DNA of 31,236 nt from a virus. Below the pieces are notes generated by a model. That model saw only the letters and a program-made list of their open reading frames with translations. It did no database searches and was not told where the DNA came from. How positions within the stretch are numbered: position 1 is the stretch's first letter; each line of letters starts with the position of its first letter. The stretch is from IMG/VR virus record IMGVR_UViG_3300009155_000162, positions 1 to 31,236 of that record; one strand, given 5' to 3'. This document shows, one piece after another, positions 1 to 31,236 of the stretch. A program made the position numbers and the translations under genes.

Positions 1-125
1 CAGATCCTCAACCCTCGCCCGCTGACGAGTCTGACGAGCCTGACGAATCAGACGAGCCAGAGGCAGAGGCAATCAGCGCCGATGTGATCCGCCCCAAGCC
101 TCCCAAGCGTCCTCGCAAGAAGTAA
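1..125 (+). CDS. C-terminal end of a structural protein (partial)
   Basis: The window opens inside a gene read in the frame starting at base 3 and ending with TAA at 123-125. About 40 residues are visible: a strongly acidic stretch rich in Asp/Glu/Ser/Pro, then a short basic tail ending PPKRPRKK. No domain can be named from this fragment. Because a DUF2190-like cement protein follows 43 bases later, the usual phage order (portal, protease, capsid, cement) suggests the end of a prohead protease or major capsid protein. That is inference from neighbours only. The start lies outside the window. Confidence 0.6.
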   Translation, partial: DPQPSPADESDEPDESDEPEAEAISADVIRPKPPKRPRKK

Positions 126-168
126 CGCGCCTACCATCACCCTTCATCCATAGCCCCACAAGAGAACC

Positions 169-525
169 ATGGCAACTTACAAACAAGACGGCGACTTTCG
201 CCAATTCACCGCTGGTGCGGACACTGTCAACGGAGCCATCGTCCAGACCGCTGACGGCCTGGCCGGGATTGTCGAAGGCCTAGCTGGCGTGAAAAACGGC
301 AAGGTTGGCAACGCTCGCGTCTTTGGCGTCGTCACCTGCGACAAGGCCTCTGGCACTGTCATCGCTGCCGGTGACCGTCTCCAGCTAGCCACCGCGACGC
401 AGCTCGTCACCGTCAAGGCCTCTGGAGCTGCTGACGCCAGCAACATCCTCCTGGGCCGCGCTGTGGTTGCCGCGGGAAGCGGAACACTGACCGTTGATGT
501 CGACCTGAACCGAGCAGCAGTCTAA
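169..525 (+). CDS. DUF2190-like capsid cement/decoration protein
   Basis: This 118-residue protein fits the small beta-rich DUF2190 family found directly beside capsid genes in many siphoviruses. What is seen: an N-terminus MATYKQDGDFRQFTAG, Gly/Ala/Val-rich strands, a segment ending GDRLQLATATQLV, and a late LLGRAVVAAGSG segment matching the family's 'G.A....a.G.v.V.L' ending. Family members are thought to stabilise the capsid shell or form decoration trimers. It follows the cut-off upstream gene by 43 bases and precedes a coiled-coil protein by 9 bases, so it belongs to the structural operon. The start has only a weak purine-rich ribosome site (AAGAG). Confidence 0.65.
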   Translation: MATYKQDGDFRQFTAGADTVNGAIVQTADGLAGIVEGLAGVKNGKVGNARVFGVVTCDKASGTVIAAGDRLQLATATQLVTVKASGAADASNILLGRAVVAAGSGTLTVDVDLNRAAV

Positions 526-534
526 CCAACCACA

Positions 535-867
535 ATGGCCATCAAAGAAGCCGATCTTAAGGAATGGTCCGATCTTGAAGCAAGGCGATCTGCCATGCAG
601 CGAGAACTGACGACCATCAAGGATCGGCAAGGCCAGATCGAAGAACAACTCGAAGCCGAGCTGCGAAAGTCCGGCAAGTCGAAAATCACGCGAAGCGGGT
701 TCACTCTCGCTTTGCAACCTGGGAAAGCTTCCGTCAGTTGGGCCAAAGAGTACCTCAAAGCCATGGGCGACGAGGCAGTTCAAAAGCTCAAAGACGCAGC
801 CGCCCAGACCTCAGTCAAAGTGTTTGTGCTCGTCCCACCCAAGCTACCCAAGGCCCCAAAGGAATAG
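535..867 (+). CDS. small coiled-coil phage protein, unknown role
   Basis: A 110-residue protein not assigned to a named family. Residues 5-50 are a charged helix (DLEARRSAMQRELTTIKDR and onward) likely to be coiled coil. A short beta-like part follows (KITRSGFTLALQPGKASVSW), then a Lys/Pro-rich tail. The overall shape, a helical hairpin plus a small beta part, is reminiscent of Gam-like or host-nuclease-inhibitor-like small phage proteins, but no diagnostic motif supports that. It sits between the capsid cement and head-tail connector genes, so a morphogenesis or packaging role is possible. It starts 9 bases after the preceding stop, without a strong ribosome site. Confidence 0.6.
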   Translation: MAIKEADLKEWSDLEARRSAMQRELTTIKDRQGQIEEQLEAELRKSGKSKITRSGFTLALQPGKASVSWAKEYLKAMGDEAVQKLKDAAAQTSVKVFVLVPPKLPKAPKE

Positions 868-870
868 CTC

Positions 871-1215
871 ATGGGCATGCTCGACGCTGGGACCGCGCAC
901 ATGGCCAGTTCGCTCACGCACCATGCTGGCCAGATGATCACGTACACAAAACGCAAGATTCAAAAGACATTCAAGGCCACGCGGGGATCGACTCCCTTCG
1001 AAGCCTCAGACACCGAGGGGATCATCCATCGGACCGTTAGTCGCGACTACCTAGTCGCCGAGACCGACTGGCCCTTTGACGAAGATCCCGAAGACGGGGA
1101 CCGAATCACCGACAATGGCAAGACCTACATCGTTCGCTCGATGACCGGCGAGCCAGTGTGGCGATTTTCAGACCCAGGTGAAAACCTAATGCGAATCCAC
1201 ACCAAGCAGCAATGA
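871..1215 (+). CDS. head-tail connector / head completion protein
   Basis: A 114-residue protein in the position of the head-tail joining protein. After a helical start it has beta-rich segments: a TYTKRKIQKTFKATRG strand, an acidic DPEDGDRITDNGKTYIVRSM strand-turn-strand, and an ending EPVWRFSDPGENLMRIHTK. The 'GDRI..NGKTY.V' turn followed by a 'W.. sD....l.RIHTK' ending is typical of small beta-barrel head-tail joining proteins in siphoviruses, although sequence similarity in this group is low. An AAGGAA ribosome site lies 8 bases before the ATG. The stop overlaps the next start as ATGA, so translation is probably coupled to the tail terminator gene. Confidence 0.55.
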   Translation: MGMLDAGTAHMASSLTHHAGQMITYTKRKIQKTFKATRGSTPFEASDTEGIIHRTVSRDYLVAETDWPFDEDPEDGDRITDNGKTYIVRSMTGEPVWRFSDPGENLMRIHTKQQ

Positions 1216-1652
1216 CAGCACCAGTCCGACAACTTATCGCCGATTGTCGCGCCGCTCTCATTGCTGCTGCGATCGCTGACCCAGAGACCAACGCAGCTCT
1301 GGACGGCGATCAATACCAAATCGATTACCTGCCACGCTTCATGCCCGAAGACCTTGTAGCTCTTCGGATCGTGTTGGCACCACGGCAAGCAAACTCGACA
1401 AACCTATCGCGAACACGACGAGAACACGAGCTCGCGGTCCAGGTGGCTGTCATCCAGACCGCCACCAAAGACTCCGAACGATTCAAACAACTGTTGGACC
1501 TGACCGATTTGATCGACGCTGCGTTAGCTTCCGCTGACATCGTCTCGGGCACATGGTCGCGATCAGAAATCAGCCTGTACGACGTCCAGGCACTCGAGCG
1601 ACACGGTGCGTTCCGCTCCGTCATCACCGCGTACTTCAAACACCGATCCTAA
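1212..1652 (+). CDS. tail terminator / tail completion protein
   Basis: A 146-residue protein with the layout of gpU/gp17-like tail terminators: an N-terminal helix (VRQLIADCRAALIAA), a strand with aromatic and acidic residues (QYQIDYLPRFMPEDL), a strand-rich core (RREHELAVQVAVIQTA), a helical DLTDLIDAALA segment, and a C-terminal beta hairpin ending in FRSVITAYFKHRS. Such proteins cap the tail tube and connect it to the head. The order (connector, this gene, tail tube) is the standard siphovirus order and is the main support. The ATGA overlap with the preceding gene indicates coupling. Family-level similarity is inferred, not proven. Confidence 0.55.
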   Translation: MTAPVRQLIADCRAALIAAAIADPETNAALDGDQYQIDYLPRFMPEDLVALRIVLAPRQANSTNLSRTRREHELAVQVAVIQTATKDSERFKQLLDLTDLIDAALASADIVSGTWSRSEISLYDVQALERHGAFRSVITAYFKHRS

Positions 1653-1667
1653 CCGAAAGAGAGAATC

Positions 1668-2168
1668 ATGCCAAACAAGGGACCACGCGCAGGGATCGAA
1701 TGCAAGCTGTACTACCAGACTGCCGTCGCGGCCACGTTCAGCACCTCCTCGCCCACGCTTGTGACCGAGGTCAAAGACCTCAATGTCACGTTGAACAAGA
1801 CCGCGATTGACATCACCTCGCGAGCTAGTCAATACAAGGCCAAGATCTCCGGTTTGATCGAAGCTGCGATCAATTTCAGCTACCAGTACAACGGCGATCC
1901 AGATGACGCGGTATTCACTGCGATGCGTCAAGCGTTCATCAATCGAACAATTTGGCACTGGGCTGTGCTGGACAACGTCATCACGAGCCCTGGTCCGTCT
2001 GGTGCCCAAGGCCTAACCATGCCCGGCGAGATCATGGAATTCCCGATCGATCAACCGCTCGAAGACGGGATGAAGATCGACATCGTCGTTGCACTGTCCC
2101 GAATCAAGGTTGGCTCACCAGCCGCCATCGTCGATCCAGCTTGGTTGATTGTCGCACCGTCAGCCTAG
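1668..2168 (+). CDS. major tail tube protein
   Basis: A 166-residue protein of the size and texture of siphovirus tail tube subunits. Visible features: an N-terminal strand with GIECKLYYQTAV, a 'LVTEVKDLNVTLNKTAIDITSR' segment (the 'v.dv....s.~~id.Tsr' pattern frequent in tail tube proteins where the antigen is compared to residues setting the ring), a central helix DDAVFTAMRQAFINR, and a closing strand pair (PLEDGMKIDIVVALSRI). It lies directly after the terminator and before the tail chaperone pair, which is the canonical place. An AGAGAG ribosome site precedes the ATG. Many copies would stack into the tail tube. Confidence 0.75.
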   Translation: MPNKGPRAGIECKLYYQTAVAATFSTSSPTLVTEVKDLNVTLNKTAIDITSRASQYKAKISGLIEAAINFSYQYNGDPDDAVFTAMRQAFINRTIWHWAVLDNVITSPGPSGAQGLTMPGEIMEFPIDQPLEDGMKIDIVVALSRIKVGSPAAIVDPAWLIVAPSA

Positions 2169-2210
2169 TCCATGTGAATCACTGATCGTTCCATTGTTGC
2201 GGGGTCGGCC

Positions 2211-2456
2211 ATGCCACTACCACGAGTCCGCAAAGGCGACGAAGTCGCAATTGAGTTCTTAGATCATGCCGAGGCATCTCAGGAACCAATGGACTTCACC
2301 GTTTATGGGCGAGTGATCGTCAACCACAAAGACCACATCGTCGTCGCCTCCTGGGTTTACTCGGATCCAAAAACGCGATTTCGAGGCGACGACATAAACG
2401 TCACGCAATTCACGATCATTCGTAGCACTATCCGAGCGATCCGGTTCATTCGATAA
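2211..2456 (+). CDS. small hypothetical protein in tail operon
   Basis: An 81-residue protein with no recognised domain. It is predicted beta-rich: 'KGDEVAIEFLDHAE', 'FTVYGRVIVNHKDHIVVASWVY', then 'NVTQFTIIRSTIRAIRFI'. This pattern looks like a small SH3- or OB-like barrel that could act as an accessory or regulatory phage protein. It sits between the tail tube gene and the gpG-like chaperone gene, 42 bases after the former. No convincing ribosome site is visible other than a G-rich stretch (GCGGGGTCGG) a few bases upstream. Confidence 0.55.
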   Translation: MPLPRVRKGDEVAIEFLDHAEASQEPMDFTVYGRVIVNHKDHIVVASWVYSDPKTRFRGDDINVTQFTIIRSTIRAIRFIR

Positions 2457-2492
2457 TTTCAATCCCTCGATCCCAACGAAGGCAACTCGACC

Positions 2493-2993
2493 ATGCCCAG
2501 TTTTAAGGATTGCGAATCCCGCTCTTGGGATCTTCGCATCGACGTTGACGTCATCCGTCGCGTCCGCACTGCCTTTTCGATTGATCTAGCCACTGCATTG
2601 GCCTCTCCCGATACGATCGAACGGCTTACTTCCGACATCGTCCTGACGATCGATGTGATCTATGAGATCTGCCGACCCGTCGCTGAGAAAATTGGAGTAT
2701 CTCCCGAGATGTTTGGCCAGTCCCTCGCTGGCGACGCTCTCGGTCAGGCTATCACCGCATTTGAGGAAGCACTGGTGGAATTCCTCCCGGAGTCCAAACG
2801 CCGAGCCACCGCTCGGCGAATCATCGAGGCCGGACGAGCACTCCAGAATCAGACAGCATTGCGGATCACCAACGCGATGGACGAGGGACTGCTGGAGAAG
2901 GGGATTCAGGAACAACTGACGACTTTGGATCAACTGATCGAGAAAGCGATGGGCAAGCCCGTTTCGAGTACTGGCCAACCATCCTCCGACTAG
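2493..2993 (+). CDS. tail assembly chaperone, gpG-like
   Basis: A 166-residue mostly helical protein (RIDVDVIRRVRTAF..., DIVLTIDVIYEICRPVA, ALGQAITAFEEALVEFL, ALRITNAMDEGLLEKGI). It lies between tail tube and tape-measure-dependent genes, where the gpG chaperone that coats the tape measure is normally encoded. Its last 20 codons or so are overlapped in the -1 frame by an open frame that continues to 3262 with a gpT-like sequence. The zero-frame product therefore corresponds to G, and a -1 slip would make a G-T fusion of about 256 residues. The two chaperones would act together in loading the tape measure before tail tube polymerisation. Confidence 0.7.
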   Translation: MPSFKDCESRSWDLRIDVDVIRRVRTAFSIDLATALASPDTIERLTSDIVLTIDVIYEICRPVAEKIGVSPEMFGQSLAGDALGQAITAFEEALVEFLPESKRRATARRIIEAGRALQNQTALRITNAMDEGLLEKGIQEQLTTLDQLIEKAMGKPVSSTGQPSSD

Positions 2994-3262
2994 CAGCCCG
3001 CATCGGGATCGAGCCAGGCCCATACACACTGCGAGAGCTAATGTGGATGTCTGACGAGATCAACAAAGACCGCTGGGATCGCACCAGTGACCTGATGACT
3101 TTAATTGCCAACATCCACCGACCCAAGCGAGCTCGCCCATACAGACGCACAGATTTTCACCCGTACCGCACCGCTGTCGAGAAGCCAAGCATCACCCGCT
3201 CGGAACTACACCAGTTGCGTGAGGGATTACCCGTCCACTATGTGACGCTACCAAAGAAATGA
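2900..3262 (+). CDS. gpT-like extension of the tail chaperone, read by -1 frameshift
   Basis: In the -1 frame relative to the gpG-like gene the sequence is open well upstream of 2942 and runs to TGA at 3260-3262. Around 2966-3060 it encodes EYWPTILRLAARIG, then IEPGPYTLRELMWMSDE, then WDRTSDLMTLIANIHRPK. This matches the common gpT/DUF4035-like pattern 'P..yTLrEL..M.......W...a.l.a...N..R'. The first ATG in this frame (3041) falls in the middle of that motif, so independent initiation would cut the domain. That is why a frameshift is preferred. No perfect X-XXY-YYZ heptamer is visible. Candidate slip points are the GGGG run at 2900-2903 and GGGCAAG at 2951-2957. The stop overlaps the next start as ATGA. 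Confidence 0.65.
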   Translation, partial: GDSGTTDDFGSTDRESDGQARFEYWPTILRLAARIGIEPGPYTLRELMWMSDEINKDRWDRTSDLMTLIANIHRPKRARPYRRTDFHPYRTAVEKPSITRSELHQLREGLPVHYVTLPKK

Positions 3263-3711
3263 CACCAGCACAACTCCGAGCCCTAATTCATTCCGATGCG
3301 GTTGCCAAGCAAATGGCTGACCGTGGAGACGATCTCGGCTGCGCAAACAGGTGCACTGCGATTGCCACGCCGACGCGTACCGAAACAGTCCTGACCGAGC
3401 GTGGACTGTACGACCGCCTTGGATCTGCGATGGCCGAGTCTATCCTGCAAAAATTGTCGATGTATGACGGCATGTTCGGGCCGATCGTTCATCGCGTGCT
3501 CGGATGGATGAAACCGGCCGAAGGTGGCTTTGACTTTGCCGAGGCTGAGTTCTTAGCTTTAATCGACGAAATCCGCCAAGATGGCATGGCTCTATCGGAT
3601 CCCGAGTACCAAGCCCTGATCAATCTTTCGCTCACAACTTCCCACATCACAGCCTCGGAGGTTTCTGAGGCGTGGTCGGAATACCGACCCGACGGAAAGG
3701 TTCCTAGCTAA
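3259..3711 (+). CDS. hypothetical tail-operon protein
   Basis: A 150-residue, mostly helical protein. Its N-terminus (MTPAQLRALIHSDAVAKQMADRGDDLGCANRCTAIATPT) resembles a recurring phage protein that starts 'MT..ql.al..D..a......GdD.gcA..l' and continues with a segment ending in helices (ESILQKLSMYDGMFGPIVHRVLGWM, AEAEFLALIDEIRQDGMAL). I know of no established function. It overlaps the gpT-like stop (ATGA), and its own stop overlaps the next ATG as TAATG. It is therefore translationally tied to the chaperone on one side and a decoration-like protein on the other. A role in tail or baseplate assembly is inferred from position only. Confidence 0.6.
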   Translation: MTPAQLRALIHSDAVAKQMADRGDDLGCANRCTAIATPTRTETVLTERGLYDRLGSAMAESILQKLSMYDGMFGPIVHRVLGWMKPAEGGFDFAEAEFLALIDEIRQDGMALSDPEYQALINLSLTTSHITASEVSEAWSEYRPDGKVPS

Positions 3712-4145
3712 TGCCCACGATTACTCAACTGAGAGGCACCGCAGACACGCTGCTTAGCACCGAGCTAAACAGCTTATCGAACAATTCCAACGCGGTTCAT
3801 GCAACCAGCGTGACGCTTTCTAGTGCTGGTTACCTAGATGCCGAGGCAGAGCTGCTCGTGACCTTTGGCACCGCACCGACAGCGAACACGCCCATCTACG
3901 TCTGGTTACTACGCGAGATCGACGGAACCAACTTCGAAATGGGCTCGGCGACGGTTACGCCAAACCGCCCACCTGACATCATTTTTACGATCACCAACGT
4001 GACCACCGCTCAGCGAATCATAGTGCCAGTGATCGATATACCACCAGGCCCGATTCGTCCGCTAGTTCGCAATGCAGGCACCGGCCAGGCTTTTGCATCC
4101 ACTGGCAACACATTGCGGCTTCGACCTAGGACATTCCAAAGTTAG
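3711..4145 (+). CDS. hypothetical virion-associated protein (beta-rich)
   Basis: A 144-residue protein with a beta-sandwich look: Thr/Ser/Val-rich strands (AVHATSVTLSSAGYLDAEAELLVTFG), an aromatic strand (TPIYVWLLREIDGTNFEMGS), and a tail of strands (QRIIVPVIDIPPGPIRPLVRNAGTG). The pattern 'P.Y.wLl...DG..fE.Gs' and the closing 'vP.~.iPPgp.r.lvrN.tG' resembles small phage proteins encoded beside fibre genes, thought to be fibre-associated. TAATG overlap with the upstream gene and a 1-base gap to the LamG-like fibre gene (4147) support a shared transcript and related job. Confidence 0.6.
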   Translation: MPTITQLRGTADTLLSTELNSLSNNSNAVHATSVTLSSAGYLDAEAELLVTFGTAPTANTPIYVWLLREIDGTNFEMGSATVTPNRPPDIIFTITNVTTAQRIIVPVIDIPPGPIRPLVRNAGTGQAFASTGNTLRLRPRTFQS

Positions 4146-4146
4146 C

Positions 4147-5337
4147 ATGCTGACATTTCCTAGGGGCGGAAAAGTCGGCCCGGCAATCTTCGATCGACGG
4201 CACAGGCGACTGACGCAGGGGATGGTTGGCTATTGGCCACCTGTGTTGACCGGGCCGACTGGGCTGCAGCTCTTAGACCTGAGCGGGGAAGACAATGCGG
4301 GCGCATTGACGAACATGGATGCGCCGACCGATTGGGTTTCAGATCGTTATGGAAGTGTATTAGATTTCGACGGTATAAACGATCGCGTTGAACTAAGTCG
4401 TCGCGTCTCACTGTCCACGACGTCGCTCACAATTTCCCTGTGGGCTAAACAAAATCCTGGTGGTATCGGCATGCCAATCGGTGATCGCACTTTGACTACC
4501 AGCTATGTTTGGCTGCGAACCGGAAATTACTTGCGTTTCTCCACTACCACTGGCCTCGTCGAGTTTACGTCAGTCACCGACTTTACCGGATGGAACCACC
4601 TTGTTTTAACAGGGGCGGCAATTTCATCGTCCTTGTCGTCTATCACACTTTTTTGGAATGGGATTAGACAAGCACCGATTTCTATGGTTAACGGAACCTT
4701 TGCGCTTAACACCATTGGCGACGGATACGCTTCTCAATCCTTTCCGTTTTCCGGAAGAATTGCGGAGCTAGCGGTTTGGTCAAGACCCATGACAGACGGT
4801 GGCGCTGCCAGCTTGTTTGCAATGCGACCAGGCTTTCTGGGGCGTCCATCTAGGCCAAACTTTTTTCTTTACGAAGCCGCGATCGCTTATTTGCTCGAGG
4901 CATCGACGGCATCTTACTCGCTCTCCGACCAACCGATCCCGCTGCTGTATGGCCGAGTGTTACCAGCGGACACCGGCAGTGTGTTGCTCTCGGGCCAAAC
5001 AACTCCGCTGCTAGTATCGCGAGTGCTCAATGCGGACCAGGGCTCTTATTCCTGCACCGGCACCGATGCCGCGACGCTGCTCGGCAGACTGCTCGATGCA
5101 GGAGCTGCGGCCTACACACTCGACGGCACTCCCGCTGGGTTTATCGCTAGCCGCCGAATCTCTGCGGACTCGGTCGCTTATCTGGCCAGTGGTCTCGATG
5201 CAGGATTCCTGCGCAGTCGAGTCCTAAAGGCTGGGACGGGTCAATACGTTCTGGTCGCTAGTCCCATCAACATCACAACTGGCACCGGTGGTGCTGGTCC
5301 TTACTACTACCTGTTTTTGCTCGGAGGATCCCGTTAA
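4147..5337 (+). CDS. LamG-like tail fibre protein with 22-residue repeats
   Basis: The likely start is ATG 4147, just after the previous stop, giving 396 residues; an earlier in-frame ATG at 4072 would overlap the preceding gene by 25 codons. Residues about 40-210 look like a LamG/concanavalin-type beta sandwich: GSVLDFDGINDRVEL, SLTISLWAKQN, FTGWNHLVLTG, ITLFWNGIRQAPI, and FPFSGRIAELAVWSRPM. These are the conserved pieces of that fold, which often binds sugars. From 4894 the protein carries five 22-residue repeats and a partial sixth, then a Gly-rich end. Together this suggests a surface-binding fibre or receptor-binding subunit. A trimeric fibre shaft made of the repeats is inference. Confidence 0.7.
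   Translation: MLTFPRGGKVGPAIFDRRHRRLTQGMVGYWPPVLTGPTGLQLLDLSGEDNAGALTNMDAPTDWVSDRYGSVLDFDGINDRVELSRRVSLSTTSLTISLWAKQNPGGIGMPIGDRTLTTSYVWLRTGNYLRFSTTTGLVEFTSVTDFTGWNHLVLTGAAISSSLSSITLFWNGIRQAPISMVNGTFALNTIGDGYASQSFPFSGRIAELAVWSRPMTDGGAASLFAMRPGFLGRPSRPNFFLYEAAIAYLLEASTASYSLSDQPIPLLYGRVLPADTGSVLLSGQTTPLLVSRVLNADQGSYSCTGTDAATLLGRLLDAGAAAYTLDGTPAGFIASRRISADSVAYLASGLDAGFLRSRVLKAGTGQYVLVASPINITTGTGGAGPYYYLFLLGGSR
4894..5274 (+). repeat. five 66-bp coding repeats (22 residues) plus a partial sixth
   Basis: Within the LamG-like fibre gene, five consecutive 66-base units end at 5223, followed by a partial unit. Each encodes a variant of 'L.A..G.Y.L.G....LL..RvL'. Units begin LEASTASYSL, LPADTGSVLL, LNADQGSYSC, LDAGAAAYTL and ISADSVAYLA, and the partial unit begins LKAGTGQYVL. 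Protein similarity is clear while DNA identity is modest, so this is an old duplication rather than a recent slip. Such 'Y.l.G' repeats occur in phage fibre shafts. Confidence 0.8.
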
Positions 5338-5340
5338 ATC

Positions 5341-5757
5341 ATGGCGACTTTCAATAAATTCAACGCCTTCACGAAAGATGTCGGCGAAGCGAAACACAAC
5401 CTTGCGAGCAATCAGATCCGGGTCGCTTTGACCAACACCGCACCGGTCGCGGGGAATTCGATCCTCACTGATCTTACTGAGATCTCGTACACCAATTGCA
5501 GCTCTCGTCTGGTCACGACCACTAGCAGCACTCAGACAGGCGGAGTGTACAAGCTGGTCCTGGCCGACCTCGTGCTCACTGCCTCCGGCGGATCGGTTGG
5601 ACCGTTCCGCTATGTCGTGATCTACAACGACACGCAGACGAGCCCGGCCAAGCCGCTCATCGGTTGGTACGACTACGGATCTAGCATCACGCTCGCATCC
5701 GGCGAAACGCTCACCATCGATTTCGACCAAGTCAATGGTTTGCTGACCATAACCTAA
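5341..5757 (+). CDS. hypothetical virion protein (fibre-associated family)
   Basis: A 138-residue protein of a type I recognise from many phages but without known function. The signature is an N-terminal 'FNKFNAF..DV....HNL.S..I.VALTNTAPVA', then 'SGGSVGPFRYVVIYNDTQ...KPLIGWYDYGSSITLASGETLTIDF', ending in an amyloid-like 'GLLTIT'. Family members sit among fibre genes and are probably capsid or tail decoration proteins. ATG 5341 follows the fibre stop by 3 bases, with a GGAGG ribosome site inside the end of the fibre gene (ctcGGAGGatcc). The protein is complete. Confidence 0.65.
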   Translation: MATFNKFNAFTKDVGEAKHNLASNQIRVALTNTAPVAGNSILTDLTEISYTNCSSRLVTTTSSTQTGGVYKLVLADLVLTASGGSVGPFRYVVIYNDTQTSPAKPLIGWYDYGSSITLASGETLTIDFDQVNGLLTIT

Positions 5758-5777
5758 TTGATTCCCAGGATTTCACC

Positions 5778-6473
5778 ATGTACCGCAACACCGCAGGCAC
5801 GCTCAAGGTCTTCGCCTTCAATCGGACAACTAATGCTCCGGTGACCGGCGGTGCTGCGCAGATCACCTGCAAAGTGTCGCTCGATGGTGGGGCCCGAGTC
5901 GCTCTGGCCGATACAAATCCGACCGAGATGGAGGACGGCTATTACCTTTTTGATGTTACCAGCGGAGAGACCAACGGCACCACCGCAGACTTCTTCCCCG
6001 AGTCTTCGACGGCGAATGTCCAAGTCATTCCGGTCGAGCATGCTCGTTACCTTTCGCTCGAAGATGTGATCGCCGCCAAAACCAACACGATCACCGCTGG
6101 TAAGGTGTCCTATGCTGGCCCAGTCACAGCGAAAGGAACCGTCGACCAGATTGTCATCGGCGATGATTACCTGTCCGCCCATGGCACCGCATTCGTCTGG
6201 ACAATTTCCGCGATCCCAGGCATGTCGCCTGGTGCTGTGACCGTCCACTTCGGGGGAAAAAACGGGACCAATCTGTTCGCGGTCACTGGCACCGCTGCTG
6301 ACATCGGATCGGGGAAATGGTCGCTCACCTGCGAGATGCCTCGGGCGACCTCGGGCGCACTGGTGCCAGGTGAGTACCGATACTCGGTCGCTGCCCACAA
6401 TGCGTCCGGCGTCGAATTGACTCGTGTGTATTACGACGATCCGCTGGTGGCGGTGGAGAAATTCACGCCATGA
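5778..6473 (+). CDS. hypothetical virion protein
   Basis: A 231-residue beta-rich protein. The first 100 residues follow a phage pattern 'LKVFAFNRTTNAPVTGGAAQITCKVSLDGG....L.DTNPTEMEDGYYLFDVTSGETNGT', common in siphovirus structural clusters next to fibre genes. The second half (VTVHFGGKNGTNLFAVTGTAADIGSGKWSLTCEMPRATSG) looks like an Ig-like strand set. No enzyme motif is visible. Its stop at 6471-6473 overlaps the start of the gp10-like gene (ATGA). A role in baseplate or fibre attachment is an inference from context. Confidence 0.6.
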   Translation: MYRNTAGTLKVFAFNRTTNAPVTGGAAQITCKVSLDGGARVALADTNPTEMEDGYYLFDVTSGETNGTTADFFPESSTANVQVIPVEHARYLSLEDVIAAKTNTITAGKVSYAGPVTAKGTVDQIVIGDDYLSAHGTAFVWTISAIPGMSPGAVTVHFGGKNGTNLFAVTGTAADIGSGKWSLTCEMPRATSGALVPGEYRYSVAAHNASGVELTRVYYDDPLVAVEKFTP

Positions 6474-7027
6474 ACGTGACATTCAAAGTTCGAGAAGCTT
6501 TCTTTGATCGCGCCAATGTGATCAAGTCGCTCAAGGCTGCGAAACGCCGTGTGCTCTCCAAGGCTGGTGCTTTTGTGCGCAAGCGAGCTCGTGGCTCGAT
6601 GCGTCGTCGAAAAGGTGTCTCGGCACCTGGCTCTCCACCGTCGGCTCATTCCCAAGGAAACTCGCTCAAGACGATCCTGTTTGCCTACCAGCCCCAAAGC
6701 GAATCGACGATCGTCGGCCCAGTGCAACTCAATCAGATCAACTTCACCGTCGAGTCTGTGACATCGACCGTACCAGGACTCCATGAGCGAGGCGAGACTG
6801 CGATCATTCGCGAGTACCAATACGCTCCGATCGATGGAACTACGGACTCGGCAAACTGGCGACGCGTCGACGGCAGACGCCGGTATCGAGATCGACCTGG
6901 GTTCAAGCTTGAGACTCGTCGTCGTCGAGCTCGGTATCCAAAGCGTCCTTTCATGCGTCCAGCCCTCGAGGCCGAAGCTCCAAAGTTCCACGAGCTTTTC
7001 AAAAACTCGATTGCATCGGTAAGGTAA
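6470..7027 (+). CDS. HK97 gp10-like / tail completion protein
   Basis: A 185-residue, very basic protein. The segment 'VLSKAGAFVRKRARGSMRRRKGVSAPGSPPSAHSQGNSLKTILFAY' matches the recurring gp10-like pattern 'l..aGa.Vr..Ar.siR.rk..S.PGspPhsh.g.Lk..I.f'. It is followed by 'IVGPVQLN', 'PGLHERGE' and 'KRPFMRPALEAEAPKF', which are the family's middle and C-terminal landmarks. These proteins act in head completion or head-tail joining. Here the gene sits immediately before the tape measure instead of beside the connector genes, so its exact assembly step is uncertain. It is coupled to the upstream gene by ATGA. Confidence 0.7.
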   Translation: MNVTFKVREAFFDRANVIKSLKAAKRRVLSKAGAFVRKRARGSMRRRKGVSAPGSPPSAHSQGNSLKTILFAYQPQSESTIVGPVQLNQINFTVESVTSTVPGLHERGETAIIREYQYAPIDGTTDSANWRRVDGRRRYRDRPGFKLETRRRRARYPKRPFMRPALEAEAPKFHELFKNSIASVR

Positions 7028-7028
7028 C

Positions 7029-9098
7029 ATGGCATCCAACATCAAAGCCGGTCAAGCCTACGTCGAGATCGCGACCAAGCAAGGGTTGTTCGACAAAGGT
7101 ATGGCCCAAGTCCAAGCATCCATGGCGAGACTCAAAGGTGTCGCCACAACCATGGGCACCGGAATCGCAAAAGGCTTTAACGGTGCCCAAGGTGCCTTGT
7201 CCGGCTTTTCCAAGTCCATGTTGAGCGTCCCTGCTGCAATCGCTGGTTCGGTCGCTGTGACTGGCCTAGTCGCATTGGCCAAGGGTTTTGCTGACGCTGG
7301 GTCCGCCGTCGATGACATGGCCCAGCGGACTGGCATGAGTGCCGAAGCGGTGTCCTCGCTCGGCTACGCGGCCAAGCTTTCTGGCACCGACATCGGCACG
7401 CTGGAAAAAGGTGTTCGCAAGATGCAAATGGGAATCGCGGATGCAGCCGCCGGTGTGCCTGGTGCTGCGGACAAATTCAGCGCTCTGGGCCTGAGTGTAG
7501 ACGAGCTCCAAAAGATGTCTCCCGACGAACAATTCATCGCGATCGCTGACAAGCTGTCATTGATCCAGGACCCAGCCCTCAAGAGTGCTGCGGCCATGGA
7601 GTACTTTGGCAAGGCTGGTGCGGACCTGGTCCCCATGCTCTCCGAGGGAGGCGACGGGATCCGCAAGCTGCAAAGGGACGCAGCCGAGCTCGGGCAAGTC
7701 ATGTCTGGAGAAGACGCAGCCGCTGCGGGCAAGCTGGGGGATGTGTTCGATCGACTCTTTGGCGTGATCGGTGGATTGCAGAATCGAATCGGTGCGGCCC
7801 TCGCCCCGCTCATGATCGACCTGGGCGAAAAGATCATCAGCGTGATCACTACCGTGAGTGATTTTATCTCGCGGAATCAAGAGCTGATCATGACGATCGC
7901 CAAGTGGACTGCGGTCGGAGCTGGCCTGCTCGCAGGCTTGTTCGCACTCGGCGGAGCTGCTGCCGTAGCCTCGGTGGCCATGACCGGCCTAGCTGCGATC
8001 GGTGGAGCTATTGCCACAGTGTTCGGCATGATCGTCGGATTGATCAGTGCCATCGTTTCTCCGCTCGGTCTGGTCATCGTCGGCGTCACCGCAGCTACCG
8101 GAGCGTTCTTGTACTTCTCTGGCGTGGGCGGTGAAATGGTCGGCTATCTGGTCGCCAAGTTCAACGAGCTCAAATCGATTGTGCTGCCGGTGTTCGACGC
8201 CATCAAGACCGCTCTGATGTCCGGCCAATGGCAAGCCGCTGGCCAAGTCGCCATGACTGGCCTGCAATTGGTTTTTCGCGTCGCCACGCGGGACCTGTAT
8301 GCAGGCTGGCTTTCAATGACGACGAAGATCCAAAACGCTTGGACGGATCTGTCCTCGATCGTCTCCCAAGGTGCGGTTTCTTTTGTCGCCAATCTGATCA
8401 ACGTCATGGCTGGAATACCGACCGGGATCCAAAACGGGTTTGGAACTGTCTTCACCTGGTTGGAAGGAACTTTTGACCAGACAGTCAATTTTATCGCGAA
8501 AAAACTGCTCTACCTGTATTCGCTGTTCGACAAGTCAGTCGACTACGAAAAGGCTGCAAAGCAGATGGATACCGAAGCGAACAAGCGAGCCGACAATCGG
8601 CAACAGTCGCTCGACGCTGCCAACGCGAAACGCAACGAGGAGCTCCAGCGTGCTAACCAAGGCCGACTGGGTGTCGCCAATGAAATGAACCGTGGTATCC
8701 AGTCCCAGGCCGATGCAACCAAGCAAGGTCGAGACGACCGGAACAAAGAACTGTTGACTGGATTCGATTCTCAGATCTCGCAATTGAGAAAAGATCTCGA
8801 TGATCAGGCAAGGGCCATCCGAGAGACTGCCGACGAGCAAGCCAAAGGTGCTGAGACCTCAAAATTCGCACAGCAAAAAGAGGCACCGGCCAAACCCAAG
8901 ATTCCCTCGGTAGAGCAAGTCAAGGCGACCACTGCGACACAGACCTCGGGGACATTTTCCGGCTTTGCTGCTGGCATGATGGGTGGAACCACATCCGCAC
9001 TAGATCGCATGGCCGATCAGTCTGCCAAGTCGAACGAGTTGCTTACGCAGATCGCCAAAAACACTGGCGAAAATCAACCATTGGTATTTGGGAGCTAA
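7029..9098 (+). CDS. tail tape measure protein
   Basis: At 689 residues this is one of the longest structural genes in the window. The N-terminal part (about 1-270) is Ala/Gly-rich and helical, with the 'AQRTGMSAEAVSSLGYAAKLSG' and 'YFGKAGADLVPMLSEGGDGI' patterns standard in phage tape measures. Residues about 290-364 form a long hydrophobic stretch with several likely membrane helices. The C-terminal third is charged coiled coil. The protein sets tail length; by the usual rule of about 0.15 nm per residue the tail would be near 100 nm (inference). It starts one base after the preceding stop. Confidence 0.93.
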   Translation: MASNIKAGQAYVEIATKQGLFDKGMAQVQASMARLKGVATTMGTGIAKGFNGAQGALSGFSKSMLSVPAAIAGSVAVTGLVALAKGFADAGSAVDDMAQRTGMSAEAVSSLGYAAKLSGTDIGTLEKGVRKMQMGIADAAAGVPGAADKFSALGLSVDELQKMSPDEQFIAIADKLSLIQDPALKSAAAMEYFGKAGADLVPMLSEGGDGIRKLQRDAAELGQVMSGEDAAAAGKLGDVFDRLFGVIGGLQNRIGAALAPLMIDLGEKIISVITTVSDFISRNQELIMTIAKWTAVGAGLLAGLFALGGAAAVASVAMTGLAAIGGAIATVFGMIVGLISAIVSPLGLVIVGVTAATGAFLYFSGVGGEMVGYLVAKFNELKSIVLPVFDAIKTALMSGQWQAAGQVAMTGLQLVFRVATRDLYAGWLSMTTKIQNAWTDLSSIVSQGAVSFVANLINVMAGIPTGIQNGFGTVFTWLEGTFDQTVNFIAKKLLYLYSLFDKSVDYEKAAKQMDTEANKRADNRQQSLDAANAKRNEELQRANQGRLGVANEMNRGIQSQADATKQGRDDRNKELLTGFDSQISQLRKDLDDQARAIRETADEQAKGAETSKFAQQKEAPAKPKIPSVEQVKATTATQTSGTFSGFAAGMMGGTTSALDRMADQSAKSNELLTQIAKNTGENQPLVFGS

Positions 9099-9104
9099 GC
9101 AACA

Positions 9105-9941
9105 ATGAGCGCGTGGACGTACTTGCCCCAAACTGTCGACGAGTCCGCTGAGTCCAGAGAAATGGACTTTGACCTCAAGGGAGGCCAACGGACCCAGACT
9201 CGGATTGCGATTGTTACTGGGTACACAGAGGCCGAAGACGCGGCCCAGGCTGCTGTCGACTTGCCGAGCACGCCATTTCCGCTAACGATCGCAGCATCGG
9301 GCGGAAAGCCTGCGATGGCGATGATTGCAGCCAAAGCCAAGCCTCTGACTCCCAATGCATGGGAGATCACATTCTCCTATGAGTCCCGAGCCTATGACGG
9401 AACCGATCCTTTAACCTGGACTTTTTCCGGCACGACGCTGGGCAAGACGCAGCTAGTAACCCAGTCATTTGCGACAACCATCTACGGCGGATCGGCAGTC
9501 AATTATGGGTCGGCAATCAATGTCGACCAAAACGGGGTCAAGGGTGTCGAGATCGGGATTCCAGGATTGGAATTTCAAATCGAAAAGACATTGGCCAAGG
9601 GAGTGTTGACATTGCCTTATGTCATGACGCTGGTCAATCTGACATTTAAAACCAACGTCGCAGCGTTTCGGAATTTCGCTGCTGGTGAACTGCTTTTCCT
9701 AGGTGCTGAGTTCCGAAACGGATCGACCGGCGAGGTGACAGTCACATTTAAATTTAGCGCATCTCCAAATCGAACCGGCCTATCATTTGGTACAATCACC
9801 GGAGTTGCCAAGAAGGGGCACGAGTACCTCTGGGTTGATTATGAAGCTTGGGAGTCGGGTGGCTATGTCATTCGCCGACCTCGCGGAGTCTATGTAGAAA
9901 GAGTGTACGAAGAGGGCGATTTTACAGCACTCGGAATTTAA
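9105..9941 (+). CDS. hypothetical distal tail / baseplate protein
   Basis: A 278-residue protein following the tape measure by 6 bases, the place of distal tail or baseplate hub genes. It is beta-rich: ITFSYESRAYDGTDPLTWTFSGTTLGKTQ, VKGVEIGIPGLEFQIEKTL, LLFLGAEFRNGSTGEVTVTFKFSASPNRTGL, and a final ITGVAKKGHEYLWVDYEAWE. The 'FLGA......g...vtfkF..SpN' and 'KkGhEYlWv.y' phrases recur in a family of phage proteins of about 270-290 residues located downstream of tape measures in planctomycete and proteobacterial prophages. No function is established. It probably forms part of the tail tip. Confidence 0.6.
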   Translation: MSAWTYLPQTVDESAESREMDFDLKGGQRTQTRIAIVTGYTEAEDAAQAAVDLPSTPFPLTIAASGGKPAMAMIAAKAKPLTPNAWEITFSYESRAYDGTDPLTWTFSGTTLGKTQLVTQSFATTIYGGSAVNYGSAINVDQNGVKGVEIGIPGLEFQIEKTLAKGVLTLPYVMTLVNLTFKTNVAAFRNFAAGELLFLGAEFRNGSTGEVTVTFKFSASPNRTGLSFGTITGVAKKGHEYLWVDYEAWESGGYVIRRPRGVYVERVYEEGDFTALGI

Positions 9942-9950
9942 CACCCCATC

Positions 9951-10673
9951 ATGCCATTCCCAGGCGACAAATTTAAACCATCGGCGAGCCGTGAAAGAGA
10001 GATCACGAAGCTCATCGAGTCCGCGCGTGGTGATGTCGCATCGTTCGGTGTTAAGGCACTCGACGGACTCGCACCTGGTCATGTCATTGCCAAGAATGAG
10101 ACCGGGTCCGATCTAGCAATCGGCAAGGCTGCACTCATCCCAACCGGAAGCTCGGGCGGTGTATCAAGCCAAGAGCAAATCCCACGCAAAGATCCTAGCT
10201 ATCAAAAGGGCTATTACACCCTCAAGGCTCTCACGCCATTGATCAGCGGTGCCAATCCCTACTTTGAATCGCTCGCTGTGACTGTTGAGGCGATTCCAAA
10301 TAACAAATTTGGTCGTGTCGCGATTGCAGGCCTCGCTATCGCCGCATACCCAGCCAAACATGGTTTTATCACTCCCGCATCGGGCGACGTATCATGGGGC
10401 TTTTTTGGCCTTGCCCGAGTCGTGACATGCATGCCCGCAACGGGATCATCCGATTTTTCGGTTTGGGACTTGTCTTGTCGAGCCATGCAGGCCGTCTACA
10501 CACTGACGACAAACTGGGCATCTGGATCGGCCACCGCCACGATCGCTGGAGCGTCGACGCAGTTGTTTGACTCTAACGGCATCGCAAGCTGGCAGGTGAA
10601 CGGCGACAAGGGTATGGCTGTCTATACAAGTGGCAACTGGGTTGTGATCACACCTTGGTGCGTGGGGAACTAG
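9951..10673 (+). CDS. hypothetical tail-tip protein
   Basis: A 240-residue protein without a recognised domain. The first 40 residues are charged and helical (SASREREITKLIESARGD). The rest is beta-rich and hydrophobic with an 'APGHVIAKNETGSDLAIGKAALI' motif that looks like the start of a barrel, a Ser/Gly linker around residue 65, and Trp/Thr-rich strands near the end (WVVITPW). It follows the previous stop by 9 bases and precedes the Cys-rich gene by 6. It is probably a tail-tip or adhesin component, judged by location only. Confidence 0.55.
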   Translation: MPFPGDKFKPSASREREITKLIESARGDVASFGVKALDGLAPGHVIAKNETGSDLAIGKAALIPTGSSGGVSSQEQIPRKDPSYQKGYYTLKALTPLISGANPYFESLAVTVEAIPNNKFGRVAIAGLAIAAYPAKHGFITPASGDVSWGFFGLARVVTCMPATGSSDFSVWDLSCRAMQAVYTLTTNWASGSATATIAGASTQLFDSNGIASWQVNGDKGMAVYTSGNWVVITPWCVGN

Positions 10674-10679
10674 CCAGTT

Positions 10680-11786
10680 ATGCCGACAGTAATCGACGCG
10701 ATGACTTGCACCTGGTGCGATGCCGAGGGCAGTCAAAAAAAGTGCTACAAGTGTCGCGACGCATGTCGGCATCCTAAGCTATCGGACCGGTCGTGGAGCT
10801 TCAAGGTCACGCCAAGCACCGGCCTGCTGCCGTATGTGATTTGCGATGCCAACCAGATTTGCTCACCCAATTTCACGCGAGTCAATAGCTGCTGCTCGAG
10901 CATCGCTGCCGGTCCGAGAGCTGCTCCGAACGATCGCAGCGAAACCAATGGTGTCTACAAGTGGCGACGTTACAGCCGCACTTACTCCTCGACCGTCAGT
11001 CGAACACGAGTCTGCACCAACGCCAGTTCTGGCCTGTGCTATAAAATCGGCCCGACCAACGTTTGCAGTTTAACCGTTGAATACGCTCGGGCCTGCGTGC
11101 TCGGGTGGCGTATGATCGCTGGCATCACCCAAGCGAAACTCTACATAAGTCGCACCCAGCCTGGCTACGGATGCGACGAGCCCAATCAATGCCGATACCG
11201 GCTCGCACTGGTGATTGAAGGGGAGATCGGTCTGACCTGGGCCACGCAGATCAGCGCTGGCCAGAACATCACAGTCAATTCGTCGGGCTCATTCTGCGGG
11301 GAGTCTTATCCGTGCTCCGACGGATCAGGGCCCAGTGGAGCTTGGCCGGTCGGATCTCCACCGGCATTCAACGCCGCCGGACTGTCGGTCACAATGCATC
11401 AGTTTCGCCAAGTCTTTCGGCGATCGGTTGACACGCTTGAGTTTCCAATGACCTTTGGGCCGACCGGAGCAGTCGGCCTGAGCTGCGGCCCCAAGTGCGC
11501 TGCGGGCATCAGTGCCTTTGGTCCCACTTTTGGATCACCGCCAGCGTTCACTTGCGATCCTCCCGACGATCTCGCGCCGAACACTGGTTTCGACACTGGA
11601 TCTGTCGATGCATGCACATCCATTTCGTGTGCCGATCAACCGACGTATTGTCCAAGCTATGCCAACATCATTGACCACACCAGCTTTACAAACACGTTGA
11701 CCGGATCGTCCGACTCGGGAGTCGTCACGCCTGGATCCGCTCCGGATCCGACGTTGCCAACCGAATACCTAGTGGAGCTCCAATGA
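10680..11786 (+). CDS. cysteine-rich tail protein, 23 Cys
   Basis: A 368-residue protein containing 23 cysteines, far more than any other gene here. Clusters include CTWC, KCYKCRDAC near the N-terminus, then NSCCSS, RVCTNASSGLC, YGCDEPNQC, FCGESYPC, LSCGPKC and CTSISCADQPTYC. The first cluster (CTWCDAE...KCYKCRDAC) resembles a zinc ribbon. The spread of the others, together with Gly/Pro/Ser loops and Trp/Tyr strands, resembles a disulfide-stabilised extracellular protein. It lies in the tail operon and its stop overlaps the start of an Erv/ALR-like gene (ATGA at 11783). That suggests an adhesin or tail-tip protein whose disulfides are made by the neighbour (inference). Confidence 0.65.
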   Translation: MPTVIDAMTCTWCDAEGSQKKCYKCRDACRHPKLSDRSWSFKVTPSTGLLPYVICDANQICSPNFTRVNSCCSSIAAGPRAAPNDRSETNGVYKWRRYSRTYSSTVSRTRVCTNASSGLCYKIGPTNVCSLTVEYARACVLGWRMIAGITQAKLYISRTQPGYGCDEPNQCRYRLALVIEGEIGLTWATQISAGQNITVNSSGSFCGESYPCSDGSGPSGAWPVGSPPAFNAAGLSVTMHQFRQVFRRSVDTLEFPMTFGPTGAVGLSCGPKCAAGISAFGPTFGSPPAFTCDPPDDLAPNTGFDTGSVDACTSISCADQPTYCPSYANIIDHTSFTNTLTGSSDSGVVTPGSAPDPTLPTEYLVELQ

Positions 11787-12973
11787 TCGATCTACTAGGG
11801 CATCCGATTCATCCTGGACCGTTCACTACGCAGACCATCGACGGTTTCACCGGCACTGTCCACGAGTTTGGCGAGGATCGATACTTCGAGCCCGAGCAAC
11901 GGGAAACAGGTTGGCCAGCACTGCATCTGTACTCGTTTCGGAACGCCAATACATGGGACCCAGCCAAAGCCCGAGCTTGGGTGATCGAGTGGCTCCGATG
12001 GAGCTTGCCTCCGAGCTGCGATTGTGCGGTCCACTGGCATGCAACCGTGGAAATGTTTCCAATGACCGACGCTGTGTTCGCGTCCCCAGACTCATTTTTC
12101 GACTGGTCGGTCAATTGTCACAACCATGTCAACTCTCGACTCGATGTCGATGAGTCCCACCCACAAGTTCCACTTGCCCGCGCCCGCGAGATCTGGTCGA
12201 GGATTGCCGCAGCCGGGCAAGTGGCTTGGTTTTGTCCGGTCAATGATACCATCTCGGGCGGTCGGCGTCTTGTCATCACTGTTGCGACTGGAAAGGCTCG
12301 GGAGTGGCTGCGATACACCGAGGGCCCGATGCGAGCCTATGCAGCCGACTGCAAAGCCGATTTCGTCGTCCTGCAGAATACCACTCAAGGCTGGTGGGGA
12401 CTGGAAAAGTTTCGCGTCCATCAATTCGCCAAAGCCTACGATCAGACGCTTTACCTCGACGCCGACGTCCTGGTCACTCGTCTAGCAAAAGACTTGTTCT
12501 CTGGCTATGAGCCGCAGGAGCTTTGCTCGACGGACGGTCTCGACAATTATGTCGCGATCTACAACGAGCTCGACGATTTGCAGTCATCGACGTGGGTCGC
12601 TGGCTGCTGGGACAAGGTCGATCAATGCATCGGGCCCACGCTCAAGAACAAACACTGGGGCCAGTCGTACAATTCTGGCGTAGTGTTTTGCGATCGCGAG
12701 GGAGCAAGCGTCTGGACGCCTCCCAAGCTGCCGATCCCGACGTTCCACGTCGCCGAGCAGATCGTTGTCGGGATGAACCTAATGCGACACAGGCCGCTGC
12801 TGCATCCGTTGCGAGTCAGTCGCAATTTGCAAGTTTGGAACCCGCATTTCACGCTTCGACTGTTTGGTGCCGAGTTCGTTCACTTGTCCGGCTTGGACAA
12901 GAAAACCGAAGCAATCAAAACCATGATCGAGCGACTTGAGGCCATCAAGAATCCAATCTATACAAGGAAGTGA
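11783..12973 (+). CDS. fusion of Erv1/ALR-like sulfhydryl oxidase domain and glycosyltransferase-like domain
   Basis: A 396-residue, two-domain protein. Residues about 40-125 carry the Erv1/ALR landmarks: GWPALHLYSF (W44, H48), then PSCDCAVHW (C79, C81, H84), then FFDWSV-CHNHVNSRL with W108 and the FAD-binding HNxVN box (H113, N114, V116, N117). The active-site cysteines read CxC rather than CxxC, which is odd. Residues about 160-370 look like a GT-A glycosyltransferase (GT8-like): a V-I-T-V strand, 'WWGLEKFRVHQFAKAYDQTLYLDADVLVT' region with a D-A-D metal motif at 226-228, and NSGVVFCD. The gene is coupled to the Cys-rich tail gene by ATGA. It may oxidise, and possibly glycosylate, tail proteins in the infected cell. 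Confidence 0.6.
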   Translation: MIDLLGHPIHPGPFTTQTIDGFTGTVHEFGEDRYFEPEQRETGWPALHLYSFRNANTWDPAKARAWVIEWLRWSLPPSCDCAVHWHATVEMFPMTDAVFASPDSFFDWSVNCHNHVNSRLDVDESHPQVPLARAREIWSRIAAAGQVAWFCPVNDTISGGRRLVITVATGKAREWLRYTEGPMRAYAADCKADFVVLQNTTQGWWGLEKFRVHQFAKAYDQTLYLDADVLVTRLAKDLFSGYEPQELCSTDGLDNYVAIYNELDDLQSSTWVAGCWDKVDQCIGPTLKNKHWGQSYNSGVVFCDREGASVWTPPKLPIPTFHVAEQIVVGMNLMRHRPLLHPLRVSRNLQVWNPHFTLRLFGAEFVHLSGLDKKTEAIKTMIERLEAIKNPIYTRK

Positions 12974-12976
12974 ACC

Positions 12977-13519
12977 ATGCGATGCCCGAGACTGTTAGGA
13001 CTGATGACTCGCGCGAAGATCATGTTTGCCATGTCCCCCAACGTGATTCGGATCATGTTGCCAGATGACAGCGAGATCGATCTGGTGCTAATCGATTGTT
13101 TCACCCCGCCGACATCGCTCAAGACAGAGCACCGCCGACTAGGGACCGACGAGAAATCACCAGAGTGGAAAGTGCGATCCGCACCAAAGCCAGTCTTGTT
13201 CTATGATAAGGAAGTGCCCAACCCCGCTGGAGTGAGAGCGTTTGAGGTGACTCGAAAGATACTGTCGCAGTGCCCTGAGTGGACTCGTGTCTTGATCCCC
13301 ACGCCACAGCACGACCGGGAATGGTTCCGCAACCTCAAGCCGCAGTCCAAGCAGCCTGGCCACTTGTGGATCAGCGAGCACCAGACACTGTCCGAGCGTC
13401 TGGTTGAACTGGGGGTCGCAACCAAGACTCAGCCCCAAGATGGAGCGTCGTTGTTTGACGGGACAGCAATTAGAACCAGCCAGGAGGATCCAGCACTATG
13501 GTCGTTTTCGCCAAACTAA
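12977..13519 (+). CDS. possible SNase-like (TNase fold) protein
   Basis: A 180-residue protein. Its layout resembles staphylococcal-nuclease-like OB folds: an early strand pair 'NVIRIMLPDDSEIDLVLIDCFTPP' where family members have a '..DGDT..v.L.GId.PE' segment, then a helix 'PAGVRAFEVTRKILSQC', a strand 'RVLIPTP', and a final 'PGHLWISEHQTLSERLVELGVAT', comparable to 'G.l.v.g..vn..lv..GlA'. The usual catalytic Arg/Asp/Glu set is not clearly conserved, so it may be a non-catalytic version or not a nuclease at all. It lies 3 bases after the fusion gene and overlaps the next gene by 22 bases. I am not sure of this call. Confidence 0.45.
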   Translation: MRCPRLLGLMTRAKIMFAMSPNVIRIMLPDDSEIDLVLIDCFTPPTSLKTEHRRLGTDEKSPEWKVRSAPKPVLFYDKEVPNPAGVRAFEVTRKILSQCPEWTRVLIPTPQHDREWFRNLKPQSKQPGHLWISEHQTLSERLVELGVATKTQPQDGASLFDGTAIRTSQEDPALWSFSPN

Positions 13520-13725
13520 ATGCCGAGATGCGACACCTGATGCCGCACACGTCGAAGCCTGATGGAAGATACCGTCGGCAACCTCGGACGACCGCGCCGT
13601 CATGCCCATGCTGTGGAGCTCGGTACAAGGCCGCTTCCACTCGAGAGCGGATCACTTGGTATTACCGCACCTGTAAATGTGCTCCCGCACATGGCATCTC
13701 ACGCCAAAGGCCAAGCCGATACTGA
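13498..13725 (+). CDS. small zinc-ribbon protein before terminase
   Basis: A 75-residue basic protein with a four-cysteine zinc-ribbon signature, CPCCGARYKAA then YYRTCKC, spacing roughly C-x-C-C...C-x-C. A strong AGGAGG ribosome site lies about 10 bases before ATG 13498, inside the end of the preceding gene, and its stop overlaps the terminase start as TGATG. Zinc ribbons of this size in phages include Com-like translational regulators and late transcription activators. Its position at the terminase start might instead point to a packaging helper, since no small terminase was recognised elsewhere. Function is unknown. Confidence 0.6.
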   Translation: MVVFAKLNAEMRHLMPHTSKPDGRYRRQPRTTAPSCPCCGARYKAASTRERITWYYRTCKCAPAHGISRQRPSRY

Positions 13726-15983
13726 TGACCAAGAAGCGACCGCCAACAGCAGCTCCCGCGGATCCCGACGACGACTACAACGAGTCTGGCGCGGAGCGTC
13801 CCAAGGACTCCTATGCCAAGCACCGCAAACGCCAGGCCTCGAAAGCCAAAGAGGAATCGACCGAGGCCCGAGACATCGGCCCGATTCCTGCGATCGTCAA
13901 TCCTAAGCGACGAGAGTCCTGTCGGCTAAACCTTAAAAAGTATTTGCTCACGTACTTTAAAGAGGCTTTTCCGCTGCCGTTCAGCGAGGACCATGAGCGG
14001 ATCCTAAAAGACATCGAAGAGCGAGCGATCAACGGCGGTCTGAAATGCATCGCCATGCCTCGGGGATCTGGCAAGACGACGATTCTTTTGCGAGCCATGC
14101 TCTGGGTGCTGTCCTATGGCCATCAGCGATTCGGAGTCCTCGTCGAGGCCGACGAGGGAGCCGCCGAGGAATCGCTCGATGCGATCAAAATCGAGTGGGA
14201 AACCAACTCGCTGCTTCTCGAGGACTTCCCGGAGATCGCTTTCCCGATCCGTTGCCTAGAAGGAATCACCCAGCGAGGCAACGCGCAGACCACTCAGGGC
14301 AAAAGGACGCTCATCGGTTGGCGACGCAAGGAACTGATTTTCCCGACCATTGAGGGATCGCAGGCATCTGGAGCAATCATTCGCTGCACTGGGATCCTCG
14401 GTAGAGTCCGCGGGATGCAAAAGGTACTCGCCGATGGCAAGACGATCCGGCCTGGTTTCGTGCTCGTCAATGACCCGCAGACCGACACTTCGGCATTGTC
14501 AGACCCGGAATGTGCCAAGCGGGAAAAGGTGATCGGTGGGGCAATACTGGGCCTTGGTGGACCAGGGAAACGGATCGCAGGATTTGCTGCGGTAACCGTG
14601 ATCCGCGAAGGCGACGCAGCCGACCGGATGCTCAATACCAAGCTTATGCCAAAATGGCACGGCGATCGATGCAGGCTTGTCTATGAGTGGCCGACCAATC
14701 GGGAATTGTGGATGAAGTATTTCGACATCCGCGCCGAAGAAATCGCCGAAGGAAACGATGAACACCCAAAGGCCAACAAGTTCTATCGAGCGAACCGCGC
14801 CGCGATGGACGCAGGGTCTAAAGTGGGATGGGCACATCGCAAGTTTCCCCATGAGATCTCGGCGATTCAGCACGCCGAGAACCTCCGGTTTGACAATCCC
14901 GACACGTTTGACGCCGAGTACCAAAACGAGCCTAAGAAATCGATTGTGGCCGTCGATGGAATCCGCTGCCTTACGTCCGATGAATTCTGCTTGCGAATCC
15001 TGCCAACTCACCGCCGCGGTGAGATCCCTGACTGGGTTGAGCACATTACCCTGGGAGTGGACGTCCAGGGATCCTCGCTCTGGTGGACAGTCGCCGGTGT
15101 CGGAGCCGACTTCTCCGGCCTGGTGGTCGACTATGGAATCTGGCCCGAGCCCGGCATTGACTACGTTACCCTCGCCGACATTGATCGGACCATCATACGA
15201 GCCACCGGAATCCGATCCTCGACCGAGTCGCTTTTGGTCGCGCTGGGCAAGCTCCGAGACGAGCGACTCGCTGTCACGTACACTCGAGACGACGGGACGC
15301 AGCTGCGGCCCGAGATCATGGTGGTCGATGCAGGGTTTCAGAGTGAAGTCGTCTATCGATTCAGCCAGCAGCATCAGCATGTGGTTCCGAGCCATGGCAA
15401 GGGCGTCACCGCCAGGCAACGCCCCTGGAACCAAGAAAAGAAGAAAGCCGGGGAGCGCATGGGATTCGGTTGGCGCATGCCACCGACCCGAGGGACCAGG
15501 GCCCCGAGGTACTGCCTCGTAGACACCAACAGTTGGAAGACGGCCATGATGGACCGATGGACCACCGATGCCGGTGAGCCTGGTGCTTGGTGGCTCTACC
15601 GAGCCGCCCCGCTGCGTCACCGCATGGTCGCGGACAATCTGTCGGCAGAATACCCCACGAAGACCCAGGGACAAGGCAGAGAGCTTTTCGAGTGGGGATG
15701 CAGGCCAGGACGGGACAATCACTTCCTGGACTCTACGATCCTCGCCGCGGTGGGTGCATCGATACTGGGGGTGAAGGTCCCCGGCGAGTCAGATCGAGTG
15801 ATACGCCGACGCAAGATCAGCATGAGCGACCGATCCGGACAGGATCGACCCGAGCAGGATCAATCCCGCGAGCCTTCCCCCGTCGAGCAGCGCGTCGAAG
15901 CCGTCGAGAAGATCGCCAAGCGGCCCAACGATGGCAAGATGACCTTAGCCGAGCTGCGGGCCCTCAGGCGGAAGAGTGGGTGA
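13725..15983 (+). CDS. terminase large subunit (GpA-like)
   Basis: From ATG 13725 (overlapping the zinc-ribbon stop as TGATG; an earlier ATG at 13677 is in frame but less likely) the product is 752 residues. A Walker A loop MPRGSGKTT is near residue 111, followed by an ATPase core. The nuclease half starts at ITLGVDVQGS (D near residue 446), and the RNase H-like region continues through 'EIMVVDAGFQSEVVYRF' and 'DNHFLDSTILAAVGA'. The 'GVDVQ' strand and closing 'NHFLD' are typical of GpA-type large terminases, which package DNA into the prohead. The C-terminus is Arg/Gln/Glu-rich, and its last 11 codons lie in a 40-bp direct repeat. Confidence 0.9.
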   Translation: MTKKRPPTAAPADPDDDYNESGAERPKDSYAKHRKRQASKAKEESTEARDIGPIPAIVNPKRRESCRLNLKKYLLTYFKEAFPLPFSEDHERILKDIEERAINGGLKCIAMPRGSGKTTILLRAMLWVLSYGHQRFGVLVEADEGAAEESLDAIKIEWETNSLLLEDFPEIAFPIRCLEGITQRGNAQTTQGKRTLIGWRRKELIFPTIEGSQASGAIIRCTGILGRVRGMQKVLADGKTIRPGFVLVNDPQTDTSALSDPECAKREKVIGGAILGLGGPGKRIAGFAAVTVIREGDAADRMLNTKLMPKWHGDRCRLVYEWPTNRELWMKYFDIRAEEIAEGNDEHPKANKFYRANRAAMDAGSKVGWAHRKFPHEISAIQHAENLRFDNPDTFDAEYQNEPKKSIVAVDGIRCLTSDEFCLRILPTHRRGEIPDWVEHITLGVDVQGSSLWWTVAGVGADFSGLVVDYGIWPEPGIDYVTLADIDRTIIRATGIRSSTESLLVALGKLRDERLAVTYTRDDGTQLRPEIMVVDAGFQSEVVYRFSQQHQHVVPSHGKGVTARQRPWNQEKKKAGERMGFGWRMPPTRGTRAPRYCLVDTNSWKTAMMDRWTTDAGEPGAWWLYRAAPLRHRMVADNLSAEYPTKTQGQGRELFEWGCRPGRDNHFLDSTILAAVGASILGVKVPGESDRVIRRRKISMSDRSGQDRPEQDQSREPSPVEQRVEAVEKIAKRPNDGKMTLAELRALRRKSG

Positions 15984-16379
15984 TGGGTTTTGTTCCGGTC
16001 CCGATTCGGCTGGCTCATCGACCACAGAGTCGCGAACTGGCATTTCGTCGATCGAAAGACCGATTGTATGTAGCAGATCTTTGTAAAATTTCCGCCTTGA
16101 TCGGTCGTGGGCTTCGCAAATTTCAGAGCTTTCGCGCGATGGTTCCGTGTTGTCCAATCCTCCCACGGTAGTCACCAACGCCATGCCGTTTCCTGGCACA
16201 AGCTCGATCACTGCAGCGCCTGTTTCTGCGTCCCACGTTCGCAGGGCAAACGAAAAGATCCGATTAGTCTCGCGAATCAACGCGAAGAATTCTTTTTGTG
16301 ACAATACAGTGGAAAACTCCAGTCGTTTGCTGCCGACGTCCCCGATCATCATCATCATTTTTGGCTCAAATTTTTCCAT
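15945..16379 (-). CDS. hypothetical protein in the repeat-bounded insert
   Basis: A 144-residue protein of unknown function. It starts MEKFEPKMMMMIGDVG, where the four Met codons are an ATG run. It continues with a beta-like domain (RLEFSTVLSQKEFFALIRETNRIFSFALRTWDAETGAAVIELV), then a charged helix and a disordered Pro/Glu-rich tail. The tail is encoded antisense to the last 39 bases of the terminase gene, inside repeat copy 1. A GGAG ribosome site lies about 10 bases upstream. Base composition differs a little from its neighbours (more A/T runs). The direct-repeat frame suggests a late-acquired gene (moron), which is inference. Confidence 0.5.
   Translation of the reverse strand: MEKFEPKMMMMIGDVGSKRLEFSTVLSQKEFFALIRETNRIFSFALRTWDAETGAAVIELVPGNGMALVTTVGGLDNTEPSRESSEICEAHDRSRRKFYKDLLHTIGLSIDEMPVRDSVVDEPAESGPEQNPSPTLPPEGPQLG
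15949..15988. repeat. 40-bp direct repeat, copy 1 (terminase 3' end)
   Basis: Forty bases covering the end of the terminase gene and its stop are repeated at 16391-16430 with a single mismatch (G at 15956, C at 16398). The copies are 442 bases apart and frame a minus-strand gene. In the plus sense both copies read ELRALRRKSG followed by a stop. Confidence 0.9.
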
Positions 16380-16390
16380 TATTTGCTTCT

Positions 16391-16430
16391 CCGAGCTCCG
16401 GGCCCTCAGGCGGAAGAGTGGGTGATGGGT
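16391..16430. repeat. 40-bp direct repeat, copy 2
   Basis: This is the second copy of the terminase-end repeat (39 of 40 identical). It lies between two minus-strand genes and supplies the GGAG ribosome-site region upstream of the gene starting at 16379. Its presence in non-coding sequence suggests that the intervening 442-bp segment was inserted with a duplication of the terminase end. Confidence 0.9.
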
Positions 16431-16431
16431 C

Positions 16432-16668
16432 TTACGCCAGAGCGCGGTCGATCGCTTTGTCTATTTGATCTGTTGTTATTTGGTCACTCGCAAACTTCGC
16501 AAAAACGTGCCAAAACCCCCTTGGCTCTCGAGCCATTATTGGTTCGCGATCCTGAAACACAATTGACACAACCTCGACGTTCGGTAGAGACTGCATTGCG
16601 TTGGCTGTCTTAAACGCGTAGAAATCGTCTGATGCTTGACGCACGATGATAGAATCTAGCTTTTTCAT
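16432..16668 (-). CDS. small hypothetical early protein
   Basis: A 78-residue protein without a known domain: MKKLDSIIVRQASDDFYAFKTANAMQSLPNVEVVSIVFQ and then a helical tail (FAKFASDQITTDQIDKAIDRAL). Its start overlaps the stop of the preceding gene (ATGA at 16665-16668), so it is coupled to the DAERYRWLRE-type gene. It ends one base before repeat copy 2. The two-strand, one-helix look may indicate a small regulatory or nucleotide-binding protein, but nothing firm can be said. Confidence 0.5.
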   Translation of the reverse strand: MKKLDSIIVRQASDDFYAFKTANAMQSLPNVEVVSIVFQDREPIMAREPRGFWHVFAKFASDQITTDQIDKAIDRALA

Positions 16669-16997
16669 AGTTTTCCCGCTGTTTGCTTTGCCATCGCCTT
16701 GTCGATCAGATTGTCCAACGTTTCAAGACTCGGACAAAATCTGCCGGGTCTTACTGCCTGCCGAGGGTCTTGCACCACGCACAACGTAGAGTCTTCATGA
16801 TGCTGTTCCCTTAACCATCGGTATCTTTCTGCGTCTGCTTGATCTTCATGACATGCGTACCAATCGGCCACGAGTTTGCAGTCCCAAACGTATGCATCAT
16901 GATAGCTTACGTGACGGCCATAGACCTCCGTTATTGTTCGTCCGGCTTTGTACAGTCGAATCCGAGCTTTCGCTTGTTGTACGTCTTCCTGTGTCAT
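16665..16997 (-). CDS. phage protein with DAERYRWLRE motif
   Basis: A 110-residue protein. Its middle, EDQADAERYRWLREQH, and end, LETLDNLIDKAMAK, match a widespread small phage domain ('D.eRYr.LR......LD.aID.am') found in early regions of many tailed phages. No function is established. The N-terminal half is basic and helical, with a Tyr/Trp-rich stretch (YHDAYVWDCKLVADWYACHED). The start overlaps the AT-hook gene's stop (ATGA), with an AAGGAA ribosome site just upstream. Confidence 0.6.
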   Translation of the reverse strand: MTQEDVQQAKARIRLYKAGRTITEVYGRHVSYHDAYVWDCKLVADWYACHEDQADAERYRWLREQHHEDSTLCVVQDPRQAVRPGRFCPSLETLDNLIDKAMAKQTAGKL

Positions 16998-17191
16998 CGC
17001 TTTTCCTTCAGTTGCCTCTTGTACCCGTCAGTCAATCGCACCGCAGCCTCGACCGTCTCGGCTTTCTTGGCGACTGTGTCAAGGTAATCTGCGACGTCTG
17101 GGGCGAGCCGCATTGTCGTGTTTCGTTTAGGAGGCCGACCGGATACCGGCCTGCCTCGTGGACGCTTAGGTGGTTCGGTTTTCTTAGGCAT
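16994..17191 (-). CDS. AT-hook / ribbon-helix-helix-like DNA-binding protein
   Basis: A 65-residue basic protein starting at 17191; longer in-frame starts reach 17311, but that extension reads like untranslated leader. The N-terminus MPKKTEPPKRPRGRPVSGRPP contains an AT-hook core RPRGRP followed by another GRPP. Then 'NTTMRLAPDVADYLDTVAKKAETVEAAVRLT' has the strand-helix-helix spacing of small ribbon-helix-helix repressors ('~~~i~l.pe~~~~ld~~a~~~~~~~~~~~~~'). It likely binds AT-rich DNA. Direct repeats of TTGCAATGC just upstream (17229-17237 and 17263-17271) could be its own operators. Confidence 0.6.
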   Translation of the reverse strand: MPKKTEPPKRPRGRPVSGRPPKRNTTMRLAPDVADYLDTVAKKAETVEAAVRLTDGYKRQLKEKR

Positions 17192-17397
17192 CTGCCGACG
17201 CCTCTTGATCGATCCGGGAGCGGATTTATTGCAATGCACTAAATCAAGAAAAGAGATAATTTTTGCAATGCTTTTTTTGGCTAGACACCTCAGGACCACT
17301 GCTAGGACCACTGGCCCGGATTCCCTTGGTTTTTCGGGCTTGTGCGAGTCTTGCTAAGACTCGCTAACGTTGGATTTTCATTGACAGTCGCTCCATT
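17192..17397. promoter_or_regulatory. non-coding gap with repeats and a hairpin
   Basis: This 206-base gap interrupts an otherwise tightly overlapped operon. It holds TTGCAATGC direct repeats at 17229-17237 and 17263-17271, AGGACCACTG direct repeats at 17292-17301 and 17304-17313, and a perfect 9-bp stem with 3-base loop at 17344-17364 (GCGAGTCTT / AAGACTCGC). The hairpin has no clear T-run, so it may be an RNA processing or pausing site rather than a terminator. An internal promoter for the last three or four genes is possible. Confidence 0.5.
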
Positions 17398-17547
17398 TCA
17401 TTTGCCCGCCCTCCTCGCTGGATGGGTCTTGCTTGTTAGTTTCGCGATCCATTGCCGTAGCTCCTTGTTTCTTGCCTGTGATAATTTAACCCGCAATTCC
17501 AAACAGTACACTTTATCCTGGAGTTTGCGGGTTTCTTCGGTTGTCAT
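17398..17547 (-). CDS. small coiled-coil protein, 49 residues
   Basis: A short gene starting at 17547, where ATG overlaps the stop of the GGQ gene (ATGA). It ends with TGA at 17398-17400. The product begins MTTEETRKLQDKVYCLELRV and is a charged helix with heptad-like spacing, then a basic tail ending HPARRAGK. The size, helix and coupling are its only visible features. It may be a partner of the release-factor-like protein encoded just upstream. Confidence 0.55.
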   Translation of the reverse strand: MTTEETRKLQDKVYCLELRVKLSQARNKELRQWIAKLTSKTHPARRAGK

Positions 17548-17918
17548 CGCAGTAGCTCCAATCGTCCTTTGCCCAAGATCTCTTTCACGGTCGCCTCTTT
17601 CCCGCTTCGGTGGTCTTTGACGAGCCCGCGCGAGAAGTTGTACGTACGAACCACGGTATGGTCGTGGATTGCTACGTCACGACGATCCTTGCGGACTTTA
17701 GCCTGTGCGTCGGCTTTGGCCTGGGCGATCCGCTTGTCCAATTCGTTCATGGCCATTCGGTAGGACGCTTCACGTGTCCGGCAGTCGGCGTAGGCCGCGA
17801 TCCCAGACGCATGATCGGTGATCCGACAAGCCGACTCAATCTTGTTGCGGTTCTGGCCACCTGGGCCAGTTCCCCGCATGTACTCGATCGTCCGTCCATT
17901 CTTGGTTGACTTGGTCAT
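17544..17918 (-). CDS. GGQ-domain release-factor-like protein (ArfB/RF-1 domain)
   Basis: A 124-residue protein made of just the catalytic domain of class I peptide release factors. The peptidyl-tRNA hydrolysis motif GTGPGGQNRNK has GGQ at residues 20-22, followed by 'IESACRITDHASGIAAY' and a C-terminal 'RTYNFSRGLVKDHRSG' that matches the end of the RF-1 domain. No stop-codon recognition domain is present, so it resembles ArfB/YaeJ-type ribosome rescue proteins or the short release-factor homologues found in some phages. ArfB-like rescue would free stalled ribosomes during infection (inference). It is coupled by ATGA to genes on both sides. Confidence 0.8.
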   Translation of the reverse strand: MTKSTKNGRTIEYMRGTGPGGQNRNKIESACRITDHASGIAAYADCRTREASYRMAMNELDKRIAQAKADAQAKVRKDRRDVAIHDHTVVRTYNFSRGLVKDHRSGKEATVKEILGKGRLELLR

Positions 17919-18139
17919 TTACCCCTCCGGTGTTTCCTGAGTTCGCGTTCGATCTCTGAACTCGGGACGTGCTTGCGAAGCTCGGCATGATACCACTCTA
18001 GCTCCCGTTCGCAGCGCTGCAACTGCTCGATAGTCGCTTCATAGCTATCTTCGAGCATCGTCATGGAGTCGACTACTTTGCCGAGCTGATCCACCAGCTT
18101 GAGCCGTGCGTGCCTTGCTTGGTTGCGTTTGGTCGTCAT
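17915..18139 (-). CDS. small coiled-coil protein, 74 residues
   Basis: A basic, highly helical 74-residue protein (MTTKRNQARHARLKLVDQLG, then LEDSYEATIEQLQRCERELEWYHAEL) with clear heptad repeats; no known family. Its stop overlaps the GGQ gene start by ATGA, so the two are co-translated. A dimeric coiled-coil partner or scaffold is the most that can be suggested. Confidence 0.55.
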   Translation of the reverse strand: MTTKRNQARHARLKLVDQLGKVVDSMTMLEDSYEATIEQLQRCERELEWYHAELRKHVPSSEIERELRKHRRGK

Positions 18140-18146
18140 AGTCTCC

Positions 18147-18515
18147 TCAATTCTTCCCAGGTGTGATCCACCTGGTCACAATCGCAGCAATGCTCTGGTT
18201 GTTCTGGGCCACGACGGCACGGAGCTGGTCGAGCTCGGTTTGCATCAGTCTCTTGTCCTCCGCTAAGCCTGCACACAGACCCTGTGCAAGCTTCTTGGTT
18301 TCTGCGAGCTTTCGTTTTGTCGTTTCAAGCTCCATTTTCACCGCGTTGCCCCAGTCCTGCGATTGCTGGAGTTGGTCCCGCAGCAGCTCGACTTCGTCGC
18401 GAAGCTTTCTTGCTGCATCGAAGATAGCTAGCAGCAGGCCTGGGTGAGTCTCCCATTTGCCGATCAATTTCATTGCTTGATCGACGCTCAAGGGGTTGTC
18501 ATGGTCAGTGCTCAT
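18147..18515 (-). CDS. coiled-coil early protein, 122 residues
   Basis: A 122-residue acidic/basic helical protein (LRDEVELLRDQLQQSQDW, then LETTKRKLAETKKLAQGL). The N-terminal part contains 'LSVDQAMKLIGKWETHPGLLLAIFDAARKL', a short globular helix pair. No enzyme motif is present. The start overlaps the stop of the 29-residue membrane peptide gene (ATGA at 18512-18515). Function unknown. Confidence 0.55.
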   Translation of the reverse strand: MSTDHDNPLSVDQAMKLIGKWETHPGLLLAIFDAARKLRDEVELLRDQLQQSQDWGNAVKMELETTKRKLAETKKLAQGLCAGLAEDKRLMQTELDQLRAVVAQNNQSIAAIVTRWITPGKN

Positions 18516-18601
18516 AGCGAGGGCCCTCGGTAGTCGTCATCGCCTAACGCGATGATGACACAGGAAAACACTACAACGCAAACAAAAATGATCAGGTCCA
18601 T
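18512..18601 (-). CDS. 29-residue membrane peptide
   Basis: A very short gene, ATG at 18601 to TGA at 18512-18514. The product is a single hydrophobic helix (MDLIIFVCVVVFSCVIIALG) with a charged tail of nine residues. Its ATG overlaps the stop of the DUF4406/DUF6378 gene and its own stop overlaps the next ATG, each as ATGA. Double coupling in a compact operon argues that it is translated. Small phage membrane peptides can affect the host membrane, exclusion or lysis timing, but nothing in the sequence decides the role. Confidence 0.6.
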   Translation of the reverse strand: MDLIIFVCVVVFSCVIIALGDDDYRGPSL

Positions 18602-20040
18602 CAGTTGCACCGACTCCCGCAGCTCGCATACCCAGCGATGTCGACCCAGTTGTCCCGCTTGCGCTGATGCGTCTCCCGGGAGGTCTTGAGCAAGATCATC
18701 GCCAGTGCAACGTCTCGGGGTTCAAATGTCACCCCGTCTTTAAGCTTGGAAAAGAACAATGCCGACCACATGCCAGCGGTCCTGCGGAAGTCCTGATCAG
18801 GAGGCCCGTATTGAGCTTGACGGCTGCCCCGCGTGATCCGAGATGCTTCGGCCAGGATGTCTTGGTCGTCGTCGTCGTCGTCGTCTTGCTCGGCGAGACC
18901 GATCCGTTCTACTTTTGGCATGTGATGTTCGCTTAGCTGTACGGCAAGGCTGAGAAGGCTCGTCCAGTAACACGCAAACGTGAGTCGATTATCGTCGTCG
19001 ATGTTCAGGTGTCGCACCCGCTTGTTGAGCCACATGGCCAGGGTAAGCTCGGCCACGGCTCCATTGCTGTTCTCCCAGCCTGGAAGCAGCACGAGCTCGT
19101 CACACCGCAGGACTGCGTCGAGGCACCGACGCACCGTCTTTGCAAAGTCCATGGTTTTGGGGAATGTGCAAGCGTCAGGTTGTGCATGCGATGGATTCGC
19201 ATACGGATCAAAACCATCGTGCTTGCGATCTTCTTCCGCTGGGCTGATGACTTCGTTGCCGGCCTCACGCAGCGCTTTGGCGACTCGATCAAAAAGCGGG
19301 TAGTTAAACCAAGCAATCCCCCGCATCGGGCCAGCGACGTACAGGACTCGCTTGCGTTGAATCGGTTCGGCAATCGGCTCCGCGTCTGTATCGTACGCAT
19401 TAGGTACTGTGTATCCAATCGTGATCTTCTCGTTCGCTTCGCAACGCTCCAGCTCTCCGATGTCGGGCGAACTGTTCGGAGTTTCCAAAGCGTTTGAACT
19501 ATCCGGGATTTTCGGAGAGTTGGATGCAGTTGTTGAGGATTCCTTGACAACTGGTCTGGATCCCGGTGTCGCGATGTACGGCACTAGATTTGGGTTGTCC
19601 TGAGGGTGCATCGTTGCGCTGAGGACGTGTTCCTGTTTCCATCTCCCAAGTGTTTTGTCGTCGAAGTGGTGGACCGGTTGTAAGAAATCACTGGTTGTCT
19701 TTAGCACCGCCTCGGCAGCTGCAAGCGATTCGTCGGCTCGATAACATTGGAGCAATTGCTTGCCGTAAAAATCGCTAGTAAAAATCTTGTCTATCACTAC
19801 CTCGCAGAGATACTTTGATTTGTCTGTGCTCGGCTCGCGAAACACTCTCACCTTTTCGCCGACCCGAAAGTTCATGCGTCGGATGCGTGTCTCGCCATAA
19901 CAGACCCAGGCCCGAACCAGCACTGGTACCCACTGCTTGCTCTGTGCACTCCATTCCCAGTCTCCAGGTGCTGTGATCTCCTGAATCCTCAAAGCTTGCC
20001 AACCGCACGGGATTGCGATAGGTGTTGTACTGCTGCTCAT
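18601..20040 (-). CDS. three-part protein: unknown N-terminal domain, DUF4406, DUF6378
   Basis: A 479-residue protein. Residues about 5-110 form an uncharacterised beta-rich domain (VPVLVRAWVCYGE, VGEKVRVFREPSTDKSKYLCEVVIDKIF). Residues 150-228 are a Ser/Thr/Pro linker. Residues 231-345 match DUF4406, a nucleoside 2-deoxyribosyltransferase-like fold: VLYVAGPMRG, FDRVAKALREAGNEVISPAEED, CDELVLLPGWENSNGAVAEL, with the family Glu in 'GA.AE'. Residues 395-478 match DUF6378 (ILAEASRITRGSRQAQYGPPDQDF, FEPRDVALAMILLKTSRE, NWVDIAGYA). Between them lies a run of seven Asp encoded by (GTC)7. DUF4406 and DUF6378 genes are often separate neighbours in phages. An AGGAGG site precedes the ATG. Confidence 0.75.
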   Translation of the reverse strand: MSSSTTPIAIPCGWQALRIQEITAPGDWEWSAQSKQWVPVLVRAWVCYGETRIRRMNFRVGEKVRVFREPSTDKSKYLCEVVIDKIFTSDFYGKQLLQCYRADESLAAAEAVLKTTSDFLQPVHHFDDKTLGRWKQEHVLSATMHPQDNPNLVPYIATPGSRPVVKESSTTASNSPKIPDSSNALETPNSSPDIGELERCEANEKITIGYTVPNAYDTDAEPIAEPIQRKRVLYVAGPMRGIAWFNYPLFDRVAKALREAGNEVISPAEEDRKHDGFDPYANPSHAQPDACTFPKTMDFAKTVRRCLDAVLRCDELVLLPGWENSNGAVAELTLAMWLNKRVRHLNIDDDNRLTFACYWTSLLSLAVQLSEHHMPKVERIGLAEQDDDDDDDQDILAEASRITRGSRQAQYGPPDQDFRRTAGMWSALFFSKLKDGVTFEPRDVALAMILLKTSRETHQRKRDNWVDIAGYASCGSRCN

Positions 20041-20073
20041 TCTCTCATCCTCCTGAAAACCAAACCAAACAAC

Positions 20074-21087
20074 CTACGCTGCTCCCCTGCGGATCAGCGG
20101 TGATAGGTATGACACGCCCTCGATAATTGGGATTTGCAAATTCAAATGCCCAAGTCCCTTTTGGACCAACTGAATCCCGTAACCGTTGACCCAGTCTGTC
20201 AAGTTTTGATGCATCCAGTACGGTTGCAACTGGCACAAGCAACCGGGGTTCCAAGCTCCGATCGGGCCCGAGGCGACGGTCCGCTTGGTCGCCATGTCCA
20301 TCCTGTGCGTGTGCCCGAACCAAATGTTGCTGTTGTACTTGGCAAGGTGTGCCGCCGCTGCCGCCTTGCTGGTGAATTGGCCGTGCGTGAAGTAGCAATT
20401 GTCTCGCATGATTGTTCCAGGGACTTGGCAGCCGTCGTACCACTCGCCCTGCTTGTAGATCGGGATCTTACGCGCGGACAACTGCAACACCGTCTCGGTA
20501 GAGAACAAAGCGTTTAGCATCTTGACGGCACCTCGGGATCCTTTGCCGGATCGCAGTGCATCGGTGACGATCCACTTTTCTATCCGGCGCTCATGGTTTC
20601 CTTCGAGGTACTCAATCGTCGCTTGTGGTGCTGCCGACTGCAGCGCGTCGAGGAACTGATTCGTGGCCATGCAGTCGTCCTCGAAAGTGTAGTCGGTTTC
20701 GGCGACATAGCCCCATGTATGGTGCTCGGCAAGGAAGCCACCGCAGTCCAGATGATCACCCAACAGGATGATCGAACTGGGCTTTAGCATCGCAATGTCC
20801 GCCAGCATCGCCGACGCTGCCGACTGATCTACGAAGCATCCATGCGAATCGGGAACGATCACTCGCAGAGTGACACCGCCTTTGGTGCTTCTGGCCTTGC
20901 GAGTCAGATTCAGTTTCACCGATGAAGATCGCAATCGATCGAGGGTCTGCTCGAGTAGCTCTCGTGCCGATCGCTCTCGCTTGAGATCCGCCTCAAGCCG
21001 CTTGAGCTTGGACCGCATCGTCAGAAGCTCTTGCGACTCAGTCGCCGCATTGCGAGTCCATGCGTCTAGCTTTTTCTTGAGGCTCAT
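20074..21087 (-). CDS. calcineurin-like metallophosphoesterase
   Basis: A 337-residue enzyme. After a basic coiled-coil N-terminus (residues 1-60) it shows the ordered metallophosphoesterase motifs: D-x-H in VPDSHG (D80, H82), GDHLD (D111), GNHE (163-166), THGQF, and GHTHR near residue 267. Together these bind two metals and hydrolyse phosphate esters. The substrate is not evident. Phage members are proposed to act on nucleic acid or nucleotide phosphates. ATG 21087 overlaps the stop of the next gene upstream (ATGA) and has a GAGGTG ribosome site. A start 7 codons further up is possible but less likely. Confidence 0.85.
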   Translation of the reverse strand: MSLKKKLDAWTRNAATESQELLTMRSKLKRLEADLKRERSARELLEQTLDRLRSSSVKLNLTRKARSTKGGVTLRVIVPDSHGCFVDQSAASAMLADIAMLKPSSIILLGDHLDCGGFLAEHHTWGYVAETDYTFEDDCMATNQFLDALQSAAPQATIEYLEGNHERRIEKWIVTDALRSGKGSRGAVKMLNALFSTETVLQLSARKIPIYKQGEWYDGCQVPGTIMRDNCYFTHGQFTSKAAAAAHLAKYNSNIWFGHTHRMDMATKRTVASGPIGAWNPGCLCQLQPYWMHQNLTDWVNGYGIQLVQKGLGHLNLQIPIIEGVSYLSPLIRRGAA

Positions 21088-21377
21088 GATGTCACCTCGT
21101 CCAACCATCGTTCGAAGGCAAATCGCCCCACCTTAATAACTTGATCGCAAACAAAGCGATGGAGATCCGCCTTGCGTGGGAACATGTCGCGCAGCTCACC
21201 GCCCGAGTGCCAGTCGACGCAGAGCGTTTTGAGCTCGGACGCCATCAAGGGACGCTGGCTTTCGAGCTTGTCAAACCAATTCTCGGGCCCAGGTCTTCGC
21301 GAGTATTGGCCAGCCGACTTGTGAGCATCCTCGATAAGGCTGTTCGGTTGCGGCTTGGTCTTTTTTCTGGTTGGCAT
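21084..21377 (-). CDS. small hypothetical protein before phosphoesterase
   Basis: A 97-residue protein (98 if the ATG at 21380 is used). The basic N-terminus MPTRKKTKPQPNSLIEDAHK is followed by a helical domain with 'NWFDKLESQRPLMASELKTLCVDWHSGGELRDMFPRKADLHRFVCDQVIKVGRFAFERWLDE'. This looks like a compact helical DNA-binding or replication accessory domain, but no family is recognised. The GGAGG site just before the double ATG fits the second ATG better. It sits between the replisome organizer and the phosphoesterase and is coupled to the latter. Confidence 0.5.
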   Translation of the reverse strand: MPTRKKTKPQPNSLIEDAHKSAGQYSRRPGPENWFDKLESQRPLMASELKTLCVDWHSGGELRDMFPRKADLHRFVCDQVIKVGRFAFERWLDEVTS

Positions 21378-21398
21378 CATGCCTCCATGGTGGGAAGA

Positions 21399-22286
21399 TT
21401 AAGCGACTTCGGCTGGGACTGGCTGCGCGATAGTCGCACTAGGTGGCGGTGGTGGTGGTGGGACTTTGAGCTTGAGATCGTCCCAGCTTTCACCCCTGGC
21501 TTGGCACATCTTGACCATGACCATGCCGAGGTAGCCCTTGGGTCTCTCCACATGTCGCTCTCGGCAACGTGCCAGTGCATCCAGGAGGCCTGCTCGATCA
21601 AAGTCGTTGCCGACCCAAGCGATCCGCCAGATCTCGTCGCGACTGAGTCCCATTCGGATCCCGCGAGCTTGCATTTCGCTCATGCTCGCTGCGATCTCCC
21701 GAACCGATTCCCGAAACTCAAATCCCGCCGACGTCCATTCGTTCGAACGACGGGTCTTGTCCGGTACGGTCTGGTCCTGTCCTGTACTGTCCTGTACGGT
21801 ACTGTCCGGTCGTGTGCTCGGGGGATTCCCCCGCGACGCCGGTGGATTGTCGGGGGATTCCCCCGAAGCACCCGAATCCCTGCGTTTTTCCGCTTGGTCC
21901 GCGATCTCCTGAGCGATCTCGCCCGCTGGGACAGCCTCAAGCCATCCGATGTCCTCACGTGAGGCCCAAGCAAACAAGTCCCGGAAAACAGACTCGGCAA
22001 AACCAGTGATCCTGGCAACGTGGGAGATCTTCAGGGGAATCCCCCGACTATTCCCCAGCGTCCCCCTGACATGGCAGGAGGCAGCATAGGCACACAGGGC
22101 GCACCACGCGCCATAGATCGCTGGAGCTCGTTCGGCGTCGAAGTCCTCCAGCATGGCCTGGTAGCCGGTCGAGCTAAATCCGACAGGCATCGCGATCCAG
22201 GTGAGCTGCTTGAGCTTGCGAGATTCCGCGCGTTCAAAGGTCTCGGTCCATTTGGCGATTCGGTAGACGGTCCCGGAGCTATCCAT
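21399..22286 (-). CDS. phage replisome organizer / replication initiator-like protein
   Basis: A 295-residue protein. Residues 10-120 match the N-terminal winged-helix pattern of phage replisome organizers: 'KWTETFERAESRKLKQLTWIAMPVGF...GYQAMLED', 'APAIYGAWCALCAYAASCHVRGTLGNSRGIPL', 'AESVFRDLFAWASREDIGWLEA'. A Pro/Ser/Gly-rich disordered linker (about 125-180) follows, then a second helical domain (EFRESVREIAASMSEMQ, WRIAWVGNDFDRAGLLDALARC) and a Pro-rich tail. Such proteins bind the phage origin and bring in the helicase loader. No separate helicase-loader gene is obvious nearby. The linker region contains palindromic repeats (see the candidate origin). Confidence 0.65.
   Translation of the reverse strand: MDSSGTVYRIAKWTETFERAESRKLKQLTWIAMPVGFSSTGYQAMLEDFDAERAPAIYGAWCALCAYAASCHVRGTLGNSRGIPLKISHVARITGFAESVFRDLFAWASREDIGWLEAVPAGEIAQEIADQAEKRRDSGASGESPDNPPASRGNPPSTRPDSTVQDSTGQDQTVPDKTRRSNEWTSAGFEFRESVREIAASMSEMQARGIRMGLSRDEIWRIAWVGNDFDRAGLLDALARCRERHVERPKGYLGMVMVKMCQARGESWDDLKLKVPPPPPPPSATIAQPVPAEVA
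21819..22046. promoter_or_regulatory. candidate replication origin: repeats inside the initiator gene
   Basis: Two perfect palindromes CGGGGGATTCCCCCG lie at 21819-21833 and 21851-21865, with a third one-mismatch copy at 22032-22046 (CAGGGGAATCCCCCG on the plus strand). They fall in the part of the initiator gene that encodes its disordered linker and nearby domain. Just to the left (21766-21810) is a low-complexity stretch of CTGTACnGTCC-like units. In lambda and relatives the origin sits inside the initiator gene as iterons, so this is a reasonable candidate. An AT-rich melting region is not visible. Confidence 0.4.
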
Positions 22287-22488
22287 TCGTCAGGATCCTC
22301 CAGGCCTCGAAGCACACAAGCACGCCGGCGCACAACAGAGCCACAAGTGACACGCCCGCAAGCAAGATAGCCTCGGCGCTAGGCGTCGGGATGCCTTCCC
22401 CGGCGAGGTCGTCTTGCCAGTCGTCTCGGTCGTTGTCGAAGCTGTCATCGTCGTGATCCATGCCCAAGAGTTCTAAATGATTCGACAT
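22279..22488 (-). CDS. small membrane protein with acidic N-terminus
   Basis: A 69-residue protein starting at 22488 behind an AAAGGGCG ribosome site; longer in-frame starts are less plausible. The N-terminus is acidic (MDHDDDSFDNDRDDWQDDL), followed by a single transmembrane helix (AILLAGVSLVALLCAGVLVCFEAW) and a short tail. It overlaps the replisome organizer gene by 8 bases. Topology and purpose are unknown. A membrane anchor for replication or an exclusion-type peptide are possibilities. Confidence 0.55.
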   Translation of the reverse strand: MSNHLELLGMDHDDDSFDNDRDDWQDDLAGEGIPTPSAEAILLAGVSLVALLCAGVLVCFEAWRILTNG

Positions 22489-22522
22489 CGTTTTCGCCCT
22501 TTCGATGGTTACAATGAGAAAG

Positions 22523-22849
22523 TTAAAAGCTTTCAGGAACATCATGCGAACCAAGATCCGCACGCAGCCTCCTACAGAAATCCTTCCACCGGTCCGCAAA
22601 GTCGCGGGAAGGCACATTAAGCTCCCGCGTTGCTTGACTTAGACCAGGGGTGTCGACCCAGTCGGTGATCTCGGCCCGGAGCTCACGTTGAGCTGCTGGC
22701 AGGAAATTCGCGTAGGTCTTCAATGCCGCGACCGCTGCTGGATCGCGAATGGTGCCGTCATGGTTGAACGGTCGGAGGACAAAGCACCCCGAGTCGAGCG
22801 GCTGCTCGTCGGGAGTGCGTACGTGGTACTTGGTGTAGAGTTGGCTCAT
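22523..22849 (-). CDS. phage hypothetical with CFVLRP motif
   Basis: A 108-residue protein starting at 22849 (ATGA overlap with the upstream gene). The N-terminal pattern 'KYHVRTPDEQPLDSGCFVLRPFNHDGTIRDPAAVAALKTYA' resembles a small family seen in many phages, with a Cys-Phe-Val-Leu core and an Ala-rich helix. The rest is a helical basic domain ending DFCRRLRADLGSHDVPESF. No enzymatic residues are apparent. Early-operon context suggests a host-interaction or replication accessory role. Confidence 0.55.
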   Translation of the reverse strand: MSQLYTKYHVRTPDEQPLDSGCFVLRPFNHDGTIRDPAAVAALKTYANFLPAAQRELRAEITDWVDTPGLSQATRELNVPSRDFADRWKDFCRRLRADLGSHDVPESF

Positions 22850-23253
22850 GGTCCCTTGGTCTTTTTCAGTACAGATGTTTTCATGCTGTGGCGATTCGCA
22901 CGCCACTCGTTAAAGTCCTGTCCAAGCTGCTCGGCAGCCTGGACCGCTCGTTTGTTAATCGTCTGCCAGTCGATGTACATCGCTGGAGTGGTGTCCCAAG
23001 ATTCGTACCGGAGAATTACCGCCTCGTCGGCCAGATGCAATGCTCGCTCGTAGTTTCGCATCGCATACAATTCGCTCATCGTGCATCCGATTCGTTGGCA
23101 CCGTGTTTGTGCGAGGAACGACTCGGAAAAGCTTTTGTCCGTGCGGACGCATTCGTCGAGGTATGACTTGTCGAGCTCGCTCAAGACGACCAGCACCTTT
23201 GGTGGGGCAACCGATCGCCTTTTGAATGGAAGTTCCGCTTGGACGAGTGTCAT
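22846..23253 (-). CDS. hypothetical early protein, 135 residues
   Basis: Starting at 23253 (ATGA overlap), the product is 135 residues: MTLVQAELPFKRRSVAPPKVLVVLSELDKSYLD, then helices (SFSESFLAQTRCQRIGCTMSELYAMRNYERALHLADEAVILRYES; INKRAVQAAEQLGQDFNEWRAN). It is mostly alpha-helical and basic with three Cys. No family recognised. A longer start at 23340 would overlap the preceding gene by 90 bases and is not preferred. Confidence 0.5.
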   Translation of the reverse strand: MTLVQAELPFKRRSVAPPKVLVVLSELDKSYLDECVRTDKSFSESFLAQTRCQRIGCTMSELYAMRNYERALHLADEAVILRYESWDTTPAMYIDWQTINKRAVQAAEQLGQDFNEWRANRHSMKTSVLKKTKGP

Positions 23254-23561
23254 GGGGTTACACCTGCCTTTTCTGCGCATGGCTCGCACATTGGCATCCC
23301 GTCGGGAATGCAGACGACTGGGGCCCCGCAATCCATGCAAACAGAAAGGTCGTAGCCGCCACGCGCGATCGCCTCATTTAAAGCTCGATGATGCTCAGTT
23401 AGGACCTCGAAGGCCGCTACAGTTCGATCGCCAACTTTCCTTCGGACTTTTTCAAGCTCCTCCCTGCTAGGAAAAGCTTGCTTCCATCCCTTGTTACCGA
23501 TTGGCATTTCGTCGTAAAGCACGACGCCGTAGATCGGTCCTTTGTTTTGATCCAGGCTCAT
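23250..23561 (-). CDS. small zinc-finger protein
   Basis: A 103-residue protein with a C-terminal zinc-ribbon signature: CMDCGAPVVC (C75, C78, C84) and MCEPC (C92, C95). The C75-C78 and C92-C95 pairs are ideally spaced for one zinc. The N-terminal 70 residues are helical and charged. Zinc ribbons of this kind occur in phage early regulators and in DksA-like proteins, and the family cannot be decided. The start overlaps the metallopeptidase stop by 4 bases (ATGA). Confidence 0.6.
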   Translation of the reverse strand: MSLDQNKGPIYGVVLYDEMPIGNKGWKQAFPSREELEKVRRKVGDRTVAAFEVLTEHHRALNEAIARGGYDLSVCMDCGAPVVCIPDGMPMCEPCAEKAGVTP

Positions 23562-24235
23562 TGCTTGGCCTTGGCCGAGAGAGCTGCGGTGGACTGCCTA
23601 GTGGCTGCCGAGTCGAGGTCCGACTGGATCTTCTCCCGCTCGGCAATGATCTTCTTGGTAACCTTCAGGTTGACATGCTTGACTTCCTGCTTCTTGCCGC
23701 TGTAACCATCCAGGCCGGTGGGGTCTGGGTCGACCTCGAAGCCAGGCAGGAAGTCCTGGACGAATTGAGCGGCCACAATCTCCCGAGCCTGGGAGACTTC
23801 GTAGGACTCTTCTCCGTAGAGCTCGGCCGTACGAGCAAACCAGCCAAACTCGAAATCGTGAGGCCGGATCCGGAGCTTGGGCCGACCTTCGTCGTCACGT
23901 TGGATCTCACCAGTCTTTTTGCTCTTCGCGAGCATCAGGTGCCGCAGCTCGTGGTCGATCACCGCTTGCAGTCGCTTGCTGCTCCACGCGGGCATCGATT
24001 CACCGTCGAGTATCATCAGGGCATCGCCTAGCCCAAGCGTCCTCTCGGTCAGTTTGGTCACACGGATGTATCCAAGGGCCTCGCGTCCGCCGACCTTGAG
24101 CGCCGGCCCATCTTCGCTCCTGGCGATCAGTGCGGTGATCGTCACGCCTTCGGCATGCAGATCCCCATGGTTCTCCTTCATGACCTTTTGAATCGTCAGG
24201 TTCACTTCTTCATTCGCAATTGAATACCAAGCCAT
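23558..24235 (-). CDS. phage metallopeptidase-like protein (PhageMetallopep)
   Basis: A 225-residue protein, starting at 24235 via a TAATG overlap (another ATG at 24244 is possible). A zinc-peptidase helix 'AVIDHELRHLMLAK' carries HELRH (H95, E96, H99), and 'GRPKLRIRPHDFEFGWFART' follows with further His/Asp/Glu. This combination is the signature of the putative phage metallopeptidase family (PhageMetallopep), though no substrate is known. The rest is charged and helical. It is embedded in the early operon, so it may modify a host or phage protein early in infection. Confidence 0.75.
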   Translation of the reverse strand: MAWYSIANEEVNLTIQKVMKENHGDLHAEGVTITALIARSEDGPALKVGGREALGYIRVTKLTERTLGLGDALMILDGESMPAWSSKRLQAVIDHELRHLMLAKSKKTGEIQRDDEGRPKLRIRPHDFEFGWFARTAELYGEESYEVSQAREIVAAQFVQDFLPGFEVDPDPTGLDGYSGKKQEVKHVNLKVTKKIIAEREKIQSDLDSAATRQSTAALSAKAKQ

Positions 24236-24579
24236 TATTCCCATTCTCCCTTGTCAGTTACCACAATCGTTTTCTTGAGACGATGCACAGTGCCTCCGTC
24301 CCGTCGTTCTTCCGTCGTCTCGATGATTCCCCAGGCCCGAAGGTCCGAGAAAGGTTGCGTCCAACAGTTGATCCCCCGGCCACTGATCGCCGCCATCTCA
24401 CGCATCGTGAGTCCACGAGGCGATCGAGAGATAACCGTCCAGACTTGCAGTCGCTTGCCCTTGATTAACCGCGACTCTTCGCGCGCCGACGATCGCCGAC
24501 TGTCGGCCAGTCGGACGATGTCTCGATTCGCGTCGGCTGCATCACCGGTCAGTGCTAGGAATTGCTGGACTGCTGTCAT
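24235..24579 (-). CDS. winged-helix DNA-binding protein
   Basis: A 114-residue protein. Residues 40-90 form a winged helix-turn-helix: 'LQVWTVISRSPRGLTMREMAAISGRGINCWTQPFSDLRAWGIIETTEERRDGGTVHRLKKTIVVTD'. The recognition helix would be near GINCWTQPF and the wing near RRDGGTVHRLK. MarR/DnaD-like fold members of this size in phages act as small regulators or replication accessory proteins. The stop overlaps the next start (TAATG). Confidence 0.65.
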   Translation of the reverse strand: MTAVQQFLALTGDAADANRDIVRLADSRRSSAREESRLIKGKRLQVWTVISRSPRGLTMREMAAISGRGINCWTQPFSDLRAWGIIETTEERRDGGTVHRLKKTIVVTDKGEWE

Positions 24580-24586
24580 GGCCCAA

Positions 24587-24913
24587 TCACTCCATCCAGG
24601 CCGGAGCTTCGTGGCCGGTGATCGGTGCCGCAGCTGCGGCCAGGGCTGGCATCACATCGACAGCCTCGCCGACTGGAGCCGGATCGCTTGTGCTGCCGAC
24701 TTGATTGCCTTGTGCGTCGATCTCGTCGATCTCGATACCGGGGTTCTGCTCGATGAACTCCCCAAGGTGATTCCATGGTGCATCGCCGAAGCGGATGTAC
24801 CACTGATCCATGTCGACGTTGTAGGTCGTCTTGATCGGTTTCTTTTTCGTACCGATGCCGACCGCATAGAGCTTGCCAGTCTCGAGTGTAAACCCTGCTA
24901 GTTTTGCCATCAT
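24587..24913 (-). CDS. hypothetical early protein (SSB-like position)
   Basis: A 108-residue protein (107 from the second ATG): an N-terminal beta-rich part 'LAGFTLETGKLYAVGIGTKKKPIKTTYNVDMDQWYIRFGD', then an acidic linker and an Ala/Pro-rich tail ending APAWME. The beta part plus acidic tail is reminiscent of single-strand DNA-binding or small OB proteins, but the match is too weak to name. An AGGG ribosome site precedes the double ATG. It is the first of the block of overlapping genes that runs to the replication initiator. Confidence 0.5.
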   Translation of the reverse strand: MMAKLAGFTLETGKLYAVGIGTKKKPIKTTYNVDMDQWYIRFGDAPWNHLGEFIEQNPGIEIDEIDAQGNQVGSTSDPAPVGEAVDVMPALAAAAAPITGHEAPAWME

Positions 24914-25047
24914 GAACCCTGCTTAGATGATAAAAAAAAACACAACAAACAAAACGATCGCTGGGGAACCACCCCCCGAGGGTCTGCCATGCATGGGCGT
25001 GCCAGCATGTAACCCACGACCGTGCAGCGCGGGCAAGGGCGACCGCG

Positions 25048-25263
25048 CTATCTTCGAGAATAAATCACGATCGGACGCTTGGCCGACCGATAGATCTTCG
25101 GAGGGGTCGTGCGAGAGACCGCACGAGGGCACTGGCCCGAGGCGCACTGTGTCGCCGACTTGGTTGTCTCGGCTGCTGCGATCGCCGCATAGCCACCGCC
25201 GAGGAGCACCAGACACATCGCGTAAAAAACCAACCACACCGACCGCAAGCTTGGGGACTTCAT
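25048..25263 (-). CDS. small secreted protein with signal peptide
   Basis: A 71-residue protein starting at 25263 behind a perfect GGAGG site 7 bases upstream. Residues 1-32 are a signal peptide or signal anchor: a basic start (MKSPSLR), a hydrophobic core (VWLVFYAMCLVLLGGGYAAIAA) and an AAAE cleavage-like site. The mature part has a CASGQC pair and a basic tail. It could be a periplasmic or membrane-associated peptide, perhaps lysis- or exclusion-related. No lysis cassette is seen elsewhere, so it is one candidate, but nothing proves it. Confidence 0.6.
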   Translation of the reverse strand: MKSPSLRSVWLVFYAMCLVLLGGGYAAIAAAETTKSATQCASGQCPRAVSRTTPPKIYRSAKRPIVIYSRR

Positions 25264-25328
25264 TGTCGCCTCCGCTGGAAAAAACTATCAACCAAACTGC
25301 CTCGTACGACACTCGTACGACTGGCAAA

Positions 25329-25399
25329 AGGACCGGGCAGGATTCACACCTGCTGCTTCTCACTTCACGATGGCACCAACTCTCCCTGCCGCCGTGTCC
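25329..25399 (-). tRNA. tRNA-like element, degenerate
   Basis: On the minus strand a D-arm (GGCA / TGCC with an 11-base loop) and a T-arm (GCAGG / CCTGC) are in the right order, and the ends GGACACGG and CCGGTCC can form a 7-bp acceptor stem if one A is bulged. The anticodon arm is about four bases short with no clear 5-bp stem, and the T-loop reads TGTGAAT instead of TTCGAAT. It is best seen as a decayed or tRNA-like structure. Confidence 0.35.
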
Positions 25400-25473
25400 T
25401 AGCAGGCAGAGTCGATTGTGAGATGACGCTTTGCCGTACTGCGTCGCGGTTCTCGCCGCGCCGCCGATCCTAG

Positions 25474-25545
25474 GGCCCCGAGATGGATTCGAACCATCGC
25501 CTCCTGGCTACAAGCCAGGTGTTCCACCGCGATAACTTTCAGGGC
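25474..25545 (-). tRNA. tRNA-Thr(TGT)
   Basis: On the minus strand a full cloverleaf can be folded. Acceptor GCCCTGA pairs with TCGGGGC (7 bp, one G-T). The D-arm is GTT/AAC with a 10-base loop. The anticodon stem CCTGG/CCAGG carries loop CTTGTAG (anticodon TGT, reading ACA). The T-arm is GATGG/CCATC with a standard TTCGAAT loop. The variable loop is 4 bases (AGGC). No CCA is encoded. It lies in the gap between two early genes, with a degenerate tRNA-like element 75 bases further along the transcript. Confidence 0.85.
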
Positions 25546-25586
25546 CATTTGCCGGTTACGTCATCCGGCGTCCGAAGACCGTCACT

Positions 25587-25645
25587 GATCAAGCTCGCGA
25601 GAAACACCGCAGTGAAAAGACGGAATGCGGCCCGCTAGCTTGATC
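25587..25645. repeat. 9-bp inverted repeat enclosing a 41-base loop
   Basis: GATCAAGCT at 25587-25595 is matched by AGCTTGATC at 25637-25645, a perfect 9-bp stem. Inside, CCGCA/TGCGG (25607-25611 and 25626-25630) can form a second stem. It lies 41 bases upstream of the tRNA-Thr in the minus-strand transcript, so it may be a structured leader, a processing signal or a third degraded tRNA-like element. Confidence 0.5.
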
Positions 25646-25657
25646 GTTGTGTTGGTC

Positions 25658-26092
25658 CTATTGATCGATTAAGACCAAGTTTGAAATAACCAAAGACATG
25701 TCTGCTTCTTTGGAGATTTCGCACTTAATTGTCTTGATAGTGCAACCAGTACTGCGTAGCACTGGAAACCACTCAAGCAATGTTTTTTGAAAAAGGTCCT
25801 TTGAAAGCACAAGTCTCACCGCTGCCCCTTTTCTTTTTTCTGGTTGCTGCAACCTATGGCCTTGTTGCGGATTGCGAAACAAACGAAAGCGTTTCGATTC
25901 ACTGTCAAATTGGAAATCAATCAAATCGTGATGCATCCACCCCACTGATGCGATAATCTGCGGTTCAATGCAGAACTGCGATTTGTCAATAACAGAGCTT
26001 TTCTTGCTTCGACATAAATAAACCGAATTTACGCGTCTTCGGCGTCCACCACATCTACGGTCGACACCATGATTAACACTTTGCCAAACCAT
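25658..26092 (-). CDS. hypothetical AT-richer early protein
   Basis: A 144-residue protein from ATG 26092, with an AAAAGGGGC ribosome site. The basic N-terminus MVWQSVNHGVDRRCGGRRRR is followed by a beta-rich body (IDFQFDSESKRFRLFRNPQQG, then 'KGAAVRLVLSKDLFQKTLLEWFPVL') and a C-terminal strand 'TIKCEISKEADMSLVISNLVL'. No family recognised. Its DNA is visibly more AT-rich than neighbouring genes, with different codon choices (AAA, TTT), which suggests a separate origin. It sits just upstream of the tRNA cluster. Confidence 0.5.
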   Translation of the reverse strand: MVWQSVNHGVDRRCGGRRRRVNSVYLCRSKKSSVIDKSQFCIEPQIIASVGWMHHDLIDFQFDSESKRFRLFRNPQQGHRLQQPEKRKGAAVRLVLSKDLFQKTLLEWFPVLRSTGCTIKTIKCEISKEADMSLVISNLVLIDQ

Positions 26093-26162
26093 TCTTTTGC
26101 CCCTTTTGCAAAATCCAATCAATCAATCACGACTGAGAAACGGCTCTCAGTTCTTGTTTCCA

Positions 26163-26663
26163 TCACCCGCCAGGATGCAACCTAGCTCGCACCGCTGCGT
26201 CTTTTGCCTCCAGCAGCTTTCGGAGTGCCACCGTCCGCTCTGGCCCAGGCTCGCAACGCTCGCCAACCTCAACCGCAAGCTGAGAAAAAGAAAGCGACAT
26301 GTTTTGTAGCGATTGTGGAAGGTGGTCATACTTGAACCACTTCAACATTCTTTCGGTGTTGATGTCCGTGTTGGTCTTAGCAGCCAGTGGAGTGAAGGGT
26401 CCATCCGAAGAAAGACCGTAGACATGTGTGGCAATTTCAGGATCTTTAAACGTGACACCAGCCTTTGCCCCGATGCGACGCAGTGCTTCTGCCATCTCAC
26501 CTAACGCGGGGCGATCACCGAGGAACGGTGCGCCATCATCCGCAAGCTCCCAGTCCAGGGTGGGCATGGCGCACGATTTAGGCCGTTCAACGCGACCGCG
26601 CCAGTGCGTTTCGCTCCAGTACAACAGCACCTTGGCTACCGGCCATTGAGTTTCATCAGACAT
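26163..26663 (-). CDS. Acb2/Tad1-like hairpin-domain protein (putative cyclic-nucleotide sponge)
   Basis: A 166-residue protein. Residues about 107-163 carry the pattern MLKWFKYDHLPQSLQ, then SFSQLAVEV, then PERTVALRKLLEAKDAAVRA. This pattern recurs in phage helical-hairpin proteins grouped with the Acb2/Tad1 anti-CBASS and anti-Thoeris family, which bind cyclic nucleotide signals. The N-terminal 100 residues (WPVAKVLLYWSETHWRG, then ALGEMAEALRRIGA) are not recognised and would be an unusual addition. It lies early in the operon, as expected for an anti-defence gene. The family call rests on motif recall alone. It overlaps the upstream gene by 8 bases. Confidence 0.5.
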   Translation of the reverse strand: MSDETQWPVAKVLLYWSETHWRGRVERPKSCAMPTLDWELADDGAPFLGDRPALGEMAEALRRIGAKAGVTFKDPEIATHVYGLSSDGPFTPLAAKTNTDINTERMLKWFKYDHLPQSLQNMSLSFSQLAVEVGERCEPGPERTVALRKLLEAKDAAVRARLHPGG

Positions 26664-27024
26664 CGCTATACCTCACAATTCTGTCTTGAGTTGGTCTGTC
26701 GCCGACAACGTCGATGTCCACGAGAATGCTCTCGGGTACGCCTTTGTGGAAGCACACGATCCGAAGTTTGCGGATCCCATGCGAATCGCGATTCCACCCC
26801 ATGCGATCGCACAGCAGGCGAACCGTCTCGTCGACTGCCGCCGCCGACTTAGCAAGTCGCTCGGCCCATTGCTTGGCATCTGACCTGGGAGTCGTCGAGT
26901 CGAAGACTCGCACCGGCACATCGTCGAACGTCCCGAGTGCCATTACGACGACCGTCGTGTTTAATGGCTCGCGCTTCGGACTGGGTGCCATTCGCTTAGT
27001 TGGTTTTTTGATGATGACGCCCAT
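26656..27024 (-). CDS. hypothetical early protein, 122 residues
   Basis: A 122-residue protein: a basic N-terminus (MGVIIKKPTKRMAPSPKREP), then beta-alpha elements (TTVVVMALGTFDDVPVRVFDS, 'DAKQWAERLAKSAAAVDETVRLLCDRMGWN', 'IRKLRIVCFHKGVPESILVDIDVVG'). The layout is compact alpha/beta without recognised catalytic residues. It is coupled by a TAATG overlap to the upstream gene and overlaps the Acb2-like gene by 8 bases, so all three are co-expressed. Function unknown; anti-host roles are common in this position. Confidence 0.5.
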   Translation of the reverse strand: MGVIIKKPTKRMAPSPKREPLNTTVVVMALGTFDDVPVRVFDSTTPRSDAKQWAERLAKSAAAVDETVRLLCDRMGWNRDSHGIRKLRIVCFHKGVPESILVDIDVVGDRPTQDRIVRYSDV

Positions 27025-27353
27025 TACGCCACCAAATCCACGGTTTGAGCAGCCACACTGACATCGACGGAAAAGGCCACATCGGCACTCAGCTCGATCA
27101 GTGACACCGCGTCGTGGCCTCGCATGTTGCGAACGACTGCGTAGAAGTATTTAAGATGGTTCAACATGTGGTCATCGTCAGTGCAGATCGAGAACACAAA
27201 CTGACTCCAAGCCGACCGCAGCTCGGGCACCGCGTGGCGGACGACCACCACCATAGAGCCGACCTGCAAGCAGACCTCGCGATTGCCAACCCTCGCCGCA
27301 GCAGCGTAGAGCTTGTCCACGTGCCTCATAAAGTTCTTCGCTTTTTGATCCAT
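27024..27353 (-). CDS. hypothetical early protein, 109 residues
   Basis: From ATG 27353 behind a GAAAGGGCG ribosome site, the product is 109 residues. A basic helix (MDQKAKNFMRHVDKLYAAAA) is followed by strands (EVCLQVGSMVVVVRHAV, QFVFSICTDDDHMLNHLKYFYAVV) and an acidic/hydrophobic end (VSLIELSADVAFSVDVSVAAQ). A longer reading to 27407 would extend into the terminator hairpin. It is the first gene after that terminator, which lies 26 bases upstream, so its expression probably needs read-through. No function can be given. Confidence 0.5.
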   Translation of the reverse strand: MDQKAKNFMRHVDKLYAAAARVGNREVCLQVGSMVVVVRHAVPELRSAWSQFVFSICTDDDHMLNHLKYFYAVVRNMRGHDAVSLIELSADVAFSVDVSVAAQTVDLVA

Positions 27354-27372
27354 TTCATTCGCCCTTTCTAAT

Positions 27373-27414
27373 GATCTGAAAAAGGCCCCGGCATCAGTCC
27401 GTGACACCGGGGCC
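27373..27414 (-). terminator. rho-independent terminator after the first early gene
   Basis: In the minus-strand transcript GGCCCCGG (27407-27414) pairs with CCGGGGCC (27384-27391) to make a perfect 8-bp GC stem around a 15-base loop, followed directly by five T (27379-27383). It lies between the zinc-finger gene and the next gene of the operon with no room for an obvious new promoter. Confidence 0.75.
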
Positions 27415-27435
27415 GCACACCCCGCCCGAAGCGGC

Positions 27436-27750
27436 TCAAGCTAGTCTCACAAAAACCGACCTGTTCTTGATTCTCAAAACCTCCCTATCGCCAAGCAAAG
27501 CACCAGCCGAGATCAAGCGAGATTCGGCTGCCGCTTTCTGCTCTGGATTCATTCCTCGAACAGAGGCCATCCATGCGCGGTAACAATTCTCACAAAGCCC
27601 TCGACGCGTTGCCTGCTTGTCGCACTCCGAACCATCGCGATTTGTACCGAGGCACTTGTCGCATCGGACACGTTCCTCGACTCGTGATTGCTTTCGTCGA
27701 GTCCTTCCAGCACGCAAAACCATAATCAGCTGTTCTCTTGAGTTGTTCAT
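27436..27750 (-). CDS. zinc-finger protein, first gene of the early operon
   Basis: A 104-residue basic protein with a GGAGGA ribosome site 8 bases before ATG 27750. A five-cysteine zinc-binding region (C30, C33, C43, C53, C56: 'CDKCLGTNRDGSECDKQATRRGLCENCYRAW') is followed by a basic helical tail. It is the first gene downstream of the divergent promoter region, and a strong terminator follows its stop. That arrangement resembles an early regulator such as an antiterminator or transcription factor (inference). No further family clue is visible. Confidence 0.65.
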   Translation of the reverse strand: MNNSREQLIMVLRAGRTRRKQSRVEERVRCDKCLGTNRDGSECDKQATRRGLCENCYRAWMASVRGMNPEQKAAAESRLISAGALLGDREVLRIKNRSVFVRLA

Positions 27751-27832
27751 GACCAAAATCCTCCGGGCGAGACGCGGTTGGCGTCATGCCACTGAAACAA
27801 GCGTGTCATACGCTCGTTTTCACACGTCTGTA

Positions 27833-27861
27833 TTTTTACATTGTCGGTTTATAGACGTCAA
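27833..27861 (-). promoter_or_regulatory. sigma70-like early promoter
   Basis: Reading the minus strand, a TTGACG -35 (27856-27861) is followed after 17 bases by TAAAAA (27833-27838, four of six matches to TATAAT). It points into the zinc-finger gene at 27750. The ACGTCT/AGACGT inverted repeat (27824-27829 and 27853-27858) straddles it, as an operator would. A second dyad AGCGT/ACGCT lies downstream at 27800-27814. Confidence 0.5.
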
Positions 27862-27868
27862 CAGGATT

Positions 27869-27912
27869 TTCCCAACTTGCTCCCAACATTCTCCCAACGC
27901 ACTCCCTTGCGC
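27869..27912. repeat. 11-bp phased repeats in the divergent control region
   Basis: Three exact CCCAAC cores at 27871-27876, 27882-27887 and 27893-27898 stand exactly 11 bases apart; a fourth, degenerate unit begins CTCCCTTG at 27902. The unit is roughly (C/T)TCCCAACNNN. Being spaced one helical turn apart just upstream of the early promoter, they would place several regulator molecules on one DNA face. Confidence 0.7.
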
Positions 27913-27977
27913 GTAGATGTTTATCAATGTTTTCCTTGGGCTATTGATCTTTAAAAAAATTCGAGAAAGATTACGGC

Positions 27978-28373
27978 ATGAACCACGAGAAGAACCAAAT
28001 ACCGATCGAACGAATCCAAAAGTTCGTTGAACTGCTGGAGCTTGCAGCCAGCGAAATGCGAACAGCGCTCAAGAACCTGGAAGACGCAAAAATCCAGGAG
28101 TTTCCGCACCCTGCATGGAAAACGCTTCACACAGGCATGGAACACTTGTTTGAGCAGGGCCGGAAGTTTGTTGGCCCTGTTAGCCCGTTGGTCATGAGAA
28201 ACGCTGACGAAATGCTGCTACCCGAGCAGCTCGAAGAAAAGCGAACGCTGGAAGCTAAGTATCGCGCAAAACGGTCTAGCAAAACAAAGTCGGCGATTGC
28301 AAAACAGCTTGCTGAGGCAGCAAAAGTGGCAAAGGAATCTCCGAGTCGCAAATCAAAACGGATGTCTGACTGA
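27978..28373 (+). CDS. Lys-rich hypothetical protein, divergent from early operon
   Basis: A 131-residue helical protein (RIQKFVELLELAASEMRTALKNLEDAKI, then a basic Lys/Ala/Glu tail 'RAKRSSKTKSAIAKQLAEAAKVAKES'). It sits where temperate phages usually carry the immunity repressor, divergent from the early genes, but no helix-turn-helix is recognisable. It could be a repressor of unknown type, a DNA-binding protein through its basic tail, or unrelated. A terminator follows at 28396-28417. AT-richer DNA surrounds it. Confidence 0.5.
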   Translation: MNHEKNQIPIERIQKFVELLELAASEMRTALKNLEDAKIQEFPHPAWKTLHTGMEHLFEQGRKFVGPVSPLVMRNADEMLLPEQLEEKRTLEAKYRAKRSSKTKSAIAKQLAEAAKVAKESPSRKSKRMSD

Positions 28374-28395
28374 CTTTTTCTTTTCCCCACTGACT

Positions 28396-28417
28396 AGCGA
28401 TCCAACTCGCTTTTTTT
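28396..28417 (+). terminator. rho-independent terminator
   Basis: AGCGA (28396-28400) pairs with TCGCT (28407-28411) around a 6-base loop, followed by a run of T to 28417. It ends the 27978-28373 transcript. Confidence 0.6.
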
Positions 28418-28545
28418 CGTCCGACTCGCGAGAAACGAAGCAGAACCTTCAAATCCAAATCATCCACAATAAAAACGTTGACTTTCCGCATGATTTCACC
28501 AATAGAAACTACAAGACTTTGAAATAACGCAGCTAGTATCCGACC

Positions 28546-28614
28546 GGTTTTGACACGTCTGGTCAAAGCCGTCCTAAATTTCCTAAACCGTCCAGTTTTC
28601 CCAGCCGGGAAAAC
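28546..28614. promoter_or_regulatory. two strong dyads upstream of the PDZ gene
   Basis: A 25-bp dyad at 28546-28570 has arms GGTTTTGAC and GTCAAAGCC (8 of 9 matched) around ACGTCTG, and it contains the ACGTCT seen at the early promoter. A second, perfect dyad GTTTTCCC / GGGAAAAC lies at 28595-28602 and 28607-28614. Both sit upstream of the ribosome site (GAGG) of the PDZ gene. They look like operator sites, or in the second case a leader hairpin. The rest of 28418-28545 is AT-rich with no clear gene. Confidence 0.55.
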
Positions 28615-28634
28615 GCAAAATCGAGGAAAAACCA

Positions 28635-29468
28635 ATGTTTGCAGGAGTGATTTTTTTAGTGGTTATGATGGTTGGCAGTGTTGCCGGCGACGAATGGGAC
28701 GCCAAACATCTTGGGTTCTCAGGCATCCCGATCCAAGGCAATGACAAGCTGCTGAAGGGGCTTGGGTTTGCCAAGCTGCCAGTCAAACGAGGAATCTTGG
28801 TCGCTGTGGTCAATCCAGACACTCCGACTGCTGCTGGTGGATTGCTTCCGCTTGCGATCGTTAGTGCGATCAATCGCAAGCCGGTTGGATCGATAGATGA
28901 TGCATCCGAGATCCTCGCAGGACTGGAGGTCGGCGACGATGTGCTCCTGGCCGGCCACACACTCAGAAACAACGTGTGGAAGTCCGGGACCGTGAAGACC
29001 AAGGTGATGACACGCCGCCAAGTGCTAGAGTCGACGATGGAGCGAACTGTGGATGCGATCAACGGAATTATTCGATACGATCACAAATTCGATCCCGAGG
29101 GACAGTTGAAACGGGTCAAGCTCTACGCTCTGGCCCAAACCGGCCGCGCACCGGAGCTCCGAGCCGAGACACTTTGGGTCGACAAGGAATGGTTGTTTCT
29201 CCAATCGCTGACGCTGGCCAATGGAACTGACCGAGAGACTGCCGACGTCAAGCCGTTCACCGGCCAAGAAAAGATCAAGACTGGATACATCGTCGAGCAA
29301 AAGACCTGCGAGGTGTCGCCAGCGTTTGGAGCTCTGCTCATTCGACCAGATACCACAGTTCGCTTTACAGGCACCAAGACGTTTTACGACCACGATCCAA
29401 CGATCTCGGAGATCTGGATCAACAAAGACGTTTTGGATTTTTATCGCATGATGTCGGCCAAGCCTTGA
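28635..29468 (+). CDS. secreted PDZ-domain protein
   Basis: A 277-residue protein with an N-terminal signal peptide (MFAGVIFLVVMMVGSVAGDE) and a PDZ domain at about 42-110 (LGFAKLPVKRGILVAVVNPDTPTAAGGL, then VSAINRKPVGSIDDASEILAGLEVGDDVLLA). The C-terminal 150 residues are a beta-rich domain (FDPEGQLKRVKLYALAQTG, ETLWVDKEWLFLQSLTL, KTFYDHDPTISEIWINKDVLDFY) without a recognised family. There is no protease triad, so it is not an HtrA enzyme; PDZ domains bind peptide ends. Sited between regulatory genes with its own operators and terminator, it looks like a lysogenic conversion gene acting outside the cytoplasm (inference). Confidence 0.65.
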   Translation: MFAGVIFLVVMMVGSVAGDEWDAKHLGFSGIPIQGNDKLLKGLGFAKLPVKRGILVAVVNPDTPTAAGGLLPLAIVSAINRKPVGSIDDASEILAGLEVGDDVLLAGHTLRNNVWKSGTVKTKVMTRRQVLESTMERTVDAINGIIRYDHKFDPEGQLKRVKLYALAQTGRAPELRAETLWVDKEWLFLQSLTLANGTDRETADVKPFTGQEKIKTGYIVEQKTCEVSPAFGALLIRPDTTVRFTGTKTFYDHDPTISEIWINKDVLDFYRMMSAKP

Positions 29469-29502
29469 CTCAGCCGACCGAGTCCGTAGACTGTTTGCAC
29501 AC

Positions 29503-29520
29503 CCCGCCCTGGGCGGTTTT
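29503..29520 (+). terminator. rho-independent terminator after PDZ gene
   Basis: CCGCC (29504-29508), a 3-base loop and GGCGG (29512-29516) are followed by TTTT (29517-29520). The short GC stem lies 35 bases after the PDZ stop and before the excisionase-like gene. Confidence 0.55.
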
Positions 29521-29546
29521 CAGGAAGAAGACCACTCGGAGCCATC

Positions 29547-29783
29547 ATGTCGGACAATTCTACGGCCACGCATCTTTCGTGGCTCACCCAGACGATCGAA
29601 GATGCGATTCGCAATGCCGTTCCTCGCGAGGCCTACTCTCGCGAAGAAGTGGCAAAGATCCTTGGTGTTTCAGTCCGTACGATTGATGGCTTGATCGATT
29701 CCCAGCAGCTCCGAGCCGTTAAAATCGGCAGGCATCTGCGAATCGATCGCAAGGAAATCGATCGGTTTTTAGGCCGTGAATGA
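29547..29783 (+). CDS. excisionase-like helix-turn-helix protein
   Basis: A 78-residue protein with a MerR/excisionase-type winged helix: 'AYSREEVAKILGVSVRTIDGLIDSQQLRAVKIGRHLRIDRKEIDRFL' (residues 29-76). This is the standard helix_turn_helix_17/excisionase pattern that recognises DNA and bends it. A GGAG ribosome site precedes the ATG. Its stop is followed immediately by the integrase start, a coupling typical of xis-int pairs. It may direct excision by binding near the att site or act as an early regulator. Confidence 0.75.
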   Translation: MSDNSTATHLSWLTQTIEDAIRNAVPREAYSREEVAKILGVSVRTIDGLIDSQQLRAVKIGRHLRIDRKEIDRFLGRE

Positions 29784-30926
29784 ATGAGCTCGATCTACAA
29801 ACACAAGCACCGAGGCTGGTACTGTTGCGTTACCTTGCCGTCTGGCCGACGATGCCAGATCTACTTGGGCAAGGTGACTAAGGCCGGTGCTGAAACCGTC
29901 CGACGTAACGTCGAGCGTCTGATGGCCAGCAACACTGTAGGGATCGAGCCGGACACGCAGATTCAAACATGGATTTCTCTGTGTGATGCCAAATTCAGAG
30001 ACAAGCTCCAGGCCGCTGGATTGCTCGCCAAATGGAAGCCGCCTAAGGCCTCACCGCTGCTCTCGGTCGTCTGGGATGCCTATGTTGCGAAGCGTGCCGA
30101 CTTTGCCCCCAGTTCCATCAAAGGCTTTCGGACTGCCCGCAAACACGCCTTAGATCATCTCAAAGACCGCTTGATCAGCGAGATCACGATTGCCGACGCT
30201 AAACACTTTGCCCTGCGAATGGAATCGGTGCATTCCAGTGCCCACGCAAAAAAGATCGTCGAACGGACCAAGCAAGTCCTCCAGGACGCAGTCGATTCTC
30301 GACTTTTGGCGACCAATCCATTCGCGAACGTTAATCTGCGAGCCAAGATTGATCGGACTCGTGGTTATCATCTACCCGAGGCCGACGCAATGAAGGTGCT
30401 CGATAAGCTTGGATCGATTCAGGCCAAGGCCGCTTTTGTGCTCGCAAGGTTTGCAGGCCTGCGGATCCCACACGAGCTGCTGCCCCTGACTTGGGCTCAC
30501 ATAGATTTCGAAAAGCATCGCATCACGATCCCCACGGGGACCAAGACAGGCCAGCGAGTGATTCCTATGGTGCCGATCGTCTACGAGCACATGCTCCAGC
30601 TTGCCGAGGCTGCTGACTCCTCCCCTTGGGTGTTGAGCCGAGCCAGGTCTAGTGCAAGAACAACGCTCCGAAAATGGCTCGAATCGGCGATCTTACTGGC
30701 TGGCCTCAAGCAATGGCCAAAGCTGTGGCACAATCTCAGAGCCTCATGTCGCACCGACATGGAAGAACAGTTTGCATCTCATGTGTGTGATGCTTGGTTA
30801 GGACATTCTAAGAGAGTCGCGAAAGATCATTATCTCATGGTAACAGACGATCACTGGACCAAGGCGATCAGCAAACCGAGTGATGTACGGCGCGCGGTCA
30901 AAGTACGGCGCGACGTACGGCGCTGA
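29784..30926 (+). CDS. tyrosine recombinase / phage integrase
   Basis: A 380-residue integrase with all catalytic residues visible: R227 (FAGLRI), K254 (GTKTGQ), H316 and R319 (HNLRAS), H341 (LGHS) and Y350 (DHYLMV). The N-terminal 60 residues form an arm-binding type domain (SIYKHKHRGWYCCVTLPSGRRCQIYLGK), followed by a core-binding SAM-like domain (ASPLLSVVWDAYVAKRADFAPSSIKGFRTARKHALDHL). The C-terminus is Arg-rich (VRRAVKVRRDVRR), and it is encoded by repeated GTACGGCGC units. The HNLRAS box and 'WLGHS..VA..HYL' order is common in planctomycete integrases. It begins straight after the Xis-like stop. Confidence 0.93.
   Translation: MSSIYKHKHRGWYCCVTLPSGRRCQIYLGKVTKAGAETVRRNVERLMASNTVGIEPDTQIQTWISLCDAKFRDKLQAAGLLAKWKPPKASPLLSVVWDAYVAKRADFAPSSIKGFRTARKHALDHLKDRLISEITIADAKHFALRMESVHSSAHAKKIVERTKQVLQDAVDSRLLATNPFANVNLRAKIDRTRGYHLPEADAMKVLDKLGSIQAKAAFVLARFAGLRIPHELLPLTWAHIDFEKHRITIPTGTKTGQRVIPMVPIVYEHMLQLAEAADSSPWVLSRARSSARTTLRKWLESAILLAGLKQWPKLWHNLRASCRTDMEEQFASHVCDAWLGHSKRVAKDHYLMVTDDHWTKAISKPSDVRRAVKVRRDVRR
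30885..30923 (+). repeat. GTACGGCGC repeats at the integrase 3' end
   Basis: Three exact copies of GTACGGCGC at 30885-30893, 30903-30911 and 30915-30923 lie in the last codons of the integrase, and a fourth exact copy is at 31077-31085 outside it (with a partial GTACGC at 31089). They give the Arg-rich tail its VRR repeats. Short repeats like this near an integrase gene are typical of arm-type integrase or Xis binding sites. Confidence 0.6.
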
Positions 30927-30934
30927 TCGGGTTT

Positions 30935-30961
30935 GAGCGTGTTCGAGCGTGTCCGAGCGTG
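30935..30961. repeat. GAGCGTG repeats, 10-bp phased
   Basis: Three copies of GAGCGTG at 30935-30941, 30945-30951 and 30955-30961, exactly 10 bases apart, lie directly after the integrase stop. This looks like an arm-type site array in the attachment region. Confidence 0.6.
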
Positions 30962-30972
30962 CTTTGGGGAAT

Positions 30973-30997
30973 AAAAAAACCCTGGAAATCCAGGGTT
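30973..30997 (-). terminator. terminator hairpin on the minus strand
   Basis: AACCCTGG and CCAGGGTT form an 8-bp stem with a 4-base loop. In the minus direction it is followed by a run of T (complement of the A-run at 30973-30979). It would end transcription of a gene coming from the right, and may block opposing read-through into the integrase. Confidence 0.65.
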
Positions 30998-31236
30998 AAT
31001 GAGCTTTGAAAATGCCCCCGCAAGGGGTCGCAACTTGCTCATTTACTACGGGGATTCGCAATGGATTTTGGGGCTGGTACGGCGCATGGTACGCATGATT
31101 CCAAATCGCCCAGCAGCCCTCTCTATAACGGGTGTACCAAATCTTCGAGGGCTGTAGCAATGCTACAACTCGTGTAGCACCTGGATTTCCGCCGGAAATT
31201 TTCACGGGTCCTTCCGGCCAGGCCTCCACTGCCGAC
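30996..31236 (-). CDS. possible partial gene running off the right edge
   Basis: A minus-strand frame is open from the window edge to a TAA at 30996-30998, where the terminator hairpin begins immediately. The readable part contains 'GATRVVALLQPSKIWYTRYREGCWAIWNHAYHAP' and is not recognised. The only starts inside the window are non-ATG (GTG at 31229), so it is probably truncated. The match of stop and terminator favours a real gene, but composition alone does not prove it. It may also be the host or phage sequence on the far side of the attachment site. Confidence 0.3.
   Translation of the reverse strand, partial: SAVEAWPEGPVKISGGNPGATRVVALLQPSKIWYTRYREGCWAIWNHAYHAPYQPQNPLRIPVVNEQVATPCGGIFKAH
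31153..31179. repeat. TGTAGCA palindrome and direct repeat
   Basis: TGTAGCAATGCTACA (31153-31167) is a perfect 7-bp inverted repeat around one A, and TGTAGCA occurs again at 31173-31179, 20 bases from the first. Such short inverted arms are typical of recombinase core or operator sites; this one lies 227 bases from the integrase stop and is only a candidate. Confidence 0.4.

Follow-up and report, generated by a model that had tools for sequence, protein, structure and literature searches.

Why should a tailed phage carry a gene that joins an Erv-like sulfhydryl oxidase domain to a glycosyltransferase, directly behind a gene for a protein with 23 cysteines? The locus lies in positions 1 to 31,236 of IMG/VR virus record IMGVR_UViG_3300009155_000162, and this whole stretch of 31,236 nucleotides is called the window here. 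A sequence-only reading of the window had given the coordinates and lengths of the two genes, the cysteine count, the overlap of the two as ATGA and the residue landmarks, and all of these proved correct when the sequence was read again. The genes concerned are as follows.

7029 to 9098, plus strand: tape measure protein (PHROG tape measure, E 4e-46; tail-module context)
9105 to 9941, plus strand: tail-module protein, kept in planctomycete prophages without the cassette
9951 to 10673, plus strand: tail-module protein immediately 5' of the cassette
10680 to 11786, plus strand: cysteine-rich virion-module protein, 368 aa, 23 Cys, the proposed substrate
11783 to 11786, plus strand: ATGA overlap, the stop of the cysteine-rich gene and the start of the fusion gene
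11783 to 12973, plus strand: Erv-glycosyltransferase fusion protein, 396 aa
12977 to 13519: small gene between the fusion gene and the terminase
13677 to 15983, plus strand: terminase large subunit, a context gene
29784 to 30926: integrase

The window is identical to contig 3300027963_000140 across 21,188 bases. Its terminase shares 39-45% identity with the closest Planctomycetota prophage terminases, and some match to it occurs in 47 of 294 sampled Planctomycetota genomes. By this sequence kinship the host is likely to be a planctomycete, and the integrase suggests a temperate phage. Three other ORFs of the window deserve mention: one in the structural module (4072-5337) has a ConA-like (Laminin_G_3) domain (E 6e-10), a 479-aa ORF on the minus strand (18601-20040) fuses DUF4406 to DUF6378, and an ORF directly before the integrase (28635-29468), possibly a cargo gene, has a weak PDZ-domain match.

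The oxidase-like half of the fusion protein contains the following features.

11909 to 12196, plus strand: Erv1/ALR-like domain, residues 43-138 (Pfam Evr1_Alr, PDB profile, helices)
12017 to 12025, plus strand: C79-x-C81, where Erv enzymes have their active-site disulfide (no exception among the aligned members of any clade)
12119 to 12133, plus strand: HNxVN motif, residues 113-117, the FAD-binding signature of Erv (conserved across clades)

The landmarks in the window protein are W44, H48 (in HLYSF), C79-D-C81, H84, W108 and H113-N-H-V-N117. The resemblance to Erv1/ALR noticed earlier in this half is borne out by Pfam and by profile comparison with the PDB. Pfam Evr1_Alr matches the window protein with E 5.7e-5 at 23.8 bits, which is below the cut-off of 27.6 bits; it matches 12 of 12 clade-1 relatives (best E 1.6e-8), and for two fusions from distant clades the score lies above that threshold (29.5 and 28.3 bits). 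When 19 phage Erv domains from several clades were combined into a profile (A12), it gave 17 matches in the PDB at E<=0.1, every one an Erv, ALR or QSOX protein, with pB119L of African swine fever virus (ASFV) as the best (E 5.4e-10). Because the profile matches nothing outside this family in the PDB, chance resemblance to Erv was rejected, and on profile evidence the N-terminal half of the fusion is a true Erv1/ALR domain. At about 30% identity, W44, H48, C79, C81, P93, F106, H113, N114, A134 and W138 are invariant over the clades, and V116 and N117 nearly so.

The AlphaFold2 model of the fusion protein (mean pLDDT 77.6) places helices at residues 43-53, 60-73, 81-91, 102-120 and 131-144 of this half. 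The third helix begins at C81, the helix of residues 102-120 bears HNxVN, and the order of helices is that expected of the family, in a model where the bundle is seen only together with the glycosyltransferase half. Residues 76-79 of the CxC loop have pLDDT below 50. Among the 50 Foldseek matches listed for the fusion model, which the glycosyltransferase half dominates, the Erv half does not appear. The predicted helices thus follow the pattern of an Erv domain, and the profile secures the family assignment independently.

The replacement of CxxC by CxC, already noticed in the window protein, holds in every member of every clade, and we therefore name the domain an Erv-like variant rather than a canonical CxxC enzyme. 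In alignments, C81 takes the place of the second cysteine of canonical CxxC, the one beside the flavin, and C79 is one residue closer. A search across the clades for a second conserved cysteine pair that could serve as a shuttle found none. We know of no Erv enzyme demonstrated to work with CxC at the flavin. Woycechowsky and Raines reportedly found CxC dithiols to be competent and rather oxidising; therefore, CxC does not exclude activity. In some cellular Erv enzymes, CxC occurs as the shuttle pair, separate from the pair at the flavin (PMC3509050). Among viral Erv enzymes, many possess the FAD-proximal disulfide only and no shuttle pair (PMC3509050, PMC11654684). As judged from its sequence, the Erv-like domain would bind FAD and may act as an oxidase through CxC.

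The second half of the fusion protein contains the following features.

12260 to 12952, plus strand: GT8-like GT-A glycosyltransferase domain, residues 160-390 (Glyco_transf_8, Foldseek)
12458 to 12466, plus strand: DxD (D226-A-D228), metal/nucleotide-sugar motif (Asp residues invariant)
12671 to 12682, plus strand: NSGV motif of GT8-type enzymes, residues 297-300
12881 to 12904, plus strand: H367...K374, the C-terminal metal His and Lys region of GT8

This half had been taken for a GT-A glycosyltransferase with a DAD motif, and its assignment as a GT8-like GT-A glycosyltransferase is confirmed by the predicted fold and by the invariant DxD together with the NSGV and His/Lys motifs. The nearest folds in Foldseek are those of the PBCV-1 capsid glycosyltransferase (2p6w, 2p72, 2p73; E ~1e-6), followed by STIV A197, LgtC, glycogenin, the catalytic domains of UGGT, and many GT8 and GT34 proteins of phages and giant viruses. 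NSGV is kept in every full-length member except one with NTGV, and H367 is present in every member that reaches this region. In Pfam Glyco_transf_8, the fusion of L166 scores above the cut-off (26.0 versus 24.3 bits) and the other members below it. Because the GT-A fold matches and D226/D228, NSGV and H367 are kept, this half is probably an active, metal-dependent nucleotide-sugar enzyme.

The protein encoded upstream contains 23 cysteines in 368 aa (6.3%). Among 280 ORFs of at least 200 aa from 33 loci (median 1.5% cysteine, 99th percentile 7.1%), the cysteine-rich partners rank at the top. Across 23 non-redundant homologues with pairwise identities down to 39%, 19 of the 23 cysteines are invariant, compared with 58 of 345 other residues (Fisher p 8e-11). 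In the AlphaFold2 model (pLDDT 77) the protein is all-beta, its N-terminus is predicted poorly, and the fold found no match in the PDB. Partners in clade 2 have 23-25 cysteines (15 invariant), those in clade 3 have 24-30, and that of L166 has 20. In clade 1 the N-terminus carries CxxC...CxxC, and the clade-2 partners contain CCCC; these cysteines could bind metal instead. The partners form four families with no detectable similarity between them (by hhalign where compared, with shallow profiles), which argues that the enzyme would be matched to the cysteine-richness of its partner rather than to one fold. A ConA/lectin reading of the clade-3 partner, made by looking at its sequence, was unsupported by Pfam and PDB searches.

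The same arrangement was found well beyond the window. The fusion occurs in 50 other IMG/VR contigs (29 of clade 1, 11 of clade 2 and 10 more distant; several are near-identical), so that it is not an isolated oddity of one phage. In 50 of 50 readable contigs, two of which show the upstream gene in part only, the gene immediately upstream is cysteine-rich, with 20-30 cysteines when complete; the absence of the pair from related phages, named earlier as an outcome that would speak against the proposal, was thus not observed. The overlap or near-abutment of the two genes is retained in the relatives.

When proteins are clustered by BLASTP, about six distinct gene neighbourhoods are seen around the cassette. 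L074 and L071 are 77% identical in DNA along 2004 bp that take in both cassette genes, starting about 30 bases inside the cysteine-rich gene and stopping about 35 bases short of the fusion gene's end; apart from short stretches more than 1.6 kb downstream, the rest of their tail genes are unrelated. In L157 and L161, a block of 2293 bp with these same borders is 88% identical in DNA, and no other stretch is shared within ~12.9 kb. Since the shared block corresponds to the two genes in both pairs, they travel as a cassette. In L157, the genes preceding the cassette include one for a head-morphogenesis protein. The cysteine-rich protein may be a tail adhesin displayed on the virion, and given this neighbourhood "virion surface protein" is a safer term than "tail protein". 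Directly before the head-morphogenesis gene, L157 (1-2058) encodes a 685-aa protein with an N-terminal 2'-5' RNA ligase/Acb1 (anti-CBASS) domain.

Pirellula-type prophages provide a contrast. L045 and L163 are related to the window in the tape measure (32% identity, E ~1e-74) and in the tail gene that follows it (39-40% identity), and they retain the glycosyltransferase domain at 35-36%, joined there to a second putative glycosyltransferase (Mannosyl_trans3 in L045). They are without the Erv domain, and the slot of the cysteine-rich protein is occupied by a collagen-like protein in L045 and a Ser-Gly-repeat protein in L163. The Erv domain thus follows the cysteine-rich protein, and the glycosyltransferase follows the slot. 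L045 also carries a 183-aa ORF with 11 cysteines, so the contrast is strong, not absolute. The L163 protein (3469-4692) is 407 aa long, consists mostly of Ser-Gly repeats, and is a likely target of glycosylation. Fusions of a Mannosyl_trans3-like domain to this GT8-like domain occur in a set of Pirellula-type prophages or viruses (L045:8720-10714, L046, L160, L163, L168, L175, L180), and at most of these loci the preceding ORF of 183-203 aa has a CGC...MN motif (NCGCHSTKSRMNEMG).

Taken with the genomic pattern, these predictions lead us to a reading that we hold with some confidence: the two genes would form a mobile maturation cassette, in which a bifunctional cytoplasmic enzyme oxidises and glycosylates a virion protein. 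Neither protein has an evident signal peptide as read from the sequence, and both should therefore be cytoplasmic. Translational overlap would supply the cysteine-rich protein and the enzyme together. The Erv/ALR-type domain would bind FAD with the CxC disulfide beside the flavin, and CxC would take electrons from the thiols of the cysteine-rich virion protein encoded by the upstream cistron. Passage of these electrons to oxygen would form disulfides despite the reducing cytoplasm, and the GT8-like domain, with a nucleotide-sugar and a DxD-bound metal, would glycosylate the cysteine-rich protein or its slot neighbour. That the cysteine-rich protein is the substrate of the enzyme, and that it is itself glycosylated, we infer; the case for a viral oxidase that would act on a virion protein rests on the linkage of the genes and the exchange of the cassette. 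There is a precedent in large DNA viruses of eukaryotes, which make disulfides in reducing compartments by means of Erv enzymes (PMC3509050, PMC11654684). The wider proposition, that tailed phages have a dedicated, horizontally exchanged system for oxidative folding and glycosylation in the host cytoplasm, with an unprecedented CxC Erv site and a partner of 20-30 cysteines, seems to us evenly poised.

The loss of CxxC in every member and the absence of shuttle cysteines would suit a redox-dead Erv fold, perhaps without FAD, that serves as a recognition module for the cysteine-rich client and leaves catalysis to the glycosyltransferase half. Such an arrangement would recall UGGT, in which thioredoxin-like sensor domains are coupled to a GT-A domain and whose catalytic domains turn up in the Foldseek matches to the glycosyltransferase half; moreover, this half is retained where the Erv half is missing. 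We nevertheless regard a dead module as unlikely, as drift would be expected in it, whereas both cysteines and HNxVN are invariant or nearly so at ~30% identity and the Erv domain is found only where the neighbour is a cysteine-rich protein. The cysteines of the partner might also bind a metal or cluster, or accept sugar by S-glycosylation, with the Erv domain setting the thiol state for this purpose. The CxxC...CxxC of the clade-1 N-terminus and the CCCC of clade 2 fit that idea, as does the sublancin operon of prophage SPbeta, where the S-glycosyltransferase SunS is paired with the thiol-disulfide oxidoreductase BdbB (PMC6391423). It is made quite improbable by the distribution of the cysteines, since most of the at least 21 conserved ones lie scattered over a beta-rich protein and form no ribbon-like clusters, and by the glycosyltransferase without Erv, whose Ser-Gly-repeat or collagen-like neighbour points to hydroxyl, not thiol, acceptors.

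In other planctomycete prophages whose terminases are related, the slot holds unrelated genes, and it is conceivable that the two genes are mere neighbours in a variable virion-gene position, with the enzyme acting on some other phage or host protein. Strict pairing in 50 contigs with four cysteine-rich families, and two cassette exchanges bordered at the two genes, leave very little room for this explanation.

The maturation cassette that we favour has several partial parallels. In CyDisCo, engineered Erv1p and PDI make disulfides in the cytoplasm of E. coli. This system is similar in that an Erv enzyme forms disulfides in a bacterial cytoplasm; in contrast, it is engineered and requires a disulfide isomerase, whereas the phage cassette is natural, and no disulfide isomerase was recognised among the window ORFs scanned. 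The Erv proteins of eukaryotic viruses (ASFV pB119L, 3gwl; mimivirus R596; poxvirus E10R) are likewise single virus-encoded Erv domains with W..H and HNxVN, have one FAD-proximal cysteine pair and no conserved shuttle pair, and are linked to virion proteins. The phage enzyme differs from them in having CxC instead of CxxC, in its fusion to a glycosyltransferase, in its occurrence in tailed phages and in its gene pairing with a cysteine-rich virion protein. The glycosyltransferase half shares the GT-A fold, DxD, NSGV and the C-terminal His with LgtC, glycogenin and the PBCV-1 capsid glycosyltransferase (2p6w), the last of these being a virus-encoded enzyme as well, with a virion protein as its substrate; unlike these GT8-type enzymes, it is fused to Erv and is only weakly similar in sequence (mostly below the Glyco_transf_8 cut-off). 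The closest operon logic is that of the sublancin operon of prophage SPbeta (sunA, sunT, bdbA, sunS, bdbB), which is phage-carried and provides both disulfides and glycosylation for one cistron partner (PMC6391423). In SPbeta, however, the thiol-disulfide oxidoreductases and the S-glycosyltransferase are separate proteins, and they act on a secreted bacteriocin instead of a virion protein.

A search of 50,697 annotated phage records gave no match to the window fusion, the window cysteine-rich protein or the fusions of two other clades. PHROGs has no Erv family, and only a family of unknown function matches (6 of 18 members). Evr1_Alr scored above its cut-off in none of 294 Planctomycetota genomes and none of 399 genomes of the phylum of G005; 14 control genomes likewise gave none, so absence of the domain from the host is not proven. 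A search of 392 Planctomycetota genomes did not find the fusion, and two of them gave matches of glycosyltransferase type only. A full-text search of the open-access literature found no phage Erv enzyme, and published accounts assign viral Erv oxidases to large DNA viruses of eukaryotes and to baculo-like viruses (PMC11654684, PMC10598087). That viruses encode Erv enzymes acting on virion proteins is already known; we found no precedent for the CxC site, the fusion to a glycosyltransferase, the occurrence in phages or a putative substrate that moves with the enzyme. If our reading is true, prokaryotic viruses would here have their first counterpart to the Erv systems that large DNA viruses of eukaryotes possess. 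It would show that phages too make disulfide-rich virion proteins within a reducing cytoplasm, and would bear on the origin of viral Erv genes. The enzyme would also offer a natural one-gene tool for disulfide-bonded proteins in the bacterial cytoplasm. Owing to the strict pairing, the question of the substrate is directly testable by co-expression.

Some fusion genes vary in other ways. The distant fusions (L156, L157, L161, L162, L165, L166, L167, L178) have an extra N-terminal CxxC...CxC segment, for example CPHCDKACSNDIRPYVCTC, a possible zinc ribbon or redox shuttle pair. The start of a clade-1 fusion gene in L127 (6640-6856) has an in-frame TAG after about 30 codons, which marks a pseudogene or a sequencing error. 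In a contig of a Lysobacteraceae MAG (L048:117-2636), a GT8-like domain is fused to a different CGC-containing N-terminal segment (VECGCGDRQTWLN), and this gene adjoins a 479-aa ORF with 21 cysteines.
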